A stretch of DNA of 64,000 bases from Picrophilus oshimae DSM 9789. Lineage in GTDB: Archaea; Thermoplasmatota; Thermoplasmata; Thermoplasmatales; Thermoplasmataceae. Under the pieces are notes generated by a model. That model was not told where the DNA came from, did not search any database, and worked only from the letters and a program-made list of their open reading frames with translations. The stretch is taken from NCBI RefSeq assembly GCF_900176435.1, contig NZ_FWYE01000001.1, positions 1 to 64,000 of the forward strand, written 5' to 3'. Of this stretch, positions 1 to 64,000 are shown piece by piece. Position numbers and translations under genes: made by a program. Each line of letters starts with the position of its first letter. The first letter of the stretch is position 1.

Positions 1-314
1 GCCTCTATGTCGTCATGACCCTCGGACTTTGCGTTCATTGCAACGTTTGAGTACTCTGATACATGCTGCTCTGTTTCTTCCTTTGCCATTTCATTTATGA
101 GTGCATCAAGTCCCTGGTACTTTACCAGTGTTGAGAATATTGCTTTTGCATGGCCCAGCTCGACCATTGCCTTGTCCCTGAGCTCCCTTGCCTCCTCTGG
201 CCTGCCAAGTCTCTCCATGAATTCTGCCGATAGCATAAGCCTCATGTGGTCCTCTGCATTGGCAGTTAGGAGCTCTCTTAAACCCTCTTCTGTTTTTACA
301 CCAAGTGTCTGCAT
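1..314 (-). CDS. Rubrerythrin/ferritin-like diiron protein (3' end cut by window edge)
   Basis: The reverse strand reads from an ATG at 312-314 (MQTLGVKTEEGLRELL) to the window edge without a stop, about 104 residues. The helical, Glu-rich sequence with an ExxH motif (VELGHAKAIF) is typical of rubrerythrin-type four-helix diiron proteins that scavenge peroxide or handle oxygen stress in the cytoplasm. The second half and any C-terminal rubredoxin domain lie outside the window, so rubrerythrin versus another ferritin-like protein cannot be decided. The 180 bases upstream are AT-rich and hold its promoter. Confidence 0.7.
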   Translation of the reverse strand, partial: MQTLGVKTEEGLRELLTANAEDHMRLMLSAEFMERLGRPEEARELRDKAMVELGHAKAIFSTLVKYQGLDALINEMAKEETEQHVSEYSNVAMNAKSEGHDDIE

Positions 315-494
315 ATCTATCAAATTTTATTAAGTAATTTTACTATATATCTTTTTCTAACAATTTTTTTAAATAATTGTTAAAGGATAATAGAGGTTTA
401 CAGGTTTTCTAATAAAAATGTTTTGTTTAAATATAAATTAAAAAATCTATGCATGATTAATTTATAAATGGTTAATAAAATTAAGAATATAAAA

Positions 495-1358
495 TTATAT
501 AAAGTTTAGGGATGAAACTTTAGGAAGAACGTTTTTCTCGGCTGCAAAATTGTAGAAGAACTTTAGACCTGATTTTACATCATCAAGATTTACATTGTAT
601 TCGCTTATATCTGCGCCTATTGTGCCTTTTATTACCGATTCATCAAGATCGGCGTTCTGGACATCCCTCATAATTTTTACGTCCTCTGGTATGACCTCAT
701 TCATGTGGGCCTCGGCGTACTTCTTGCTTTTTAAATATGCCTCCTTGAACTTCATTGCGTTTTCATGTCCCATTGATGAGCTTATAACAACCATACCCAT
801 TGGCATTGGCATGTTATTTGATGCGTTCTTCCAGAGGTCCCACATACTTATTATCCTATTTACATTTATGCCAAGCTTTTTTAACTGGTACATTGCCTTT
901 AATTCATGAACTGCAACCATGACTCCGTCATTTTTAACAAGCTCGTTAACCTCATCAAGAACCCTGTGAACAACAATTAATTTTTTATACCTTGGAAAGA
1001 AAAGTTTGTAAAGTGTAAATGCCGTTGTGTTCATGCCATGAACAACAAGATTTTTGTTCTGAATATCCTCTTTATCTATGTCAGATATTGATAGAACTGG
1101 CATGCCTGTTATACCATCTGTGGCAGATGCAACCGCATTTTCAAGTATATAATAATCGTTCTGTATATATGGATAAAGCGCGGCCGATGGAACTGAAACA
1201 TCAAGCTCCTTTTTAACGATCCTGTCATTTACCTCCTGAACCGTTGGAACAAACTCGAAATCTATGTCAATATCTGATTTAACCCAGCCCTTTATTAATG
1301 GTATGAACGGGTATAAATCTCCTGAATCAGCCAGGGCACCAACCCTTATAGAAACCAT
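495..1358 (-). CDS. mqnD: MqnD-like 1,4-dihydroxy-6-naphthoate synthase family protein (futalosine menaquinone pathway)
   Basis: About 287 residues with a periplasmic-binding-protein type fold. Segments align with MqnD by eye: LDVSVPSAALYPYIQNDYY matches the usual LDV..S..AYPYI.DDY block, NTTAFTLYKLFFP matches the TTAYLLLKLLFP block, and GVMVAVHE matches GVIIHE, which carries the catalytic His. MqnD converts cyclic de-hypoxanthine futalosine to dihydroxynaphthoate for menaquinone. An upstream ATG at 1377-1379 is in frame, but a TATA box centred 25 nt before the ATG at 1356-1358 makes the second start more likely on a leaderless transcript. A UbiA prenyltransferase at 28789 could act later in the same pathway. 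It could also be a solute-binding-like relative of other function. Confidence 0.7.
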   Translation of the reverse strand: MVSIRVGALADSGDLYPFIPLIKGWVKSDIDIDFEFVPTVQEVNDRIVKKELDVSVPSAALYPYIQNDYYILENAVASATDGITGMPVLSISDIDKEDIQNKNLVVHGMNTTAFTLYKLFFPRYKKLIVVHRVLDEVNELVKNDGVMVAVHELKAMYQLKKLGINVNRIISMWDLWKNASNNMPMPMGMVVISSSMGHENAMKFKEAYLKSKKYAEAHMNEVIPEDVKIMRDVQNADLDESVIKGTIGADISEYNVNLDDVKSGLKFFYNFAAEKNVLPKVSSLNFI

Positions 1359-1378
1359 GGTTGAATATACAAAAATCA

Positions 1379-1386
1379 TATTTAAA
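1379..1386 (-). promoter_or_regulatory. TATA box of the mqnD-like gene
   Basis: Reading TTTAAATA on the minus strand, centred about 25 nt before the A of the ATG at 1358. This spacing puts the transcription start at the start codon (leaderless mRNA) and selects that ATG over the one at 1379. Confidence 0.55.
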
Positions 1387-1446
1387 TTTCTATACTAAAC
1401 TTTTTTAGAATGGAAAAAAACAAATTCATATTTTATATAATTAATT

Positions 1447-2217
1447 ATGATAAGGATAGCATTAACCCAAATCCATAGTTCAATGGACAAGGAAAGTAAT
1501 CTTGAAAAGTTAAGAAAATACACGGAGATTGCAGCCAGCAACGGTGCAGACCTAATAGTTTTCCCTGAATATTTTATGTTTTATAGCAATGATAAAAAAT
1601 ATCTAAATGAAAACGCGGAACCTATTAACGGTATCTGGGTAAAGAATGTTATTAAAATATTCAATGAAAATTCCATAAGCGGCATAGTATGTATAAATGA
1701 ATTAAATGATAATAACGTCTTTGATACTGCAGTATACATATCAGGTGATGTAAAGGGTTACTACAGAAAGAAAATGCTTTATGATGCCTTTGGTTACAGG
1801 GAATCAGATATTTATAAATCCGGAAATGGTCCATTCAACCTTTACAGGATAAATGATATAAGCTTCGGTATTTTAATATGTTATGAGATAAGATTTCCTG
1901 AACTGTTCCGCAATTATTCAAAAAATGGCGCTGATATGATAATAATACCATCAGGCTGGTTTTCCGGCCCTGTGAAGGAAGAGCAGTGGCTTTCACTTTT
2001 AAGGGCAAGGGCCCTTGAGAATACCGTTTACATTGCAAGCTCCAACCAGATTTACGGTGATTTTACAGGCATAAGTGCAGTTGCAGACCCAATCGGCATT
2101 ATATCGGAAAGGGCAGGCGAATCAGAAACCATGATATTCTATGATGTAAAAAAGGAAAGAATAAATGATGTAAGGCAAAAAATGCCGCTTCTTGAGCAGC
2201 TTAATAATTTAAGGTGA
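1447..2217 (+). CDS. Nitrilase-superfamily carbon-nitrogen hydrolase (omega-amidase-like)
   Basis: 256 residues. The Glu-Lys-Cys triad of the nitrilase superfamily is visible: E41 in VFPEYF, K108 in GYYRKK, C145 in GILICYEIRFPE. These enzymes hydrolyse a carboxamide C-N bond through a Cys thioester; length and motifs fit the omega-amidase/NIT branch rather than true nitrilases. The substrate cannot be read from sequence. The stop overlaps the GTG that precedes the next gene, so the two are probably co-transcribed. Confidence 0.85.
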   Translation: MIRIALTQIHSSMDKESNLEKLRKYTEIAASNGADLIVFPEYFMFYSNDKKYLNENAEPINGIWVKNVIKIFNENSISGIVCINELNDNNVFDTAVYISGDVKGYYRKKMLYDAFGYRESDIYKSGNGPFNLYRINDISFGILICYEIRFPELFRNYSKNGADMIIIPSGWFSGPVKEEQWLSLLRARALENTVYIASSNQIYGDFTGISAVADPIGIISERAGESETMIFYDVKKERINDVRQKMPLLEQLNNLR

Positions 2218-2219
2218 TT

Positions 2220-2441
2220 ATGTACATCTATGTAAAGAAGATTTCAAAATATTTAACGTCAAGATACGTTTGTAATATAATATTCGCCTCAATGTATAAA
2301 GATGATGATGTATATCTTGATTTCACTGGTGTTTATTACATCTCGAGGGAATTTGCAGAGGCATATAAGTATATGAAGTCTTTGTCAAAAAAGAACATAA
2401 TCGAAATTAATTTACCTTACTATTACAGGTCTCTTTTTTAA
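2220..2441 (+). CDS. Small STAS-like (DUF4325-like) protein
   Basis: 73 residues from the ATG at 2220; a GTG at 2214 is an alternative. The segment DDVYLDFTGVYYISREFAEAY followed by a helix resembles the beta-strand/helix core of STAS-like DUF4325 domains, where a LDF.GV..iS..F pattern is typical. These domains usually mediate protein-protein contacts; the partner is unknown. It follows the nitrilase directly, and its last 30 bases overlap the 3' end of the convergent amrS gene. Confidence 0.5.
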   Translation: MYIYVKKISKYLTSRYVCNIIFASMYKDDDVYLDFTGVYYISREFAEAYKYMKSLSKKNIIEINLPYYYRSLF

Positions 2442-3416
2442 TATTATCTTTGTATCATAACCGCATTTTTTGCATTTACCATTTAAATCTATGCCCTTTA
2501 TATATGATGAAAACCATTCCCTTTTTATTAATAGATTATTGCAGTTTGGGCAGTATGTGTTTTCATATCTTGATAGAACATTGCCTATATAAACATACTT
2601 CATGCCAATGGACCTTGCAAGTTCATAATGCCTTAAAAGTGTGTTAAAATCAGTTTCGTGTATTTTTAATAGATAATCTGGATGGTACTTTAAAAAGCTT
2701 ACCGGTATTTCATCCGATATATTTTTTATTCTTTCAAGCATGTAGCTTGCTGATTCAAGATCATCACCTATTTCAGGTATTATTAGATCTGTTATTTCCA
2801 CATGTATATTTTTTTTAAATGCAAGATTAATTGTATCATAAATATAATCCGGCCTTGGTATTGATATATAACTTTTATAAAATGATTCATTACCGTTGCC
2901 CTTGAAATCTATGGTCATTGCATCGAGGAATTTTGATGCCTCTTCAACAGCCTCCGGCGTTTCATAACCATTTGTTACAAATATATTTATAAGACCGTAT
3001 TTATGTGCTATTAATCCTATTTCCCTTGCGTACTCCATGAATATTGTCGGTTCATTGTATGTATATGCGATGCCATCGCATTTGTATTTAATTGCCATTG
3101 ATACAACGTCCTCGGGTTCCATGTAATAGCCTTCAGGCTTTTTTCTCTGGCTCATTTCATAGTTCTGGCAGTACCTGCATGCAAAGTTGCAGCCGGATGT
3201 GCCAAAAGATAGTATTCTTGATCCGGGAAGCATGTGAAGAACGGGCTTTTTCTCTATTGGATCTATGTTTATACCCATCGGGAGGTTTTCAACCATTAAT
3301 TTCAGGCCATCCTCGTTCTTCCTTACACCGCAGAACCCGGACTGATGATTCGCCAGGAGACAGTACCTGTAGCATGCAAGGCACCTGATTTTGTTTCCCT
3401 CGGTTCTTGAAAGCAT
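2412..3416 (-). CDS. amrS: AmmeMemoRadiSam system radical SAM enzyme
   Basis: 334 residues. N-terminal Cys pairs (CLACYRYC and GFCGVR) precede the radical SAM motif CNFACRYC, and two further Cys pairs near the C-terminus (CPNC, CKKC) suggest a zinc or auxiliary cluster site. The overall pattern is that of the AmrS/PflA-like radical SAM family found with AMMECR1 and Memo proteins. It cleaves S-adenosylmethionine with a 4Fe-4S cluster; the reaction of the three-protein system is not established. amrB lies just upstream on the same strand; amrA is at 6216 on the other strand. Start ATG at 3414-3416. Confidence 0.85.
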   Translation of the reverse strand: MLSRTEGNKIRCLACYRYCLLANHQSGFCGVRKNEDGLKLMVENLPMGINIDPIEKKPVLHMLPGSRILSFGTSGCNFACRYCQNYEMSQRKKPEGYYMEPEDVVSMAIKYKCDGIAYTYNEPTIFMEYAREIGLIAHKYGLINIFVTNGYETPEAVEEASKFLDAMTIDFKGNGNESFYKSYISIPRPDYIYDTINLAFKKNIHVEITDLIIPEIGDDLESASYMLERIKNISDEIPVSFLKYHPDYLLKIHETDFNTLLRHYELARSIGMKYVYIGNVLSRYENTYCPNCNNLLIKREWFSSYIKGIDLNGKCKKCGYDTKIILKKRPVIVR

Positions 3417-3487
3417 GGTAAAATATCATAATATCTATATATATACTTAATCAATAATTTTTATTTTAAATTATTAATAAATTATTT

Positions 3488-4294
3488 TTAGCTGTATGCA
3501 AGCATTGCGGCGTAGCCAACAACCCTCCTCCTGTCACCACTGGCATCCCCGGAATTGGCATGCCTAAGCAGTGCAATCTTACCATGATTCTTCTTTGTTA
3601 TATACATTAAAACGGCTATTGCACCAAAGCCGCATGCCGTTATCCTGTATTTATATATATCGTTGAAGAAATCCTTTATCCTCAGATTTATTATGTCATT
3701 TATTATTATTTCATCCTTTTCATTGTTTTTATCATAGCTTTCATAATGGTTAAGATCTGATGATGCTATTATTAATGGTATTCTATCCAGCGAGAGTATG
3801 GTCTCGCCAAGGTCTCTGGATATCTCATAGCTCTGATCCCCAAGTATTAATGGCACAAAGGTGAACTGATTTTTAAATATATACTGCAGGAAGGGCAGCT
3901 GAACCTCAATGGAATGCTCTGTACTGTGCGTTTCAGGATCGCTCTTTATTATTCCGGATTTCATTATAAGCTGTTCCGATAGCTCATTATCTATAATGGA
4001 ATCGCCAAGTGGTGTTCTCCAGGAGCCGTTACTGTATATTGCCGGATAAAATGGATATCCATAGTGATTTGGACCTATAATAAGAAAGCGCCTTGCATTG
4101 TATTCTTTTAATATGCTGTATGATGCCCATGCAATTTTGCCAGAGTATTCATAACCTGCATGAGGAACGACAACACCGAGGATTTTATTAAATTTTATAT
4201 CGAATCTTTCAGGTTCAAGATTTTTAAAATAATTCAACAGTTCTGATTCTGAATCCGGATAGAAGGCACCTGCAACGTATGGATCCCTTATCAT
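3488..4294 (-). CDS. amrB: AmmeMemoRadiSam system protein B (Memo family)
   Basis: 268 residues, the usual length for Memo proteins. Conserved Memo features are visible: RDPYVAGAFYP at the start, VVPHAGYEYSG, a GPNHYG block, SSDLNHYE and the C-terminal CGFGAIAVLMY block. Memo proteins have a fold related to extradiol dioxygenases and bind a metal through His/Asp/Cys residues. It precedes amrS with a 71-base gap on the same strand, so a shared transcript is likely. Confidence 0.88.
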   Translation of the reverse strand: MIRDPYVAGAFYPDSESELLNYFKNLEPERFDIKFNKILGVVVPHAGYEYSGKIAWASYSILKEYNARRFLIIGPNHYGYPFYPAIYSNGSWRTPLGDSIIDNELSEQLIMKSGIIKSDPETHSTEHSIEVQLPFLQYIFKNQFTFVPLILGDQSYEISRDLGETILSLDRIPLIIASSDLNHYESYDKNNEKDEIIINDIINLRIKDFFNDIYKYRITACGFGAIAVLMYITKKNHGKIALLRHANSGDASGDRRRVVGYAAMLAYS

Positions 4295-4392
4295 ATCTAT
4301 GCATTGCTAAATTTTATATAAAGATTGTATATTTATATTATTTCGACAATATGTAAAGGAAACATTTAATAATTTATGATAATTAATAATAT

Positions 4393-5721
4393 ATGATAGA
4401 TGATGAGTCCAGAACTCTTGAGTATAACGAAAAGGCTTTAAAGCTTTCAGAGTTCTATAAAGGCAAGGTTGGCATTGTTCCAAAGGTTCCGGTCAGAAGT
4501 CTAGATGATTTTTCTGTATGGTACACGCCTGGTGTTGCCGCTGTTGCAAGAAAGATAGCTGAGAACATAGATCTATCCTTTGAGCTTACAGGACGCTGGA
4601 ATTCTGTTGCAATATTAACAGATGGCACAAGGGTGCTTGGCCTTGGAAACATAGGCCCCGAGGCGGCAATGCCTGTTATGGAGGGTAAATCCCTAATATT
4701 TAATTATCTTGGTGGTGTAAACGCGGTGCCGATACCTGTGCGTGCGGCTTCAGAGGATGATTTTATAAAGGTTGCCATGGCCCTTGAGCCATCATTTGGT
4801 GGCTTTAATTTAGAGGATATAGAATCGCCAAAGTGCTTTTCAATACTTGAAAAATTACAAAAAACCCTTGAAATACCGGCCTGGCATGATGACCAGCTTG
4901 GCACAGCATCGATAACTCTTGCCGGTGTTATAAATGCCTTGAGGGTGGTAAACAAGAAGATTGATGATGTAAGGGTTGTTTTCAATGGGGCTGGTGCTGC
5001 CAATATAGCCGCTGCATACCTTTTCAACGAGGCCGGTTTTAAAATGAAGAACATGGTCATGATAGATTCCTCTGGAATACTTGAGCCTGAAAGACCTGAT
5101 ATGGACAGGCTCATGCTAAACAATCCATTAAAGTACAAGCTTGCCATTGATACAAATGAGGACAGGTTAAAGGGTAACCTGATGGATGCGGTTAATGGTG
5201 CTGATATAATAATATCGGCCTCAAAATCTCAGCCCGGCATAATAAAACCAGAACATATAAAATTAATGAATCGTGACCCGATAGTTTTTGCACTGGCAAA
5301 TCCATTACCTGAGATATGGCCAAGGGATGCAATAAATGCAGGTGCAAGAATTGTTGCAACCGGCAGAAGTGATTTTAACAATCAGATAAATAACAGCCTT
5401 GTTTTTCCCGGGGTGTTCCGTGGCATTCTTGATGCAAGGGCCAGGAAGGTGAACTTTAAGGTCATGGTCTCAGCATCATATGAAATAGCAAATGCTGTAA
5501 AGAATCCTGATGAAAACCATATTGTGCCTGATATGTCAAACTGGGAGTTATATCCAAGGGTTGCGGCTGCAGTTGCATCCAAATGTTCCGAGCTTGGCTT
5601 TGCAAGAAAGGCCGGCGATTATAATACATTTTTAAAGAGGGCCACAGATATTATAGAGGAAAACAGAAGGCTTTACGATACATTAATAGAAAAGAACATA
5701 ATTAAGATTGCAATGAGGTGA
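4393..5721 (+). CDS. Malic enzyme (NAD(P)-dependent, decarboxylating)
   Basis: 442 residues. The malate-binding region ILTDGTRVLGLGNIGPEAA, the metal site around WHDDQLGTASITLAGVINAL and the Rossmann motif FNGAGAANIAAA are those of the bacterial/archaeal malic enzyme family. It converts malate to pyruvate and CO2 with reduction of NAD(P). It is the short form without the C-terminal phosphotransacetylase domain of MaeB. Cofactor choice cannot be read reliably. The next gene starts 4 bases after its stop. Confidence 0.9.
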   Translation: MIDDESRTLEYNEKALKLSEFYKGKVGIVPKVPVRSLDDFSVWYTPGVAAVARKIAENIDLSFELTGRWNSVAILTDGTRVLGLGNIGPEAAMPVMEGKSLIFNYLGGVNAVPIPVRAASEDDFIKVAMALEPSFGGFNLEDIESPKCFSILEKLQKTLEIPAWHDDQLGTASITLAGVINALRVVNKKIDDVRVVFNGAGAANIAAAYLFNEAGFKMKNMVMIDSSGILEPERPDMDRLMLNNPLKYKLAIDTNEDRLKGNLMDAVNGADIIISASKSQPGIIKPEHIKLMNRDPIVFALANPLPEIWPRDAINAGARIVATGRSDFNNQINNSLVFPGVFRGILDARARKVNFKVMVSASYEIANAVKNPDENHIVPDMSNWELYPRVAAAVASKCSELGFARKAGDYNTFLKRATDIIEENRRLYDTLIEKNIIKIAMR

Positions 5722-5725
5722 TAGC

Positions 5726-6190
5726 TTGGAAATACGCCTGATGGAGGAAGATGATATAGAGCAGGTAATGGATAGGCTTTTGAGATTAAAAAGGTTGAAC
5801 GCGGAATTTGACAAATCATTTCTTGTGTCTGTTGAATCAGAGGATGAGATAAAAAACTATATAAAAAAGATATTAAAGGATGAGAATCATGTCCTGCTGG
5901 TCGCCGATGACAATGGAAAGATAGCCGGAATATTAATGGTTGATATACTTTTTAGGATATACTATTATCCAAAATACGAGGCCAGGATAAGGGAGTTCTA
6001 CATAATGCCTGAGTACAGGAACAATAACCTTGGAAGGAATATGATCTCAAAGTTAACTGAAATTCTTAAAAATAAAAATATAAATTTCATAACCGCAGAG
6101 TTTCCAACAATGAACACAATTGCTGCAAATTTCTATGAAAAACTTGGATATCACCAGCTGGTCAGTGTTTATTCAATGATAAAAAAATAA
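5726..6190 (+). CDS. GNAT-family N-acetyltransferase
   Basis: 154 residues. The C-terminal half has the GNAT signature: a strand REFYIMPEYRNNNLGRNMI, i.e. the acetyl-CoA binding R/Q-x-x-G-x-G/A region, then NFYEKLGY. The TTG start at 5726 is supported by a full Shine-Dalgarno GAGGTGAT at 5715-5722, which overlaps the end of the malic enzyme gene. The acetyl acceptor is unknown. Confidence 0.75.
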   Translation: MEIRLMEEDDIEQVMDRLLRLKRLNAEFDKSFLVSVESEDEIKNYIKKILKDENHVLLVADDNGKIAGILMVDILFRIYYYPKYEARIREFYIMPEYRNNNLGRNMISKLTEILKNKNINFITAEFPTMNTIAANFYEKLGYHQLVSVYSMIKK

Positions 6191-6215
6191 ATAAATTTTG
6201 CATTTATACTATATT

Positions 6216-6785
6216 ATGATGGTGTTTGATGATGCATATCTATCAGGTCTTTCACCAGAGGATGAAAGGATTATTATAGATATAGCAAGGTGCGCAATAT
6301 TAAACAAATTCAGGCTTCCATGCAGTGAGCCGCAGATCAATAGCAAATTAAAGGTAAGAAAGGGCGTTTTTGTTACTGTTAATAATGGATCTGAGCTCAG
6401 GGGCTGCATTGGTTATCCAATGCCGGTGCTTCCACTTCACATTGCCATAAAAAATGCTGCAATTCAGGCTGCCTTTGCCGATCCAAGGTTCGAGCCGTTA
6501 AGAAGCTCCGAGATCAACAAGATAAACCTTGAAGTTACAATACTTGGTGATATGAAGGAGATAAGCTACTATGATATAAACACGATAATAATAGGCAGGC
6601 ATGGAATTTATATAGAATCCGGCATTTACTCCGGAATACTGCTGCCGCAGGTTGCAGTTGAGTACAACATGACGCCAATAGAGTTTTTAAGACAGACCTG
6701 CATAAAGGCCGGTATTGAGCCTGAATGCTACAGAAGACCTGATACAAGGATTTACATCTATGAGGGGAAAATAATAAGGGAATGA
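6216..6785 (+). CDS. amrA: AmmeMemoRadiSam system protein A (AMMECR1 domain)
   Basis: About 189 residues from the ATG at 6216 (a second ATG follows at 6219; a TTG at 6198 is in frame but less likely). The AMMECR1 hallmark ELRGCIGYP is present, followed by AAFADPRFEPL and a C-terminal LLPQVAVEYNMTPIEFL block. It is the third member of the AmmeMemoRadiSam set, here separated from amrB and amrS by the malic enzyme and GNAT genes. The molecular role of AMMECR1 is unsettled. Confidence 0.88.
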   Translation: MMVFDDAYLSGLSPEDERIIIDIARCAILNKFRLPCSEPQINSKLKVRKGVFVTVNNGSELRGCIGYPMPVLPLHIAIKNAAIQAAFADPRFEPLRSSEINKINLEVTILGDMKEISYYDINTIIIGRHGIYIESGIYSGILLPQVAVEYNMTPIEFLRQTCIKAGIEPECYRRPDTRIYIYEGKIIRE

Positions 6786-6813
6786 TTATAATTGAAAACA
6801 TAATACAAGTATT

Positions 6814-7530
6814 ATGATAATTGATGAGAATGATGAATACCTAATTATAAGGATGGATAACGGACTGAACACACTGGATGTTGATGCAATAAAGGAGATA
6901 ACAGATAATATATCAAAAAGGAAGCCGACGATTATAACAGGTAATGATAAGGCATTCTCTGCAGGTGCAAATGTAAAAAAGTTCCTTGGCCTGTCAAAGA
7001 GCGATGCATATAATATAAGCAGGCAGGCACATGAAATGCTTTTAAAGATAACCGGGAACAACATGCCTGTTATTGCTGCAATAAAGGGCTACGCCCTTGG
7101 TGGTGGCTTTGAGCTTGCGCTGGCATGCGATCTCAGGTTTGCAGATCTGGATGCAAAATTCGGCTTCCCCGAGATAAAACTTGGCATAATACCTGGCTGG
7201 GGCGGAACCCAGAGATTAAAACCATTAATAGGCGAGACCAGGGCAATGGAGATGATATTGACAGGAAAAATAATAGATTCAAATCAGGCATTTTCACTTG
7301 GAATATTAAATTATATCGGCGGCGATTACATGAACAGGGCCATTGACATGGCCTCAAGCATATACAATAAATCACATGAGGCGGTATCCGCCATAAAATA
7401 CCTTTTAAGACAGGGATCGCTGGATCTTGAGATGGAGAGATTCGCAGGCCTCTTTGATGAATACAATTCAAAAGAGGGCATAAATGCATTCCTTGAAAAG
7501 AGGGAGCCAAAATTTAATTTAAATGATTGA
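6814..7530 (+). CDS. Enoyl-CoA hydratase/isomerase (crotonase) family protein
   Basis: 238 residues. Crotonase-fold landmarks are visible: AFSAGANVKKF and GYALGGGFELALACDLRF (oxyanion hole) and FGFPEIKLGIIPGWGGTQRL (catalytic Glu region). It likely hydrates or isomerises an enoyl-CoA in fatty or branched-chain acyl-CoA metabolism. The protein is slightly short at the N-terminus compared with typical 255-260 residue members. Its last 12 bases overlap the reconstructed 3' end of the convergent cysteine synthase gene. Confidence 0.85.
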   Translation: MIIDENDEYLIIRMDNGLNTLDVDAIKEITDNISKRKPTIITGNDKAFSAGANVKKFLGLSKSDAYNISRQAHEMLLKITGNNMPVIAAIKGYALGGGFELALACDLRFADLDAKFGFPEIKLGIIPGWGGTQRLKPLIGETRAMEMILTGKIIDSNQAFSLGILNYIGGDYMNRAIDMASSIYNKSHEAVSAIKYLLRQGSLDLEMERFAGLFDEYNSKEGINAFLEKREPKFNLND

Positions 7531-8386
7531 TTTATTTTTGTAATAGTATATATATTTTTCACCGCCATCAGGAAATACTGTTACAGTTTTTCCCCTTTTG
7601 TAGGTCTTTGCTGCAATGTAGTTAGCACCCGACGAGGGGCCTACAAAATAAATTGTATTTGCTTAAAAGCTCTGAAACGCCCTTTAAGGCTGCATCCTCA
7701 CTTATTATAAACACATCATCTATATAATTAATATTTTTATCTATTATTCCATGATTAACGGATAAAAATGGATTTCTAAGTCCAAAGATCCTTGAGTTTT
7801 CATCAGGTATTATTCCTATAACCTTAACATCATGGTACTTTTCCTTAAAGTATTTTGATATTCCTGATATTGTACCACCGGTGCCAATGCCAATGACTAT
7901 TGTATCGGGCTTTCCCATGTCATGTTCTATCTCAGGTGCTGTTGTCATGTAATGTGATAGATAATTCATATCATTGCTGTGCTGGTTCAACCTTAAATAT
8001 TTTTGGGGATCACTTTTTATAAGATTTTCAACGTATTTTATTGACTGTTCCGTGCTATTGCCTGGCGTTGTTATGTAATCAACACCAATTCTTGAAAGCA
8101 TGGCCTTGGTTCCATCGCTGGCACCCTCGGGTATTACAATAATGCTTTTTATGCCAAGCTCCCTTGAAATACCTGCAACTGCTATGCCTGTGTTGCCTGA
8201 TGATGCCTCGACTATAATTTTATTTCCGATTTTATCCATAACCGATGAGATCATAAAAAATGCGGCCCTGTCCTTTATCGAGCCAAATTTATTTTTATAC
8301 TCTGCCTTTGCATAGATTCCATCAAGATTTAAAAGAGGTGTATTTCCTATGCCGTAAGAATACATTGAGCCTGATATGCTGTACAT
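7519..8386 (-). pseudogene. Cysteine synthase family PLP enzyme, frameshifted near the 3' end
   Basis: The main open frame (to 7622) reads as an O-acetylserine sulfhydrylase/cystathionine beta-synthase-type enzyme: IGNTPLLNL, the PLP lysine in FGSIKDRAAF, EASSGNTGIA, and IGIGTGGTISGISKYF. It ends abruptly in LFCRPLVGC. Dropping one base of the TTTT run (A4 at 7645-7648 on the plus strand) gives LFVGPSSGANYIAAKTY and then VFPDGGEKY, the normal family C-terminus, ending in TAA at 7519-7521 (288 residues). A TATA box lies about 25 nt before the ATG at 8384-8386. The extra base may be a true frameshift or a sequence error. Confidence 0.75.
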
Positions 8387-8425
8387 AATATGTAATTTCA
8401 ATATTGTTTATATCTTTAACCCAGA

Positions 8426-8731
8426 TTATTTTTTTACATCTATTAATACCTTAATAGGCATGCCAGGAAATGCATTTATTTTTAATGCTGTTGCAGATGG
8501 AAGGAAAAGCCTGTCAACCGGGCCGCAGTGTGCAGGGTTTAAATAGAACTTCGTTTCTATTGATACATCATTTCCATTGATATTAATTATTGATCCTGAA
8601 AGCTCCTTTTCATACATGATATCAAATTTATACGATAAAAGCCTCCTTTCTATATTTATATTATAATCAGATGAATCCTTAAATGATGGCTTTAAAAACC
8701 TTTCATACTTTAGCTCACCGGCGAATTCCAT
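8426..8731 (-). CDS. Hypothetical protein
   Basis: 101 residues, not recognised. No signal peptide or membrane segment. Composition suggests beta-strands with a conserved-looking block LNPAHCGPVDRLFLP near residue 63. It lies on the same strand as the cysteine synthase gene and 39 bases upstream of it. Its own promoter would lie in the 75-base divergent gap to scpB. Confidence 0.5.
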   Translation of the reverse strand: MEFAGELKYERFLKPSFKDSSDYNINIERRLLSYKFDIMYEKELSGSIININGNDVSIETKFYLNPAHCGPVDRLFLPSATALKINAFPGMPIKVLIDVKK

Positions 8732-8806
8732 GGATCAATATTTAAAAGAATAATAATAAGCTTTCCAAAAAACAAAGAATTAAAAATTAATAGATATTAC
8801 AATTTC

Positions 8807-9268
8807 ATGGATGATCTTTCAAGGAAGGTTGAGGCCATACTTTACTCTTGCGAGGAGCCATTAAAGGTTTCAGATATCGCAGATTACCTAAAGGTCAGCA
8901 ACGATGATGTAATAAGGGCCATGAAATTAATAGCAAGATCATATAACGAGATAAATTCAACACTTGAAATAAAAAAGATAGGTAATAAATACAAAATCCA
9001 GCTTTCAAACGATTTCAATGATGTTGTTTATCCATTTGTAAAAAAGGATCTTGACAAAAAGGACATTGCAATGCTCTCTTATATATATGGTAAGCCCGGT
9101 GTCATAGCAGGTGAACTCAGGGAGAACTTTGGTTACAACTTCATGGAATCTGTTAAAAAACTCAAGGCCGAGAAATTAATAACATCACATAAATATAGGA
9201 ATACATTTAAGTACCATGTTACCAAAAATTTTTATGTACGCTTCAATGTCAAGGATGATAAGAAATGA
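8807..9268 (+). CDS. scpB: Segregation and condensation protein B
   Basis: 153 residues. Two winged-helix units typical of ScpB are visible: KVEAILYSCEEPLKVSDIADYL at the N-terminus and IAMLSYIYGKPGVIAGELRENFG in the second half. ScpB acts with ScpA and SMC in chromosome organisation. Neither partner is in this window. The stop overlaps the purD start by 4 bases (ATGA), so the two are co-translated. Confidence 0.8.
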   Translation: MDDLSRKVEAILYSCEEPLKVSDIADYLKVSNDDVIRAMKLIARSYNEINSTLEIKKIGNKYKIQLSNDFNDVVYPFVKKDLDKKDIAMLSYIYGKPGVIAGELRENFGYNFMESVKKLKAEKLITSHKYRNTFKYHVTKNFYVRFNVKDDKK

Positions 9269-10521
9269 AGATCATGCTTGTTGGCAGCGGCGGCAGGGAG
9301 GATTCGATAGCAAGAAACATTGCATTAAACCATGAGCTTTATTCTGTGTTAACCAATGAGAACCCGTCCATAATTAAAAACAGTAAAAAATACATTTTTT
9401 ATGATAAAAAAAGGCACGACCTCATAGCAGACTTTGCATTAAAAAATAATATAGATATCGCCTTTGTCAGCCCTGATGGCATACTGGCAAATGGCCTTGC
9501 CGATGATCTTATAAAAAATAAGATAAAAACAGCATCACCTGTAAAAAGTGCGGCAATGATAGAAACATCGAAGGCATATATGAGATACATAATGGAAAAG
9601 TACAATATACCTGGAAACATTGAAAATGCAACTTTTAATAACAAGGATGCCGCAAGGGATTACATAACATCAATGAAAGACGTTGCTGTTAAACCCATTG
9701 GATTAACCGGTGGCAAGGGCGTTAAGGTTACCGGCATACATTTAAATTCCGATGAGGCAGTAAGATATGCCTGTGATATAATCGATAGGGACGGCCAGGT
9801 TTTAATAGAAAAAAAGGAAACCGGCGAGGAGTTCTCACTTCAGGCCTTTTCCGATGGTTCACATCTATCCTTTATGCCTGTGGTCCAGGATTATAAAAGA
9901 TTGTATGAGGGCGATCATGGACCAAATACCGGCGGCATGGGTTCCATTTCAGATAGGGATTTCAGCCTGCCCTTTTTAAGAAAGGACACGCCTGAAAGGG
10001 CCAAAAAAATACTTAATAAAATTATAGAGGCCATGAAGGATGAGAATAATGCATTTAAAGGAATTATATACGGCCAGTTCATGGAAACTGATAATGATGT
10101 AAAGGTAATAGAGATAAACGCAAGATTTGGCGATCCTGAGGCGATAAATGTTAATTACATACTCGATGATGATTTGGGCATTATATTCCATGATATTTTA
10201 TCAGGGAACGTTAACAGGAGTATAAAATACATGAGAAAGGCAACTGTTCTTAAATACATAGTCCCGCCAGGATATCCGGAAAACCCATCAAAGGTAAGAA
10301 TCAAAATAGATAAAACATTGAATTCAGATGTTTACTATGCCTCTGTTTCAGGAACTTTAAATGATGTTGAAACCCTTGGATCAAGATCCATTGCAATTAT
10401 TGCACGCGGCGATTCCATAGAGGATGCATATCTAAAATGCGAGTCCGATCTAAACGCCATTCATGGTGAATTCTATGTAAGGCATGACATAGGTGATATA
10501 AGAAAAAAGATTAAAAATTGA
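9265..10521 (+). CDS. purD: Phosphoribosylamine-glycine ligase
   Basis: 418 residues, the usual PurD length. The N-terminal MLVGSGGREDSIA, the ATP-grasp region KPIGLTGGKGV and the blocks GPNTGGMGS and INARFGDPEA are diagnostic. It makes glycinamide ribonucleotide in the second step of purine synthesis. The start overlaps the scpB stop; the 3' end overlaps the convergent SelB-like gene by 11 bases. Confidence 0.92.
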   Translation: MKIMLVGSGGREDSIARNIALNHELYSVLTNENPSIIKNSKKYIFYDKKRHDLIADFALKNNIDIAFVSPDGILANGLADDLIKNKIKTASPVKSAAMIETSKAYMRYIMEKYNIPGNIENATFNNKDAARDYITSMKDVAVKPIGLTGGKGVKVTGIHLNSDEAVRYACDIIDRDGQVLIEKKETGEEFSLQAFSDGSHLSFMPVVQDYKRLYEGDHGPNTGGMGSISDRDFSLPFLRKDTPERAKKILNKIIEAMKDENNAFKGIIYGQFMETDNDVKVIEINARFGDPEAINVNYILDDDLGIIFHDILSGNVNRSIKYMRKATVLKYIVPPGYPENPSKVRIKIDKTLNSDVYYASVSGTLNDVETLGSRSIAIIARGDSIEDAYLKCESDLNAIHGEFYVRHDIGDIRKKIKN

Positions 10522-11398
10522 TCCTTGCAAAGACCCTTGGAAATATGTTATTGCTGGAAAGAACGGTAAAATTTTCTATTACAGGTAACCTCTTTTCAAG
10601 TATTATCTTTTTATTTTTAAAAATGCCACGCTGGTACCTCATCATTGTGCATACGAATACCTCGCTGTTTTCGTTTAACCTTGATTTAACAGCATTATGA
10701 TAAATTATATCGCCGTCTATCTCATTTTTATATTCAAATGGTCTGTCAGAAAGGATCATGCCGCGTGACATTTCTTCAGGTTCTATATTTTTTAATGCAA
10801 GGCCAACCCTTGATCCCGGGCCTGCATAATCCTGATCAACATCGTTCATCTGTATTGATCTTATCTCGATCTCACGGTCAAGGTCTGATATTATCAGTTT
10901 TTGATGTTTTTCTATTTTCCCGGATAAAACAAAGCCAAGTGCAACGGTTCCGACACCACGAACCTTGAAGAAATGATCTATTAAAACATATGTTTCATTT
11001 TCTGATGCATATTTTAATTGCCTTAAATGATCAAGAAGCTCCATGGGCCTTCCATCAAATAAAGTATAATCAAAAGCTGTTGACTTTAATAAATTTGATA
11101 TCCTGTTTTTATTTTCATTTGATATTACAAACAGTCTTTTTTTGCCCATAAGCTCAAGTGCCACAAGAACCTCGCCAAGATTTTTATCTATGATATCACC
11201 GTTTATAATTGCAGCCTGGGCCGGATATATTGAATCTGTTAACGATGAAACCTTGTCTGGATATCTAATTGGTTCCATTATTGTAAATATATCATTATCC
11301 TTTCTATGATATATCTCTATATCGCTTTTTGTGCCTGACTTTGCAATATCCTTTATAAAATCCTTTGAATTGTAAGAGAATATATTTATCGAGCTCAT
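10511..11398 (-). CDS. EF-Tu/SelB-like protein without a GTPase P-loop (aSelBL-type)
   Basis: 295 residues. The middle (about 135-225) reads as an EF-Tu domain 2 beta-barrel: IDHFFKVRGVGTVALGFVLSG, then a KxxxxL.ISD..REIEIRSIQMN block, then GSRVGLALKNIEPEEMSRG. An N-terminal region of about 130 residues sits where the G domain should be, but there is no GxxxxGKS/T, DxxG or NKxD motif. This matches the description of archaeal SelB-like proteins (aSelBL) that occur in archaea without selenocysteine. Its function is unknown. Confidence 0.7.
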   Translation of the reverse strand: MSSINIFSYNSKDFIKDIAKSGTKSDIEIYHRKDNDIFTIMEPIRYPDKVSSLTDSIYPAQAAIINGDIIDKNLGEVLVALELMGKKRLFVISNENKNRISNLLKSTAFDYTLFDGRPMELLDHLRQLKYASENETYVLIDHFFKVRGVGTVALGFVLSGKIEKHQKLIISDLDREIEIRSIQMNDVDQDYAGPGSRVGLALKNIEPEEMSRGMILSDRPFEYKNEIDGDIIYHNAVKSRLNENSEVFVCTMMRYQRGIFKNKKIILEKRLPVIENFTVLSSNNIFPRVFARINF

Positions 11399-11443
11399 TC
11401 TTGGTTATTTTTAATGCATATATATCCTTTTCAATAAAATATT

Positions 11444-12307
11444 TTATTTAATATTCGATATAATTTTATTTCTTATGGCCATTACCAGTGTATCACTGCA
11501 TGACGGCGTTTCAACCCTGTCATATGATATTCCATAATCTTTTAATTTGTTCTTAAACTCGATGTCAAGATCGTAAAGTATCTCAAGATGCTCATATATA
11601 AAGCCTATTGGTATCACCGTAACTGAATTGTACTCCTTTAATTTATCAATGTAATCGTATATTGACGGATAAAGCCATTTTCCGTGCTCCCCCTGGCTGT
11701 AAAATCCATAGAAGTAGTCATCCTTTAAAAATGTATTAGAAAGGCGCCTGGCAGTGTTTATTATAAGGTTTTCATATGTGCTCTCATCGCTGTAAAGAGG
11801 CAGGCTGTGGGCTGCAAACAGGAACGGCGATTCATTGTACATGTGGCCGGAGATCTTTTCTATCCATGCAGAGTATAATAGCTCCTGATCCTCAAGGCCG
11901 TTTAAAAATCTAACCCTTGCAGTTACATTATACTTTTTTAAGGCCTCATTAAATGGTTTCTCGTATGAATTCTTAACATTGTTTGTGCTAAATGGGAATA
12001 ACGGAATTGCAAAGATCTCATCAAAGTCTTTTGAATCCTCAACGATGTTTTCTATCCCCGGCTTCCAGTGCTTGTATGCCTGTGTTACATCAAAATCATA
12101 TTCGCGCAGGGCTTTTTTAAGCTTTTCCTCTATGCATTTTAATATGTCGTTTGATGGCGATCTTCCATTGTAAAGCTCATACTTTTTCCTGTTCTCGTTG
12201 TAAATCCTTTCTGGAACAGGATCGCCATAGAACACCATTGAAAGATACTCACCAAGCTCATCTATGCTCTCAGGGCTTCCATAACTTAAAAGTATCAATC
12301 TGCGCAT
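11444..12307 (-). CDS. hemH: Ferrochelatase
   Basis: 287 residues. The N-terminal LLSYGSPES, the FAIPLFPFST block, the active-site region FAAHSLP (the family's catalytic His) and the C-terminal PIGFIYEHLEILYDLD block (second metal-ligand Glu region) identify it. It inserts Fe(II) into porphyrin; protoporphyrin versus coproporphyrin use cannot be decided here. No C-terminal membrane anchor. HemA is encoded at 42174, far away. Confidence 0.88.
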   Translation of the reverse strand: MRRLILLSYGSPESIDELGEYLSMVFYGDPVPERIYNENRKKYELYNGRSPSNDILKCIEEKLKKALREYDFDVTQAYKHWKPGIENIVEDSKDFDEIFAIPLFPFSTNNVKNSYEKPFNEALKKYNVTARVRFLNGLEDQELLYSAWIEKISGHMYNESPFLFAAHSLPLYSDESTYENLIINTARRLSNTFLKDDYFYGFYSQGEHGKWLYPSIYDYIDKLKEYNSVTVIPIGFIYEHLEILYDLDIEFKNKLKDYGISYDRVETPSCSDTLVMAIRNKIISNIK

Positions 12308-12327
12308 GACATAAGATAAATTTTCAC

Positions 12328-12765
12328 TTAATTAATTTTGGTATTAGATTTTTTAATAATGTATATATCATCCCTGCTCATGTTGCTCATGGATTTTACA
12401 ACGCCCATAACGATTCCGGATATTAATAGTCCAGCATCGCTTCTCAGGACGGAGCATGATATGTACATCTTTCTGCATGCATCGTCAACGGCACCAATAA
12501 TTATATCCATTGCACCGACAAGCGGTATTCCAAAAACAAAGTTCACATTTTTTTGAAATGCGTTGTTTATTGTGTATCTTAGCCTTAGCTTGTTGTATTC
12601 CTCAACAAACTGGCATACTATATGAAAATTTGGATCTGATTCAAATTCCATTGAAAGGCCATCCCTGCCAAGGATCCTTACATGGTTTTCAATGCTGTCA
12701 TCTGCTATAATCCATTGAAACGCCTTCTCACGAAAATATGAGGCCACATCATCGGCTGTAACCAT
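12328..12765 (-). CDS. Hypothetical protein, possibly DUF2299/YbjN-like
   Basis: 145 residues, no signal peptide or clear membrane helix. The pattern of an N-terminal helix, a WIIADDS strand, then strands ending in FNIVCQF-like and a C-terminal helix resembles small archaeal DUF2299 or YbjN-type proteins that often act as chaperone-like factors. This is only a visual impression. It lies 20 bases upstream of hemH on the same strand and may share its transcript. Confidence 0.45.
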   Translation of the reverse strand: MVTADDVASYFREKAFQWIIADDSIENHVRILGRDGLSMEFESDPNFHIVCQFVEEYNKLRLRYTINNAFQKNVNFVFGIPLVGAMDIIIGAVDDACRKMYISCSVLRSDAGLLISGIVMGVVKSMSNMSRDDIYIIKKSNTKIN

Positions 12766-12822
12766 TAAATGAATATAAAGAATCTAAATAAAAAATTATA
12801 GTTTATGAGAAAACGATTTATA

Positions 12823-14265
12823 TTAGTATGCATCCTTTTCTATGTCAAATTCACCGGCGTTTATAAGTCTCTGTGGCATCTTTCTGTAGTAATGATAGGT
12901 AAATGCAAAGCCGCCAATGACTATCCATATTATTGTTATTATAAATGATGCCAGGTAGGCATCATTCACCCCTGTGGGATTTGAAGCCCACCTTGTTATT
13001 ATATTATCAACGGTAAAGTAAAGTACCACCAGGCCGACTATGGTGGCAACCGAGGGCGCAACACTATGCTTCCAGAAATTAAACTGGTTTATGCGTCTTG
13101 CATACAGTGTTAGTGATGTGTTTGCAAGCATATGAACCGCTATAATTGATATGCCAGTACCGGCCTCGAGAACGAATGCGGCATCCTCAGGTCCAAAGAT
13201 GAGACCAACTGAAACATCCAGGACGAAGGATATTAGGGCCCATGCTATAACTGCATTGGCAGGTGTCCTGTGCTTTGGATTGATCTTCCCTATCGACTCT
13301 GGAAAGACTATTTTATCCCTGGCAGCTGAATACCACCACCTGCTTACCGCCGTTGCCTTTGAAACGCCGTTTGATGCATAGCTGTTTATTGTAAATATAA
13401 TTAACAGAACAAGGCCAACAGGGCCAAGATATTTTGAAAACACGACAAGACCGGCATCACTGGTTGATGCAAAGCTTGCTATATGCCCTATGCCCCAGCC
13501 AACGGTCAGTGCATATGTTGCCGGTATCAGGGCTATTGCGGTCATTATCATTGCAAATACTATTGATTTTCCTATGTTCTTTTTTGGCTTCGTGATCTCC
13601 TCAGATATTGTTGTTACAACACCGCTGCCTGTAAAATCAAGTATCGAGAAAACAGATGCGAACATTATTGATGCGAAGCCAACGCTGTACTTTCCTGATA
13701 TATCAAATGGTATTGTGCTGTTTCCAGGACCAACCTTTATTATTATAATTATCGCTGCTATTAGCAGAAATAGAACCTCAGCGAGACCTGTTATTGCCGT
13801 ATAATTTAATGACGGCCTTATGCCGAGGTACGTTATTATTATAATATATGCTGTGAAGATTGCGGCAAATAATATCCATATATAGCTTAAATGTGTTATT
13901 GCAGGCGATATTAAAAATATAAAGCTTGATAAACCAAGGATTCCAAAGGCCGCACCGGTTATATCATAGTAAAGAAAGCTAAGTGCCGTTGGCGTTCCAA
14001 GTATTCCGCCTTTTGTTGCCGATGCGGCATAGGCATAGTAGCTGCCGGCATTGGATTTGAACTTTGACAGCTGGTATGGTGTTACCATCCATAGGGCATA
14101 GATCAACCAGCCAAAAATAACGGCAAGTATTGTCTGGGCACCGGCGATTGAAAATGATGCAACAAGCAGAATTGCTATATCGGCTGCAGGAGCCACCTGT
14201 CCCAGGGACTGAAATGTGCCCTGAAGCAGACCTACTGAATTTCTTTTCAGTCTTGACCGAATCAT
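12823..14265 (-). CDS. APC-superfamily amino acid permease
   Basis: 480 residues with about 12 hydrophobic helices. The N-terminal LLQGTFQSLGQVAPAADIAIL and the FDFTGSGVVTTISEEITKPKKNIG motif (the conserved E-E-x-K/R-P-x-R/K-x-x-P loop after helix 6) are typical of APC amino acid/polyamine transporters. It acts in the cytoplasmic membrane, probably as an amino acid:proton symporter, which suits an acidophile. The substrate is unknown. Two inverted repeats lie in its upstream region. Confidence 0.82.
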   Translation of the reverse strand: MIRSRLKRNSVGLLQGTFQSLGQVAPAADIAILLVASFSIAGAQTILAVIFGWLIYALWMVTPYQLSKFKSNAGSYYAYAASATKGGILGTPTALSFLYYDITGAAFGILGLSSFIFLISPAITHLSYIWILFAAIFTAYIIIITYLGIRPSLNYTAITGLAEVLFLLIAAIIIIIKVGPGNSTIPFDISGKYSVGFASIMFASVFSILDFTGSGVVTTISEEITKPKKNIGKSIVFAMIMTAIALIPATYALTVGWGIGHIASFASTSDAGLVVFSKYLGPVGLVLLIIFTINSYASNGVSKATAVSRWWYSAARDKIVFPESIGKINPKHRTPANAVIAWALISFVLDVSVGLIFGPEDAAFVLEAGTGISIIAVHMLANTSLTLYARRINQFNFWKHSVAPSVATIVGLVVLYFTVDNIITRWASNPTGVNDAYLASFIITIIWIVIGGFAFTYHYYRKMPQRLINAGEFDIEKDAY

Positions 14266-14274
14266 GGTATTATT

Positions 14275-14360
14275 AACATTTCTTAATTAATTAAAAATGT
14301 TGTGTAACTTAAAAAGCTAATTTATATAAAGATAATTTTGTTATTCACAATAAATTGTGA
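14275..14360 (-). promoter_or_regulatory. Upstream region of the APC permease with two inverted repeats
   Basis: Inverted repeat 1: AACATTT at 14275-14281 and AAATGTT at 14295-14301, in the short 5' leader of the permease. A TATA-like element (TTTATATAAA on the minus strand) lies around 14320-14335. Inverted repeat 2: TCACAAT/ATTGTGA at 14345-14360 with a 2-base centre, upstream of the TATA element. These could be an operator pair or, for the first, an RNA hairpin. Confidence 0.4.
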
Positions 14361-14378
14361 TGATTTATACTATTAAGC

Positions 14379-15266
14379 TTAATATTTTATTTTATAGTAT
14401 ATTATATCCTCTGGATAATCATCCTTTATGAAGCCCAGTGACCTGTAAAGATTTAATGCGGCAGTGTTCTCTGAATTCACGTAAAGGTATATTTTATCAT
14501 AATTCAGCGACTTTAATGCCATCATCGAGCACTCCATTAGCTTTCTACCCAGGCCCTTTGATCTTAAATCCTTTTTTACAAAGATTGTGTCTATAAATGC
14601 ACTTTCGTCGTCCTTCCTGGACGCTATAACTGCGGCATCTATTTCACTGCCAACCATTAAGAATGATGCTTTATTTATAATATCTCCGTATTTACCATTA
14701 AACATTTCCCTTGTGGCATTGTGCCTGCAGGACGGTATTTTTGAAAATAAAAAGCCGTCAGGGCCATCAACGTAGGCTTTGTACTCTGCATCAGAAAATT
14801 GATCATAATCAATGTTTCCAAGAGTTAAAAACTCATTAGAACATACAGAATTTGAATTATTTATTGATGATACAAGCCTGTACCTGACGGCCTTTTTATA
14901 ACCGTGCCTTATTAGATAATCCTCAAGTCCATCGCTTGAATTATATATTCTGTTCATGAGCACCTTTCTGTTTCCTGAAATTGCATCAATCCAGTTAAAT
15001 ATATAATCAAGTCTTATATCATTTATATCATTTTTGTCTATAAAACCGGCATCGGCGTATATTGTATCCAATAATGTTTTTGATTCTATTGCATATGCAT
15101 AGGCTATTAATTTATTGCCGTTTACAATTATCCTTGACTTTATAATATTCCTATTTAGCATTTCTATTACAGGAACAAACTCCTTTTTTATATCGATGTC
15201 CCTGTAAAGATTTGACAAATACTCTATCTCCGGCTTTAAAACAAGATCCCATCTGATATCTGACAT
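14379..15266 (-). CDS. GNAT-family N-acetyltransferase (two-domain)
   Basis: 295 residues. The C-terminal part (about 195-290) has GNAT features: FIDTIFVKKDLRSKGLGRKLMECSMMAL is the acetyl-CoA binding motif, followed by LYVNSENTAALNLYRSLGF. The N-terminal half looks like a second, degenerate GNAT unit. Acceptor unknown. It is followed by the permease about 113 bases downstream on the same strand. Confidence 0.75.
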   Translation of the reverse strand: MSDIRWDLVLKPEIEYLSNLYRDIDIKKEFVPVIEMLNRNIIKSRIIVNGNKLIAYAYAIESKTLLDTIYADAGFIDKNDINDIRLDYIFNWIDAISGNRKVLMNRIYNSSDGLEDYLIRHGYKKAVRYRLVSSINNSNSVCSNEFLTLGNIDYDQFSDAEYKAYVDGPDGFLFSKIPSCRHNATREMFNGKYGDIINKASFLMVGSEIDAAVIASRKDDESAFIDTIFVKKDLRSKGLGRKLMECSMMALKSLNYDKIYLYVNSENTAALNLYRSLGFIKDDYPEDIIYYKIKY

Positions 15267-15299
15267 GCCATAAAATTAAAGGGTTTTATAAATATTTAT

Positions 15300-16313
15300 T
15301 TAAATCTCAATCTTTTCGCCATCCTTTATAATCTTCCATGATGCCTTTCTTATCCTGTTCATGAGACCAAAGCCAATACCTGTTTCCGGGAATGCCTGTA
15401 TTACGCCGTACTGCTTATCGCTCCTGTCCAGCAGTCTGAAATCATAGAAAAGATTATGTGCAGCCTCGTAAGCATCCCTGCCAAGAATTATTTTATCGTA
15501 TTTTACATATTTTGAATTTTCAGATGAGCATAGTGCAAGAAAGTCCCTTGCCCTATCTGATGAAACAAAGCTTCTAAAATCATCTATATTTTCTATTAAT
15601 ATTAATTTCTTTGATGGTGCATAGTGCCTGTACTTCATGCCAGGTGTCAGCGCAATATTTGATTCCTTGTAGCCACGTGCAACTGGGTTTATATTTATCT
15701 TTCCAAAGAGTCTTTCTATTTCCTCAACTGGAAAGGCACCAGGCCTTAAAAGATTGTATGGTTCAACAGTTGCATCAATTATTGTTGATTCAACACCGTA
15801 TTCAACACGTCCTGCATCTATTATTGCATCAACCCTGCCATCAAGCTCGTCTATTGCATCCTTTGAATCAACTATTGATGGCCTTGTTGCAATGTTTGCA
15901 CTTGGAGCTGCAACCGGAACACCAGCCTCCGATATTAACCTGAGCGCTATCTCATTCTTTGGAAACCTTACACAGACTGTGTCCATGCCTGCTGTTACTA
16001 TATCAGGAACTATGCTTTTCTTTTTTAAAAGCAGTGTTAGCGGGGCCGGCCACACACCTTCCATGATTTTTAATAGTTTGCAATCAATGTATGATACATC
16101 TTTTACCATGTTAAAATTTGATACCGTTACTATTAAAGGATTGTCTGCGGGCCTATCCTTGGCCCTAAATATCTTTGCTGAGGCTTCAGATGATAGTGCA
16201 TTTGCACCAAGGCCGTAAACAGTCTCTGTGGGAAAAACAACGGTTCCACCCTTTCTTATAATATCTGCGGCAATTTTTATACCTGAATCATCTGGTTTTA
16301 ATACCAATGTCAT
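15300..16313 (-). CDS. L-threonylcarbamoyladenylate synthase (Sua5 type)
   Basis: 337 residues: an N-terminal YrdC domain (about 1-200) with GGTVVFPTETVYGLGANA and KDRPADNPL, and a C-terminal Sua5 domain (about 230-335). It makes threonylcarbamoyl-AMP from Thr, bicarbonate and ATP for the t6A37 modification of ANN-decoding tRNAs. The family long form fits the length. The start ATG at 16311-16313 is preceded by an AT-rich promoter region. Confidence 0.9.
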   Translation of the reverse strand: MTLVLKPDDSGIKIAADIIRKGGTVVFPTETVYGLGANALSSEASAKIFRAKDRPADNPLIVTVSNFNMVKDVSYIDCKLLKIMEGVWPAPLTLLLKKKSIVPDIVTAGMDTVCVRFPKNEIALRLISEAGVPVAAPSANIATRPSIVDSKDAIDELDGRVDAIIDAGRVEYGVESTIIDATVEPYNLLRPGAFPVEEIERLFGKININPVARGYKESNIALTPGMKYRHYAPSKKLILIENIDDFRSFVSSDRARDFLALCSSENSKYVKYDKIILGRDAYEAAHNLFYDFRLLDRSDKQYGVIQAFPETGIGFGLMNRIRKASWKIIKDGEKIEI

Positions 16314-16372
16314 GATGGAAAATTGTATTTTAATATAAATATTCGTTATATAATTTAACGAATATTATAAAA

Positions 16373-17614
16373 CTAATTTGTTATTTCAAACTCATGCCCA
16401 TTGTATGGAAGTATAAAATTGTATTCTGGCAGTGCCTCCTTAAGTTTCTCCCTCTGATCGCCATGGCATAAAACCACTGTCCATGGATCTATATCCTTTA
16501 TGAATTTAACAAGATCACTGTGTCCGGCATGGGCTGATAGATCAAAGAAATCTATCTTCATTGAGGGTTTTATCGTTGCACCGGCTATTTTAATTGTGCC
16601 ATTCTCCATTAAGCTTCTTCCGTTTGTGCCCTCCACCTGGTATCCTGTAAGATATATTGCAGACTTTGGATCGTCTGATAATGAGTCTATATATCCAAGA
16701 ACCGGGCCGCCATCAAGCATGCCTGATGTTGTTATTATTATATCGCCGTTTTCCAGGGCCTCCTTTCTCATTCTTTTGTTTCTTACCTTTATAACCCTGC
16801 CGAGGGATTTTCTGAACAGGGAATAATCCTTCAGGAATCCTGGTGTATCAAGGTATATCCTTGATATATCGTTGCCCATGCCATCAACGTAAATGTTGTA
16901 ATTCATGTCCCTGAGAATCATGATCATCTCCTGTGTTCTGCCTATTGCAAAGGTCGGAAGTATAACCTTGCCGCCGTTGTCTATTGTTTCCTTTATGCTG
17001 TCCTTTAATCTCTTTATTACCTCATCACGGTCCTCATGGTCCCTGCCTGCATATGTGCTTTCCATAATCAAAACATCGGTTTTTACAGGCCTTGCCCCCT
17101 TTAAAAGGTTTGTATCCCTTGTGTATAGATCACCTGTTATCATAAATGAGAAAGAATCCTCAAAGCGCCACATGCTTGATCCTGGTATATGACCGGCACT
17201 GTAGGCCCTAGCAGTAAGATTGTTCAGCTCTATATCCGTATTGTACCTTTCAGTTACAAGAGACCTAAAAAGGTTTTCAACATCGTCCTCATTGAACCTC
17301 TCAACGTAGTTTTCCAGCCTCATGATCTTTAGTGAATCGTTTATTATTGGAACCACGCTGTTTGCCGTCATTGCAGTTGCATGAAGCTTTGCACTGTAGT
17401 TATGATAATATACCGGAAGCGCACCTGTATGATCAAGGTGTGCATGTGTTATAAAAATATCGTTTACCGGTTCAGGCGGTAACGGATACTCCGGTGGCTT
17501 ATCCGGCTCAACACCGTAGTCTATCATTATTTTATCGTTCTTGTCCTCTATTTTTATTGCAAGCCTTCCAACCTCCTCGGCTCCTCCCAAAAATTTTACC
17601 TTCGTATTAATCAC
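16373..17614 (-). CDS. Metallo-beta-lactamase/beta-CASP ribonuclease (RNase J/aCPSF2-like)
   Basis: 413 residues. The metal-binding motif THAHLDHTGALP, the GHIPGSS block, ITGDLYTRD, the beta-CASP motifs PTFAIGRTQE and TSGMLDGGP and a late SAHAGHSDL motif are all present. This is the archaeal aCPSF2/RNase J group without an N-terminal KH domain, which degrades or processes RNA, usually 5' to 3'. It starts with GTG at 17612-17614, directly after the stop of the MTA phosphorylase gene, so the two form a translationally linked pair. Confidence 0.85.
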   Translation of the reverse strand: MINTKVKFLGGAEEVGRLAIKIEDKNDKIMIDYGVEPDKPPEYPLPPEPVNDIFITHAHLDHTGALPVYYHNYSAKLHATAMTANSVVPIINDSLKIMRLENYVERFNEDDVENLFRSLVTERYNTDIELNNLTARAYSAGHIPGSSMWRFEDSFSFMITGDLYTRDTNLLKGARPVKTDVLIMESTYAGRDHEDRDEVIKRLKDSIKETIDNGGKVILPTFAIGRTQEMIMILRDMNYNIYVDGMGNDISRIYLDTPGFLKDYSLFRKSLGRVIKVRNKRMRKEALENGDIIITTSGMLDGGPVLGYIDSLSDDPKSAIYLTGYQVEGTNGRSLMENGTIKIAGATIKPSMKIDFFDLSAHAGHSDLVKFIKDIDPWTVVLCHGDQREKLKEALPEYNFILPYNGHEFEITN

Positions 17615-18388
17615 CTACGCCTTTGCATTTTCTAATCTCAAAGAACATTTGCATTTTCTTTGACCGTGAATTTCAGGAATGATTTTAGATAACATTTTAG
17701 GAACCTTCTCCTCGTTTTCCTTCATTATTTTAATAACCTCGTTTGTATCAACGGGTTTTTCGGACCAAACATCATAGTCCGTTACGGTTGCAATCATGCC
17801 ATAGCACATTGCAAGCTCGTCCGCAAGATTTATCTCTGGCACAAGAGTCATGCCTATTATATCACCAAACTGCCTGAACATCCTTGACTCTGCCCTTGTG
17901 GAGAACCTTGGGCCCTCTATGCAAACATAGGTTCCTGAATTATGTATTTTATAACCGAGATCAAGGCCGGCATTGTATGAAGCGCTTGATATCTCGCTGC
18001 AGAATGGATCCGCCATGGAGATATGATAAACGTCAGGGCCATCATAATATGTTAATCTTCTTTTCCTTGTAAAATCTATAAACTGATCCGGTATTACAAT
18101 ATCACCTGGTTTATAATCATCACGTAATGAGCCAACGGCATTTAGGCCGATTATCCTTTCAACACCAAGGCTTTTCAACGCCCATATGTTTGCATGGTAA
18201 TTTACATTATGCGGCGGTATTGTATGCCTTTTACCATGCCTTGGAAGGAAGGCAACCTCAACACCGGATATCTCACCAATTTCGAGCTTATCCGAGGGTT
18301 TTCCATATGGTGTTTCAACATCAATCGTTTTAACATTTTCCATGATGTTGTAAAGACCGCTGCCGCCGATTATTCCAATACTAGCCAT
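17615..18388 (-). CDS. mtnP: S-methyl-5'-thioadenosine phosphorylase
   Basis: 257 residues. [52 protein letters not shown] and [18 protein letters not shown] identify the PNP/MTAP family, MTA branch. It splits methylthioadenosine (the by-product of polyamine synthesis) with phosphate into adenine and methylthioribose-1-phosphate. The C-terminus ends in a Cys-containing CKCS stretch, possibly a disulphide-forming site. It is followed without a gap by the beta-CASP nuclease. Confidence 0.88.
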
Positions 18389-18456
18389 GTTGATCCCTGA
18401 GATATTAGATACTACCTAATTCAATAATAATATTTATCTATTTCTAATTTAAAAAA

Positions 18457-19497
18457 TTAAAATATTGAATGCCTTATCCTGGTATATGGTGAGTTCCAGT
18501 TTATAACAAACCCTGAAGCAATGTTTTCAATTTCAATAACCTCATCTTCAGTTAATTTTATATCAAGGGCGGATACATCATCCTCAAGCTGCTCGATCTT
18601 TGTTGCACCTATTATTGGTACCAGCGATATGTTCTTCATCTCTGATTTTTTAATCATCCAGGCAAGGGCAAGCTGTGCAAGCTTAACGCCCTTTCCCACT
18701 GCATATTCATTCAGCTCTGATAATACCTTAATATTGTTTTTATCTGATAAATACCTCTGCCTCAATTCAGGTACAAATGAAGCCCTGGAATTTTCACCGC
18801 CTTCTTTTAAATATTTATCTGTTAATATGCCCTGGGCAATTGGTATGTATGCCATTATGCCCATACCGTAGTTTCTTGATATATCAAATTTTTCAGATTC
18901 TATGTCGCGTTCTATTAAATTGTAAGGCTCCTGCATTGATAGCAGCTTCATGTTTAATGATTTGAACATCCGGGCAATATCCTCAATATCATTAAAATGG
19001 AAATAGCTTTCCCCGAAGTAAAGGGCCATGGAATCATCATTTATAATCTTAAATGCCGATATTGTTTCCTCTACTGGCGTCTCAGGATCCGGCCTGTGCA
19101 TGTGCAGTATATCTATATAATCAGTCTTCAACCTCTTTAATGATTCATGTATCTGCCATAATAGATACTTCTTTGATAATCCTGATGCATTCTGGAAACT
19201 ACCCATTTTGCCCATAAATTTTGTTGATATTACAAGGCTCTCACGTTCATAACCGGAAAGTGCATCACCAAGTATATCCTCAGACAGGCCTGCATTCTCA
19301 GGGTATATTGATCCATTGTAAACGTTTGCCGTATCAAAGAAGTTTATGCCAAGATCGTATGCCCTCTTTATTATTTTTATTGATAAGTCCCTGTCAACGT
19401 TGTACTTAAAATTCTCATTTTTTACCGGAAGATGCCAGGTGCCAAGGCATAGCCTTGAAACCCTTAAACCGCTGTCACCAAATCTTATGTAATCCAT
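18457..19497 (-). CDS. Aldo/keto reductase family oxidoreductase
   Basis: 346 residues from the ATG at 19495-19497 (MDYIRFGDSGLRVSRLCLGTW). The open frame extends 43 codons further, but that part has no family similarity. Asp, Tyr, Lys and His of the catalytic tetrad are in FFDTANVYNGS, STKF and DILHMHRPD. It reduces carbonyl compounds with NAD(P)H. The Kv-beta/YhdN type length and the SLVPIIGATK NADP motif fit. Substrate unknown. Confidence 0.85.
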   Translation of the reverse strand: MDYIRFGDSGLRVSRLCLGTWHLPVKNENFKYNVDRDLSIKIIKRAYDLGINFFDTANVYNGSIYPENAGLSEDILGDALSGYERESLVISTKFMGKMGSFQNASGLSKKYLLWQIHESLKRLKTDYIDILHMHRPDPETPVEETISAFKIINDDSMALYFGESYFHFNDIEDIARMFKSLNMKLLSMQEPYNLIERDIESEKFDISRNYGMGIMAYIPIAQGILTDKYLKEGGENSRASFVPELRQRYLSDKNNIKVLSELNEYAVGKGVKLAQLALAWMIKKSEMKNISLVPIIGATKIEQLEDDVSALDIKLTEDEVIEIENIASGFVINWNSPYTRIRHSIF

Positions 19498-19580
19498 AAC
19501 GTATATTAAATATATTGAATAAATAATTTTTTTAATGGTGAAAAAGCCAAAGATTATAATATTATTATAAATACACCATC

Positions 19581-19943
19581 GTGGCAGACGCCAGGTTAAG
19601 ATACGGTATTGCAATACTTGGTTCATTGATAATCATTATATCGGCTTTGATAACACTTCTTGGCATATTCATTGCCGGATTCGCAGGCTTTGCCCAGTTA
19701 ATAACGTTTAATCCTGCAGGTTTTCCACTGATAGGTGCAGGTATAATCTCCGCGATAATACCGGTAATATGGATAGTTCTTGCATACATAATTTATAGAA
19801 TAGCAAGCACCGGTGGTTCACATGGCAGGGCTGCAAATGGCTTTGCAATTATAGTCCTTGCGGTCCTTGTATTTGTTCTGGGCGGGGGCTTTGTAATAGG
19901 GCCGCTGCTATGCGGTATTGCCGGCATACTTCTTATAATCTAG
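19581..19943 (+). CDS. Small membrane protein, three transmembrane helices
   Basis: 120 residues from a GTG at 19581, preceded by AT-rich promoter sequence. Hydrophobic spans at about 8-37, 50-72 and 88-120. The N-terminus MADARLRYG is short and positively charged. I do not recognise a family. Divergent from the aldo/keto reductase. Confidence 0.55.
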   Translation: MADARLRYGIAILGSLIIIISALITLLGIFIAGFAGFAQLITFNPAGFPLIGAGIISAIIPVIWIVLAYIIYRIASTGGSHGRAANGFAIIVLAVLVFVLGGGFVIGPLLCGIAGILLII

Positions 19944-19976
19944 AAAACTTTATTATTATAATAAAAATATAAAATC

Positions 19977-20354
19977 ATGCGCAGTGGAGCAATTGAAGAT
20001 GTTAAGGCTGACGATGTTAAATTCGGCACATCGCATGATGTAAAGATAAGATGGCTTGTGACAAAAGATGATGTAAAAGATTATGCAGTAAGAAAATTTA
20101 CTGTGAAACCAAATGGTCTGATATCGCATCATTATCATAAATACGTTGAAACACTTATAATATTAAATGGAACCTGCAGAATATGTGTTGAAAATAAAAA
20201 GATGGATCTAAAACGTGGAGATTACATCTTTGTAGATACCATGGAAAAACATGAGATAATGAATCCTGGCGATACTGATCTGGAGTTCATATGCGTTATA
20301 AATTATCCAGAGGACATGAGCATAAAAACCATTGATAAATCATGCTTTGATTAA
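19977..20354 (+). CDS. Cupin-domain protein
   Basis: 125 residues. The two cupin motifs are visible: SHHYHKYVETLIILNG (metal-binding His-x-His and Glu) and GDYIFVDTMEKHEIMNPG with the later His. It probably binds a metal and either catalyses a reaction or acts as a sensor; the reaction is unknown. A gap of 52 bases separates it from the molybdopterin oxidoreductase on the same strand. Confidence 0.78.
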   Translation: MRSGAIEDVKADDVKFGTSHDVKIRWLVTKDDVKDYAVRKFTVKPNGLISHHYHKYVETLIILNGTCRICVENKKMDLKRGDYIFVDTMEKHEIMNPGDTDLEFICVINYPEDMSIKTIDKSCFD

Positions 20355-20406
20355 TATTAAAACAATTTTTGATAAACATTTAATTCTGTGTTTTTAATAT
20401 TTTAAT

Positions 20407-21015
20407 ATGGAGAAGATTGAGATAAAAAACCCGGGCCAGGTCTATGCAAGGAATTTTATTATATACGAGGCACTCGGGGAGCCTGTAATAAAAAAGGATG
20501 ATTGGGATTTAAAAGTTTACGGTCATGTTAAAAAAGAGATAATCTACAAATTTAATGATCTTGAAAGCATGCCGCAGGAAAATTACATTGCCGATTTTAA
20601 CTGCGTTACAAAGTGGAGTATAAGGGATGTTAAATGGCAGGGGCCATCATTAAAAAGGATAATAGAGGCATCCATGCCTGATGATGAATGCACATGGGTT
20701 ATGTTTGAATGCGCTGATGGATATGACACGCCGGTGCCACTGGAGGATGCACTTGATGAAAAATCGATAATAGCAATAAAAATGAACGACGAATATTTAA
20801 GTGTTGAGCAGGGATTCCCGGCAAGGCCGTTTATACCGTCATTATATGGCTGGAAGAGCGCAAAGTGGCTTACGGGCATAAGATTAATGCATGATTACGA
20901 GGATGGATACTGGGAAATGTACGGATACCATGAGCGCGGGAAGATAGAAAACGAGGAAAGGTTTAAGGGCTTTTCTTGGAAATTCTTTAAAAGATCCTCA
21001 AAATTAAAAAAATAA
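20407..21015 (+). CDS. Molybdopterin-dependent oxidoreductase, sulfite oxidase-like (YuiH/MsrP-type)
   Basis: 202 residues covering the core molybdopterin-binding domain of the sulfite oxidase fold. The Mo-ligand Cys is in ADFNCVTKWS (residue about 65), followed by KWQGPSLKRII and the typical GFPARPFIPSLYGWKSAKW block. No twin-arginine signal is visible, so it is probably cytoplasmic. It could act on sulfite or on methionine sulfoxide. The next gene, 23 bases downstream, is an anion-channel-like membrane protein. Confidence 0.82.
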   Translation: MEKIEIKNPGQVYARNFIIYEALGEPVIKKDDWDLKVYGHVKKEIIYKFNDLESMPQENYIADFNCVTKWSIRDVKWQGPSLKRIIEASMPDDECTWVMFECADGYDTPVPLEDALDEKSIIAIKMNDEYLSVEQGFPARPFIPSLYGWKSAKWLTGIRLMHDYEDGYWEMYGYHERGKIENEERFKGFSWKFFKRSSKLKK

Positions 21016-21038
21016 ATAATAATTTTTAATAACGATCC

Positions 21039-22073
21039 ATGAAATATAGGGGAGCCGGCCCTGAATGGTTTGGGCCTGTCGTTGGAACTCTGTCGGTTTC
21101 GCTTACATTATATTTGATCTCGCTTGTCTATAATAATAGCATAATATTTAGAATAGGCAGCTACGTTTATTACCTGGATTTATTCATATTCTTCTTTGTT
21201 TTAGTATCTTTATTTTATTATTACATATCTGGAAACGGAAATATAATAGATGATTCGTTTAATATACAGAAGTTTCCATTCTTTGGTTTTATAGGCATAC
21301 TTTACTTTGCACTGGCGTTCTTTTTCTATGCATACATTGGAATTAATAGAGACATAGCATTTATAATGCTATACCTTTATTACTTTTTTTATGCATATAT
21401 GGTAATACTCAATTTGCTTTTATCATACAGGATTTATACTGGCGCAATAAAATATGAAAATATAGCATACACCAGTTTGATACCAATTATATCACTTGCC
21501 GGAAACATCATTTTAAGTTCTATTTTAATGCCGCCAACACTTGATTATTTTATAAATTACAGGGATATATTAATTTCAATGTACATGTTAATAATGGCCG
21601 GAACCGGCATAGCCGTGCTTCAATTTATCTTTATAGGGAACATATCAATAATGGCACACATGAACAATGGCAGGCAGAAGGCCCCGGCAACAATGATACC
21701 GCTGGGTGCATCCAGCATGATTGCGATAAATTTATTATTTATGCCGATCTTTAATAAGCTGAAAATATTCTATGTTCCAGAGTACCTTGCTGTTGATGTT
21801 TCAACAATGCTCTGGGGCTTTGAGGTTCTTTCGTTTTTAACCGGTCTGGTCATGGCCATTTTCCATTTCAGGAACAAACCATCAGTTGCGACCTGGGCCT
21901 ATGTCTTTCCAAGCGGCATATCAACATTTGCAAACTATTTACTTTACATTGAAACTGGACTTCAGTTATTCAAGTATTCAATATTAATAATAAGCATCGG
22001 TGTTTACGGGCTTTACATATATTCATTAAAAAACACATTTATTATAATAAAAAATGCTTTAAAAAATTCATGA
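21039..22073 (+). CDS. Polytopic membrane protein, TDT/SLAC1-like anion channel or exporter
   Basis: 344 residues with about 10 hydrophobic helices. Blocks GPEWFGPVVGTLSVS at the start, ATMIPLGASSMIAINLLFM in the middle and ATWAYVFPSGISTFANYL near the end resemble the TehA/SLAC1/Mae1 (TDT) family, whose members move organic acids, nitrate or, in SSU1, sulfite. That family includes sulfite exporters and the neighbour upstream is sulfite oxidase-like, which suggests a sulfur oxyanion role (inference). The 3' end overlaps the convergent radical SAM gene by 6 bases. Confidence 0.6.
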   Translation: MKYRGAGPEWFGPVVGTLSVSLTLYLISLVYNNSIIFRIGSYVYYLDLFIFFFVLVSLFYYYISGNGNIIDDSFNIQKFPFFGFIGILYFALAFFFYAYIGINRDIAFIMLYLYYFFYAYMVILNLLLSYRIYTGAIKYENIAYTSLIPIISLAGNIILSSILMPPTLDYFINYRDILISMYMLIMAGTGIAVLQFIFIGNISIMAHMNNGRQKAPATMIPLGASSMIAINLLFMPIFNKLKIFYVPEYLAVDVSTMLWGFEVLSFLTGLVMAIFHFRNKPSVATWAYVFPSGISTFANYLLYIETGLQLFKYSILIISIGVYGLYIYSLKNTFIIIKNALKNS

Positions 22074-23675
22074 ACTTATCTTTTTTGGATTCCTGCTGGC
22101 CGATGTTGATACGGTTGCCCTGGTAAGCCAGTACATGGATTTTATAAAACCGGTAACAGTGTTAAGGTTTATGTTTGCAAAGTCCTCGGCCTTGTGTCCG
22201 TGTGTTTCGGCAAGCTCCCTGAAGACGTCCTCTATGTGCGAGAATATGCTGCTTGTCATCATGTTTACTATGCCGCTTAGCACAGGATTCATCTTTTTGC
22301 TCATGTGCGGCATCATGATTCTTGTTATGTAAAGGTCGTATTTCCATGATATGTATAAAAGATCCCAGTACTTTGATGGTAATTTATCCATGTATGGAAA
22401 TGGATTGTCCTTTATATGCGATGATGTCATTGGTATAACCGGCAATGGAAAGACCCATGCCTTGAATTTATTATCTATTATTGATAAGGCTATATCTATA
22501 CTCTGGTCAAGGTCATCATCTGTTTCCTCGGGATATCCTATGGTCATTGTATAGCATGGGAATATTGCAGCATCGTTCATTATCGGTGTTGCATTTGTTA
22601 TAACATATTTCCAGTCCTCCGGTTTCCACGGGAATGGCTTTGCATTCATGTAATGCCTCATGATTTTTACGCTGCCGGTTTCAAGACCAACCACGGGCGC
22701 CTCCGCCATGTATTCCTTTAAACCTGCTATTTCTGATATTTCATTAACGACCTTTGGAGCACTTAAAACCCCGGGTGCAGATATGTGCGGAAATGTTATG
22801 TACCTTGCACCAAGGTTTTTCACCATTGTGAAAAGCTTTACAAGCGCCTCCTCGTTTGCCTGCAGCTTTTTCTGGCCATAAAGAAGTATATCGTCTGATA
22901 CAAGCTCTATATCCCTGTAGCCTGTTGAAAGGTTTAATTTTACCTCCTTTTCTATGTCCTCGTATGGTATGCTCCTAAATGTCTCAGGTGTTATTGAACA
23001 GAACTGGCATCCCCTGGGACAGCCCCTTGTAACCTGAACCTCGCCGAATCTTGCGGGCTTTATTATTGTCGGTATTTCATTTACCTTTGGCATCCTTCCG
23101 GTTATGCTTCCTGGCAATTCCTCGCCATTAAGTGCCTTTTTAACAATTAATGGAAAATCAAGCTCGGCCTCACCATTGAATACTGTATCAACCCAGTCTG
23201 GTTTTTTAAGACCTATCTGCCATGCAGCCGGCCCGCCTATTATGACCTTAAAATGATATTTTGATTTCAATCTGGACACAGTTTCAGAAAGCTCATCGAA
23301 GAATTTAGCCGTCCAGCTCTCACCACCGCCGAAGAGCATCGTTAATTTAAATGTTACCGGGCTTAGTCCGTAAGGGTCATGAACGTTTATTCCAAGAACC
23401 TTTGTATTTTCATTTACATATTTTTCAAGCAGCTGCGGTGGTATTATTGATACATCGGTTATTCCATTTGCGTGCAATGCCGCCTCGACCTTTCTGAGTG
23501 CGTATGGAACGTATTCAGGCTCGCCGTTTTTCATCCTTACCTCTGGTGCGAATATGTAATTCATCAGCGGTCTTGGAACCACCCTGTAAGGCAGGCAGGC
23601 AACATATCCCAATGTGGACATCCCACCAAAATTTGTAAATGTTCCACGATCCGATGTGAGAATTACGGAATTCAT
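22068..23675 (-). CDS. B12-binding-domain radical SAM protein (candidate Grs-type lipid-cyclisation enzyme)
   Basis: 535 residues. The N-terminal half (about 1-205) looks like a cobalamin-binding domain, with GINVHDPYGLSP and VIIGGPAAWQIG. The radical SAM motif CPRGCQFCS follows at about residue 219-227, then a TIM-barrel-like domain (EAPVVGLETGS, TIGYPEETDDDL) and an 80-residue C-terminal helical part. B12 radical SAM enzymes of this layout methylate or join unactivated carbons. Given that Thermoplasmatales make cyclised tetraether lipids, a GDGT ring synthase (Grs) or related role is possible, but this is inference. Confidence 0.7.
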   Translation of the reverse strand: MNSVILTSDRGTFTNFGGMSTLGYVACLPYRVVPRPLMNYIFAPEVRMKNGEPEYVPYALRKVEAALHANGITDVSIIPPQLLEKYVNENTKVLGINVHDPYGLSPVTFKLTMLFGGGESWTAKFFDELSETVSRLKSKYHFKVIIGGPAAWQIGLKKPDWVDTVFNGEAELDFPLIVKKALNGEELPGSITGRMPKVNEIPTIIKPARFGEVQVTRGCPRGCQFCSITPETFRSIPYEDIEKEVKLNLSTGYRDIELVSDDILLYGQKKLQANEEALVKLFTMVKNLGARYITFPHISAPGVLSAPKVVNEISEIAGLKEYMAEAPVVGLETGSVKIMRHYMNAKPFPWKPEDWKYVITNATPIMNDAAIFPCYTMTIGYPEETDDDLDQSIDIALSIIDNKFKAWVFPLPVIPMTSSHIKDNPFPYMDKLPSKYWDLLYISWKYDLYITRIMMPHMSKKMNPVLSGIVNMMTSSIFSHIEDVFRELAETHGHKAEDFANINLNTVTGFIKSMYWLTRATVSTSASRNPKKISS

Positions 23676-23840
23676 AATAATAATATATTTTCGAAATATT
23701 TAAGGTTTAATTAGCAATCAAATCAAATATTTGATAAAACTTACATTATTGAACTTATTTAAAAAGAAAGCAAAAAATACAGATAATAAACTGATAAATG
23801 TTAAGTTAGTATTTATTTAAAATATCAAAATGTTTATTAA

Positions 23841-26342
23841 TTAATTTTTTTCTGCTATATATTTCAAAATATTACCGCTTTTAATGTACTTTACCTCCTG
23901 CTCGGTATCAACACGGACCTTCCCGTTTAATGCCATTCCATTTATTTTTATTGTTATATCCATTCCTGGTTTTAGATCCTCAAGGCCATTTATTTCTATG
24001 ATTTCATCGCCCTTAAGCTCGGGCTTTTTATCTATTTGTATTGGAACAACGCCCATGTCAACGAGGTTGCTGCGGTGTATCCTTTCAAAGCTCTCTGCTA
24101 TAACGGCCTTTATATTCATTAATGCTGTAACCTTGGCCGCCCAGTCCCTGGAACTGCCAGAACCGTACTGTTTTCCTGCAAAGATTACAAGTGGTACATT
24201 TTCATCCCTGTATTTCATTGCGGCATCGTATATTGTCATCTTTTTGCCATCCGGATAATGTATTGTATAACCGTTCTCATCGCTCATTAAATTTCTGAGC
24301 TTTGGGTTTGAGAAACCACCACGGAGCATAACCTCATGATTTCCACGTCTGGCACCAAAGGTGTTCATTTCAGTTGCACCAAGGCTCATTAAATATTTTC
24401 CCGCAACGGATTCCTTTAATATTGGGCCTGCCGGTGATATATGATCCGTTGTTACCTTGTCGCCGAAGATTGCAAGAATTCTGCCATTTTTTATATCCTT
24501 TACGGGCTCAAGGTAGAGCCATGGGGGTATCTTTATATATGTGGATTTATCATCAAAATTGTATAAAACGTCATTTACTGAAGACAATGAGTTCCAGTTA
24601 CTATCCCCTGAGAAGACATCCTTATAGCGTTCTTTATAAAGCTTTGGATCGTTTGCCATGTTTATGTATTCCTTGATCTCATCCAGTGTTGGCCATATAT
24701 CCTTTAAATATACATTATTTCCATTTTTATCCTTTGCTATTGGCTCTTTATATGGATCGAAATTTAATCTTCCTGCAATTGCCATGGCCGCAACAAGTAT
24801 TGGAGATGCCAGGTAGGCGCCCGCTATGTATGGATTTATCCTGCCTTCAAAGTTCCTGTTTCCGCTTAACACCGCGAATGTCTTTACATTGTTCTTTTTT
24901 ATATCGTTCTCAACTGCAGGTATTAAGGGACCGGCGTTGCCTATGCATGTTGTGCAGCCATAGCCAACAACGTAGAAGTTTAATTTTTCAAGGTATTCAA
25001 GCAGGCCGGTATTTTTTAAATACTCTGTGACAACCTGTGATCCAGGGGCCAGGCTTGTCTTAACATAATCCAGCGGGAAAAGCCCGAGATTGTATGCCTT
25101 CTTTGCAAGTATGCCTGCGCCAAGCAAAACCGTTGGATTGGATGTGTTTGTGCAGCTTGTTATTGCAGAGATTACAACAGAACCATTTTTTACAACGTCG
25201 CCGTCATGCCCGCCCTCGATAATCTTTTCCACATTTTCCTTTAAATGATCCAGTGTAACAAGCTCATCAGGATTCTTTGGACCGGCCATGGATGGAACAA
25301 TGTCACCAAGGTCTATTTCAACAACATCGCTGTAATTTTTTGGGCCATCGTAGAATAGCCCCTGAAGTTTAAAGAATTCCTTAACAGTTTCACCGTCGCG
25401 GTTTGTATTATTTATATATTTTATGGTTTCGTCATCAACAGGGAAATAGCCTATTGTTGCACCGTATTCAGGTGCCATGTTTGATATCGTTGCACGATCC
25501 TGAACTGTTAATTTATTAATATCCCCGAAGAACTCAACGAATTTGCCAACAACGTTTCTTGCCCTTAACTTATTTGTTATGTAAAGAACAATGTCTGTTG
25601 TGGTTACACCCTCTTTAATATCTCCAATAATTTTTACACCGATTACCTCCGGAAGCACCATGTAATATGGCTCTCCAAGCATGGAGGCTTCTGCCTCAAG
25701 GCCGCCAACGCCCCAGCCAAGGACGCCTATGCCGCCTATCATTGTTGTATGCGAATCCGTTCCTATTAAACTTTCAGCTGTCATTACATTGTTCTCTGAA
25801 AATGCAACTCTTGAAAGATATTCAAGGTTTATCTGGTGTATTATTCCGTGACCTGGAGGTACAATGCTAAGGTTTTTAAATGATTCCATTGCCCATTTTA
25901 AAAATTTGTACCTTTCTATGTTCCTTGAGAACTCATCCTTCATGTTTATTACTATGGAATCGCCGTTTCCGAATGAATCAACTATTATTGAATGATCTAT
26001 AATTAAATCTGATTTTGTTACAGGATTTATTTTTTCTGGATCAAGTGATTTCTTCTTGTAATACTCCCTTAATGCTGCAAGATCAACAATTAATGGTATG
26101 CCGGTATAGTCCTGAAGGACAACTCTTGAGGGCTTAAACGCTATATCTGAACCATACCTTAATTTTAATATATTCTCTATTGTTTTATCGTTAATTTCTG
26201 AATTATCGTAGTTTTTTAGCACGTTTTCTAATAATATTTTTATTGAGTATGGAAGATTATTAACCTCAGGACCAAGCTGGCTTAATGGATAGTATATGTA
26301 TTCATTTCTATTTATTGTTACCTTCTCTCTTCTGATTTCCAT
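23841..26342 (-). CDS. acnA: Aconitate hydratase
   Basis: 833 residues from the ATG at 26340-26342 (the frame also opens from a TTG at 26346). It has the AcnA/IRP1 layout: the 4Fe-4S ligands are in SCTNTSNP and GYGCTTCIGNAGPL, and the C-terminal swivel domain has FAGKQYGSGSSRDWAAK. It interconverts citrate and isocitrate in the citric acid cycle. Length is a little short for bacterial AcnA (about 890). A 165-base gap upstream separates it from the divergent zinc-ribbon gene. Confidence 0.9.
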   Translation of the reverse strand: MEIRREKVTINRNEYIYYPLSQLGPEVNNLPYSIKILLENVLKNYDNSEINDKTIENILKLRYGSDIAFKPSRVVLQDYTGIPLIVDLAALREYYKKKSLDPEKINPVTKSDLIIDHSIIVDSFGNGDSIVINMKDEFSRNIERYKFLKWAMESFKNLSIVPPGHGIIHQINLEYLSRVAFSENNVMTAESLIGTDSHTTMIGGIGVLGWGVGGLEAEASMLGEPYYMVLPEVIGVKIIGDIKEGVTTTDIVLYITNKLRARNVVGKFVEFFGDINKLTVQDRATISNMAPEYGATIGYFPVDDETIKYINNTNRDGETVKEFFKLQGLFYDGPKNYSDVVEIDLGDIVPSMAGPKNPDELVTLDHLKENVEKIIEGGHDGDVVKNGSVVISAITSCTNTSNPTVLLGAGILAKKAYNLGLFPLDYVKTSLAPGSQVVTEYLKNTGLLEYLEKLNFYVVGYGCTTCIGNAGPLIPAVENDIKKNNVKTFAVLSGNRNFEGRINPYIAGAYLASPILVAAMAIAGRLNFDPYKEPIAKDKNGNNVYLKDIWPTLDEIKEYINMANDPKLYKERYKDVFSGDSNWNSLSSVNDVLYNFDDKSTYIKIPPWLYLEPVKDIKNGRILAIFGDKVTTDHISPAGPILKESVAGKYLMSLGATEMNTFGARRGNHEVMLRGGFSNPKLRNLMSDENGYTIHYPDGKKMTIYDAAMKYRDENVPLVIFAGKQYGSGSSRDWAAKVTALMNIKAVIAESFERIHRSNLVDMGVVPIQIDKKPELKGDEIIEINGLEDLKPGMDITIKINGMALNGKVRVDTEQEVKYIKSGNILKYIAEKN

Positions 26343-26432
26343 GAACAAGCATATAATAAATTAATTTTAACTTTGTTATCAGGTAAAATTTTTATTGGAA
26401 AATCATTATATGCATATTCGCAATCATAATAC

Positions 26433-26615
26433 ATGGATGTAAAGGTTTGCCCGCACTGCAATATTAACATGGAGTTAAAAAATGCGCCATTTATATATAA
26501 GGGAACATCTCTTGGGGATTATGAGGCCTATGTATGCCCAAATTGTGGCAGGGCGTTTTTCACAGAGGAATCTTATAAAACAATAACAAAATACATAGTT
26601 AAAAGAAAAAATTGA
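26433..26615 (+). CDS. Small zinc-ribbon protein (YgiT-like)
   Basis: 60 residues. Two Cys pairs, CPHC at 6-9 and CPNC at 35-38, form a zinc ribbon with an aromatic linker. This resembles the YgiT-type zinc finger domain of small proteins. No helix-turn-helix domain follows. It lies between acnA (divergent) and an APC permease (convergent, 3 bases away). Function unknown. Confidence 0.6.
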   Translation: MDVKVCPHCNINMELKNAPFIYKGTSLGDYEAYVCPNCGRAFFTEESYKTITKYIVKRKN

Positions 26616-26618
26616 TTT

Positions 26619-28244
26619 TTAAACGTCCTCAGGAGCATTTTTTATTAATGATTCCATATCGCCCTTAACGGACCTTGGAGCTGATGCCTGTGATACAAAC
26701 CAGAAAACAATGCCTACTATTATGACAGATACTATGTCATATGGATACTTTATTAAGTTTATACCGCCGGTTGAACTGCTGCCAAGGTATGATATTATAA
26801 TCATAACTATTATATAAACAGGGATCCACAGTGAATTTTTTATTGAAAGCTCCTGAAAATGCTTTTTATAGGCCTGGTAAATAAAGACAACGCTGCCGGC
26901 AAGGGTTGCACCCAATGCATAAAGCGTATCCGGATATGTTGCAAAGTAAATTAATATTGATGATGCTATAAATGCAACAAATGACCAGGCAGTGGCAAAT
27001 GGCACCTTAAATGGCCTTTCTATTTCCGGGTATAATTTCCTTATAACAGGTAAAGAGGCTGCAACTATTGCAAAGTTTACCACTGCCGCAACAACAACGA
27101 AGTCTGTTAATGTGTACCAGCTCGGAAATGGTATTAAAAACAGGTCCCCAATGACGGCAACAAGTATTATTGCATATAATGGAGTGCCCTTCTTTGTTGT
27201 GCTCCCAAAGAATGATGGTATTGCGCCCTCCCTTGAAAGGCCGAATATGATTCTTGAGCTTCCTGTAAGATAGACGCCAAATGTGCCCATTGGTGAAAAA
27301 ATAGCAAATATAAGTGCAAGTATTATCAATCCTGATAGAACCGGAACCGCATAACCATGTAAATATGCTATATTTGAATGTATTATTGTAACTATTGGTG
27401 ATCCAAGGCTGCCAACAACAGACCAGCTTCCAGGAGCCGTTTTAAGACCTGTCCAGTTGACAGAACCAACAACAATTATTGTCATTAATATATAGAATAT
27501 GCTCTGCACGGCCAGTGTTATGCCTATTGCCCTTGGAAGGTTCCTCTTTGGATTTTTTATCTCGCCTGCCATATCTGCCACCTGCCTGTAGCCGCCAAAT
27601 GAGAACAATATGCCTGTGGCAGGTATTGCTATTAATATTCCGGATGCGTTTGATGGCATGAATGATGGTGTTGTAAAATTTGATGGCCTAAAAACAAACA
27701 GTGGCACTATAACAATTATTGCAACAACAACCAGAATCTTGAACCACGTTAATACATTATTTACAATTCCGAATTTTCTTATGCCAAACAGATTTATGAA
27801 GACAAATAGTATTGTAAGCGCTATCGAAAGTGCAATGCCCTCTGGTGTAAGAAAACCGGTAACAGAGCTGTAAAGCCCCTTTATATAATATGATGCATAT
27901 TCTGAAACGGCAACGGCCTCTATGGGTGGAATTAAAACTGCCCAGAGAAAGAGGGACCAGCCGGACATAAAGCCGCCGTAACTGCCATATGAATAGTATG
28001 AGATCCTGGCGCTGATCCCTCCCCTGGGGGCCATCGCCGAAAACTCCGCATATGGTATTGTTACAATGACGATCATGATGGCCGCAATGATCCATGATAT
28101 TATTATTGCAGGACCTGCATACGTTGTTCCACCGGCAACTGCAAATAATATACCTGAACCTATGGCCCCACCGATGCCAAACATGGCGGCATCATGCAAA
28201 GAGAATCCCCTTTTTAGGCCTGATTTTTTTAAATTGTCCTCCAT
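26619..28244 (-). CDS. APC-superfamily amino acid permease
   Basis: 541 residues with about 13-14 hydrophobic helices. FSLHDAAMFGIGGAIGSGILFAV is the typical helix 1 of this family and FGGYRQVADMAGEIKNPKRNLPRA the conserved loop after helix 6. A cytoplasmic-membrane amino acid transporter; the substrate is not readable. It is longer than the permease at 12823 and not closely similar to it by eye. Confidence 0.82.
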   Translation of the reverse strand: MEDNLKKSGLKRGFSLHDAAMFGIGGAIGSGILFAVAGGTTYAGPAIIISWIIAAIMIVIVTIPYAEFSAMAPRGGISARISYYSYGSYGGFMSGWSLFLWAVLIPPIEAVAVSEYASYYIKGLYSSVTGFLTPEGIALSIALTILFVFINLFGIRKFGIVNNVLTWFKILVVVAIIVIVPLFVFRPSNFTTPSFMPSNASGILIAIPATGILFSFGGYRQVADMAGEIKNPKRNLPRAIGITLAVQSIFYILMTIIVVGSVNWTGLKTAPGSWSVVGSLGSPIVTIIHSNIAYLHGYAVPVLSGLIILALIFAIFSPMGTFGVYLTGSSRIIFGLSREGAIPSFFGSTTKKGTPLYAIILVAVIGDLFLIPFPSWYTLTDFVVVAAVVNFAIVAASLPVIRKLYPEIERPFKVPFATAWSFVAFIASSILIYFATYPDTLYALGATLAGSVVFIYQAYKKHFQELSIKNSLWIPVYIIVMIIISYLGSSSTGGINLIKYPYDIVSVIIVGIVFWFVSQASAPRSVKGDMESLIKNAPEDV

Positions 28245-28448
28245 AATCTTTTAAAATATTACATGTATAAAAATTTATTTATCAGTAATAATAGTATAGA
28301 ATAGGAAAATATATAATACTGCCTTATCAATGTTTTTATAAATGTTATAAATGATTTTTATTTGAAATTGACATGCAAAATATTAAAATTGATGTACAAT
28401 GCCTGTCAATGTTAAATGTTTATAAGAAAGTATTTAATACACTATTGA

Positions 28449-28533
28449 GCGGAGGTTACCGAGTCAGGTTAAAGGTGACAGACTCAAGATCTGTTCCCGA
28501 AGGGGTTCGCCGGTTCAAATCCGACCCTCCGCA
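28449..28533 (+). tRNA. tRNA-Leu (CAA)
   Basis: 85 bases. Acceptor GCGGAGG pairs with CCTCCGC, discriminator A. Anticodon stem ACAGA/TCTGT encloses the loop CTCAAGA, anticodon CAA (reads UUG). A class II long variable arm and a TTCAAAT T-loop are present. No CCA is encoded and no intron is visible. Confidence 0.95.
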
Positions 28534-28788
28534 TTATTATAAAGGTTCATTTATTAATGGTAAAATTAAATTTTTAAAAAGCTTTTTCTATTGCATAATT
28601 TAAATTGATTGATAAAAAGTCATAAAATGATGGGTTTAAACATACAGTGACTGCACATTTATTATAATTTTAATACGGCCATATTTATGCCTTATAATTA
28701 TACATATATTTATTTATCAATTAAGATCTTAAATGAACATTTTTAATGAAATGAATATTTATTTTTATTGTTTTTTTAATGACATACT

Positions 28789-29622
28789 GTGCTAAAGAAA
28801 TATTTGGATTATATAAAAATTGAAAACATGTTATTTGATCTTCCATTCATTCTGGCAGGCATGCTAATAGCATCCCATTATATTCATTATATAAAATTTC
28901 TTTTAATTTTAATTGCAGGTGCATCTGCAAGAACCTCTGCAATGTCAATAAACAGGATAATTGGAAAAAAATACGATATGATCAATCCAAGAAAAAAAGA
29001 CTGGGCCCTTGTTTCAGGTAACATAAAAATGAAGGATGCAATTTTATTTACATTAATCTTCATTGTTATATTTGAAATATGCACATTTCTTTTAAATTAC
29101 CTTGTTTTCTATCTTTCATTTTTTGTTGTTATAATGTTTATAATTGATCCATTTTTGAAAAGGTATACAGCAATCAGGCATATTTTCATGGGTGGAATCA
29201 TAGGCCTTGGGGTCATCGGTGGTTATCTCGCGGTAAAACCGGCTTTTACATACAATCCATTAATATATATAATATCGGTTTCAGTTGCATTATGGGTTGC
29301 CGGTTTTGATATTATATATACCATACAGGACATTGAATACGATAAAATAAATGGGCTTAAAACCATTGTTAATACCTACGGAATAAAAAACGGGGTTTAT
29401 GCATCAGATTTATTTCATATTTCATCCGCTGTTTTGTTTTTTATCTCCGGTATAATAATAAATTCTTTATACTATTATACAGCTCTTTTAATAATATATA
29501 CAATAATGATTAAAGAGCATTTAATTATAAGGAATGATATAAATAAAATAATGACCTTTTTTAGATTGAATTCATTTATAGGCATCGTATTTTTAATAGG
29601 CATTGCCCTTTCATTAAGATGA
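28789..29622 (+). CDS. UbiA-family prenyltransferase
   Basis: 277 residues, start GTG at 28789, about 8 hydrophobic helices. The first Asp-rich motif is NRIIGKKYDMINPRKKD and the second is in the YTIQDIEYDK block, both with the N/D-x-x-x-D pattern of UbiA enzymes. It would attach a polyprenyl chain to an aromatic or quinone precursor, most likely a 4-hydroxybenzoate- or MqnP/MenA-type step in menaquinone synthesis. The 255 bases before it, after the tRNA gene, are AT-rich and show no other gene. Confidence 0.8.
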   Translation: MLKKYLDYIKIENMLFDLPFILAGMLIASHYIHYIKFLLILIAGASARTSAMSINRIIGKKYDMINPRKKDWALVSGNIKMKDAILFTLIFIVIFEICTFLLNYLVFYLSFFVVIMFIIDPFLKRYTAIRHIFMGGIIGLGVIGGYLAVKPAFTYNPLIYIISVSVALWVAGFDIIYTIQDIEYDKINGLKTIVNTYGIKNGVYASDLFHISSAVLFFISGIIINSLYYYTALLIIYTIMIKEHLIIRNDINKIMTFFRLNSFIGIVFLIGIALSLR

Positions 29623-29636
29623 TTGCTTTGATTTTA

Positions 29637-30725
29637 TTATTGAATTCTTAGATAATAATTAATAAGGTTATCAGATATTTTATACTCATTATTTATTTTC
29701 CTCACGAGGCCATGCCTTATAAGTGATTTTACAACACGATATTTGTTTGAAATTTTTATTTCGTTAAAGCCCTTGCCTGATGATAACATTTTGATTAATG
29801 ATAGTTCATTCCTTGTAAGCATTGATAGTTCATGATTTATAATATTTTTATACGTTGGATCCTGAAGGAATGAATCTATTGAACATTTATTCCATGAGAG
29901 ATCGATGCCTGCAAGGTTAAGCCAGGCAGGTATGCCACCTGTTATAATATATATCTTTTCAAGTGTTTCTATATCACATGTTAAATTCATATCTTTAAAT
30001 CCAGCTGACAGAAAATCAATGGATTGATCATGGTTGAATGGGCCTATTTCAATGTTTTTAAAAAAGGCATAGAACGGTTCGTCATGGTTATTAAGCATTT
30101 CATCAAGTATTCCTGTTTCAGATCCTGATATAATATAATTTACATTTTTATGTTCATTAAATCTTGAGCGCATTGTTCTTAATATTTCTGGAAAAGGCTC
30201 CTTTAGCATTCTTATGTACTGGAACTCATCGATCATTAAAACCATTTTTGTTCCAAGGTCCTCGGCAAATTTTTCAGGCATATCAATAATATTTTCAATA
30301 ATCTCTGATGCCTTTAATCTATTATCAAGATAATCATTGTATCTCTTTAATATAAATTCAAAATTATCAAATCTTATTCCTATCTGTTCAATACCGCCAA
30401 GAAAAAGGTTTATCTTCCTTTTTATTTCTTCCCTGTAATACTTCAACCTGTATCTTTTTGATATTGAATCAATAAGTGCGTTCAGCAGCCTTGATGAATA
30501 GTCATTTACACTTGTTATGCCCTCTATGTTAAATTTTACAACCAGGACGTCATTCTTCTCAAGAATTGATCTTGCGGCATTTAATATTGATGATTTTCCC
30601 ATTCTTCTGTAACCTGTAACTGCCAGAGGCTGCCTGGTTTTATATGATTTTAATATATCTGAAATTTCATCCTTTCTGTCGTATAATTCATTTAAATCAA
30701 GCTCACGGCCAAAGATAAACTTCAT
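29637..30725 (-). CDS. Archaeal ATPase family protein (AAA/STAND-type)
   Basis: 362 residues. Walker A is GYRRMGKSS (residues about 38-46) and Walker B is in TKMVLMIDEFQYI (about 160-172); a C-terminal winged-helix region follows (about 290-362). This is the archaeal ATPase PF01637-type family, often lineage-specific and of unknown function. The ATG at 30723-30725 lies inside the first of two perfect palindromes, which suggests autoregulation. Confidence 0.8.
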   Translation of the reverse strand: MKFIFGRELDLNELYDRKDEISDILKSYKTRQPLAVTGYRRMGKSSILNAARSILEKNDVLVVKFNIEGITSVNDYSSRLLNALIDSISKRYRLKYYREEIKRKINLFLGGIEQIGIRFDNFEFILKRYNDYLDNRLKASEIIENIIDMPEKFAEDLGTKMVLMIDEFQYIRMLKEPFPEILRTMRSRFNEHKNVNYIISGSETGILDEMLNNHDEPFYAFFKNIEIGPFNHDQSIDFLSAGFKDMNLTCDIETLEKIYIITGGIPAWLNLAGIDLSWNKCSIDSFLQDPTYKNIINHELSMLTRNELSLIKMLSSGKGFNEIKISNKYRVVKSLIRHGLVRKINNEYKISDNLINYYLRIQ

Positions 30726-30752
30726 CGGTACCGATATAATATCGGTACCGAT
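30724..30752. promoter_or_regulatory. Twin palindromes at the start of the archaeal ATPase gene
   Basis: ATCGGTACCGAT occurs at 30724-30735 and 30741-30752, each a perfect 12-base palindrome, 17 bases apart start to start. The first overlaps the ATG at 30723-30725; a TATA-like element (TTTATATT on the minus strand) lies at about 30754-30762. The position between TATA box and start codon suits a repressor-operator or RNA element. Confidence 0.65.
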
Positions 30753-31010
30753 AATATAAATTTATCCATGATTGTTTAATACCAGTATTAAATATATTTA
30801 TCAATAAATAATGTTATATAGTATCATTATTTCTTAATTAAAAATGTTATGTTTATTTATTATATAACCTTTATTTTTTTGATTTTAAATAAAAATATAT
30901 CATATTATATATTATAGGGTTAAATTTATCCTTTATTCAATATAATAAAAAAAGATTTATATTTAATAATATTTAAGGTTATAGCTTGAAACAAAATTAA
31001 TGGTGAAATA

Positions 31011-32834
31011 ATGATCAGCCTTTATCTATTGATTATAATCATTCCAGCTGCAGGATTTCCATTAGAATACCTGTTAAAAAGATTTACAGGTCTTTACAGT
31101 TCATTGGCAATTCTCGCATCATTGTTAATATTAATTGATGCATATATTTATGGAGGGAATATATATGTTCATTACACATGGTTTTATAACATAGATTTTG
31201 GAATTTATATTGATCATCTATCCTTAATAATGGCTTTTATTGTCTTGTCAGTATCATTAATAATAAACGTTTTTTCAGTATTTTACATGGGTAAAGACCC
31301 AAGGAATAGAACCTATTTTTCAGAGATAAGCATATTTGTTGCCTCAATGCTTGGCCTTGTTCTTTCATCAAATCTTGTATTTACTTTTTTGTTCTGGGAG
31401 CTTGTCGGCATAATGTCATATCTTTTAATAGGTTTCTGGTACTTTAAGCCTAATGCAGCATATGCTGCAAAGAAATCATTATTAATAACAAGGCTTGGTG
31501 ATCTATCCTTTATTATTGGCCTATCGATTATATATGTATCACTTAACAGAATAGATCCGGCCAGTCCTTTAAGTATACCATACCTAATATCAAATTCAGG
31601 TTATATATCAAAAATAATTGGAAAATACACATTGACACTTTCATTGATGTTTATATTTATAGGTGCATTATCAAAATCTGCACAGTTTCCATTGCATGTC
31701 TGGCTTCCTGATGCCATGGAGGGGCCAACAACGGTATCCGCGCTGATACATGCTGCAACAATGGTTACTGCAGGTGTATATATAATAGCAAGGCTGTTCC
31801 CATTGTTTTATTATTCATATTCAATGTATACAATAGCCATTATTGGCTCTGTTACAGCCATACTTGGTGCATTAATGGGCATCGCTGTAAATGATATGAA
31901 AAGGATACTTGCATATTCAACCATGAGCCAGCTTGGATACATGTTCTCGGCACTTGGCATGTCCGGAATATTTTTCTATTCCGGTGTTTCATTTGCAATG
32001 TACCAGCTGCTTGTCCATGCCGTTTTTAAGGCATTGCTATTCATGTCCGCGGCCGTTGTAATGATGTACACGCTTGAAACAAGGGATATAAGATCCCTTG
32101 GTGGCCTGTTCAGAAAAATGCCGGCAACCGCAATATTAATGCTTATAGGCTCCATAACGCTTGCAGGCATTCCGCCGACTGCAGGCTTCTATTCAAAGGA
32201 TGAGATAGTTTTCCTTGGTTATGCATACTTTGAAAGAACCGGGAATATTGTACCCTTCATGCTTTTATTAATAACCGAGGCTGTTACGTCCATTTATATA
32301 TTTAGAATGTACTTTAATATTTTTCTTGGTAAGACAAAAACAAAGGCTGCTGAAAATGCCAAAGATCCAAAATTTATATATTTAATACCGTTGATAATAT
32401 TAGCATTTCTATCACTGTTCCTTGGCCCATTCAGGTATAATTTCTATAAATTTATAGATCCGCATGTTTATATATATACACCACCTGCCTACATTGAGGT
32501 AGTAACGGTAATTGCCGCGCTTTCTGGTATTTACATTGCATACATTATATATAATATAAATTTCAACTCAGGTTTATACAATATAATAAGAAACAGGTTC
32601 TATATTGATAGATTCTATAATTATATAGCCAATGTTTTTATTGAAATATCTTTTGTTACGGGCATTTTTGATAGAATATATGATAATTTTCTTGATAATA
32701 TGGCAGGAAAAATTGTTAAAACCGGTACCATGCTAAAAAGGATTCAAAATGGTTCATTAGAATATTATATAATCTTCCTGCTTGGTGGCCTTGCTGCAAT
32801 ATTTACAATTGTTGAGTTTATGGTGATGCTATGA
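31011..32834 (+). CDS. nuoL: NADH-quinone oxidoreductase subunit L-like proton-pumping protein
   Basis: 607 residues, about 16 hydrophobic helices. The antiporter-like core has FPLHVWLPDAMEGPTTVSALIHAATMVTAG and the catalytic-channel Lys region, and the C-terminus has the amphipathic lateral helix and last helix (LKRIQNGSLEYY) typical of NuoL. It acts in the cytoplasmic membrane as a proton channel in a complex I-like enzyme. GGTGA at 31003-31007 precedes the ATG. Only L and M are here; the other subunits must be elsewhere. Confidence 0.88.
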   Translation: MISLYLLIIIIPAAGFPLEYLLKRFTGLYSSLAILASLLILIDAYIYGGNIYVHYTWFYNIDFGIYIDHLSLIMAFIVLSVSLIINVFSVFYMGKDPRNRTYFSEISIFVASMLGLVLSSNLVFTFLFWELVGIMSYLLIGFWYFKPNAAYAAKKSLLITRLGDLSFIIGLSIIYVSLNRIDPASPLSIPYLISNSGYISKIIGKYTLTLSLMFIFIGALSKSAQFPLHVWLPDAMEGPTTVSALIHAATMVTAGVYIIARLFPLFYYSYSMYTIAIIGSVTAILGALMGIAVNDMKRILAYSTMSQLGYMFSALGMSGIFFYSGVSFAMYQLLVHAVFKALLFMSAAVVMMYTLETRDIRSLGGLFRKMPATAILMLIGSITLAGIPPTAGFYSKDEIVFLGYAYFERTGNIVPFMLLLITEAVTSIYIFRMYFNIFLGKTKTKAAENAKDPKFIYLIPLIILAFLSLFLGPFRYNFYKFIDPHVYIYTPPAYIEVVTVIAALSGIYIAYIIYNINFNSGLYNIIRNRFYIDRFYNYIANVFIEISFVTGIFDRIYDNFLDNMAGKIVKTGTMLKRIQNGSLEYYIIFLLGGLAAIFTIVEFMVML

Positions 32835-34312
32835 TTCTTGAGATATTATTATTATCATTTTTAACAGGTTCAATCGCCGCATTTTTCATCAAGGATAATG
32901 CCAGGATCTTTTCAATATTGTATACATTAATCATAACGTTTGTTTTTATATTATATTCGATATTTAAATTCATAAACTACAACGGCTCATTAATATCGGT
33001 ATTTAATTACAATATTGTTTCATATTCAAATTCTGGGCTCTCATTTTATATAACATTATCATTTGGGCTGACCGGTTTCACGGATGCCCTGATAATAATG
33101 TCCATGGTTGTAACGTTATTTGCATTAATGATCTCTGATTATAATAATCCATCATTCTATGGTCTGATCATGATAACAGGCTTTGGATTATCAGGATTCT
33201 TTGCATCGATGAATTTTCTGTTTTTCTACGTTTTCTGGGAGGTCGTCATAATTCCAATGTTTATAATTATCTCAAGGTACGGCGGCAATAATAAAAGGCT
33301 TATATCATTAAAGTTTTTTATATATACGCATCTTGGTTCATTATTTTTGCTTTTAAGCATCTTTACATTGTCCGGCTACTATTTCATTGATACAAATGTA
33401 TTAACGTTTCAGATACATACTTTAATGAATCCGTACTTTCAGAGAACAATACCAAGGGCAGGATACTATTTTATAATCTTCGGCTTCCTTGCTGCATTTC
33501 TTATAAAGCTACCAGCCTTTCCCCTTCACGAGTGGCTGCCAAATGCACATTACACTGCACCGTTTCCTGGAAGCATAATGCTCTCAGGTGGCCTGCTCTC
33601 CATGGGCGGCTATGGTCTTCTTGGTATTTTGTATCCTGTATCAGGCCTTTTCCCAAAAATCTTGATATACATATTAATATCCACTGGAATCATTGGTATT
33701 GTTTATTTTTCATTAACATCAATGTTTCAGACAAACCTTAAAAGAATGATAGCATATTCAAGCGCTGCAGAGATGTCCTTTGTTCTTGTATCATTTGGTA
33801 CATCAGTAATATCAAGCGGTTATCCAAGGGTTCTTGACCTCTCTGGAGGCATGTATCAAACAGTAGCGCATAGTTTTGTAATATCACTTGCCTTTGCATC
33901 GCTTTTCTACATTTATAAAAGAACCGGTACGCTTCAGATATACGGCCTTGGTGGTATTCAAAGAAATATTCCCATGGCATCGTCGTTCTTTATGATCTCA
34001 ATGCTTGCATCTTTTGGTGTTCCGGCACTTGCAGGTTTCATCGGTGAGTTTTCAATAATAGTTGGATCCTATTATTCGATAGGTCTTTTAACGTTAATTA
34101 TTGTTGCAGGACTAATGATAGCCACCGGATACTTTCTATGGGCGGTACAGCGTTCACTCTATGGCATTTACAATGAAAACCTTGGTAAATTAAATGATTT
34201 AAATGGATACGAACTCCTGATTTTATTAACCATGCTCCTTGTATCCATATTTTTCGGCATCTATCCGGAACCGGTTTTTGGAATTATGCATCTTTATGCC
34301 ATGAAAATCTAG
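32831..34312 (+). CDS. nuoM: NADH-quinone oxidoreductase subunit M-like protein
   Basis: 493 residues with about 14 hydrophobic helices. FLAAFLIKLPAFPLHEWLPNAHYTAP and the SMGGYGLL block match NuoM. The start overlaps the nuoL stop by ATGA, with GGTGAT at 32822-32827. It pairs with NuoL in the membrane arm. The 3' end is followed closely by a small unknown gene. Confidence 0.88.
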   Translation: MILEILLLSFLTGSIAAFFIKDNARIFSILYTLIITFVFILYSIFKFINYNGSLISVFNYNIVSYSNSGLSFYITLSFGLTGFTDALIIMSMVVTLFALMISDYNNPSFYGLIMITGFGLSGFFASMNFLFFYVFWEVVIIPMFIIISRYGGNNKRLISLKFFIYTHLGSLFLLLSIFTLSGYYFIDTNVLTFQIHTLMNPYFQRTIPRAGYYFIIFGFLAAFLIKLPAFPLHEWLPNAHYTAPFPGSIMLSGGLLSMGGYGLLGILYPVSGLFPKILIYILISTGIIGIVYFSLTSMFQTNLKRMIAYSSAAEMSFVLVSFGTSVISSGYPRVLDLSGGMYQTVAHSFVISLAFASLFYIYKRTGTLQIYGLGGIQRNIPMASSFFMISMLASFGVPALAGFIGEFSIIVGSYYSIGLLTLIIVAGLMIATGYFLWAVQRSLYGIYNENLGKLNDLNGYELLILLTMLLVSIFFGIYPEPVFGIMHLYAMKI

Positions 34313-34321
34313 GTGATTTTT

Positions 34322-34657
34322 ATGTATGTAAATAATATAATAGATATAATAAAGGGATCCATGCTTTACGGTGATGTTGAAAATGCGTATAAAATGATAC
34401 TTAAGGGAAGGTCAATCGCAGAAAAAAACAGAAACCAGGCACAGATAAAACTTTTCAGATGCATGGAGCTCATGATAAGGGGCGAGATAGGCATCGATGA
34501 TTTTATTAAAAGTTTAAAGGATCTTAACATAAGATCGATAAAATACGTGGAGAACAAAAATGAATACATTGATTCAATCATTAACGTGTTTTTATATTCA
34601 ATAAGCAGGTATAATATTAGATACCCGGAGTACATTAATAAAAGGATTGATCCATAA
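34322..34657 (+). CDS. Hypothetical protein downstream of nuoM
   Basis: 111 residues from the ATG at 34322, chosen because GGTGAT (34312-34317) sits at the right distance; the GTG at 34313 is in frame but overlaps that site. No membrane segment; mostly helical, with charged residues. It could be an accessory factor of the NuoLM unit or an unrelated small protein; not recognised. Confidence 0.55.
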   Translation: MYVNNIIDIIKGSMLYGDVENAYKMILKGRSIAEKNRNQAQIKLFRCMELMIRGEIGIDDFIKSLKDLNIRSIKYVENKNEYIDSIINVFLYSISRYNIRYPEYINKRIDP

Positions 34658-34659
34658 TT

Positions 34660-35574
34660 TTATATTAAATCTCTGTTAAAGTATGAATTAAACCTTGTTA
34701 CTATGGAAAAATCATTAAATTTTTTTGATATTTCAGAGAGGCATAGATCCAGCTCATCTACGTTTTCATAGTAAAAAAGCATCACGGCAATATCACCAAA
34801 GAACCTGAATAATAGATACCTCTGTGATACCAGTGGCATTGAATTAATTGTTCTCTTTAAATTTTTCTCTGAATCCTCAATTTTTAATGTAACAACAAAG
34901 ATATTCTGTGAAAGATTTTTTGAAAGCATTCTTTGATCAATTACAGGCATTAAATAAAAGTATTTGTTTTGAAGCATGAAATTTATCTATCTGTTCACTG
35001 TTTTTACAGATTTTTTTATCCTGTCTGAAATCACCTTTAGATTTATATCGTATATATCCTTGTATGCTATGGAATTGTATAGATCCTTAAGATAATCCGG
35101 CATGGAAAAATTATAATCATAATTTGTGATTTTTAATATATTGTATTCATTATTAAGCATGTCATTTATTATTCTTATATTTTTGTCCAGTATGTTCAGT
35201 GGGGAGTTCAAAATCTCAATAATGAAGACCCAGCTTGCATTAATGGAAAAAATGCCGGATGATTCATAGATATGGCCAAGATGCATTGACTCTATGAAAT
35301 ATATTCCTGATAACCGGTCAAATATTTTTGAAATTTTTATACTATTCCCGGGAATTAAAATTACCTGCCTTGCCACGATCTCATTCGAAGGAATCAATGC
35401 AAGCTTTTTTATATAGCCTGAATCGACCAGAATATGCCATGATTTGTAAACGGCACCAGGATTTATATAATTATATTTTGATATATTATATGGTGTTGGC
35501 CTTGTTGAAAATGTATTAAATTCCTCGTTAGGCCAGTTCCAGGATCTAAAAATGGTTCTTGTAATTTCATCCAT
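34660..35574 (-). pseudogene. HTH-type regulator of the RPTPYNIS family, interrupted by an in-frame TAG
   Basis: Two open stretches in the same frame: 34987-35574 (195 residues) and 34660-34977. The TAG at 34987-34989 sits within the HTH region where the paralog at 35832 reads KRALDYFVKNEYFYY; here the line is VNR-stop-INFMLQNKYFYL, exactly colinear. The joined protein would have 303 residues, close to the paralog's 307. The N-terminus has a winged-helix-like unit with RPTPYNIS. It may be a decayed copy, a two-part gene with reinitiation at the ATG at 34975-34977, or a recoded stop. Confidence 0.6.
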
Positions 35575-35682
35575 AATATATATTTATTACCATATATAAA
35601 ACATTTTTGCATTTTTATTATATTAAAGGAAATGAAATATTTATATAGAAGAATAAAATTAATACTATAATACGGTGTTTTT

Positions 35683-35829
35683 ATGGCAGATAAGGAAGAC
35701 AAAAAGAAGGAGAAGGAATTTTTAAAGAAGTTAAGAAAGAATAGCATAAAAAGCGATGATATAGCGGAGGATGCTGCGGCTGCCGAGGAGGACGCTCTTG
35801 AAGGTGGACAGTTTGAGCACGGTGAGTAG
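35683..35829 (+). CDS. Small, highly charged protein (48 residues)
   Basis: ATG at 35683, TAG at 35827-35829. The N-terminal half is Lys/Glu-rich (MADKEDKKKEKEFLKKLRK), the C-terminal half acidic with an Ala/Glu run. No hydrophobic segment. It lies between two divergent paralogous HTH genes and ends 2 bases before the TTG start of the right-hand one, with GGTGAG at the junction serving as that gene's Shine-Dalgarno. Function unknown. Confidence 0.6.
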   Translation: MADKEDKKKEKEFLKKLRKNSIKSDDIAEDAAAAEEDALEGGQFEHGE

Positions 35830-35831
35830 TC

Positions 35832-36756
35832 TTGCATAGAACCATTAAAAATGATATAAACATAGAAATAATAAGAAGATTTAACTGGCCGGAAAATTCC
35901 GGATCCTATTCTGAGAGGCCGACACCGTATAATATATCAAGGAGTCTTAATATATCACCATCGAGTACATATTATGCATGGAACAAGGTTTTTGGCAACA
36001 ACGGCATTGTAAATACAGTAAGAATAAATGTTAGATCCTCACTTCTTGGATTTTACAGATACATTGTTATGTCATCATATGAAAATGATAATGATATTAA
36101 AAAATTGATGGATCTTTATTTTATAGAATCAATATACTATGGAAGGGTCGAGAGCAGTTCAGGAATAGAAATACCTGATAAAACTGCAACAATAATAATC
36201 ATAGCCAATTCCTATGAAATGGCCATAGAGGAGATGAAGGTAATAAAGGCTGTGATAGACCCTGTTTACATATATATAAACAATGTGCCAATGGATATAA
36301 AAAAGGCAAGAATCAACGATATACATAGAAAAATACTAAATTATATATCATACAAAGAACCATTTAACCTTACAGCAAAGAGTGTGGCAGAGGCACTTAA
36401 TATAAATCCTGCAACAGCAAAGCGTGCCCTGGACTACTTTGTAAAAAATGAGTACTTTTATTATACCCTGTTCTTTAACGTAAGAATGGTAAAATCAAAT
36501 ATAATAAGCATTGACTGTTTTCTGTCCTGATGGCAGGATAAATGAAACAATAAATAAACTAAAAAAGATAGATTTTCTAAATCAAAGGTATCTTGTTTAC
36601 AGGCAGTTTTACAGTGGCTTTTCAATGAAACTCATTGCAGATACAAAATCTGAGGTGGACGATATAATAAAAATAAGTTCAAAAACACTTGATAACTTTA
36701 TGTTAATGACAAATTTCAATGCCTACTTTAACCGGGATTTAAAATGGTGTTTATAA
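35832..36756 (+). pseudogene. HTH-type regulator of the RPTPYNIS family, +1 frameshifted
   Basis: The first frame (35832-36530, TTG start) reads an N-terminal RPTPYNIS winged-helix-like unit, a middle domain and the second HTH, ending in ISIDCFLS at a TGA. The second frame (from 36511) continues with DGRINETINKLKK and NQRYLVYR to FNAYFNRDLKW, matching the paralog's NSMPLVSQRYLLFR and FNSYFNRDL. A +1 shift is needed at either the TTTT run or the TCC TGA site. Product 307 residues if joined. Shift may be an error, decay or programmed recoding. Confidence 0.6.
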
Positions 36757-37923
36757 CGCCTTTTTTCTGGAATTGATATAAAAACTATAAGAATTGATAT
36801 TATTATGGCGAGGGTTAGCTTGCTGTATATTATCGGATATCCCGCATATGGTAAATTAAAAACCACTATTCCAACGATGTTTTTCAATGGAACCGGCATT
36901 GGATCCTCCGATGGATTTGCGACCCCTTTTGTTCTCACGTACTCTGATCCGTTTATATAGCATATTCTTATAATCTCATGGGCGTAATAAACACCGTTCT
37001 TCCATGGGGCATTGAATTCTATTATATCGCCTATTTTAACGGTTTTAGGATTTACCGGTTCAACAAATAAAAGTGACCCGGGTTTTATAACAGGGTACAT
37101 GCTTCCTGTTGGATCTGCAACAACGTAGTGCTCACTGTTAATAATATATGCAATGCCGGCAAATGCCAGCATCGATGCAATCAATATGACTGTGCCCTTT
37201 TCCATCCTTTTGTTTACCTTTATCCTTGGCTTTCTTTTTTCCTTTAATATTTTATTTATATATACATTGCCCTTCAATGTGTATTGTACAATTAACAGCA
37301 CCGCAGATATGGCAATTACACTGTAAACAAGCTGAAAATACTTTGAAACGTAGATTAATATTGTTAAATTACTGTAAAAATAGAATACAAATAAAAACAG
37401 AAACAATAATAAAAAGTTAAAATCACTTTTATAATATATAAATTCTGATAGAAATCCAGCAAGGATCAAAAAAAGCAGCTCAAAGAGTATTAAAGAAAAC
37501 AAATTTTTTACATCCATGTATGCACTGTATGGCACGGAGGATAGTGCAAATATTACCGATGATAAAAAAAATATTCCTTACCGCGGCCTTTTTGTTTGAC
37601 CTTGTTATAACAAGAAATAACATTGAGAATGAAAAGGCAAGTATAAGTGAATATAATAATATATTTGGTATTGCATTTATAATAAATATCAGTTTTATCT
37701 TTTTGAATGCTATAGCAGGCTCAAGTATTATAAATATGAGTATCAATGCATATAAAACACCCTTGTATGAATCTTTAAAGCTTATTTTTATATTTTTAAC
37801 AAAATAGATAAGTGCAATTAAAGGAAATAATGCCAGAAGCCAGCTATTATGTATTATAATAACCTCTAATTGATAAACCGCAATAAAAATTATTATTGAT
37901 ATGTATTCTGGTTTAATCCTCAT
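36723..37923 (-). pseudogene. Archaeal signal peptidase I with long membrane N-terminus, frameshifted at a T8 tract
   Basis: The downstream fragment (36723-37535) has the S26B motifs: catalytic Ser in DPTGSMYPVIKPGS, His in VYYAHEII (in place of the bacterial Lys) and Asp in NPSEDPMP. The upstream fragment (37480-37923, ATG at 37921-37923) is polytopic. Removing one T of the T8 run (A8 at 37564-37571 on plus) joins RNIFLSSVIFALSSVPYSAY smoothly into a 399-residue protein. If real, this is either a pseudogene or a slippage-switchable gene. Its start overlaps the DUF5305 gene end by 11 bases; GAGGT precedes it. The 3' end overlaps the convergent HTH gene. Confidence 0.7.
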
Positions 37924-38839
37924 CCTTAACCTCTGAAAAATAATACATATTATCATGCTCTATAAAGAATATGTTCTGTGGCTTGCTGTAAAATATGGGA
38001 TCCTCATATATCTCTGCCAGTTTGGCAAGATCGTCAAACGTTGATAATCTCTTCATGCTTCCATTCACCTCGTAATCAACCTCTATTATATCATTCTCGG
38101 AGAGTGTTTTTTTCAAGGATGCTCCTGCGCTTTTTGGCGTTGACAGTGAAACAAGAAGTATTAATGATACCGCGGATCCGGCAACGATTATATAAGAGTA
38201 TATTAACTGAATATTTATATAAGGATACCCTATCCTTGATGTTTTGATACTATATGAATCAACGTATGCCGGTGAGCCGTAATTAAATGAGTACTCCCTT
38301 GATGAGCTTGATATGCCTATGCCGGTCTCACTGCTGCCAGAGGCAGAATTTATCGTGGAGTTTATTACAATTGAAACTGATCCAGGGTCCGGATAGCCAA
38401 GCTCAGCATCTATATGATTTTCTACATTTTGGTATTCTGTAAAGTTTACAGGAAGATATATTTCCTTATTATATGTGCCATTGAAACTTATCCTTGTTAT
38501 GTTTTCATAAACGATCTTTTCCCATTTTGGTGAGTTTGATATTATTAAAACCTGCTGCATTATTTCAACGCTTGTGTTTACCCTTGAATTCATTGAAACA
38601 TAGTCATATATTGTTAGATTCTTGGTTATATTTGTATATAGTATTTCAGGATAGTAGGCAACGTTATTATTATAAAGACAGTTTTTATCATAATGGGCCA
38701 CAACATAGTAGTATGACGATACGTCGCACTGAAAGTTTTTTGTTTCCAGTGTTTTTTGATGTGGCTGTACAACTGTGAATATGCCAAATACAAGTAGTAA
38801 TGTTAATGCTATTGCCATTGCCTTATAAATCATTTTCAT
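37913..38839 (-). CDS. DUF5305-like membrane protein
   Basis: 308 residues. N-terminal helix (about 8-25), a large Asn/Ser-rich extracellular domain, a second helix (about 212-232, YSYIIVAGSAVSLILLVSL) and an acidic cytoplasmic tail. The layout resembles DUF5305 proteins that in haloarchaea sit beside signal peptidase I genes and TasA-like proteins. Several N-glycosylation sequons lie in the outer domain. It probably helps assemble or anchor the fibre subunit encoded divergently at 39069, but this is inference. Confidence 0.6.
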   Translation of the reverse strand: MKMIYKAMAIALTLLLVFGIFTVVQPHQKTLETKNFQCDVSSYYYVVAHYDKNCLYNNNVAYYPEILYTNITKNLTIYDYVSMNSRVNTSVEIMQQVLIISNSPKWEKIVYENITRISFNGTYNKEIYLPVNFTEYQNVENHIDAELGYPDPGSVSIVINSTINSASGSSETGIGISSSSREYSFNYGSPAYVDSYSIKTSRIGYPYINIQLIYSYIIVAGSAVSLILLVSLSTPKSAGASLKKTLSENDIIEVDYEVNGSMKRLSTFDDLAKLAEIYEDPIFYSKPQNIFFIEHDNMYYFSEVKDED

Positions 38840-38897
38840 AATTGATTATAATTATGTCATTTTAAAAAAAATGGAAACACTAGTAAATAAATTATAT

Positions 38898-38914
38898 AAG
38901 TATAATTTATACTT
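38898..38914. repeat. Inverted repeat in the divergent DUF5305/TasA-like promoter region
   Basis: AAGTATA at 38898-38904 and TATACTT at 38908-38914, with a 3-base centre, about 60 bases upstream of the DUF5305 gene and 155 bases upstream of the TasA-like gene. A candidate operator; AT-rich background makes chance possible. Confidence 0.35.
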
Positions 38915-39068
38915 AATATTTATATTTATAAAATTTAATTAATAGACATAAAAATGACTTTTACTTTTATATTATAATTATAGATTCTAAGTAACAATAA
39001 TAATTATATTAAATTTTTAGTATTTTTTCATTCCATGTTAATTATCATGTAAATAATAATATAAATAG

Positions 39069-39779
39069 GTGATAAACCTGAATAAAAAGATAGCGGTATT
39101 GCTTGTTGTGCCGATACTGATTGCGATGGGAGGCACCTTTGCCTTTTCAGCATTCTCCGGCTCATCAAGCATAACAGTGAATAGCACCGCCGGGCATATG
39201 ACATGGGAGCTCGACGGACATTTGATAGCAACAAACGCAACAAACACACCAATAACAGTTGAAGGACCCAATGGAATGATATATGAAATAGGCGTCGCAG
39301 AGCCATATCATCATGCAAATGGAGTATATAACCTGAAGCTTGGAAGCCAGTACTATAACACATTGAAAACAGAGGAATACACAATAAACGTAACGAATTT
39401 TGCACCCGGTGAATACGTTGAGATAGAAATGGTACTTACAAACAACGGTACTGTTGGTTTTGTTGCAACACCATCAGTTGGTGGATTCCACACATCATCA
39501 AACGCAACATACAACCCATCAGGTAAGTCAATAAAGTATATGAATGTTCCAGCAAGCTCATTTATGGCAGACCTTGAAAGTGCAACAGGCTATATATACA
39601 ACGTATCATATCAGACGCCAACAAGCAACAGTGGCTTTGGAGCTTCACTGAGCCCTGAGGGAACAGCAATAATGGATATATGGGTTGGACTTGGAAACTC
39701 AGCGGGAGCTGATGTAAACCACTACCAGGGATCTGACTTTAGCTTCACAGTAACAGTAAATGTGGTTTCAGACCCGTAA
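39069..39779 (+). CDS. TasA/camelysin-like secreted fibre subunit
   Basis: 236 residues. The N-terminus KKIAVLLVVPILIAMGGTFAFSAFSGS is a signal peptide of the type used by SipW-processed TasA/camelysin proteins (GGT.A.F..). The rest is Asn/Thr/Ser-rich beta-sandwich sequence with many N-x-S/T sequons, as in archaeal bundling-pilus (AbpA-like) proteins. The open frame starts with GTG at 39069 inside an AGGTGAT motif; a CTG at 39078 is an alternative. A T-rich tract after the stop could be a terminator. It sits beside DUF5305 and signal peptidase genes. Confidence 0.65.
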   Translation: MINLNKKIAVLLVVPILIAMGGTFAFSAFSGSSSITVNSTAGHMTWELDGHLIATNATNTPITVEGPNGMIYEIGVAEPYHHANGVYNLKLGSQYYNTLKTEEYTINVTNFAPGEYVEIEMVLTNNGTVGFVATPSVGGFHTSSNATYNPSGKSIKYMNVPASSFMADLESATGYIYNVSYQTPTSNSGFGASLSPEGTAIMDIWVGLGNSAGADVNHYQGSDFSFTVTVNVVSDP

Positions 39780-39850
39780 AACTAAGGATCTAAATTAAAA
39801 TATATTTTTATTTTTTATGTAATAAAAAATTATTTTGTTATAATTACAGA

Positions 39851-39870
39851 CATTAAATTACAATTTAATG
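39851..39870. repeat. Inverted repeat between the fibre gene and its downstream regulator
   Basis: CATTAAAT at 39851-39858 and ATTTAATG at 39863-39870, 4-base spacer. A TATA-like element (about 39872-39881) follows, placing it directly upstream of the promoter of the winged-helix gene at 39908. A candidate autoregulatory operator or a terminator for the fibre gene. Confidence 0.4.
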
Positions 39871-39907
39871 TAATAAATATTAATATAACAATGAAGGTTG
39901 ATTAAAT

Positions 39908-40573
39908 ATGGCGGTGGATAATAACACAAAAAAGTTTGTATTCGAGCATAATGAATGGGAATTGAAGTTTAATAAGTCTTTGAATAATAACCAGATATCA
40001 GTTTGCCTTGTTTCAAATAACAGTGAAACAATAATACCGGTGATACCAATCTACGGTAACATAGCGCAGAAGATATCAATTATAAAATCCTATAGATTTC
40101 TAAATACCGATTTAAGGGTAAAGAGAACAATTGGCATATATTCAGGTGCGGTTGATAATACAATAAAGGACCTTGCATCAATAAACGGCATAGATTTAAC
40201 AAAACATATAGAAATAATAGGCCCGCAGGAGAAGATAATAATGGTCCTAAAGGTTTATAATTCATCGCTTGTTATTGATAATCTTGATTCCAGCAGAAAT
40301 GAAAAGATTATTAAAAAGAGCAAGAGGAGCAGGACAAATATAGTTATGAGCATGCTTGAATCACTTGAGACAAATGGTGATATGAACATAACAAAAATAG
40401 TTTATGCATGCAACCTGAATTACCAGTACTGCTCATCAATTATAGAGGATCTAATAAGGAATAAATTTATAGAGGTAAGCGAGAACTCCAATAGCATTAT
40501 AAAATACAGGCTTACGGATCTTGGCACGAAGTATTTAAAGAAATTGCGCGATATAAATGATAATAATTTATGA
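39908..40573 (+). CDS. Winged-helix transcription regulator (HTH_45-like C-terminus)
   Basis: 221 residues. The C-terminal 80 residues (about 140-218) form a winged helix with KIVYACNLNYQYCSSIIEDLIRNKFIEV and a wing ending in YRLTDLGTKYLKKL, as in archaeal HTH_45-like regulators. The N-terminal half is a strand-rich unknown domain. Its position after the fibre gene suggests a regulator of the fibre island. The stop overlaps the next start (ATGA). Confidence 0.7.
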   Translation: MAVDNNTKKFVFEHNEWELKFNKSLNNNQISVCLVSNNSETIIPVIPIYGNIAQKISIIKSYRFLNTDLRVKRTIGIYSGAVDNTIKDLASINGIDLTKHIEIIGPQEKIIMVLKVYNSSLVIDNLDSSRNEKIIKKSKRSRTNIVMSMLESLETNGDMNITKIVYACNLNYQYCSSIIEDLIRNKFIEVSENSNSIIKYRLTDLGTKYLKKLRDINDNNL

Positions 40574-41127
40574 TATACATTATATTAATACCAGTTTTAA
40601 TAATGTTTGTTTACAATTTGTTAAGAATCTTTTTCATTAAGCCCTACAATGATTTAAAAAATATCATTGAAAGGAATAAAAATGCATATGACTATGAGTT
40701 TCTCAGGGATTTTATGGCATTTATGGCAAAGTCAAACACAGGCAAATTCTTTAAGGCAATAAAAACAATGAACGAAAATGATATAGAAAATGCCATTGAC
40801 AGATCAATAGAAGAAATGGAGATGGATATAAAAAATATATACATGAATATTCAGTTAAAAAACCAGCTTAAAAGTGAATATGAAAGATTTAAGGAGGGGT
40901 TTAACTATCTTTCAATATTCATAGATTACTATTCAATATCCTTGATAACCGTTGATTTATTAGGCTATATAATTTCATATTTCAATAAAATATTATCATA
41001 TGGATTCAATATATTCTCAGTGGCATTAACAATAACATATGTGTTTACAATAGTACTTTTAATAATAATAACGCTTGATGCAAGAAGCGAGATAAAAAAG
41101 AAGATATTATTTAAAATATTTATATAA
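40570..41127 (+). CDS. Membrane protein with long cytoplasmic/coiled helix
   Basis: 185 residues. One N-terminal helix (about 2-20), a charged helical region (about 25-110) and two C-terminal helices (about 112-165). Not recognised. Translationally coupled to the winged-helix gene, as for a sensor partner or membrane-bound regulator. Confidence 0.55.
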   Translation: MIYIILIPVLIMFVYNLLRIFFIKPYNDLKNIIERNKNAYDYEFLRDFMAFMAKSNTGKFFKAIKTMNENDIENAIDRSIEEMEMDIKNIYMNIQLKNQLKSEYERFKEGFNYLSIFIDYYSISLITVDLLGYIISYFNKILSYGFNIFSVALTITYVFTIVLLIIITLDARSEIKKKILFKIFI

Positions 41128-41192
41128 TAAATATAAGATATTTATAATATTTTAATAGGGAAATTTAAAAACGTTGAAAAGATAGAGTTACC

Positions 41193-42173
41193 ATGGAGGA
41201 AATCCAGGAAAAAAGCTGTGGTATAATACTTTATTCATATTATAATAATGAGGTAAGATACCTTTTCCTAGAAAGGGCCAGGGGATGGATAGACTTTCCA
41301 AAGGGACATGTTGAAAAATTTGAGAACTGCATCGAGGCTGCAAAACGTGAAACCTATGAGGAAACAGGAATAATGCCTGAATTTATAGATCCCTTCTTTA
41401 AACATGATATGTATTACAATGTAAAGAGATACAATATTGATGTTTTAAGGGTTATAACATTGTACATAGCATCTGTACCATATGATTCCGTTGTAAAGAT
41501 CTCTGAGGAGCACGTATCATACAGGTGGTTATCATACGAGGAGGCATGCAGGGAGCTTGAATTTGAAAATCAAAAAAGCATGCTTAAGTACGCCAATGAT
41601 TACATAAATAAAAAGAATCTTATGAATAAATTAAACTATGAATATTCAAGATTGCCAAGAAAGGATCATAACTGGAGTATGAGCAGAAATTATGTTCCCG
41701 GTGAGGGTAATTTAAATTCAGAGGTAATCTTTATAGGGCAGTCACCTGGATTCAACGAGGATGAAACAAGGAGGCCTTTTACCGGAAGGGCAGGTCTTTT
41801 TCTAAATTCCCTGCTAAAGATGGCGGGCCTTGAAAGGAACAGGGTTTATCTCACAAACGTGTTAAAATTCATGACGTATAAGAACAGACCACCAAACAAA
41901 CATGAGATAGAAAATGCAATGCCATACCTTTTAAAGGAGATAGATATAATAAGACCAAAGCTCATTGTATTAATGGGTTCCACCGCGGTAAACGCATTTC
42001 TTCCAAAGCATTCTGTGACCTTATATCATGGGAAGCTAATAAATGATAGGATGAAATTTTATATAACATTGCATCCTGCATCAGCACTGCATGTTCTGCA
42101 GAACATGCCGTTGATAGAGGAGGATTTCAGGAACCTTGGCATTATTATAAAGGATATGAACATAAGTTTTTAA
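41193..42173 (+). CDS. Fusion of NUDIX hydrolase and family 4-type uracil-DNA glycosylase lacking Fe-S cysteines
   Basis: 326 residues. Residues 1-135: NUDIX domain with a perfect box (G38 ... E44 ... REx-YEETGI at 52-60), closest to the bis(5'-nucleosyl)-tetraphosphatase type. Residues 150-326: UDG family 4-like, with motif GQSPGFNED at 182-190, GRPF-like RRPFTGRAG, and HPAS at 294-297. UDG4 normally binds a 4Fe-4S cluster with four Cys. Here the glycosylase domain has no Cys at all: F226 and A242 replace two ligands and the N-terminal CxxC is absent. It likely cleans the nucleotide pool and removes uracil, but activity without a cluster is uncertain. Confidence 0.85.
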   Translation: MEEIQEKSCGIILYSYYNNEVRYLFLERARGWIDFPKGHVEKFENCIEAAKRETYEETGIMPEFIDPFFKHDMYYNVKRYNIDVLRVITLYIASVPYDSVVKISEEHVSYRWLSYEEACRELEFENQKSMLKYANDYINKKNLMNKLNYEYSRLPRKDHNWSMSRNYVPGEGNLNSEVIFIGQSPGFNEDETRRPFTGRAGLFLNSLLKMAGLERNRVYLTNVLKFMTYKNRPPNKHEIENAMPYLLKEIDIIRPKLIVLMGSTAVNAFLPKHSVTLYHGKLINDRMKFYITLHPASALHVLQNMPLIEEDFRNLGIIIKDMNISF

Positions 42174-43370
42174 TTATAATTTTTTAACAATGTTTTCCAT
42201 AAACTGCTCCAGCATCTTTTTATATTCATTTAATATGTAATCAAAGTTCTTATTTTCCTTTATAAACTGCTTAACAGAGTTTGTGTAAGGCGCAAGTATT
42301 TTATTTATAAGTGAGCTTGTCATTGCATCTATATCCTTTTTCTGCTCATCATTAAAATCCTGAATTAAAAAGAGCTCTTCCAGTTCATCCTTTTTAACAT
42401 TGTTTGCAAATTTATAAAACATTGCTATTACGTCATCAAGCATCATTTCCTTTAATTTTTCATCTATTGTTTTCTGCTCCTGGTTTATTATTACCTCGGC
42501 AATCTCAACCTCGCCTTTCTTTTCATCCTCGTTTCTTTTTAATATCTTTCCTATTTCATTTATTGACAATAACCTTGCATATTTTGAAATTTCCGGATCA
42601 ATGTTTTCAGGCTTTGATATATCAATAAAATATTTGTTCCTTGCAAGATCTCCAAGATCTTTAACTATATAATTACCTGCAGATGTTGCCGCAATTATTA
42701 TATCAGAGTTTTTAATTAAATTATTAAGATTTTTTATTGAATCATAGGAATAGCCATAAAGAACGGCAAGATTTCTTGCATGATCTATTGATCTACCGGC
42801 TATGGTAACGTTCCCTGGCCTGTACTCTTTTAAATATCTTGAGAAATCTGTTGCCATCTTGCCGTTTCCTATTATTAATATTGATTTATTATTAATTCCG
42901 TATTCATTATCGCATATATCAAGGGATATTGCAGGTATCGATGTCTTGCCACGTGATATTGAAGTCTGCGTTCTTACCCCCTTGCCAACGTTCAATGCCT
43001 TTTTAAAGATGTATGATAAAATCTTTCCAGAGGTTTTCCTCTTTATTGATAATTCATAGGCTTCTTTGACCTGCCTCATGATATCATTTTCGCCTATGGA
43101 CATGGACTCAAGTCCTGAAGCAACCCTTAATAAATGCATTGTGGATTCAGGATAATTGTATATTAATGAATCCTTGAATAAATCTTTATTTATTTCATTT
43201 CTGGTGTATGCATAAATTTCAACCCGGTTGCATGTAATTAAAATAACGAATTCATCAATTGATGACTTTTTGCACAGGGACTCAAAATAGTTATAATCAT
43301 TGTTTACTATTTTATCAAACCCCTCCGGGGTATCCCTAAAGTTCCATGTAATTGCATAAATCGGAATCAT
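42174..43370 (-). CDS. hemA: Glutamyl-tRNA reductase
   Basis: 398 residues from the ATG at 43368-43370; an ATG at 43377-43379 also opens the frame. The catalytic Cys is in TCNRVEIYAYT, followed by GLESMSIGENDIMRQVKEAY, the NADPH domain (ILIIGNGKMA) and a C-terminal dimerisation region. It reduces glutamyl-tRNA to glutamate semialdehyde, the first step of C5 tetrapyrrole synthesis. No hemL lies beside it. It is convergent with the NUDIX-UDG gene with no gap. Confidence 0.9.
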   Translation of the reverse strand: MIPIYAITWNFRDTPEGFDKIVNNDYNYFESLCKKSSIDEFVILITCNRVEIYAYTRNEINKDLFKDSLIYNYPESTMHLLRVASGLESMSIGENDIMRQVKEAYELSIKRKTSGKILSYIFKKALNVGKGVRTQTSISRGKTSIPAISLDICDNEYGINNKSILIIGNGKMATDFSRYLKEYRPGNVTIAGRSIDHARNLAVLYGYSYDSIKNLNNLIKNSDIIIAATSAGNYIVKDLGDLARNKYFIDISKPENIDPEISKYARLLSINEIGKILKRNEDEKKGEVEIAEVIINQEQKTIDEKLKEMMLDDVIAMFYKFANNVKKDELEELFLIQDFNDEQKKDIDAMTSSLINKILAPYTNSVKQFIKENKNFDYILNEYKKMLEQFMENIVKKL

Positions 43371-43379
43371 GATAATCAT

Positions 43380-43783
43380 TATAGATATAAAATATTGATA
43401 AATAAACTTTCTTAAATCATTTATAATTATGAAAATGAATCATCCTTATAAAATTTTTCATATATCATTTTAATAAATGCATGGATAAAAGTAAAAACGA
43501 TTATTAGATCATTAATAAATTAGGTTCCGCAGCGATTGATTTTATAATATAAAGGATTAACAAACAATATAATTATTACATAAAGTTCATTTTGAAAATC
43601 CATGAAGAATGAATTTAAATTATTATTGATATTTATCCGGATCGTTTGCATACAATTGAAAAATTATAACCACAGATATTAAAAAACCATAAATTTAAAC
43701 AAAAATATTTAAATCATGTAATAAAAACAGTTCAAAAATTGAACTTTAATGGTATTATAAATATCGCATTATAATATAAATTT
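43380..43783. other. Intergenic region between hemA and the ABC cassette, with a palindrome
   Basis: About 400 AT-rich bases with no ORF I can support. GTTCAA/TTGAAC with a 3-base centre lies at 43730-43744. A TATA-like TATTATAAAT follows, centred about 27 bases before the ABC gene ATG at 43784, so the palindrome is just upstream of the promoter core, a place typical of activator or repressor binding. Confidence 0.5.
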
Positions 43784-44539
43784 ATGATAAAATTGGAGAA
43801 TTTAACAATAAGATCTTCAGGAAAAAATATAATTAATGGGTTGAATGCATCTTTTAACGGCAAAACCATTGTCATAGGGCATAATGGTGCCGGCAAGACC
43901 ACACTTATCAAGGCAATGCTTGGCATTATAAACCATACAGGCAGGATTGATATACCAAAAAATAGTCAACGTTTTACCACAAATCTGATAGATGTTTATA
44001 AAATACTCAATGTCAGTGCACTGGACCTTATAAAGATATACGCCAGGGCCATGGAATCTGATCCTGAAAGGATAATCAGCATTCTTGAGAGATTTAAAAT
44101 AAAATACATACTTAAAAGGAGGATAACAAGGCTAAGTACAGGAGAGGCAAGGTTATTTTCATTAGCAATGGCCATCGGCCTTAATGGCTGGTTTACCATG
44201 CTTGATGAGCCCTTTGAAAATCTTGATATTTCAAGAAGGGAGGAGGCCATAAAGATGATAAATGATCTTAATAGAGATCTGTTAATTGTTACACACGATA
44301 TCCAGGTTCTGAACAAATTAAATTTTTCAGATATGTATTTAATGGTGAATGGATCAATGGCAGGACCGCTTCCAAGGGCCGATCTTGAAAACCTTTATTT
44401 AAGCAGGGAAGATAATGGCAGGGCCATTCTTTCATTTAGCGTTATGGGAAGGAACTTTTATATTAATAAGGACGCTGGCGATTATCCAATCATGTCGTTC
44501 CATTCAATGGATGAGCTTATTCAGGTTATTGAGGGGTGA
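43784..44539 (+). CDS. ABC transporter ATP-binding protein
   Basis: 251 residues. Walker A GHNGAGKTT, signature LSTGEARLFS, Walker B WFTMLDEP and switch His in IVTHD are present. Residues after 200 form an extra tail. Drug/peptide-exporter type. A leaderless promoter is likely; it begins the four-gene cassette to 46385. Confidence 0.88.
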   Translation: MIKLENLTIRSSGKNIINGLNASFNGKTIVIGHNGAGKTTLIKAMLGIINHTGRIDIPKNSQRFTTNLIDVYKILNVSALDLIKIYARAMESDPERIISILERFKIKYILKRRITRLSTGEARLFSLAMAIGLNGWFTMLDEPFENLDISRREEAIKMINDLNRDLLIVTHDIQVLNKLNFSDMYLMVNGSMAGPLPRADLENLYLSREDNGRAILSFSVMGRNFYINKDAGDYPIMSFHSMDELIQVIEG

Positions 44540-44543
44540 TATA

Positions 44544-45347
44544 ATGATATTAAAGTCATACATTAAATCATTATTCTCCAGCAGGACAATATGGTTCTGG
44601 TCTGTTGGCTTCATTATATTCTGGCTCTTCCTTGGGGTATTCGTTTTTCCTCAGGATATTAATAACAGCTCATTTGATATTATTAATTATGCATCGTTGT
44701 GGTACTCACTAACATCAATACTTTCAGTGGCCGCAATAGGCGTTTCAATATCATTTTCAATATACTATTCAAGCAGCTCCCTTGCATATCTTTTCCATAA
44801 TAGCAAACTGTCTTCATACAGATATTATCTTGAATCATCTGTGGCCACTGGATTATTTTTTACAGGTACAGGCACGGTACTTATGATGTTTATGGCATTA
44901 TTATTCTACATAAGATTCCATGTAATTGTATACCCGCATATTTTCTGGCTTGCATTAATTCTGTTCTTTTCCTCCGGTCTTTTCTTTTATTCTCTGTCTG
45001 CGGCCCTCGTGGTTATATTTAATAACTGGCTTGGCCTGAAAAACATAAACTTTGTAGCCTTTATACCACTGTTTCTTGGATATGGATTTGGCTATTCCGC
45101 TCTTTATGGTTCATTACCGCACTGGCTTCTTTATTCAAACTTTGTTTCACCTTATGAGTATTTATATATGATGTCATTTACTGGCAGGGTACCATTTAGT
45201 AATATTTTAAACCATGCCTCCACGCATGCCTCAATTTTACTGTGCTCGGTTAGTGTTTTAATCTGGATGGTTATATTTATATTCGCTGCATTGTTACTAA
45301 TAAAAAGCATCAAGGCATCCTATGTTGAAGAGGCCAGGCAGATATGA
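44544..45347 (+). CDS. ABC transporter permease
   Basis: 268 residues from the ATG at 44544, preceded by GGGGTGAT; the frame opens earlier but inside the ATPase gene. About 6 hydrophobic helices in the ABC-2 style, no signal peptide. Likely exports a drug, lipid or peptide together with the upstream ATPase. Confidence 0.75.
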   Translation: MILKSYIKSLFSSRTIWFWSVGFIIFWLFLGVFVFPQDINNSSFDIINYASLWYSLTSILSVAAIGVSISFSIYYSSSSLAYLFHNSKLSSYRYYLESSVATGLFFTGTGTVLMMFMALLFYIRFHVIVYPHIFWLALILFFSSGLFFYSLSAALVVIFNNWLGLKNINFVAFIPLFLGYGFGYSALYGSLPHWLLYSNFVSPYEYLYMMSFTGRVPFSNILNHASTHASILLCSVSVLIWMVIFIFAALLLIKSIKASYVEEARQI

Positions 45348-46039
45348 ACTCTGAAGGCAATGACTTTGCTGTAGAAGAACTGATTGAGGCGGTTGAATAC
45401 GTCCAAAATGCAGAGAAGATAATTCTAAAAAATACGTTTTTTAGATATTTTGTTTCATGGGGCCTTATCTTTGAGGCTTTTGTATCTATTTATTTTTTCT
45501 CAATGAACGTTAATATAAGGCCACCATATCTCCTGGGCTTCGTTGTTGGGCCCTTTTATTTAATATTAATAATCATTGGTGGCGTGCTTAGCACAAGATA
45601 CTTCAGACCACTTAACGGATTCAGGCGTTTCAGCTACAGGGTTCTTGGCATATCCATAAGGAGATTTTCAACAGTTGCCGGGCTATCAATCTATGGCTCA
45701 CTAATAGTTCTTATCTTATTTATCAGTGCATACACGGCATTTATGCATAATATCAATTATCCTGTGGAAATTGCATTCAATCTTATAGATCTTGCACTGG
45801 CAATAATACCACTGTATCTTCTTATAATAATGAAGGCTGCATTTCTTAGGATACCGGTTCAGGGATACGTATCATCAATTTCATTTCTGGTCTCGGTTAT
45901 CATCCCTTCAATTTTTTATATAACAGGTTATTTATTGTATCAAAGTCCTGGAGATCTTTACGCCATTGCCTGGGCAGTTACGGGAATGCTCTGGATAATA
46001 TCAGGAATAACCATGCGCCCACATACAGGGGATGATTAA
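45344..46039 (+). CDS. Membrane protein of the ABC cassette
   Basis: 231 residues, with about 6 hydrophobic helices after a cytoplasmic N-terminus. Overlaps the permease stop by ATGA and the next gene by 8 bases. No family recognised; likely a second subunit or accessory of the exporter. Confidence 0.6.
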   Translation: MNSEGNDFAVEELIEAVEYVQNAEKIILKNTFFRYFVSWGLIFEAFVSIYFFSMNVNIRPPYLLGFVVGPFYLILIIIGGVLSTRYFRPLNGFRRFSYRVLGISIRRFSTVAGLSIYGSLIVLILFISAYTAFMHNINYPVEIAFNLIDLALAIIPLYLLIIMKAAFLRIPVQGYVSSISFLVSVIIPSIFYITGYLLYQSPGDLYAIAWAVTGMLWIISGITMRPHTGDD

Positions 46040-46385
46040 TCTGGAGAATAAAAGAATAGACGAATTTAACAATCAGAAAAGGGATCTGGTTAACGATTTC
46101 GTTGATCTGATCAGCTCCAGAACTTTTAAGTCCACGTTAAGGATTGCAATCATTGTACTTCTTGGAATAAATGGGCCGCTTACATTTACAGATCTTCAAA
46201 GATCATTGAGGATTGGTAAGGGCAGCCTGAAGAATCATCTTGATGTTCTTGAAACCGAGGACTTTATAAAGGGCAGGAACGTAATAACACTTAATGGCCC
46301 AAGGCTGGTATATCAGATAACAGATAAGGGCAGGGAATTTTATAATAAATACATCGATCTATTCGACAGATTTAAATTATTATAA
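46032..46385 (+). CDS. Winged-helix transcriptional regulator of the ABC cassette
   Basis: 117 residues. The core TLRIAIIVLLGINGPLTFTDLQRSLRIGKGSLKNHLDVLETEDFIKG is a winged-helix, with a wing ending in YQITDKGREFYNKY. ArsR/MarR/PadR-like small regulator. It is the last gene of the cassette and the natural candidate to bind the palindrome at 43730-43744. Confidence 0.75.
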   Translation: MINLENKRIDEFNNQKRDLVNDFVDLISSRTFKSTLRIAIIVLLGINGPLTFTDLQRSLRIGKGSLKNHLDVLETEDFIKGRNVITLNGPRLVYQITDKGREFYNKYIDLFDRFKLL

Positions 46386-46507
46386 AGATGATCAAAAATG
46401 ATCTTTAATGACCATTTAAACTGGATTTTATAAAATTTGTTTAATATTGGAATTATAAATCTTGTATATTATAAAATGATAATTTAAATTTATGAATGAT
46501 TATTTTT

Positions 46508-46580
46508 CGCCTCGGCCGGGATTTGAACCCGAGTCACAGGCTCGACAGGCCTGTATGATAGGCCGCTACACCACCGAGGC
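46508..46580 (-). tRNA. tRNA-Asp (GTC)
   Basis: 73 bases. On the minus strand the acceptor GCCTCGG pairs with CCGAGGC with discriminator G. The anticodon stem CAGGC/GCCTG encloses CTGTCGA, anticodon GTC. T-loop TTCAAAT present. No CCA encoded. Confidence 0.95.
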
Positions 46581-46643
46581 ATTAAACCATTATTGTTAAG
46601 TGTTATTTAAAGATTTTTTAATTATTAACCGGTTTCCAAAATA

Positions 46644-46652
46644 TTTATATAA
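46644..46652 (+). promoter_or_regulatory. TATA box for the leucine leader
   Basis: TTTATATAA centred about 26 bases before the ATG at 46674. This is the spacing for a leaderless transcript beginning at the leader-peptide start codon, and it supports translation of that small ORF. Confidence 0.7.
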
Positions 46653-46673
46653 TAGCTTGATAATATCTATCTA

Positions 46674-46721
46674 ATGAATGGTATGGTATTCACACAGCTC
46701 CTGTTCTTGTTGGCTGAGTGA
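46674..46721 (+). CDS. Leucine leader peptide (15 residues)
   Basis: ATG at 46674-46676, TGA at 46719-46721, reading MNGMVFTQLLFLLAE. Four of 15 residues are Leu, in the block CTC CTG TTC TTG TTG at 46698-46712, just before leuA. The TATA spacing makes the ATG the first codon of the mRNA. A second in-frame ATG is at 46683. The Leu codons lie in the loop of a hairpin (see the attenuator entry). Called as a leader peptide from position and content; not proven by experiment. Confidence 0.7.
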   Translation: MNGMVFTQLLFLLAE

Positions 46722-46755
46722 ATACTATCTCCATTTTTTTGGTTTTTGGAGGTAG
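46677..46755 (+). promoter_or_regulatory. Candidate leucine attenuator with two competing hairpins
   Basis: Hairpin A: GTATTCAC (46686-46693) with GTGAATAC (46718-46725), plus CAGC (46695-46698) with GCTG (46713-46716), A-A mismatch between them, a 14-base loop holding the Leu codons; outer arms AATGG (46677-46681) and CCATT (46731-46735) extend it. T7 (46734-46740) follows. Hairpin B: CTATCTCC (46725-46732) with GGAGGTAG (46748-46755), one G-U pair, hides the leuA Shine-Dalgarno GGAGGT. The arms overlap at 46725-46732, so A (extended) and B exclude each other. Confidence 0.65.
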
Positions 46756-46760
46756 TTATT

Positions 46761-47921
46761 ATGGGTTGTTTTGGAGGAGGCTATGCCAGATTTTTCCATA
46801 CGGGGATGCACAGCAGGCTTGGCTTAAACAGTGTAAAAAAGAGAATAAGGATATTTGACACAACTTTAAGGGACGGGGAGCAGTCACCCGGTGTTTCATT
46901 TAATATAAATCAAAAGATAAGGATTGCAGGTATGTTAGTTGACCTTGGCGTGGATATGATAGAAACAGGCTTCGCCGCAGTATCATCAGAGGAATCAATG
47001 GCAATAAGGAAGATACATGAAATGGATGGAAATTTCATATCATTAGCAAGATGCAATAGATATGACATAGACAGTGTAATAGATACTGGAATAGATAATA
47101 TACATCTATTTATCGCCACGTCGGATATTCATATAAAGTACAAGCTAAAAACATCCAGGGAAAACATAATGGAAAAAATCGTTGACTCGATAGATTATGC
47201 AAGATCTCATGGATTAAATGTTTTATTCTCACCTGAGGATGCAACAAGAACTGATATGAATTTTCTTATTGATGTTATAAATACAGCCATCTCATCAGGC
47301 GCATATGAAATAAACATACCTGACACAATAGGAATAATGAATCCAATATCCATGTACAATTTTATTCATGAAATAAAAAATAGAACGAAATCATGTATAA
47401 GTGTTCACTGTCACAATGATTTTGGCATGGCAACGGCGAATACCCTTGCAGCCATTATGGCAGGTGCAGATGGTGCCCAGGTAACAGTAAATGGTATAGG
47501 TGAAAGGGCCGGCAACGCAGCACTTGAGGAGGTTGTTCTATCAGTACATGCATTTACAGATTGCTCAACCGGAATAAACATGAGGATGATACCAAAAATC
47601 TCTAAATATGTATCAATGGCATCAAAAATGTATATACAAAAAAACAAGGCCATTGTTGGTGAGAATGCATTCTCACATGAATCAGGAATACATGTTCACG
47701 GCCTGATAAACAATCCGGAGACATATGAGCCAATAGATCCAGGCATCCTTGGTTTAAATAGAAGAATAGTGCTTGGAAAGCACTCCGGGACAACATCCTT
47801 AAAATATATTCTGGAAAGTCATGGCATAAAAAAGAGTGATGATGAGATCTCAGGGATATTAGTAAGGATAAAGGATATGAATATTTACGACGAAAATGAA
47901 ATATTAAAAATGGTGAGATGA
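46761..47921 (+). CDS. leuA: 2-isopropylmalate synthase family protein without the C-terminal regulatory domain
   Basis: 386 residues from the ATG at 46761, set by GGAGGT at 46748-46753. FDTTLRDGEQSPGVSF and the metal motif HCHNDFGMATANTLAAIMAGA are those of DRE-TIM acyltransferases. It stops after the linker region, so the leucine-binding domain (about 120 residues) of normal LeuA is absent. The first about 28 residues (MGCFGGGYARFF...) are not part of the family core. It makes 2-isopropylmalate from 2-ketoisovalerate and acetyl-CoA, by context; homocitrate or citramalate synthase is an alternative by sequence. Confidence 0.82.
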   Translation: MGCFGGGYARFFHTGMHSRLGLNSVKKRIRIFDTTLRDGEQSPGVSFNINQKIRIAGMLVDLGVDMIETGFAAVSSEESMAIRKIHEMDGNFISLARCNRYDIDSVIDTGIDNIHLFIATSDIHIKYKLKTSRENIMEKIVDSIDYARSHGLNVLFSPEDATRTDMNFLIDVINTAISSGAYEINIPDTIGIMNPISMYNFIHEIKNRTKSCISVHCHNDFGMATANTLAAIMAGADGAQVTVNGIGERAGNAALEEVVLSVHAFTDCSTGINMRMIPKISKYVSMASKMYIQKNKAIVGENAFSHESGIHVHGLINNPETYEPIDPGILGLNRRIVLGKHSGTTSLKYILESHGIKKSDDEISGILVRIKDMNIYDENEILKMVR

Positions 47922-49162
47922 TGAAAACGGCAGTTGAGAAGATATTTAGTGATAAATCAGGCAATGATGCAAGGGCCGGCGATTATGTTATAGCCAATTT
48001 AGATTATGTTATGGTAAATGATATAACAGGCCCAATAGCAATTGACGCATTCAATGAACTTGGTTATAAACCATTAAGCGATAGAATCGTTGTTATACCT
48101 GATCACTTTGTACCACCAAAGGATATAAATTCTGCAATACAGTATAAAAAGGTAAAGGATTTTGCATTAAAGCATAACACACATTTTTATGATCTTGGCC
48201 GTGGAGGTGTGTGCCATCAGGTCATGATGGAAAAGGGCTTTGCTGCACCGGGCAGATTAATAGCAGGCGCGGATTCACATACAAACACCTATGGTGCACT
48301 ATCATGCGTTTCAGTTGGCATAGGCAGCACGGAGGCCGGTGTCATCTTTGGAACAGGCAGGATGTGGTTTAAGGTTCCTGAGACAGATTTAATAAGAATA
48401 AATGGAAGACCAAAAAAGGGCGTCTATGGCAAGGATATAATATTAAACGTGCTTTCAAGGATAGGCAACGGTGGCTCTGCATACAAATGCATGGAGTTCA
48501 CAGGCAGCACCATTGATTACCTTGATATAAATGAAAGAATGACCATGGCAAATATGACCACTGAGGCCGGTGCAAAATGCTCATTTTTTAATGCCGATGA
48601 AAAAACACTGGATTATATAAGAAATAAAACAGATGATTACAAAATATATAAAGATGATGAAAACGCAGAGTACTCAAGGATAATAGATATAGATGCCTCG
48701 GAAATAGAGCCATCTGTTGCGATTCCAAACTCACCGGATAATGTAAGACCCGTATCAAAGGTATCTGAAAGAATTGACCAGGCATATATAGGTTCATGCA
48801 CCAATGGCAGGATAGAGGATATAAGAAGGGCGGCCCTGATATTAAAGGATAAAAAGATAGATAAAAATGTAAGGTTAATGGTCGTTCCCGCCAGTCAGGA
48901 GGTGTATAACCAGGCATTAAAAGAGGGGCTTGTTGATATTATAACTGATGCCGGTGGATATTTTGCAGGGACAACATGCGGTGCATGCCTTGGAGGCTAC
49001 ATGGGCGTTCTTGGCCCTGGAGAAACATGCATATCAACAACAAACAGAAACTTTATAGGAAGGATGGGTGACAGGACATCGAGAGTCTACCTGGCAAATC
49101 CAGAGGTTGTTGCCGCATCTGCAATAATGGGAAGAATAGCATCACCGGAGGAGATACAATGA
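47918..49162 (+). CDS. leuC: 3-isopropylmalate dehydratase large subunit
   Basis: 414 residues. The 4Fe-4S Cys ligands lie in IGSCTNGRIED and TTCGACLGGYMG; the N-terminal VMVNDITGPIAIDAF and DHFVPPKD blocks are typical. It isomerises 2- to 3-isopropylmalate with LeuD. The start overlaps leuA (ATG at 47918 or 47921; GGTGAG before). 3' end overlaps leuD by 4 bases. Confidence 0.92.
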   Translation: MMKTAVEKIFSDKSGNDARAGDYVIANLDYVMVNDITGPIAIDAFNELGYKPLSDRIVVIPDHFVPPKDINSAIQYKKVKDFALKHNTHFYDLGRGGVCHQVMMEKGFAAPGRLIAGADSHTNTYGALSCVSVGIGSTEAGVIFGTGRMWFKVPETDLIRINGRPKKGVYGKDIILNVLSRIGNGGSAYKCMEFTGSTIDYLDINERMTMANMTTEAGAKCSFFNADEKTLDYIRNKTDDYKIYKDDENAEYSRIIDIDASEIEPSVAIPNSPDNVRPVSKVSERIDQAYIGSCTNGRIEDIRRAALILKDKKIDKNVRLMVVPASQEVYNQALKEGLVDIITDAGGYFAGTTCGACLGGYMGVLGPGETCISTTNRNFIGRMGDRTSRVYLANPEVVAASAIMGRIASPEEIQ

Positions 49163-49632
49163 TAACAGGAAAAGCATGGATTCTTGGTGATAATATAGAT
49201 ACAGATCAGATAATACCTGCAAGGTATTTAAATACATCAGAGCCTGAAAAGCTGGCACCGCATTTTATGGAATACACAAATCCAGAACTGGCATCAATGA
49301 TAAATAAGGGAGATATTATAGTTGCTGGCAAAAACTTTGGTTCAGGTTCAAGCAGGGAGCATGCTGTTATAACAATAAAGGCGCTTGGCGTATCCTGTGT
49401 AATTGCCGAGAGTTTTGCAAGGATCTTTTTCAGGAATGCTATAAATAATGGTTTACTTCTCATAGAGGCAAAGGTAAACGCAAAAAATGGTTCAATAATA
49501 TCAATAGATATGGAAAACGGCATAATAAAAACAGAGGATTCATCATACAGGTTTAGAAGTTACCCTGATTTTATAATGAACATAGTAAATGCAGGCGGGT
49601 TAATAAACTATGTGAGGTCATCAAAATGGTAG
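49159..49632 (+). CDS. leuD: 3-isopropylmalate dehydratase small subunit
   Basis: 157 residues. DNIDTDQIIPARYL and GKNFGSGSSREHAVITIKALG identify the swivel subunit of the dehydratase. It works with LeuC. The start overlaps leuC by ATGA and the end overlaps leuB by 7 bases. Confidence 0.92.
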   Translation: MITGKAWILGDNIDTDQIIPARYLNTSEPEKLAPHFMEYTNPELASMINKGDIIVAGKNFGSGSSREHAVITIKALGVSCVIAESFARIFFRNAINNGLLLIEAKVNAKNGSIISIDMENGIIKTEDSSYRFRSYPDFIMNIVNAGGLINYVRSSKW

Positions 49633-50633
49633 ATGTTGCACTAATACCAGGGGACGGCATAGGAAGGGAGATCATGCCAGGCGTTGCGGCGGCAATTTCA
49701 TCAATAACCGGTATAAACTTTGTAACCTTTGATATATCATCAGAAAGATACATAAAAACAGGAATTATAATAAAGGACGACGAGCTTGAGGAATTAAAAA
49801 ATTACAGGGCAATATTATTTGGTGCAATAGGTGATCCAAGGGTAAGACCCGGTATAATGGAGCAGGGCGTGATATTAAGGCTCAGGAGGGAGCTTGAATT
49901 ATACATGAATATAAGGCCTGTAAGATCCTTCGATGATAAAATAAAAATAACAATATTAAGGGAGAATACGCAGGATTTTTACACAGATATAAGTGGAATA
50001 ATACCGGGCAAAAGATCATTTAATGTAAACGGTACAAGAATAGAAATAGATGGTTCCTCATGTGATGAGGTTTACTACACGATGGGCATGCTATCATACA
50101 GATACCTAAAGAAATTCTTTAACAAAGCATTTTCAATTTGTGATTCAACAGTTACTGTAACCGACAAGGCAAACGCTGTAAAAATGTACAATCTCTGGAG
50201 ATCAACGGCAATGGAAACCGCAATTGAAAAAAACATAAATATATCATTTGAGTATGCCGATGCACTTGCATATAATATGATATTAAATCCTAAAAAATAC
50301 AGGTATATCATTGCACCAAACCTTTATGGTGATATAATATCTGATATGGGGGCCGCACTTGTGGGCGGTCTTGGATATGCACCATCAGCAAACATTGGCG
50401 ATAAAAATGCCCTCTTTGAGCCTGTTCATGGCAGTGCACCTGATATTGCCGGAAGAGATATGGCAAATCCTGCCGCATCAATAATGGCAGGCTCAATGCT
50501 TCTTGAATACCTTGGCTACAGGGATGAATCAAGAATAATAAACGATATGGTAAGAAACCTTTACATTAATGGCGTATTTAATAGCGAAAGAACATCGAAG
50601 ATTATTGAAAGATTTATGACAATAACTAAATAA
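49626..50633 (+). CDS. leuB: 3-isopropylmalate dehydrogenase
   Basis: 335 residues. ALIPGDGIGREIMPG, LRENTQDFYTDISG, and GDIISDMGAALVGGLGYAPSANIG, FEPVHGSAPDIAGRDMANP are those of the isocitrate/isopropylmalate dehydrogenase family. By operon position it oxidises 3-isopropylmalate to the 2-oxo acid. An isocitrate or homoisocitrate use is less likely in this operon. Confidence 0.88.
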   Translation: MVDVALIPGDGIGREIMPGVAAAISSITGINFVTFDISSERYIKTGIIIKDDELEELKNYRAILFGAIGDPRVRPGIMEQGVILRLRRELELYMNIRPVRSFDDKIKITILRENTQDFYTDISGIIPGKRSFNVNGTRIEIDGSSCDEVYYTMGMLSYRYLKKFFNKAFSICDSTVTVTDKANAVKMYNLWRSTAMETAIEKNINISFEYADALAYNMILNPKKYRYIIAPNLYGDIISDMGAALVGGLGYAPSANIGDKNALFEPVHGSAPDIAGRDMANPAASIMAGSMLLEYLGYRDESRIINDMVRNLYINGVFNSERTSKIIERFMTITK

Positions 50634-50702
50634 TTTACCATTTAGACTTTTCGTTTTTTTATTAATACAATACATTAATTAATATATAAATAATATTGAA
50701 AT

Positions 50703-51362
50703 ATGAAGGTTATAGCTGCACCCGGACCGGTATCATATCCAATAATAGCGGCCACGATGGATATAAAGGACATAGATATAGAATTCTCAAAGGAAGGAAT
50801 GGCAGATGTGGTTCTTGATTCCACGGTTTCCCTTGTAAAAAGGAATCTTAACATAGACTATGTAACAATAAAAGGCCTTTCAAGGGTATATCCAAAGATT
50901 GGATATAAAATAGGAATGACAAGAAAAGGCGGTGCCGCGGACGTTATTTTCAGGGCCTACATAGACATCTCCGGCAAAACGGTCGAGATAAAGTATTATA
51001 ACGATATGTCATCAATGATGGACGCATTGAACAGCAGGGAGATAGATACCGTTGTTGCCCCGGCAATGATGAGCGGTGGTGAGACACTTGAAAGTTATCT
51101 GGGCAGCGTTGGTGTTTATGTTCCAGGCAGCTGTGGTGCCGCAGTCTTTAACAACAGCGATGATTTTATAAAGGCTTACAACCATGGCATAGATTTAATA
51201 AAAAATGATCCTGAAAAAACAGCTGATTACATATTATCAAAGCTGCCAATGAAATTCCCAAGGGAGTTCATCATAGAAACAATGAGAAATTCAGAATTAA
51301 ATGTGCATAAACCCGATGATTATAAAAAGTTCTCAGAGATAGTAAGGAAATACTCTGAATAA
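50703..51362 (+). CDS. DUF3834-like, solute-binding-fold protein
   Basis: 219 residues, no signal peptide, so probably cytoplasmic. The strand-helix order (KVIAAPGPVSYPIIAATMD... VVLDSTVSLVKRN) looks like a periplasmic-binding-protein fold of the DUF3834 type. It may bind a small metabolite for regulation; not established. It lies between the leu operon and an ACT-domain regulator; the spacer to leuB is 69 bases. Confidence 0.55.
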   Translation: MKVIAAPGPVSYPIIAATMDIKDIDIEFSKEGMADVVLDSTVSLVKRNLNIDYVTIKGLSRVYPKIGYKIGMTRKGGAADVIFRAYIDISGKTVEIKYYNDMSSMMDALNSREIDTVVAPAMMSGGETLESYLGSVGVYVPGSCGAAVFNNSDDFIKAYNHGIDLIKNDPEKTADYILSKLPMKFPREFIIETMRNSELNVHKPDDYKKFSEIVRKYSE

Positions 51363-51396
51363 AAAATATTAACTATATTTTTATTATGTGGTTTTA

Positions 51397-51909
51397 ATGT
51401 GGAATTACATAGATAATGTGTTTTACGCATATCCTGCTGAAAGACGTGTCATACAAAAGATGCTAAATGTCGGACTTAGCGTTAGATTAATAGACGGCGA
51501 GCCAAAGATCTTTTGTGATGACATAGAAATTAAGCCGAACGCCATTGCCAAGGCCTATCATGTCGACAGGCGCGTTGTTGTCAACATGCTGAAAAGGATT
51601 ATTGATGATGAGACACTGTACTCATTTTTCAGTAATTTAAAATCCATGGCAAATTTATCTGAGACCGGAAGCAGGCTGGGCATGGGTGTCATAGAGATCA
51701 CACCTGAGGATGCAAATAGGCCAGGAATAATCAGTGGTGTTATAAGAATAATATCAGATCATGGTATAAGCATAAGGCAGGTTGTAACCGATGATCCTGA
51801 TCTTATTGAGAACCCAAAGGCATTTATTATAACACAGGGGTTAATACCATCATCGCTTCTAAATGATATAAAGAGGGTTTCTGGTGTAAAGGCCATAACA
51901 ATTTTATAA
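51397..51909 (+). CDS. ACT-domain regulator of amino acid metabolism
   Basis: 170 residues from the ATG at 51397, preceded by a TATA-like ACTATATTTTTAT about 23 bases away. N-terminal winged-helix-like region (about 5-65, IAKAYHVDRRVVVNMLKRI) and a C-terminal ACT domain (about 90-165, GVIEITPEDANRPGIISGVIRIISDHGISIRQVV). This is the archaeal predicted regulator with ACT domain. Given its place after the leu operon, it could sense leucine or another branched-chain amino acid (inference). Confidence 0.75.
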   Translation: MWNYIDNVFYAYPAERRVIQKMLNVGLSVRLIDGEPKIFCDDIEIKPNAIAKAYHVDRRVVVNMLKRIIDDETLYSFFSNLKSMANLSETGSRLGMGVIEITPEDANRPGIISGVIRIISDHGISIRQVVTDDPDLIENPKAFIITQGLIPSSLLNDIKRVSGVKAITIL

Positions 51910-51948
51910 CATACAATAAAAATATTAACAATATTTTATTTCATTATT

Positions 51949-52770
51949 ATGGAGTTAAATATTGAGCCGCAGAGGCTTGGCGAGTCACCGATATACATAA
52001 GGGAGCTTGATACCTTTCTATGGGTGGATATACTCAATGGAGATATATTTTCATACAACGGTAATGCAAAAATGGAGATGCATGTAAACGATATGATAAC
52101 ATCGATATCACCATATAAGGGTACGGAGGTAATAGCATCCCTTAGGGACAGGATAGCAATAATAGACTGGAAAAATAAAATAACAAATACGCTTTTAAAG
52201 CTTGATTTCCCTGAGAATATTAGATTCAATGACGGTAGATGCGATGCCAGAGGTAGATTTTTCATAGGAACCATGGACATGAACGAAAAGGAGCCTTTGG
52301 GGGCGCTTTATAAATTCTCCGGCAGAAAGCTTGAAAGGGTTCTTGACAATGTAACAATATCCAATGGCATTGCATGGTCCCTTGATTCAAGATTTATGTA
52401 TTATATTGATAGCCCGAGAAAGAGCGTACAGGTATTTGATTATGATCTATCCATGGGAAGGATTACAAGGCATCTTTATGACATTGATCTGAAAAATTAT
52501 TCTGGTGTTCCAGACGGTATGGCCATTGATATTAATAATAATCTCTGGGTTGCCATTCATGGCAGCTCATTAATATCAGTTATAGATCCGGCTAAAAATG
52601 AAATATTAAACGAGGTAAAAATAGCTGCTAAAAAGGTAACATCATGCACATTTGGCTCGGTTAACATGGATAAGCTCTTTGTAACATCTGCCTACGATGG
52701 AACTGGCGGTATTCCTTTTATAATTGATACCGATTCCAGAGGCGTTGAATTAAATAGATACATTCCATGA
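51949..52770 (+). CDS. SMP-30/gluconolactonase family hydrolase
   Basis: 273 residues. GESPIYI....LWVDILNG, RFNDGRCDARGRFFIGTMD and SNGIAWSLDSRFMYYIDS are family blocks of the SMP-30/regucalcin beta-propeller, with the metal-binding Glu and Asn. It likely opens an aldonolactone, suiting the non-phosphorylative Entner-Doudoroff pathway of these acidophiles. Start ATG at 51949. Confidence 0.85.
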   Translation: MELNIEPQRLGESPIYIRELDTFLWVDILNGDIFSYNGNAKMEMHVNDMITSISPYKGTEVIASLRDRIAIIDWKNKITNTLLKLDFPENIRFNDGRCDARGRFFIGTMDMNEKEPLGALYKFSGRKLERVLDNVTISNGIAWSLDSRFMYYIDSPRKSVQVFDYDLSMGRITRHLYDIDLKNYSGVPDGMAIDINNNLWVAIHGSSLISVIDPAKNEILNEVKIAAKKVTSCTFGSVNMDKLFVTSAYDGTGGIPFIIDTDSRGVELNRYIP

Positions 52771-52808
52771 TACAAAATATTTTTTAAAAAGTAAATTATA
52801 CATATTTA

Positions 52809-53675
52809 ATGTATATAATAGTTCCATCATCATCAAGCATGAAGCTGACATCATCGCTTGCCTCAAAATTGAACGCGGAGATAGCAAATGTAACAAGGAA
52901 GCGCTTCCCTGACGGCGAGATGTATGTTAGAATTGAAACAGATCTAAAGGACAGGGACGTTATTGTCCTTGGAAACACAAGCCATGACAGTGATTTAATA
53001 GAATATCTATTGCTTTTGAATGCAGCATACGAGGAAAAGCCTGCCACATTGAACGCCGTTATACCGTACTTTGGATACGCGAGGCAGCATATGAGGTATA
53101 ATCCAGGAGAGCCCGTATCATCAAAGGTATTTACAAGGGCAATAGAAAATTTTGCAGACTCAATAATGGCCGTTGAGATACATGATGAAGAAACATTAAA
53201 GTTCTCGGCAAAGCCATTTACAAATGTAAAGGTATATGATTCCATTGCCGATTATCATAAAAACCACGATATAGACTATGTTATAAGCCCTGATGATGGC
53301 GGCTATGAAAGGGCAAAATCAATAGCAAAGTACCTTAAAGTTGATGCGTATTACATAGAAAAGAAGCGTATAGATTCAAGAACCGTTGAAATGAAGATGC
53401 CCGATATAGATTCACGCAACAGGAACATACTAATAGTTGATGACATGATATCAACGGGTGGCACGGTTATAAAGGCTTCAAGGATACTTAAAGACTCTGG
53501 CGCAAAAAAAATCTACGTTTCTGCTGTTCATGGCGTCTTTTCACTTAACAGTGCGGCGAATATAATGGAAAACGTCGATGATTTATCCGTTTCTGATACT
53601 ATTGAGACTAGTTACAGCAGGATAACTGTATCAAATGATATCAAGAATGCCCTTGAAAAGAAGATAAAGGTTTGA
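52809..53675 (+). CDS. prs: Ribose-phosphate pyrophosphokinase
   Basis: 288 residues. [14 protein letters not shown] near the start, the pyrophosphate-transfer region [13 protein letters not shown] and the PRPP-binding loop [14 protein letters not shown] are typical. It makes PRPP from ribose-5-phosphate and ATP. Next gene begins one base before its stop ends. Confidence 0.92.
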
Positions 53676-54235
53676 TGAAGCACGGAATAAGAGTCCTTGG
53701 TATTGATGACGGCCCGTTCATAAAGAACAGTGATAAAAGAACCGTTATCACGGGCGTTATTTTAAAATCAAACCTTTATATTGAGGGCATATCAATAAAA
53801 TACATAGATGTGGACGGCTCTGATGCCGAGGATGTTATAATATCCATGATAAAAGGCCGTTTTAAAAATGAGATAAGCGCGGTCATGACCGATGGAATAA
53901 CCTTTGGTGGTTTTAACATTGTTGATATAAAAAATATAAATGAGGCCACGGGTGTGCCTGTAATATCAATAACAAGAAGGGAGCCAAACATACAAAGGAT
54001 AATATCTGCTGTTTCAAGGTACTTCCCTGAGAAGGTTGACCGGGCATTAAAGGCCCTTTCAAATGGGCCGGTAAGGCTTGATAATATTTATATAAACTCT
54101 GCCGGAATCTCATTGACTGAAGCAGGGATCTTAATAAGGAGATTTACGTTCATGGGCAGGCTGCCAGAGCCTGTAAGGCTGGCCCATATAATATCCACGG
54201 CGATAATAAGGGGTGAAAGCCACGGCCGTGCCTAG
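53675..54235 (+). CDS. DUF99 family protein (endonuclease V-like fold)
   Basis: 186 residues from the ATG at 53675, overlapping the prs stop by one base; a TTG at 53672 is also in frame. [25 protein letters not shown] and [12 protein letters not shown] match UPF0215/DUF99, which has an RNase H-like endonuclease V-type fold. Activity unknown. The 3' end overlaps the convergent ATPase gene by 4 bases. Confidence 0.8.
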
Positions 54236-55842
54236 ATGGTTAATTTTATGATCTCCCGGTTCTTTACCAGTATGCACTCAGAGTAATTATTGTTATTTCC
54301 GCCTGCCAGACCAGAGCAGTCAATTGTCATGTTCATCAGTTCTATTTTCTCCTTCTGCCTGAACAAAAATATATTATCGCTGTTGTTTACTATTGAGAAT
54401 CTTTTTGAAAAATCTGAAAAGTTCTGGCTTATATTTATAATTGATGTGCTGTAGTGCCTTGCATTTCTTATTAAATTATCAACAGCTTTTATCTCTGATT
54501 TTATAATATTGTATGCCTCGTCTATTATTATAATCTTTTTGCCAGATCTGTCCCTGCATAGATCTTCGAGATAATTTAATATATTATTTAATAGTTCATC
54601 GTTTATATTATATCCTGTTTTTATTATATTTATATGATTGTAACTTTTTGATAAACCTTTTATATCATTCACGGCAAAGACAGCAGAACCATCAAAATGG
54701 TATTCATCGAGAGGATCTATTATATAAATAAATGCACTGTTTTTATAGTATTCTATGAACCTTGATGCAAGGAATGTTTTCCCTGAACCTGTTTGCCCGG
54801 CTATGATTGTATTATATGATATGCCATTAAAAACGTCAAGGAAAAATGGCCTGTTGTTTAATTTGTCCGTGCCTATTAAAACCCCGGAACCCTTTGAAAT
54901 ATTATTTGGTATAATTGATGCAAGGCTTATCGAATCCATCATGTATCTATATGGTATATAATTAGGTGAGACCGATCTTTTATTGTAATAATCAAGATTT
55001 TTAATATTAAATCCAAGCCTTTCCATAACATTCTTAAATTTATCGGAGTTTTTCCTTAGATCCAGTGGATCCCTGCCGGAAACAATAAACTTTAATGAAA
55101 CGTCGAAGATTTTATTATCTGAATTTATAAAATTGTTTAAATCATTGATCTGCCTGGATATAATACCATGGTGCCTTAACCTTTTAAGCTCGGCCTTCCT
55201 TGTTACAAGCATTTTTTTAATCGTGTCTTTTTCAACGGGAACGGCATTTATAAAGATCTCAACAGGTATGTTCAATGAATATATAAAAGATGCATAGAGC
55301 AGGTCGCTGCCGTAGTTTGCATCATATAAATAAAATACAGATCTGTAACTGTCATTTACATAATACCGCCTTTTAATAAGATCTGGGGATCTAATTTTTA
55401 TGCTTTTTTCCTGTAATATTTTAAATGAGCTGATCTTTTTAAGATCGTCCTTACGCAGGCCAATTATTAACCTGTAATAATAGCTATCGCCATCAATGTA
55501 TGGCTCTAGGATAAATGATATGCAGTCAATAGTGTTCAGCTCCCTTGAGATCTCAATGAACTTTTCATTCTTGTCAATGTTATAGAATGAGTTATTGTAT
55601 TCAATATAAAAATATAAAAGATCATTATTTTCTGTTCTTGATATAATTACCGAGATTAATTTCCTGCTCTTTAGTAAAAATATTATTATCAAAAATATGG
55701 CCAGTCCTGGTATTAAAAGATTCACACTTATTGATACCATGAAGATCAAAAGGCACAATGAAAGGAATAAAATGATAAAATCCTGGGCATCTAGTCTAAA
55801 TATTTTCAGTTTAAAATTATGGACATTTACAGGTATCCTCAT
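54232..55842 (-). CDS. VirB4/HerA-like membrane ATPase (CedB-like)
   Basis: 536 residues. Two hydrophobic helices near the N-terminus (about 22-60), a middle domain with VirB4-type features (residues about 100-340), Walker A GQTGSGKT at 349-356, Walker B IIIIDEA at about 437-443, and a later ISQNFSDF segment. The [21 protein letters not shown] block before Walker A is typical of the VirB4/HerA branch. It is the third gene of an ATGA-linked operon with a polytopic membrane protein and a small two-helix protein, the layout of archaeal DNA-import (Ced/Ted) genes. Its direction (import or secretion) is not shown by sequence. Confidence 0.75.
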
Positions 55843-56711
55843 CTTCCCGCCATGTAATCATTAAATGGTTCATCACCTGAGACGTTATTTAAATCAACAG
55901 GTATTCTATCCTCGATATAATCAATTAAAGAATAATAATTATAATCCATGATCGATGCGTCCATGCCAAAAAGCGATGCTTGCCTTAAAAAGCCTGAAAT
56001 CGTTCTAAAAAGAAGGCCTGGCAGTATAAATGAGGCGTAGATAAAACCAATCTGTAATGGCAGATCACCTGGAAAGAATCGCATTAGATACAGTGAGAGT
56101 ATTGTTAAAACAGGCATTAATGACAGCTCTGTGACTATCTTTATTATCCTTGTAAAATATTTCTCCGCACCAGGAAACAGAATGAAAATTGGCGATACTG
56201 GCATTATAAAGGCCATGATTATTAGAATTGCCTGTCTTACAACAAGCGAAAATGCCAGTATTACTATACCTGTAAAATAGGAACCATTTAAAAACAGAAG
56301 TGTTAAACCTGAGTATCCTGAGATTTTTGATGCATTAAATATTGAATACCAGTCAGTGCCGTTCCATAGATACATGAATATATATTTTGATATTATCAAT
56401 ATATAATGAAAGATCATGTATGATGATATTATTAGTATAACAGATATTATATACCTCATGACCTGACCTGTAACCTTTTTTGATATGCCAAGTGAGTAGT
56501 AAAATAAATAGATAATAGACGATATTATTATTGATATCGAAAAGAGATCATAGTATATATTGTATATTGAACTTAAAAATTCAACGTATCTGCCTGATAT
56601 TATAATATCATATGACATCTTTGGGTTTAAGCCATAGTAAACCATTAAATACCATGCGCCGGCCAGTGATGATCTTAGTATATTATCTATAATATTTATT
56701 ATCGATGTCAT
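55839..56711 (-). CDS. Polytopic membrane protein (VirB6/CedA-like)
   Basis: 290 residues with about 6 hydrophobic helices and a polar C-terminal tail (about 245-290). Unlike carriers it has no conserved loops I recognise; the size, the helix spacing and its place between a small two-helix protein and a VirB4-like ATPase suggest the VirB6/CedA channel component. Start ATG at 56709-56711 overlaps the previous gene; its end overlaps the ATPase start. Confidence 0.6.
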   Translation of the reverse strand: MTSIINIIDNILRSSLAGAWYLMVYYGLNPKMSYDIIISGRYVEFLSSIYNIYYDLFSISIIISSIIYLFYYSLGISKKVTGQVMRYIISVILIISSYMIFHYILIISKYIFMYLWNGTDWYSIFNASKISGYSGLTLLFLNGSYFTGIVILAFSLVVRQAILIIMAFIMPVSPIFILFPGAEKYFTRIIKIVTELSLMPVLTILSLYLMRFFPGDLPLQIGFIYASFILPGLLFRTISGFLRQASLFGMDASIMDYNYYSLIDYIEDRIPVDLNNVSGDEPFNDYMAGR

Positions 56712-56959
56712 GGCCTCCCAGTGACAATGTACATGAATATTATGTATATTGTTCCGGTGGCTGCCATTAAATATATTATTGTCCCTATTGCAGCATTCTT
56801 TAATCTCTGCATTGCCTTATATTTAATATTCTCATCGTCTGTAAAAAACGATACCGCAACAGGTATCCATAGCAGAGATATTATTACTGCCGATGCCGAG
56901 ACCACGATGTATTTAATTCTGTCAAGAATTAAAACAATGGTATCATAATCAATCAGCAT
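56708..56959 (-). CDS. Small two-helix membrane protein (VirB2/CedA1-like candidate pilin)
   Basis: 83 residues with two hydrophobic segments (about 17-35 and 58-78) separated by a polar, charged loop (TDDENIKYKAMQRLKNA). This is the VirB2/TrbC pilin and CedA1-type topology. It is the first gene of the three-gene operon. The similarity is structural, not a motif match. Confidence 0.55.
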   Translation of the reverse strand: MLIDYDTIVLILDRIKYIVVSASAVIISLLWIPVAVSFFTDDENIKYKAMQRLKNAAIGTIIYLMAATGTIYIIFMYIVTGRP

Positions 56960-57021
56960 AAACGTTTATGTATATGTTATATAATTTACTTTTTGTAAAA
57001 TATAAAATTTATATAAAATTT

Positions 57022-57198
57022 TTAAAATTGTTTTATTGCGGCCTTTGCCTTTTCCATCATGTCAGGCGGTATCTTTTCCATGCCGTGTGAGTGCTTTGCA
57101 TGGGCCTCAAGCACAGGCATTAGATCCTCCATCCTATCGGCCCTGACCTCAAAACCACAGTTCATGCCAACATCCCTGCATTTAAACTCGTATCCCAT
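57022..57198 (-). CDS. DUF1059 family small protein
   Basis: 58 residues from the ATG at 57196-57198 (MGYEFKCRDVGMNCGFEV); 14 in-frame upstream codons do not resemble the family. The Cys pair and the ending with HAKHSHGMEKIPP are DUF1059 features, including the conserved His positions, suggesting metal binding. Function unknown. The 250 bases upstream, before carA, are AT-rich without another gene. Confidence 0.75.
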   Translation of the reverse strand: MGYEFKCRDVGMNCGFEVRADRMEDLMPVLEAHAKHSHGMEKIPPDMMEKAKAAIKQF

Positions 57199-57449
57199 GA
57201 TAATAAAAACAAAATATATTATAAAAGAATTTTGTAGCAATATTTAAATTTAATAAATATAAGTTATTAAATTATTTAATTATAATACTATTAAATAAGA
57301 TATAAAATATCATATAAATATTAAACATCATTGATGTAATAAATTATTTTAATTATTGATATTTACATATTATTACCATTAATGATATAAAAATTTTAAA
57401 AATGGAAAATAATATATTCAATATAGAAATTAGCCTTTTTAAGGTTTAT

Positions 57450-58493
57450 ATGTATAGATATTTAATACTTGAGGACGGCACTGTATATAAAGGAACTGCC
57501 TATGGCTATGAGGGCGAGACCCACGGTGAGCTTGTTTTTACAACATCCATGTCCGGATATTTAGAGACCATAACCGATCCATCATATGCTGGTCAGATAC
57601 TAATATTCGCGTATCCAGAGATAGCAAATTATCCGCTGAGCTATGAATCAATGGAGTCTGACAGAATCCAGGTCTCTGGTTTGATTACAAGGGATGCGCA
57701 TGCTGAGATGCCGGCAGGAAATCTTGGTATCAGCTTTGATGAGTTCATGAGGATGAATAAAGTTCCAGGAATAGATGGCATAGACACGAGACACCTGGTT
57801 GAAAAGATAAGAAGAAAAGGTGTTATGAAGGCCTGGATTAGAAACACAGAAAAAATGCCCGATGATTTCCCTGATACAATGAGTGAAAATCTTGTCGGCC
57901 TTGTTTCAAGAAAGAGGGAGAGCTTTGTAAAATCAGGTTCAAAGAGGATACTTTTTATCGATGTTGGAACAAAGAACTCACTTATAAATAACCTGGCAAA
58001 AATTGCATCGCTGCACATTGTGCCATACAACTATGATTTTGATTCAATAAAGGATGATTATGACATGATCTTTATACCGAATGGCCCTGGAGATCCTGCA
58101 CATGAATCACTTGATGAACTAAGAGATTTTATAAAAAGATCATTTGGAAGCATCCCGGTGACTGGTGTTTGCCTTGGAAACCAGATCATAGCACTGGCGG
58201 CTGGTGCAAGAACAGAAAAGATGAAGTTTGGCCATCGCGGTGTGAATCATGCCGTAACAAATGGGGATAAAATATACATAACATCGCATAACCATGGATA
58301 CGCCGTTTCAAGGGATTCATTAAATGGCACAGGACTAAGGCTGGCCGGCTGGGATATTAATGATGGAACTGTTGAAATGCTTGAGGGCGATGAGTTAAAA
58401 ACCTTTTCAGTTCAGTTTCATCCTGAGGCGCATCCCGGTCCATACGATGGCGAATGGTTTTTTGGAAAGTTAAGGGAGATGCTTGGTGATTGA
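57450..58493 (+). CDS. carA: Carbamoyl-phosphate synthase small subunit (glutaminase)
   Basis: 347 residues from the ATG at 57450 (MYRYLILEDGTVYKG); an in-frame ATG at 57402 adds 16 non-family codons. The N-terminal CPS domain is followed by a class I glutamine amidotransferase with Cys in TGVCLGNQ and His/Glu in QFHPEAHPGPYD. It releases ammonia from glutamine for CarB. The stop overlaps the Shine-Dalgarno of carB. Confidence 0.9.
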   Translation: MYRYLILEDGTVYKGTAYGYEGETHGELVFTTSMSGYLETITDPSYAGQILIFAYPEIANYPLSYESMESDRIQVSGLITRDAHAEMPAGNLGISFDEFMRMNKVPGIDGIDTRHLVEKIRRKGVMKAWIRNTEKMPDDFPDTMSENLVGLVSRKRESFVKSGSKRILFIDVGTKNSLINNLAKIASLHIVPYNYDFDSIKDDYDMIFIPNGPGDPAHESLDELRDFIKRSFGSIPVTGVCLGNQIIALAAGARTEKMKFGHRGVNHAVTNGDKIYITSHNHGYAVSRDSLNGTGLRLAGWDINDGTVEMLEGDELKTFSVQFHPEAHPGPYDGEWFFGKLREMLGD

Positions 58494-58494
58494 G

Positions 58495-61400
58495 ATGAGA
58501 TATAAAGATATTAAATGCACACTGGTCATAGGCTCAGGGCCAATTGTGATAGGCCAGGCTGCCGAGTTTGATTACTCCGGATCACAGGCCTGCCTTGCCC
58601 TGCGCGAGGAGGGTATAAGAACAGTTCTTTTAAATTCCAATCCGGCAACGATACAGACCGATAGGGATATAGCGGACAGGATATACATAGAGCCAATAGA
58701 GCCGGATACTGTTATAGAGATAATAAAAAGGGAGGGCATAGATTCGATACTTCCATCAACAGGAGGGCAGGTTGGTTTAAACCTTGTTGTTCTGCTTGAC
58801 AAACTTGGCATATTATCCGAGTACAATATAAGGGTTCTTGGAACGCCTGTGAAATCCATAGAGCTTGCAGAGGACAGAAAAAAGTTCTTTAATTTAATGA
58901 GGGATATAAATGAGCCCGTTATAAGTTCATACACGATAACAAAGGATAATTATATAAATGATGTTGAAAATATAAAAAGATATCCATTGATATTAAGAAC
59001 AGGATTTTCTCTTGGTGGTTCAGGAGGAACTGTAATAAATTCAAGGGATGAGCTGCTGAATTACTGCAAAGAGTACTTTTTAACCAGCGATCTTGACATA
59101 GAGGTTGATGAATCATTGCTTGGATTAAAGGAGCTCGAATATGAGATGATCAGGGACAATAACGGAAACTGCATCTCAGTTTGCAACATGGAGAACCTTG
59201 ACCCAATGGGCATACATACTGGTGAGAGCATTGTTGTAACACCATCACAGACACTTAGCAATGATGATTATCAGATGTTAAGAAAGGCTGCAATACACGT
59301 TGTAAGCGCAATAGGTGTAATAGGCGCGTGCAACATACAGTTTGCCCTGGATCAAAAAAGGAATGAGTACTATGTCGTTGAGGTCAATCCAAGGACATCA
59401 AGGTCATCTGCACTGGCATCAAAGGCCTCAGGATACCCGATAGCAAGAATATCAACAAAGATAGCCATTGGCTATAATTTAAACGAGATAATAAATCCAA
59501 TAACAAAGAACACATACGCTGCATTTGAGCCGTCTCTTGATTATGTAACAGTAAAAATACCGAGGTGGCCCTTTGATAAATTCTCTGTTAGCAGAAGGAT
59601 AGGCATAGAGATGAAATCAACAGGCGAGGTCATGGGCATAGGCAGAACCTTTGAAGAGGCCTTAATGAAGGCAATATCATCAATAGACATACCTTACTCA
59701 AGAAGGTTAAGAATAAAGGCAACAAAGGATGAGATAATAAAAAATCTTGAAGAACCAACAGATCTAAGGATATTTTACATCTTTGAGGCTTTATTCTCGG
59801 GGCTTGATCCGGAGTACATATCAAAATTAACAAAATATGACGTGTTTTTTATCTATAAAATGAAGAACATTGTTGATCTTTTAAGCGGGCTCAAAAATAA
59901 GATGCCGGATAATCTAAAAGAATTGAAAAAATACGGTATAAGCGATGCCATAATATCATATTTCACAGGAATAGACGAGCTTTCCATAATAAGAGAGAGA
60001 TTAAAAAATAACATTGTACCATCATATAAAAATATAGATACATGCTCCGGTGAGTTTGAATCTGATACACCATACCTTTACTCAACGTACGATGATTTCT
60101 CGGACATGATGCCTGAAAATAAAAGGAAGATCATTGTAATAGGTTCAGGGCCAAACAGGATAGCCCAGGGAGTTGAATTTGACTACGGCTCTGTTAAGGC
60201 AATAAAGGCAATAAAGAGTCTTGGATACCAGGCTATAATGGTAAACAGCAATCCAGAGACCGTTTCAACAGATTTTGATGTCTCTGACAGGTTATACTTT
60301 GAGCCGATAACACTTGAGCACGTATCAAATATAATTTACAGGGAAAGGCCGGCCGGAATAATAATACAGTTCTCTGGCCAGACTGGACAGAACATAGCCA
60401 TGGATCTTAACAGGATATTCAATGGCATAATCCTTGGAACGCAGCCGGAAAGCATTAACATTATAGAGAACAGGGTTGAATTCTCAAAATTACTGTCAAG
60501 ACTTAATATAAAACAGCCGGACTACATTGAGGTAAACAACATAAATGATGTTGATGAAAGGATAAAGATGATAAAACTTCCCGTGATTATAAGATCCAGC
60601 TTTATCATAGGCGGCAGGGCCATGGACATAATCTATGATGTCGATGATTTAAAATCTAGGGTTTCAGAGGTATTTAGGGACATGCCCGGTTATCCGGTTT
60701 TAATAAGCGAGTACATATCAAATGCCACGGAAATGGATGTCGATTTTGTATCAGACGGCGAGAAATTTCAAATAGCAGGCATATCAGTGCACGTTGAGGA
60801 GGCCGGTACACATTCAGGCGATGCATCAATGATACTTGGACCTGGATTTCCATCAGATGATATAAAAATGAAGATAGAAAACATTATAGATAAACTCGTA
60901 AAGGAATTAAAATTAAATGGGATTTCAAACCTGCAGATCGCGGTTAAAAATGATGAGGTATATATTATAGAGCTCAACGCAAGGTCATCAAGATCCGTGC
61001 CATTTGTATCGAAGGCCACAGGCATTGACTGGGCATCAATTGCTGTATCTGTTATGCTTGGCATGAACCTTGAAAAAAGGGATGTACGGCTTGATTCATA
61101 CTTTTTAAAAATACCTGTTTTTCCATTCCGCAGGTTCAGGGATATGGATACAATACTTGGGCCTGAGATGAAATCAACAGGCGAGGCAATGTGCTGCGGT
61201 AAAACACTTGAGGAGGCATTTTACAAGGCATCGAAGCTTATTAAGAAGAATTTTGAGCTAAAATCAGTGCTTATAACTGTAAATGATAATGACAAGGAAA
61301 GGATCATTGATATGGCATATGAATTATACAAAAACGGTGTAAGAATATACGCAACGCCAGGCACCTCGAAATTTTTAAGGGAGCACGGAATAGAAAACAC

Positions 61401-61650
61401 AACGGTTTATAGAATAAAGGACATGCGCGAGCCCAGGCTGATGGACATAATAATAAATAACGATGTTTCACTGATAATAAACACCCCAACAAACAGCTAT
61501 GGATCGATAAGAGACGGTTTTTCAATAAGGCAGTATGCTATAAGATTAAATATACCATTGATAACAAATGTAAGGTTTGCAGAACCATTTGTAAAGGCTT
61601 TAATAAAGAAACCAAGATTAAATTACATGGAGATATCAGAATACTTTTAA
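58495..61650 (+). CDS. carB: Carbamoyl-phosphate synthase large subunit
   Basis: 1051 residues from the ATG at 58495, selected by GGTGAT at 58485-58490. Two homologous halves with ATP-grasp modules: VIGSGPIVIGQAAEFDYSG and VIGSGPNRIAQGVEFDYGS open the two, and VEVNPRTSRSSALASKASG and IELNARSSRSVPFVSKATG their metal regions. The last about 130 residues are the MGS-like allosteric domain. Makes carbamoyl phosphate for arginine and pyrimidines. Confidence 0.94.
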   Translation: MRYKDIKCTLVIGSGPIVIGQAAEFDYSGSQACLALREEGIRTVLLNSNPATIQTDRDIADRIYIEPIEPDTVIEIIKREGIDSILPSTGGQVGLNLVVLLDKLGILSEYNIRVLGTPVKSIELAEDRKKFFNLMRDINEPVISSYTITKDNYINDVENIKRYPLILRTGFSLGGSGGTVINSRDELLNYCKEYFLTSDLDIEVDESLLGLKELEYEMIRDNNGNCISVCNMENLDPMGIHTGESIVVTPSQTLSNDDYQMLRKAAIHVVSAIGVIGACNIQFALDQKRNEYYVVEVNPRTSRSSALASKASGYPIARISTKIAIGYNLNEIINPITKNTYAAFEPSLDYVTVKIPRWPFDKFSVSRRIGIEMKSTGEVMGIGRTFEEALMKAISSIDIPYSRRLRIKATKDEIIKNLEEPTDLRIFYIFEALFSGLDPEYISKLTKYDVFFIYKMKNIVDLLSGLKNKMPDNLKELKKYGISDAIISYFTGIDELSIIRERLKNNIVPSYKNIDTCSGEFESDTPYLYSTYDDFSDMMPENKRKIIVIGSGPNRIAQGVEFDYGSVKAIKAIKSLGYQAIMVNSNPETVSTDFDVSDRLYFEPITLEHVSNIIYRERPAGIIIQFSGQTGQNIAMDLNRIFNGIILGTQPESINIIENRVEFSKLLSRLNIKQPDYIEVNNINDVDERIKMIKLPVIIRSSFIIGGRAMDIIYDVDDLKSRVSEVFRDMPGYPVLISEYISNATEMDVDFVSDGEKFQIAGISVHVEEAGTHSGDASMILGPGFPSDDIKMKIENIIDKLVKELKLNGISNLQIAVKNDEVYIIELNARSSRSVPFVSKATGIDWASIAVSVMLGMNLEKRDVRLDSYFLKIPVFPFRRFRDMDTILGPEMKSTGEAMCCGKTLEEAFYKASKLIKKNFELKSVLITVNDNDKERIIDMAYELYKNGVRIYATPGTSKFLREHGIENTTVYRIKDMREPRLMDIIINNDVSLIINTPTNSYGSIRDGFSIRQYAIRLNIPLITNVRFAEPFVKALIKKPRLNYMEISEYF

Positions 61651-61681
61651 AATTTATATATTATTTTTATATTAATCTAAA

Positions 61682-62329
61682 GTGAAGGATTTTGTTTCAA
61701 TTTATAAAAAGATAAAGATGCAGGCTCCTGAACATCACTTTGAATTCAGGGATCCATTCTGGGTTTTGATAACAACGATACTATCACAGAGGACAAAGGA
61801 TAATGTAACCGATGCATCCGCAAGGGCGCTTTACAATAGATATCATGATGCTGCTGGACTCGCTATGGCAAAGCCCGAGGACGTTAAAAAAATTATTAAA
61901 AATGTTGGATTCAGCAATGTAAAATCAAAAAGGGTTATAGACGCCGCGAAATACATATTAAAAAATTACAATGGTAATGTCCCGGATACCTATGAGGAAT
62001 TGATGAAGATAAAGGGCGTTGGCACAAAGACGGCAAATATAGTGCTAACACAATCATTTAACAAACCTGCTATACCGGTTGACACGCATGTGCACAGAAT
62101 AGTAAATAGAATAGGCTTTGTCAATACAAGAACACCAGAGGAGACAGAGACCGAGCTCAAAAAGATTATACCATTGGAATACCAAATAGAGTTCAATCCT
62201 GTTCTTGTTGAGTTTGGAAAAAATATATGCAAACCGGTATCACCAAAATGCGATATATGCCTTGTCAGGGATTGCTGTGATTATTATTCGAGAAAATCCA
62301 TAAATAATGTTAAAGCAAACAAAGCATGA
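61682..62329 (+). CDS. nth: Endonuclease III-type DNA glycosylase/AP lyase
   Basis: 215 residues, GTG start at 61682. The HhH motif with catalytic Lys is in IKGVGTKTANIVL, the Asp in PVDTHVHRI, and four Cys near the C-terminus (CKPVSPKCDICLVRDC) bind the 4Fe-4S cluster. It removes oxidised pyrimidines. Compare the nearby NUDIX-UDG fusion that lacks a cluster. AT-rich spacer to carB. Confidence 0.9.
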   Translation: MKDFVSIYKKIKMQAPEHHFEFRDPFWVLITTILSQRTKDNVTDASARALYNRYHDAAGLAMAKPEDVKKIIKNVGFSNVKSKRVIDAAKYILKNYNGNVPDTYEELMKIKGVGTKTANIVLTQSFNKPAIPVDTHVHRIVNRIGFVNTRTPEETETELKKIIPLEYQIEFNPVLVEFGKNICKPVSPKCDICLVRDCCDYYSRKSINNVKANKA

Positions 62330-62411
62330 TGTTTCCTTCAATTTTTAGCAATATAAAGACTTTGTTTAAGGATAAACAAAAAATAAATATATTCTTAATA
62401 ATTCATAGTGC

Positions 62412-62624
62412 ATGGAAGTTAAGCTAAAGAGTGAGATGGACGTTGATCGAAGTCTATGTAATTATTGCGGCGCATGTGTGGGCATGTGCCCTACTGATGC
62501 AATATTCATGGATGAAACTGTAATAGACATAAATGAGGAAAAATGTATAAAATGTGGTTTCTGTGTTGTTGGCTGCCCAACAGGCGCAATAACTGCGGAG
62601 TGGTTCCATGGAAGTAAATTATGA
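62412..62624 (+). CDS. Ferredoxin, two 4Fe-4S clusters
   Basis: 70 residues. CNYCGACVGMCPTDA and CIKCGFCVVGCPTGA each bind one 4Fe-4S cluster. The 3' end overlaps the geranylgeranyl reductase start by 17 bases, so it is the likely electron donor to that enzyme. Confidence 0.88.
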   Translation: MEVKLKSEMDVDRSLCNYCGACVGMCPTDAIFMDETVIDINEEKCIKCGFCVVGCPTGAITAEWFHGSKL

Positions 62625-63801
62625 TGTTCTGGTTATAGGTGCCGGCCCTGCAGGGAGCTCTGCTGCAAGGTTTGCTGCCAGGAAGGGGCTTAAAACACTT
62701 TTAATAGAGAAGAGGCCTGATATTGGCTCACCTGTCCGTTGTGGTGAGGGTGTCTCAAAGTCATGGATGCCCGAGGTTGAGCTAAAACCTGAAGATCACT
62801 GGATATCAGATGAGGTAAAGGGGGCAAGGATCTACGGTCCATCTGAGAAAAAACCGATAATGCTCACCGCGGAGAACGCCGGAAATGAGGTTGGCTACGT
62901 TGTCGAAAGGGACAAGTTTGACAAGCACATAGCAGCACTTGCAGCTTCCGAGGGTGCTGATGTCTGGGTAAAATCACCGGCGCTTTCAGTTATAAAGGAC
63001 GGAAATAGAATAGTTGGCGCAAAGGTCAGGCACAACTCCGAGATCGTTGATGTAAGGGCAAAGATGGTTATAGCTGCTGATGGCTTTGAGAGCGAGTTTG
63101 GCAGATGGGCAGGATTAAAATCATTGATACTTGCCAAAAACGATATAATATCATGCGTTGAGTACAGAATGATAAATGTTGATTCCGATGAGGATTACAC
63201 AGATTTTTACCTTGGTTCATGCGCACCTGCAGGATACATCTGGGTCTTTCCAAAGGGTAAGCATGAGGCAAACGTTGGTATCGGTGTAACAATATCAAAG
63301 ATGAGGGATCGCTTTGACGTTAAAAACTATCTTGATGCATTTATAAAGTCACATCCAGGCTATAGCAAGGGAAAAACAATACAGTTAATAACAGGCGGCG
63401 TTTCAGTATCAAAGGTCAGGGACAAATTCACATTACCAGGATTATTAACAGTGGGCGATGCCGCAAGGTTAATAGACCCAATAACAGGAGGAGGCATAGC
63501 AAACGGCATGATCTCTGGAAAGTACGCTGCGGAGGTTTCCAAGAAGGCAATAGACAATGAGGATTACTCACAGGAGATGATGAACAATTACGAGCGCATG
63601 GTAAAGGATAAATTCGAGAGGAAGCACCTTAGAAACTGGTTTGCCAAGGAAAAACTTGGAACGCTCTCTGATGAAACACTGGACAAGCTTGTTGATGTAA
63701 TTGCCGATGTAAAAATAAATGAGATCTCTGTTGAGGAAATATTAAAGGCAGTGCAGCTTAAGTATCCTGAGCTCGTTGAGGAGCTTGAAAGCCTTATATA
63801 A
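62608..63801 (+). CDS. Digeranylgeranylglycerophospholipid reductase (GGR family)
   Basis: 397 residues. Starts with VLVIGAGPAGSSAARFAARKG (FAD Rossmann), then SPVRCGEGVS (conserved Cys), AGYIWVFPKG (PxxYxWxFP-type signature) and GDAARLIDPITGGG. It saturates the isoprenoid chains of archaeal lipids, using a reduced donor such as the ferredoxin upstream. Length and motifs match the Thermoplasma acidophilum enzyme. Confidence 0.9.
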   Translation: MEVNYDVLVIGAGPAGSSAARFAARKGLKTLLIEKRPDIGSPVRCGEGVSKSWMPEVELKPEDHWISDEVKGARIYGPSEKKPIMLTAENAGNEVGYVVERDKFDKHIAALAASEGADVWVKSPALSVIKDGNRIVGAKVRHNSEIVDVRAKMVIAADGFESEFGRWAGLKSLILAKNDIISCVEYRMINVDSDEDYTDFYLGSCAPAGYIWVFPKGKHEANVGIGVTISKMRDRFDVKNYLDAFIKSHPGYSKGKTIQLITGGVSVSKVRDKFTLPGLLTVGDAARLIDPITGGGIANGMISGKYAAEVSKKAIDNEDYSQEMMNNYERMVKDKFERKHLRNWFAKEKLGTLSDETLDKLVDVIADVKINEISVEEILKAVQLKYPELVEELESLI

Positions 63802-63803
63802 AT

Positions 63804-64000
63804 TTATTTTATATTTTCCAGATCCTCAAGACCGAAGTTGCCTGATTTCATCTGTGATTTTAACAATTTTTTAAAGTTTCTGTTGCTTTTTATCATCTTC
63901 ATGTTATTCTTCATTGCATTGTATTCCTTTAAAAGGGCACGAACCTCCCTTTCATCCTTTCCTGAACCAATGGATATCCTCTTTATCCTTTTTGCATTTA
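63804..64000 (-). CDS. srp54: Signal recognition particle protein SRP54 (C-terminal end, 5' end outside)
   Basis: The reverse strand reads KRIKRISIGSGKDEREVRALLKEYNAMKNNMKMI and ends in GLEDLENIK with TAA at 63804-63806. This is the end of the M domain of SRP54, with the RI..GSG..xxEV..LL..Y..M..MMK pattern that binds SRP RNA. Convergent to the GGR gene with 2 bases between stops. Confidence 0.85.
   Translation of the reverse strand, partial: NAKRIKRISIGSGKDEREVRALLKEYNAMKNNMKMIKSNRNFKKLLKSQMKSGNFGLEDLENIK

Follow-up and report, generated by a model that had tools for sequence, protein, structure and literature searches.

The described proteins closest to the one reported here are the family 4 uracil glycosylases (UDGa; T. 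thermophilus 1ui0/1ui1, S. tokodaii 4zbx), with their four cluster-ligating Cys residues and catalytic Glu, Phe, Asn, Lys, and His positions. According to the excerpts of the papers cited here and below, disruption of these Cys residues results in only a partial loss of family-4 activity, and the cluster is dispensable for the activity of families 4 and 5 (PMC5295032). UdgX, a UDG of family-4 descent with an altered motif A, is likewise a 4Fe-4S protein (PMC10359453). Its Asn91 and Lys94 are essential, with the N91A and K94A variants being inactive; its motif B Arg helps DNA binding, and the E52A (motif A Glu) and R184A (motif B Arg) substitutions cost about 1–2 orders of magnitude and about 4-fold, respectively (PMC10776899, PMC10359453). 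E. coli MUG is active with Lys at the position of this Asn (PMC10776899), and the family 5 UDGs (UDGb) carry the motifs GLAPA and HPSPLN. A glycosylase and a NUDIX fold are combined within one chain in MutY, in which a non-catalytic MutT-like domain lies C-terminal to an Fe-S HhH glycosylase (PMC9266487). The solved members of the NUDT2/CT771/aq_158 group of Ap4A hydrolases are stand-alone NUDIX proteins, and a Tyr of NUDT2 is a specificity residue for ApnA hydrolysis (PMC5389931). A search of the open-licence PMC literature found no paper on a NUDIX–UDG fusion such as the one considered below.

The analysed stretch of DNA (the window) comprises the first 64,000 nucleotides of a contig of Picrophilus oshimae DSM 9789, which has a genome of 1.53 Mb and belongs to a family that also includes Ferroplasma acidarmanus and Acidiplasma aeolicum. 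The relevant features of the window are as follows (position and strand, feature, and basis of assignment).

41193..42173, + strand: whole NUDIX–UDG fusion gene, 326 aa (ORF, Pfam and profile matches)
41193..41612, + strand: NUDIX domain resembling the Ap4A-hydrolase (NUDT2) type (PDB sequence and fold matches)
41304..41372, + strand: NUDIX box, residues 38–60 (conservation among aligned fusions)
41415..41417, + strand: Tyr75, aligned with human NUDT2 Tyr82 (87 in 1XSC) (alignment)
41565..41645, + strand: predicted single continuous inter-domain helix, residues 125–151 (AlphaFold2 model)
41619..42161, + strand: UDG domain, family-4 fold (1ui1 fold match, TIGR00758)
41652..41663, + strand: residues 154–157 (LPRK) at the family-4 ligand CxxC site (alignment)
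41736..41762, + strand: motif A GQSPGFNED, residues 182–190, including Glu189 at the catalytic position (alignment)
41856..41870, + strand: NVLKF, residues 222–226, with Asn222, Lys225, and Phe226 (third ligand site) (alignment)
41916..41918, + strand: Ala242, fourth ligand site (alignment)
42072..42092, + strand: motif B HPASALH, residues 294–300 (alignment)
61682-62329, + strand: endonuclease III with intact C-x6-C-x2-C-x5-C (ORF reading)

The fusion recognized in the initial sequence-only reading is real: Pfam places a NUDIX domain (residues 18–125) and a UDG domain (residues 169–301), both above the cut-off, in the single 326-aa ORF, the stop codon of which adjoins a convergent glutamyl-tRNA reductase gene. 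In the AlphaFold2 model (21-row alignment; pLDDT 93.8, pTM 0.90), the helix of residues 125–151 passes from the NUDIX domain directly into the UDG domain; this model is uninformative on the cluster cavity because it was built without a cluster and from an alignment including Fe-S homologs. In contrast to MutY, the glycosylase is an alpha/beta UDG, and the NUDIX domain is N-terminal with an intact box. The expected pattern G38-x5-E44-x7-R52-E53-x2-E56-E57-x-G59 is indeed complete, as had been claimed, and it is conserved among the aligned fusions (G38, E44, R52, E53, and E56 each in 70/71, E57 in 71/71).

The NUDIX half, which contains three Cys, resembles an Ap4A hydrolase of the NUDT2 type rather than MutT, as judged from sequence comparison and the predicted fold. 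Its best PDB sequence match is human NUDT2 (E 3.9e-16, against 0.065 for E. coli MutT), and the predicted model matches the C. elegans Ap4A hydrolase (1ktg) with Z 21.7 and an rmsd of 1.4 over 133 residues, and 4ijx with Z 21.1. The box, the specificity Tyr, the fold, and the best matches are thus common to the window protein and the NUDT2/CT771/aq_158 group, from which it differs in being joined to a UDG; the position of Tyr75 is occupied by Tyr in 64/71 aligned fusions. The initial proposal that the fusion couples pool cleaning to base excision seems improbable, also in the form of a MutT/dUTPase-like NUDIX half that acts on the dNTP pool, with the fusion channelling both processes. Such a reading could draw on the substrate ambiguity typical of NUDIX enzymes and on the M. 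smegmatis MutT1 fold, which also matches the model (Z 18.4). However, the Ap4A hydrolases are closer in both sequence and fold, the ApnA-specificity Tyr is retained, and the MutT profile TIGR00586 gives 20.8 bits, far below its cut-off of 97.9. Purifying selection acts on the NUDIX half (dN 0.029, dS 1.06 over 101 codons compared with a same-genus fragment in genome G095); the remainder of the ortholog in G095 was not found, the contig stopping after residue 101.

The UDG half belongs by fold and profile to family 4. The predicted model matches T. thermophilus UDG 1ui1 with Z 28.3 and an rmsd of 1.5 over 180 residues, and TIGR00758 (family 4 UDG) gives 130.7 bits, above the cut-off of 125.3; the archaeal equivalog profile NF040953 gives 135.1 bits, below its cut-off of 250, and TIGR03914 (UdgX) gives 98.4 bits against 189.95. 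UdgX-like cross-linking was considered and rejected: in the alignment to MsmUdgX, the window protein has neither the R-loop insertion nor an equivalent of His109. It also differs from family 5 in its motifs, GQSPG and HPASALH. Alignment with stand-alone family-4 UDGs confirmed that the whole glycosylase half is devoid of Cys and that the four ligand positions are occupied by L154, K157, F226, and A242. At the same time, all four Cys were present in 50 of 51 stand-alone family-4 UDGs in a 66-row alignment, which also included 12 fusions and three family-5-like rows, and the uracil-binding Asn was present in all 51. In the exception, a family-4-like UDG of genome G025 (L093:203-874, - strand) with a very long branch, His occupies the third ligand position.

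The glycosylase motifs, initially described as intact, are so in part. The window copy keeps the catalytic Glu, Phe, Asn, Lys, and His positions of family 4, among them Glu189, the uracil-binding Asn222, its partner Lys225, and His294, and the residues Glu189, Phe196, Asn231, Arg232, and His294 are invariant in 71/71 aligned fusions. However, motif A reads GQSPG instead of the canonical GE(A/G)PG, a Gln found in all 71 aligned fusions, and motif B ends in His300, a place occupied by Arg in 69/71. Considering the UdgX data on Asn91, Lys94, and the motif B Arg, the window copy would thus possess the uracil grip together with a weaker motif B.

The residue states were read in 72 fusions, 61 from one Micrarchaeota phylum and 11 from the order of the window genome; the 61 comprise the top 20 matches, 40 others taken from higher and lower sections of the match list, and L041, and are therefore a non-random draw from 113. 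No ortholog keeping the four Cys, for which a search had been suggested, was found: Cys occurs in 0/72 at the first and second ligand positions and in 0/72 at the third, which is Phe in 71/72 and Ile in L182. The fourth position is Cys in 69/72, the others having Ala (window copy), Thr (L111), and Ser (L182). The uracil-binding position is Ser in 69/72 and Asn in three (window copy, L158, L175), and the partner position is Gln in 70/72, with Lys solely in the window copy and Pro in L182, so the canonical Asn/Lys pair is found in the window protein alone. The fusion L182 (genome G135) is divergent: its pocket and ligand positions read Ser/Pro/Ile/Ser and its motif A has Glu, and it may be decaying. 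Additionally, 20 partial, UDG-only matches from the profile search of the Micrarchaeota phylum were read: eight stand alone and belong to the Ser/Gln type (L128 being cut by a contig end), ten, including two with Ser, keep all four Cys, and the remaining two are stand-alone intermediates with partly eroded ligands. These intermediates, L131:1311-1874 (no CxxC, Ser, Lys, Trp, Cys) and L133:1165-1734 (CxxC, Ser, Lys, Tyr, Gly), are placed just outside the fusion clade in the UDG tree.

The fusions were found in one Micrarchaeota phylum and in Picrophilus-like and Ferroplasma archaea. Among 117 genomes of the window's order, they occur in the genus of the window genome (two genomes) and in one other genus (eight genomes, full-length), UDG and NUDIX being separate ORFs elsewhere in the order. 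The scan of named genomes yielded one further full-length fusion, the Candidatus Micrarchaeota record L041, and the sample of 295 genomes of the Micrarchaeota phylum contained 113 full-length matches in 112 genomes (profile search, hand count), five of them flagged for an internal stop. A draw of 400 genomes of the window's class gave no additional fusion at E <= 1e-40, and none of 21 pattern matches on viral contigs was related to the fusion. The feature is thus real, conserved, and more widespread than initially recognized, and the NUDIX–UDG fusions apparently form a large, undescribed family, mainly in tiny symbiotic archaea.

In carrier genomes, we infer that the fusion family stands in for the ordinary family-4 UDG. 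At E <= 1e-25, family-4 matches were present in 138/295 genomes of the Micrarchaeota phylum, 137 of them with one match and G407 with two, both fusions; at this threshold, none of the 112 carriers (0/112) had a non-fused family-4 UDG alongside the fusion, and none was found above the cut-off in the fusion genomes of the window's order. By hand count of PF03167 matches, 22 of the 112 fusion genomes had one further UDG-superfamily gene and 90 had fusions alone, making the fusion a candidate for the sole UDG of many archaea, probably host-dependent ones. Note that 141/295 genomes of this phylum had no UDG match, so absence of a UDG is possible within it. In one genome of the phylum, a stand-alone four-Cys UDG and a downstream NUDIX gene on the same strand lie end to end (L138:1036-1710 and 1725-2201, + strand); of 82 loci with a stand-alone UDG ORF, one had a separate NUDIX ORF beside it, the flanks being unequal in length.

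Phylogenetic analysis united the 12 fusions in one branch with support of 100/99, the three family-5-like rows forming a separate branch. When 60 more fusions were added, the clade of fusions and eight stand-alone relatives had support of 98/92 in a UDG-only tree, in which the bootstrap had not settled and from which 32 loci (close copies, the family-5-like rows, and L093) were left out. In the full-length tree of 71 fusions, which omitted the divergent L182, the 11 fusions of the window's order grouped together (98/97), with the window copy as sister to the other ten (99/95). The UDG-only tree placed the window copy among the Micrarchaeota with weak support; a separate transfer from there was rejected as an explanation, because a single Thermoplasmatales clade was not rejected by the AU test (p 0.237) and is supported in the full-length tree. 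The NUDIX tree has stand-alone NUDIX genes from the genus of Acidiplasma aeolicum (L014, L017, L020) nested in the fusion NUDIX clade of the order (97/92), and this nesting suggests that the UDG half was lost in that genus; the genomes concerned have no family-4 UDG match. A search for UDG relics beside stand-alone NUDIX genes gave no convincing match (best E 0.051).

The window genome carries a second NUDIX–UDG fusion (L001:1453-2412, - strand; G000:C3), 43–45% identical to the window copy, as well as two further NUDIX genes. The uracil pocket of this paralog is of the Ser/Gln type, and its lone Cys is at the fourth ligand position. The N222, K225, and A242 of the window copy are known from one genome, and its branch was long (1.17 in the tree with 12 fusions); this length could reflect relaxed constraint on its UDG half, the selection test covering the first 101 codons. 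Since the neighbouring rows of the window copy in the tree carry Ser/Gln, its Asn/Lys pair is most simply seen, from these residue states, as a regain, and less simply as retention of an ancestral pair.

The absence of the cluster ligands had been interpreted in the sequence-only reading as a possible adaptation to acid or oxidising conditions, in an enzyme family that normally needs the cluster; the latter premise is not borne out by the merely partial loss of activity upon Cys disruption (PMC5295032). An adaptation of this kind to an acid or oxidising cytoplasm would fit the order of the window genome, which is among the most acidophilic known (PMC10354927), and the order Micrarchaeales, which is enriched at low pH (PMC12892359). 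However, the stand-alone family-4 UDGs of the acidophile family to which the window genome belongs keep all four Cys in 26/26 cases, and the window genome itself keeps four-Cys sets in endonuclease III, a second HhH glycosylase (L098), and a family-5-like UDG (L003). Acid adaptation was consequently rejected as the main cause and is considered very improbable. A genome-wide loss of Fe-S clusters was also rejected: PF10576, the endonuclease III Fe-S loop, had no match in the genome, yet this 17-position model had missed the intact C-x6-C-x2-C-x5-C loop of endonuclease III. As 0/72 fusions keep ligands 1–3 against the complete sets in 26/26 stand-alone UDGs of the same family, the loss, as far as testable, appears to be a property of the fusion lineage, following lineage and not habitat.

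On balance, we slightly favour the interpretation, drawn from sequence comparison and structural modelling, that the window protein is an Fe-S-independent UDG of family-4 descent tethered to an Ap4A-type hydrolase. The N-terminal half would be an Ap4A-type NUDIX hydrolase (Ap4A, diadenosine tetraphosphate), the last helix of which would continue into a C-terminal, family-4-descended UDG operating without the 4Fe-4S cluster. The cluster would have been lost on the stem of the fusion lineage, when the Cys-bearing N-terminal UDG segment may have turned into the helical connection with the NUDIX domain and Phe may have come to occupy the third ligand position. The fusion family would then have taken over from the ordinary family-4 UDG in carrier genomes, most members having Ser/Gln instead of the uracil-gripping Asn/Lys, which the window copy, one of two paralogs, has probably regained. 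Because it carries this pair, the window copy is predicted to be the paralog most likely to excise uracil. Against this interpretation stand the Gln for Glu in motif A and His300 for Arg, changes at the equivalent places in UdgX being costly, as well as the long branch of the window copy, the Ser at the uracil-binding position of most fusions, the rarity (1 of 82 loci) of neighbouring separate UDG and NUDIX ORFs, and the two further NUDIX genes of the genome.

A rather unlikely alternative is that the glycosylase half has lost its action on uracil and binds DNA damage or acts on another base, the NUDIX half being the working enzyme. The cluster is gone, motif A is changed, and Ser and Gln replace Asn and Lys in 69/72 and 70/72 fusions; given that the UdgX N91A and K94A variants are inactive (PMC10776899), the family as a whole may perform no uracil excision. 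On the other hand, a dead domain would not keep Glu189, Phe196, Asn231, Arg232, and His294 invariant in 71 fusions, the window copy has both Asn and Lys, E. coli MUG is active with Lys at the Asn position (PMC10776899), and the fusion is the sole UDG-superfamily match in 90/112 genomes.

Tentatively, and with less assurance than for the enzyme of the window itself, the fusions can be regarded as a branch of the UDG superfamily that is new and devoid of Fe-S, its members uniting a glycosylase and an Ap4A-cleaving NUDIX hydrolase in one rigid chain that is the sole UDG in most carrier Micrarchaeota sampled. The window copy would then be a natural revertant, its canonical uracil pocket regained on a scaffold lacking the cluster. 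A physiological link between Ap4A and repair finds its support in a reference title in PMC10148737, linking Ap4A synthesis to DNA damage, and in the end-to-end UDG and NUDIX genes of L138. If the proposed picture is true, uracil repair in such Micrarchaeota would depend on a protein with a second role in clearing the damage alarmone Ap4A, and the fusion would suggest that dinucleoside polyphosphates and base excision repair are connected. Moreover, this lineage of more than 100 members without the cluster, with the intermediates L131 and L133 still visible, would offer a natural experiment on why some UDGs carry a 4Fe-4S cluster.

Follow-up and report, generated by a model that had tools for sequence, protein, structure and literature searches.

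A leucine-rich leader and competing RNA pairings ahead of the leu operon of Picrophilus oshimae: a probable ribosome-controlled attenuator in Thermoplasmatales

The leu operon of Picrophilus oshimae DSM 9789 is preceded by a short, leucine-rich reading frame and by two RNA pairings that compete for a common segment, one of which involves the Shine-Dalgarno (SD) sequence of leuA. This arrangement as a whole is best explained by a ribosome-controlled attenuator acting on the leu operon, and we consider that explanation probable. That the leader is controlled by ribosomes at all is very likely; the more specific proposal that starvation switches the operon on, with termination at two U tracts as the output, stands at about even chances. 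All coordinates refer to the window, i.e., the complete stretch of 64,000 nucleotides that was analysed (positions 1 to 64,000 of contig NZ_FWYE01000001.1).

The leu leader and its counterparts in related genomes

The leader and the genes that follow it consist of these elements, the parts of hairpin A and of its extension A' being taken from the computed fold:

46644 to 46652, plus strand: TATA box (TTTATATAA)
46674 to 46721, plus strand: leader ORF of 15 codons (MNGMVFTQLLFLLAE, then stop), with its ATG at 46674 and its TGA at 46719 to 46721
46676 to 46681, plus strand: extension A', 5' side at the leader start, pairing with 46731 to 46736
46683 to 46693, plus strand: region 1, 5' arm of hairpin A
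46695 to 46699, plus strand: inner stem of hairpin A, 5' side
46698 to 46712, plus strand: Leu codons of the leader, CTC CTG TTC TTG TTG
46712 to 46716, plus strand: inner stem of hairpin A, 3' side
46718 to 46728, plus strand: 3' arm of hairpin A, spanning the leader stop codon
46725 to 46732, plus strand: region 2 (CTATCTCC), complementary to the leuA SD
46731 to 46736, plus strand: extension A', 3' side
46734 to 46740, plus strand: U7 tract
46743 to 46747, plus strand: U5 tract, abutting the SD on its 5' side
46748 to 46755, plus strand: region 3, the leuA SD (GGAGGTAG), 3' arm of hairpin B
46761 to 47921, plus strand: leuA, 2-isopropylmalate synthase family
46769 to 46772, plus strand: second conserved U tract, inside leuA, 3' of the SD
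47918 to 49162, plus strand: leuC-like gene, dehydratase large subunit
49159 to 49632, plus strand: leuD-like gene, dehydratase small subunit
49626 to 50633, plus strand: leuB-like gene, dehydrogenase

The positions originally given for the TATA box, the ORF, the Leu codons, hairpin A, the T7 tract and the complementary segments were all correct. The first base of the TATA box precedes the leader ATG by 30 nt, and the ORF is followed by leuA and the leuC-, leuD- and leuB-like genes in this order. Within the window, 20 pairs of a TATA box and an ATG that opens a short ORF were counted; this combination alone is not rare, and the case therefore rests on conservation. In a Pfam search, LeuA (386 amino acids) gave no match to the LeuA regulatory (dimer) domain. 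The enzyme may thus lack feedback by leucine, and with a LeuA of this kind genetic control of the leu operon would be useful. A gene for a TrpY-family regulator, scoring just under the NCBIfam cut-off, is located downstream of the leu operon (51388 to 51909).

Among 117 genomes of the order, a search identified 17 with a close leuA orthologue. They belong to six genera (labelled g1, g2, g5, g7, g9 and g14), the relatives being examined as targeted stretches, and each of the 17 carries a Leu-rich short ORF ahead of leuA. The predicted peptides read MNSIMFIEQLFFLLLE, MNSITFIRQLYFLLLE, MNTIIFTQQLFFLLLQ and close variants in g5, MFNIVSNNANVLFLGLHSGH and MFGKVSNAATMLFFLGLQSGH in g2, VKEEMLTLVLHEVLLLNESTLSPVVL in g7, VNKVLTLLVPEFLLLGQSTLSPVVL in g9 and VLPTVTEEVSCVLLLHSGRHHPVP in g14. 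Leu is retained in all relatives while other codons vary; in the g5 leaders, four Leu residues are invariant and residue changes occur at 8 of the 16 codon positions. The original prediction of a leader peptide with Leu codons ahead of the leu operon is thereby borne out, and the ORF, its Leu codons and compensatory base changes all recur before leuA in related Thermoplasmatales, as had been suggested for a check. A covariance model of the leader returned one confident copy per genome, always ahead of leuA and in g1 and g5 only; two weak additional matches were inspected and are not leaders. Distant archaeal leuA loci outside the order, found by leuA similarity, have no Leu-rich leader that is clearly over background.

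In all 13 tabulated leaders of g1, g2 and g5, the TATA box starts 30–31 nt upstream of the leader ATG. Because of this spacing, the leu mRNA of these three genera is probably leaderless and starts at or beside the leader AUG, in agreement with the leaderless start that had been proposed. A TATA-like box is present about 60 nt upstream of the leader in g7 and g9, and since it lies so far ahead, these leaders probably carry a 5' UTR. The g7 and g9 leaders (L128 and L129) have a small hairpin (GTCATGGTTTGCCATGAC; GTCGTGCTACGACATGAC) at what is probably their 5' end, about 35 to 15 nt ahead of the leader GTG. In all six genera, the Leu run has its last codon 11–15 nt ahead of region 2 while the position of the stop codon varies, which suggests that the leader layout is aligned on the Leu codons.

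Competing pairings and the predicted influence of the leader ribosome

Three regions can be distinguished in the leader. Region 1 lies in the ORF, region 2 around or just past the stop codon, and region 3 comprises a U tract, the leuA SD and another U tract. Pairing of regions 1 and 2 would give hairpin A, pairing of regions 2 and 3 hairpin B. Hairpin A of the window has a predicted energy of -25 kcal/mol, and 3 of 200 shuffled sequences were as good. Covariation was assessed on an alignment of the g1 and g5 leaders. Four of the 11 pairs of hairpin A are changed on both sides in relatives, with a covariation score above those of all 500 shuffles; the counterpart of extension A', in which the leader AUG region pairs with UUCAU (AUGAA:UUCAU), is 97.8% paired; and hairpin B, the 5' segment of which begins six bases past the first base of the leader stop codon, shows 100% standard pairs in nine distinct sequences, including one double change. 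As read from the sequences, both hairpins are rebuilt with other bases in g2, g7, g9 and g14, for example with UGGUGA, UCACCA and UGGUGAG as regions 1, 2 and 3 of g9, or with ACACUAACCUU as region 2 and AAGGUGGUGU as region 3 of g2. The two competing pairings that had been proposed for the window alone are consequently a shared property of the group, although the minimum-energy fold of g1 and several g5 leaders keeps a trimmed hairpin A together with hairpin B, such that their exclusivity is partial there.

The influence of translation was modelled by folding 16 leaders with a ribosome placed at every codon, assuming a footprint that extends from the first base of the P-site codon 12 nt upstream and 15 nt downstream, values that stem from bacterial ribosomes. 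For a ribosome positioned at the first Leu codons, opening of the SD is predicted to cost about 5–16 kcal/mol in all 16 leaders, compared with at most about 3 kcal/mol, again in 16 of 16, once it has reached the last sense codon. For ribosome-free leaders, the folding predicts a mostly open SD in g1, g2, g5 and g14 (intermediate in the g2 leader L014) and an SD locked by hairpin B in g7 and g9, where hairpin A cannot compete. A ribosome at the first Leu codon locks the SD more strongly than in shuffled spacers in 10 of 10 leaders from the six genera (z = 1.2–4.2); a ribosome placed at the last Leu codon gives little or no excess over shuffles in g2. The whole segment from U tract to U tract differs less between the states than the SD alone. 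SD pairing is the strongest predicted effect and is conserved across the six genera. Far from being a side issue, hairpin B emerges from the modelling as the element that is controlled by the position of the Leu codons in every relative.

U tracts and the sign of regulation

Termination in archaea relies on U tracts and does not require a hairpin; in Methanococcus maripaludis, aCPSF1 needs at least two U4 tracts to bind efficiently (PMC8716108). A stretch of T4 or longer immediately 5' of the SD is present in 15 of 16 leuA genes and in 6 of 95 other SD genes that served as a control set from the same genomes. Such tracts flank the SD on both sides in 13 of the 16 leuA genes and in none of the 95 others (Fisher p ~2e-14); the relatives are not independent, but the arrangement is common to five genera. 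The second tract is missing in L006 and L007, the first in g14. With two U4+ tracts close together, these leaders resemble an archaeal aCPSF1 U-tract terminator. A 3:4 terminator hairpin was not apparent: there is no terminator-like site, and inspection by eye revealed no downstream segment complementary to region 3.

The analysis shows the conservation of the leader, its covariation, the competing pairings, the placement of the Leu codons and the enrichment of U tracts. From these elements we infer a course of events that links transcription start, stalling and termination to the sign of regulation. The mRNA would begin at or beside the AUG of the leader ORF, as the TATA spacing suggests. According to the folding, a ribosome halted on the Leu codons would cover region 1 and the loop and leave region 2 free, whereupon hairpin B would form and lock region 3; a ribosome reaching the stop codon would cover region 2 and then depart, such that hairpin A forms and region 3 is free, as predicted for four of the six genera. 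When leucine is ample, the free region 3 would serve as an archaeal terminator with two U tracts (aCPSF1/FttA), ending transcription before leuA. When charged tRNA-Leu is scarce, hairpin B would hide region 3 and RNA polymerase would escape. Translation of leuA would follow after the slow ribosome has advanced and opened hairpin B; hiding the SD would come at a cost, which the same ribosome would relieve by moving on. It has been proposed in the literature that ribosome coupling and aCPSF1/FttA termination are mutually exclusive (PMC8116511, PMC11616081).

The sign of regulation depends on what a free region 3 does. If it means termination, leuA would be off with ample leucine and on under starvation; if nothing more than the SD is exposed, the reverse would hold. 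We favour the termination reading on account of the conserved U tracts and of the physiology of a biosynthetic operon. The opposite sign belongs to a purely translational switch, in which hairpin B hides the leuA SD and either hairpin A or a ribosome at the end of the leader frees it. A stall on the Leu codons would then lower translation of leuA, and the signal would be arrest by abundant leucine or a need of leuA for active translation of the leader. Such a switch draws directly on the SD pairing, which occurs in all six genera and has the strongest predicted effect, and on g7 and g9, in which the SD is predicted to stay closed unless a ribosome occupies the last third of the leader. However, starvation would turn leuA off, against the purpose of a biosynthetic operon, the paired U tracts would be left unexplained, and between genera there is no conserved arrest motif other than Leu. 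We therefore regard a purely translational switch as unlikely, while taking it more seriously than the alternatives that follow.

In the original prediction, hairpin A and the adjoining T7 tract formed the terminator, and a ribosome on the Leu codons blocked it. Hairpin A is indeed conserved, and in the window a strong hairpin does adjoin T7, but a T7 tract beside the stem is special to the window's genome. In the relatives, an A-rich spacer of several bases separates the stem from a U4-5 tract, and what is conserved is this tract 5' of the SD together with the second tract 3' of it. Moreover, archaeal terminators need no hairpin (PMC8716108), and a ribosome at the stop codon would likewise prevent hairpin A. 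This form of termination is accordingly quite improbable. Finally, the inverted repeat could be a DNA operator for a repressor, with the ORF incidental, as the same genomes have conserved operator-like motifs and no leader at their cimA-like and trp genes, but its arms change in a compensatory fashion and differ between genera, and the conserved ORF frame, Leu codons and SD pairing would be superfluous for an operator, so that we rejected this highly implausible reading on the grounds of arm covariation and frame conservation.

Other amino acid operons and comparison with known systems

His-rich leaders (HHH or HHHH) precede the his operon in six genomes of the three genera g1, g2 and g5 (L169, L165, L166, L167, L162 and L164). 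The one in the window's own genome (L169, C2 near 202500) begins MEAWMVSGGVVCNSAFLSGAFMHHHSHQYKN, that of g5 MVEMVYIKNIVSKSVSMILGIHHHHRDIA. The his leader hairpin includes the His codons, which are paired with the leader start region, and in the g5 his leader a segment past the His codons pairs with the beginning of the first his gene. Leaders rich in Ile, Val and Leu are located before ilvB and the ilv operon in g7 (VSLTASTTELNFSVVGILQIIIGL, L174) and g9 (MRPNPTASNVILNTISGIIGLVIR, L175). A different, very conserved element, GGTTTATCTAACATCTGTGGCG, is found before ilvB in g1, g2 and g5 (L170, L171, L172, L173 and L176); it overlaps a short ORF that ends with R-F-I-stop or a similar sequence and has U tracts near the SD. 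No matching leader was present at the trp, cimA-like (leuA paralogue), homoserine dehydrogenase and prephenate dehydratase loci of the same genomes. The cimA-like paralogue is preceded by a conserved operator-like motif, TACGAAaTTAGTAaaaaTAATACGAAA (L112-L122, L126), and the trp operon by another around TCAATAATGCTTATATA, with no leader ORF (L177-L184).

With leaders before his and ilv and no clear leader at distant archaeal leuA loci, a lineage-specific set of attenuators appears likely. The wider proposal, that Thermoplasmatales-type archaea attenuate leu, his and ilv via leader peptides, with aCPSF1/FttA U-tract termination gated by an SD-masking RNA antiterminator, is in our estimate as probable as its negation. 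If true, an RNA antiterminator that gates U-tract termination and also masks the SD would be a form of attenuation undescribed in bacteria or archaea. A conserved archaeal attenuator, made of parts unlike the bacterial ones, would show that transcription-translation coupling serves regulation in archaea and would provide a natural and tunable system for examining how ribosomes affect aCPSF1/FttA termination; amino-acid-rich leaders would be a ready marker for locating more cases.

Rfam yielded no match above the gathering score at 46640 to 46760, two tRNAs being the sole matches in the window, and no description of leader-peptide attenuation in archaea was found in the literature searched, which covered a minority of the subscription journals. 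In bacteria, attenuation by a leader peptide is textbook knowledge; it requires that translation follow RNA polymerase closely. The ribosome-mediated leu, his and trp attenuators of bacteria combine a codon-rich short ORF, 1:2 versus 2:3 pairing and a 3:4 terminator hairpin. Like those of Proteobacteria, the archaeal leader has a short ORF rich in codons for the amino acid product and 1:2 versus 2:3 pairings that, as computed, are mutually exclusive and controlled by ribosome position (partially so in g1 and several g5 leaders). The regulatory codons are placed such that a waiting ribosome would leave region 2 free, and the stop codon such that a terminating ribosome would cover it. Unlike in Proteobacteria, neither a region 4 nor a 3:4 terminator hairpin was observed, the SD of the structural gene itself, set between two U tracts, takes the place of region 3, and the host is an archaeon with a probably leaderless start in three genera. 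In the erm and cat translational attenuators, the gene is switched on by a stalled ribosome that sits over the SD-pairing segment. There, too, the position of the leader ribosome decides whether the downstream SD is hidden, whereas folding predicts that an archaeal ribosome on the Leu codons leaves the SD-pairing segment free and the SD locked. The closest described leuA case is the LEU element of Actinobacteria, in which the Leu codons themselves pair with the leuA SD and a pseudoknot has been proposed (PMC1262725). It shares with the archaeal leader an ORF with a Leu run before leuA, pairing of the leuA SD and the lack of an obvious terminator hairpin, but in the archaeal case the SD-pairing segment lies 3' of the Leu codons and the Leu run itself is unpaired with the SD. 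Two U4+ tracts close together are also typical of archaeal aCPSF1/FttA terminators (PMC8716108, PMC11616081); unlike in the known examples, the leu tracts flank an SD within a leader and are putatively gated by RNA structure. Overall, we rate the leu leader as working like a ribosome-mediated attenuator that does without the terminator hairpin by which the bacterial family is defined.

Follow-up and report, generated by a model that had tools for sequence, protein, structure and literature searches.

A conserved three-gene type IV secretion operon in the chromosome of Picrophilus oshimae, most likely serving DNA exchange between cells

Three overlapping genes in Picrophilus oshimae DSM 9789 raise the question of whether Thermoplasmata possess a small DNA-transfer apparatus comparable to the Ced and Ted systems of other archaea, and of what such an apparatus would do for its host. 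The genes lie in a 64,000-nucleotide stretch of DNA (positions 1 to 64,000 of contig NZ_FWYE01000001.1; hereafter the window), in a genome of 1,534,155 bases in six contigs. An earlier note on the window, made from its letters, had compared them to the Ced/Ted machinery. The features of the locus are as follows.

56708..56959, minus strand: gene for the predicted VirB2-type (T4SS) pilin, 83 aa (Pfam PF18895), with two hydrophobic helices flanking a conserved charged loop
55839..56711, minus strand: gene for the VirB6-like polytopic membrane protein, 290 aa (predicted fold); its start lies within the pilin stop (ATGA)
54232..55842, minus strand: gene for the VirB4-family ATPase, 536 aa (TraC/VirB4 models); its start lies within the VirB6 stop (ATGA)
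55642..55785, minus strand: two-helix membrane hairpin at the VirB4 N-terminus, about residues 20–67 (hydropathy scan; helices from residues 22 and 49)
54775..54798, minus strand: Walker A motif GQTGSGKT, VirB4 residues 349–356
54514..54534, minus strand: Walker B motif IIIIDEA, VirB4 residues 437–443
56960..57021, minus strand: AT-rich intergenic stretch of 62 bases, 5' of the pilin gene, with TATA-like motifs by eye; likely the promoter region

The three genes occupy 56959–54232 on the minus strand, and both junctions are four-base overlaps (TCAT on the plus strand, ATGA on the minus strand), as the earlier note had described. Its two-helix reading of the 83-residue protein agreed with the hydropathy scan, and the two N-terminal helices, the Walker A motif, and the IIIIDEA motif of the ATPase were all recovered. 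The operon is bordered by housekeeping genes, with Endo_dU and PRPP synthase genes on one side and a DUF1059 gene on the other (Pfam); past these immediate neighbors are ORFs that we take to be carA/carB-like. The note had also reported that no relaxase or coupling protein adjoins the operon, and inspection of the window neighbors, from which the absence of a relaxase was judged, led to the same result.

The sequence comparisons indicate that the ATPase is of the VirB4/TraC type. It matched the models of TraC (E = 1.2e-14), Mbov_0397 VirB4 (9.6e-14), and CD1110 VirB4 (3.2e-11), in every case with scores far under the curated cut-offs, and the VirB4 structure 4ag5 in the PDB (E = 1e-4). Among 29 ATPase homologs, the TraC model matched 29, CD1110 28 (best 6.7e-62), Mbov_0397 27, and VirB4_CagE 24, while the CedB model matched 22 (best 9.2e-11), the CedD model 11, and the HerA models four, one, and one. 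Four Walker A residues (G349, G352, G354, and K355) and E442 of Walker B are invariant in these homologs. When an extended VirB4 profile was used, CD1110 VirB4 from bacteria and two proteins from haloarchaeal plasmids scored 200–307 bits, nine CedB-group proteins 64–106 bits, and three HerA proteins 37–44 bits. In two trees of the ATPase domain, all sampled Thermoplasmata proteins fell into one clade with bacterial and haloarchaeal VirB4 (support 98/93 and 100/98), apart from CedB and HerA. In the second tree, from which 12 rows of the first were left out (long branches and near-duplicates) and to which four were added, the separate CedB clade had support of 98/95. The Thermoplasmata proteins within the VirB4 clade did not form one group, and more than one acquisition is therefore possible. 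At many loci of the same family, the N-terminal part of VirB4 is encoded by a gene of its own, about 230 aa long. The hairpin in the window protein is possibly a fused VirB3/PrgI-like anchor. The Pfam PrgI model reached no better than E = 0.18, in one relative in family f13; when the additional small genes in the relatives were screened for partners such as VirB3/PrgI and VirB8, Pfam gave no convincing match.

No Pfam or NCBIfam model matched the 290-residue protein, and no fitting Pfam model was found for its homologs, among which there were two stray single-member hits. The earlier note had counted about six helices; the protein is indeed polytopic, but the number was five in the hydropathy scan and seven in the AF2 model (pLDDT 82.4, pTM 0.73). 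Alignment of the predicted structure with solved ones gave VirB6 of R388 (7o3v) as the top row in VIA-align, with 220 aligned, an rmsd of 4.7, and Z 11.2, a value within the range (under about 13) where Z may reflect an arrangement common to helical bundles. The next rows were 8rt9 and 8rtd (R388 VirB6; Z 10.7) and Legionella DotA (Z 9.7), so that solved VirB6/DotA structures are the four best by Z among the 736 chains aligned, followed by a designed repeat (9.3). Foldseek also ranked R388 VirB6 first, weakly (E = 0.16). The alignments for structure prediction comprised 28 chosen homologs each for the pilin and the VirB6-like protein, and profile searches of the PDB with queries A1 and A2 returned chance matches alone and no match, respectively. 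Since T4SS pore proteins took the first four places and the gene position agrees, we find the assignment of a VirB6 fold to the predicted model persuasive.

The 83-residue protein is assigned as a VirB2-type pilin on the basis of its sequence family. It matched Pfam PF18895 (T4SS_pilin), which served as the VirB2 profile in PMC12102498, with E = 8.3e-5 and 23 bits, under the cut-off of 26.6, and was the single match in the window genome. The same model matched 27 of the 28 pilin homologs scanned (E ≤ 0.1; best 9.9e-8), whose alignment contains 14 invariant columns, and gave matches in 49 of 61 genomes, over the cut-off in 11 of those 49. No N-terminal signal sequence was seen by eye in the window pilin; by the same inspection, the pilins of families f3, f4, f5, and f13 apparently have a signal peptide. 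The AF2 model of the pilin is a single long helix (pTM 0.40) with no PDB match, and the pilin structure was thus left out of the argument.

Some relatives carry larger pilin arrangements. In genome G040 of family f5 (L237 and L058), four to five pilin-like domains stand in a row 5' of VirB6 and VirB4, several of them as C-terminal parts of larger proteins that contain regions rich in Gly, Ser, and Trp. At four f13 loci (L332, L335, L337, and L349), large ORFs of 534–1825 aa, some with membrane helices, lie directly 5' of the pilin gene; these are candidate tip or adhesion proteins, some possibly being spurious long ORFs. Among viral contigs there was a single hit, in the IMG/VR contig L350, with a weak likeness to the pilin (38% over 39 residues).

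The gene order is widely conserved, as a comparison with relatives suggested by the earlier note showed. ATPase homologs were found in 35 of 36 genomes of the same genus or family, and in 32 of the 35 same-family (f1) loci the pilin, VirB6, and VirB4 genes follow one another in this order on one strand. Two of the exceptions (L036 and L052) are at contig ends, and the third (L044, from a 300-contig assembly) has no VirB6 match in the 2.7 kb upstream. The trio is also present in order in 6/6 loci of f3, 4/4 loci of f5 (three genomes), 1/2 of f4, and 11 of 13 f13 loci chosen because a pilin was present; for both f13 exceptions the contigs end first. The pilin profile detected one copy each in 48 of 50 same-family genomes that are at least 80% complete. 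The distribution in the class is patchy (122 of 300 genomes, with 12 of 28 in the order's other families and 62 in f13), and at the phylum level (95 of 395 genomes) there were just two marginal matches outside the class. The dN/dS values against the same-genus genome G001 were 0.06 for the pilin, 0.09 for VirB6, and 0.14 for VirB4, which are rough because dS is 1.0–1.8, near saturation, but which point to purifying selection. Together with the conserved order, this selection indicates that the operon is not a chance arrangement. In most same-family loci (L022–L055), a small two-helix gene (63–152 aa) is convergent with the VirB4 end; it is absent there in the window.

Elsewhere in the window genome (G000), contig C5 encodes the genome's own HerA (HerA model, 7e-67), adjoined by ORFs that are presumably NurA-like and Mre11-like. 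No PF00437 ATPase, the type associated with type IV pili, archaella, and secretion, was found in this genome, so that the window operon is the only pilus machine found there. PF00437 was absent in six of 41 genomes (G000, G001, which is 59% complete, G010, G014, G019, and G020), all of which have VirB4. Contig C5 of the window genome also carries, at 80683-81837 (L063, L192), a 385-aa membrane ATPase that belongs to the VirB4/VirD4/HerA superfamily and has two helices at its N-terminus. At E ≤ 1e-30, homologs of this protein were found in 19 of the 61 genomes, with several copies in some, and this patchy, multi-copy occurrence makes it look mobile-element-borne. It is probably carried by mobile elements and could act as a coupling protein. 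In f3, VirB4 is directly followed by an FtsK/HerA-superfamily ATPase of 679–700 aa. At four f3 loci (L236, L238, L242, and L243), where this ATPase has 677–694 aa, a gene of about 200–250 aa also follows VirB4, and the L057 copy of it gave a weak GINS/Sld5 match; the ATPase and this gene possibly constitute a coupling module.

We consider the operon to be a conserved chromosomal minimal T4SS that most likely serves DNA exchange between cells, with a probability of about 0.62. The pilin would insert unprocessed in the membrane and polymerize as a pilus of the conjugation type. At the base of this pilus the VirB6-like protein would provide a membrane pore, and VirB4, held by its membrane hairpin, would drive pilus assembly and/or the passage of the substrate. 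We infer that the apparatus, like Ced, would most likely pass ssDNA from cell to cell within the population of its host, in the direction of import and for use in recombination, and that the ssDNA would be produced by the unlinked HerA-NurA-Mre11 machinery and not by a relaxase. The possession of its own HerA with NurA- and Mre11-like neighbors counts for this reading. So does the high homologous recombination reported for Ferroplasma populations (PMC2704941).

The strongest alternative keeps the same chromosomal T4SS but gives it a task other than DNA exchange: it would act as a contact pilus or deliver proteins, for example within biofilms or where cells meet other archaea. The operon contains no gene for DNA processing or coupling, adhesion would be a useful function in a genome where it is the sole pilus machinery found, and families f5 and f13 include pilins fused to or located beside large proteins. 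The patchy distribution in the class also makes protein secretion or adhesion possible. On the other hand, the closest three-part precedents, Ced and Ted, have been described as importing DNA (PMC9905601), and no recurrent candidate effector gene was found in the 35 family loci, as judged from ORF lengths and helices with most neighbors unannotated. We regard this alternative as unlikely, although it deserves more weight than those that follow.

It is improbable that the operon is a resident or decaying conjugative element (an ICE or integrated plasmid) instead of a host system. Its G+C content is 0.32, compared with 0.37–0.42 across most of the flanks, which mildly favors either a foreign origin or the effect of membrane-protein composition. 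The clustering of the window VirB4 with plasmid VirB4, and the separate 385-aa ATPase with its multi-copy homologs, are in keeping with such an element. Against it stand the single copy in nearly all family genomes, the conserved order, and the purifying selection. In L050, the one relative locus that was annotated, the neighbors are housekeeping genes (thioesterase, DHNA aldolase, NTPase, and tRNA methyltransferase), and ORFs of like size are present at many other loci. A collection of 72,556 plasmid records contained nothing that matched the pilin or VirB6, and the ATPase gave 26 remote matches there (below 27% identity among the 25 matches listed) and none in phage sequences. No integrase, relaxase, or other mobile gene was recognized beside the operon. 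The window locus therefore shows neither the relaxase and linked coupling protein nor the mobile context of a self-transmissible element. The earlier note had held that a mobile-element context with a relaxase nearby would count against its proposal; the neighbors, the conserved order, and the plasmid search all came out otherwise.

The comparison with Ced was the central claim of the earlier note, and only part of it survives: the composition, the chromosomal setting, and the lack of a relaxase are shared, but descent from Ced is not supported. Like Ced of Sulfolobales and relatives, the locus combines a VirB2 pilin, a VirB6 pore, and a VirB4-superfamily ATPase without a relaxase or linked coupling protein; one Thermoproteota genome (L226) has the same order, CedA1-CedA-CedB, and the window pilin is apparently unprocessed, as described for CedA1. 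The profile comparison with CedA1, CedA, and CedB that the note had envisaged nevertheless produced no clear match. The CedB model (NF041017) gave 20.4 and 19.3 bits at the window locus against a cut-off of 700, and because 22 crenarchaeal genomes are also under this cut-off, the tree, in which CedB is apart, carries more weight. The NCBIfam models of CedA1 (NF041797) and CedA (NF041796) did not match the window proteins. In hhalign, the pilin scored 18.7 with CedA1 (shuffled maximum 18.4, n = 30) and VirB6 14.6 with CedA (shuffled maximum 21.2), whereas the positive control, CedA1 with CedA, reached 96.4%; neither window protein was clearly above the shuffled or reversed controls in these profile-profile comparisons, which weak homology could escape. 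Of 44 Thermoproteota genomes, 19 contained CedA1, and in the extracted sets a CedA-like ORF stands next to it; the CedA1 set comprised 16 of the 19 loci (L268–L270 were not caught by the motif) and L226, which repeats L252. The window has one VirB4 in place of CedB and CedD, and its genome lacks a type IV pilus ATPase, whereas Sulfolobales use Ups pili. True orthology to Ced, shared vertically or horizontally with Thermoproteota, thus stands refuted on the present sequence data.

Ted of Thermoproteales (TedC, TedA, and TedB), described as a domesticated T4SS (PMC9905601), has the same three parts, a likeness by description, but its TedC has a cleaved signal peptide, unlike the window pilin. 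PF18895 gave nothing over the cut-off in 25 Thermoproteota genomes (best E 3.6e-4), and four TedB candidates (L359–L362) turned out to be HerA-like, lying beside HerA in the second tree. According to their own authors, Ced and Ted have no recognizable sequence similarity to each other (PMC9905601), so that dissimilar sequence does not rule out similar function. The monoderm conjugation systems (MPF_FATA; CD1110-family VirB4, PrgI, and VirB6) share the VirB4 clade of the window. A Lacticaseibacillus plasmid has PrgI (VirB3) directly 5' of VirB4 together with relaxases (by typing) and a CHAP-domain gene, whereas the window locus has no relaxase beside it; the MPF_FATA class is reported to be without VirB2 pilins (PMC12102498). 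A HerA-type repair helicase beside unrelated membrane proteins, the outcome that the earlier note had set against its own proposal, is refuted in favor of VirB4. A match of DUF87 (the HerA central domain) to the ATPase, just under the cut-off (E = 1.1e-4), speaks for HerA, but HerA models reached at most four of the 29 homologs, the genome has its own HerA, and the partners are assigned as VirB6 and pilin.

A cluster of this kind was already known. CSP5_1185-1189 of Cuniculiplasma, comprising VirB4 (arCOG04034), a multipass protein, and membrane proteins, was listed in 2016 among T4SS components (PMC5155288), and by its description it is very probably the same locus type; the listing gives no function, named pilin, or comparison with Ced. 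VirB4 components in Thermoplasmata are also named in PMC10354927, whose relevant sections make no comparison with Ced, and the searched text of PMC12448462, on Thermoplasmatales pili, contains no term for conjugation or Ced.

The descent of the ATPase argues for a domestication separate from that of Ced. It is an even chance, in our estimation, that this was a third independent domestication in archaea, in which acidophilic Thermoplasmata fixed a monoderm-type VirB4 with a pilin and a pore for DNA exchange; in lineages like that of the window, without a type IV pilus or archaellum motor, the apparatus would perform both cell contact and transfer. If this is true, conjugation machinery was domesticated more than once, here in another archaeal phylum and from a different VirB4 lineage, yielding a very small T4SS of three genes. 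Such an apparatus would also give a mechanism by which Ferroplasma populations in nature recombine as strongly as has been seen (PMC2704941). The retention of the same set in related archaea suggests that they use it for DNA exchange of their own.
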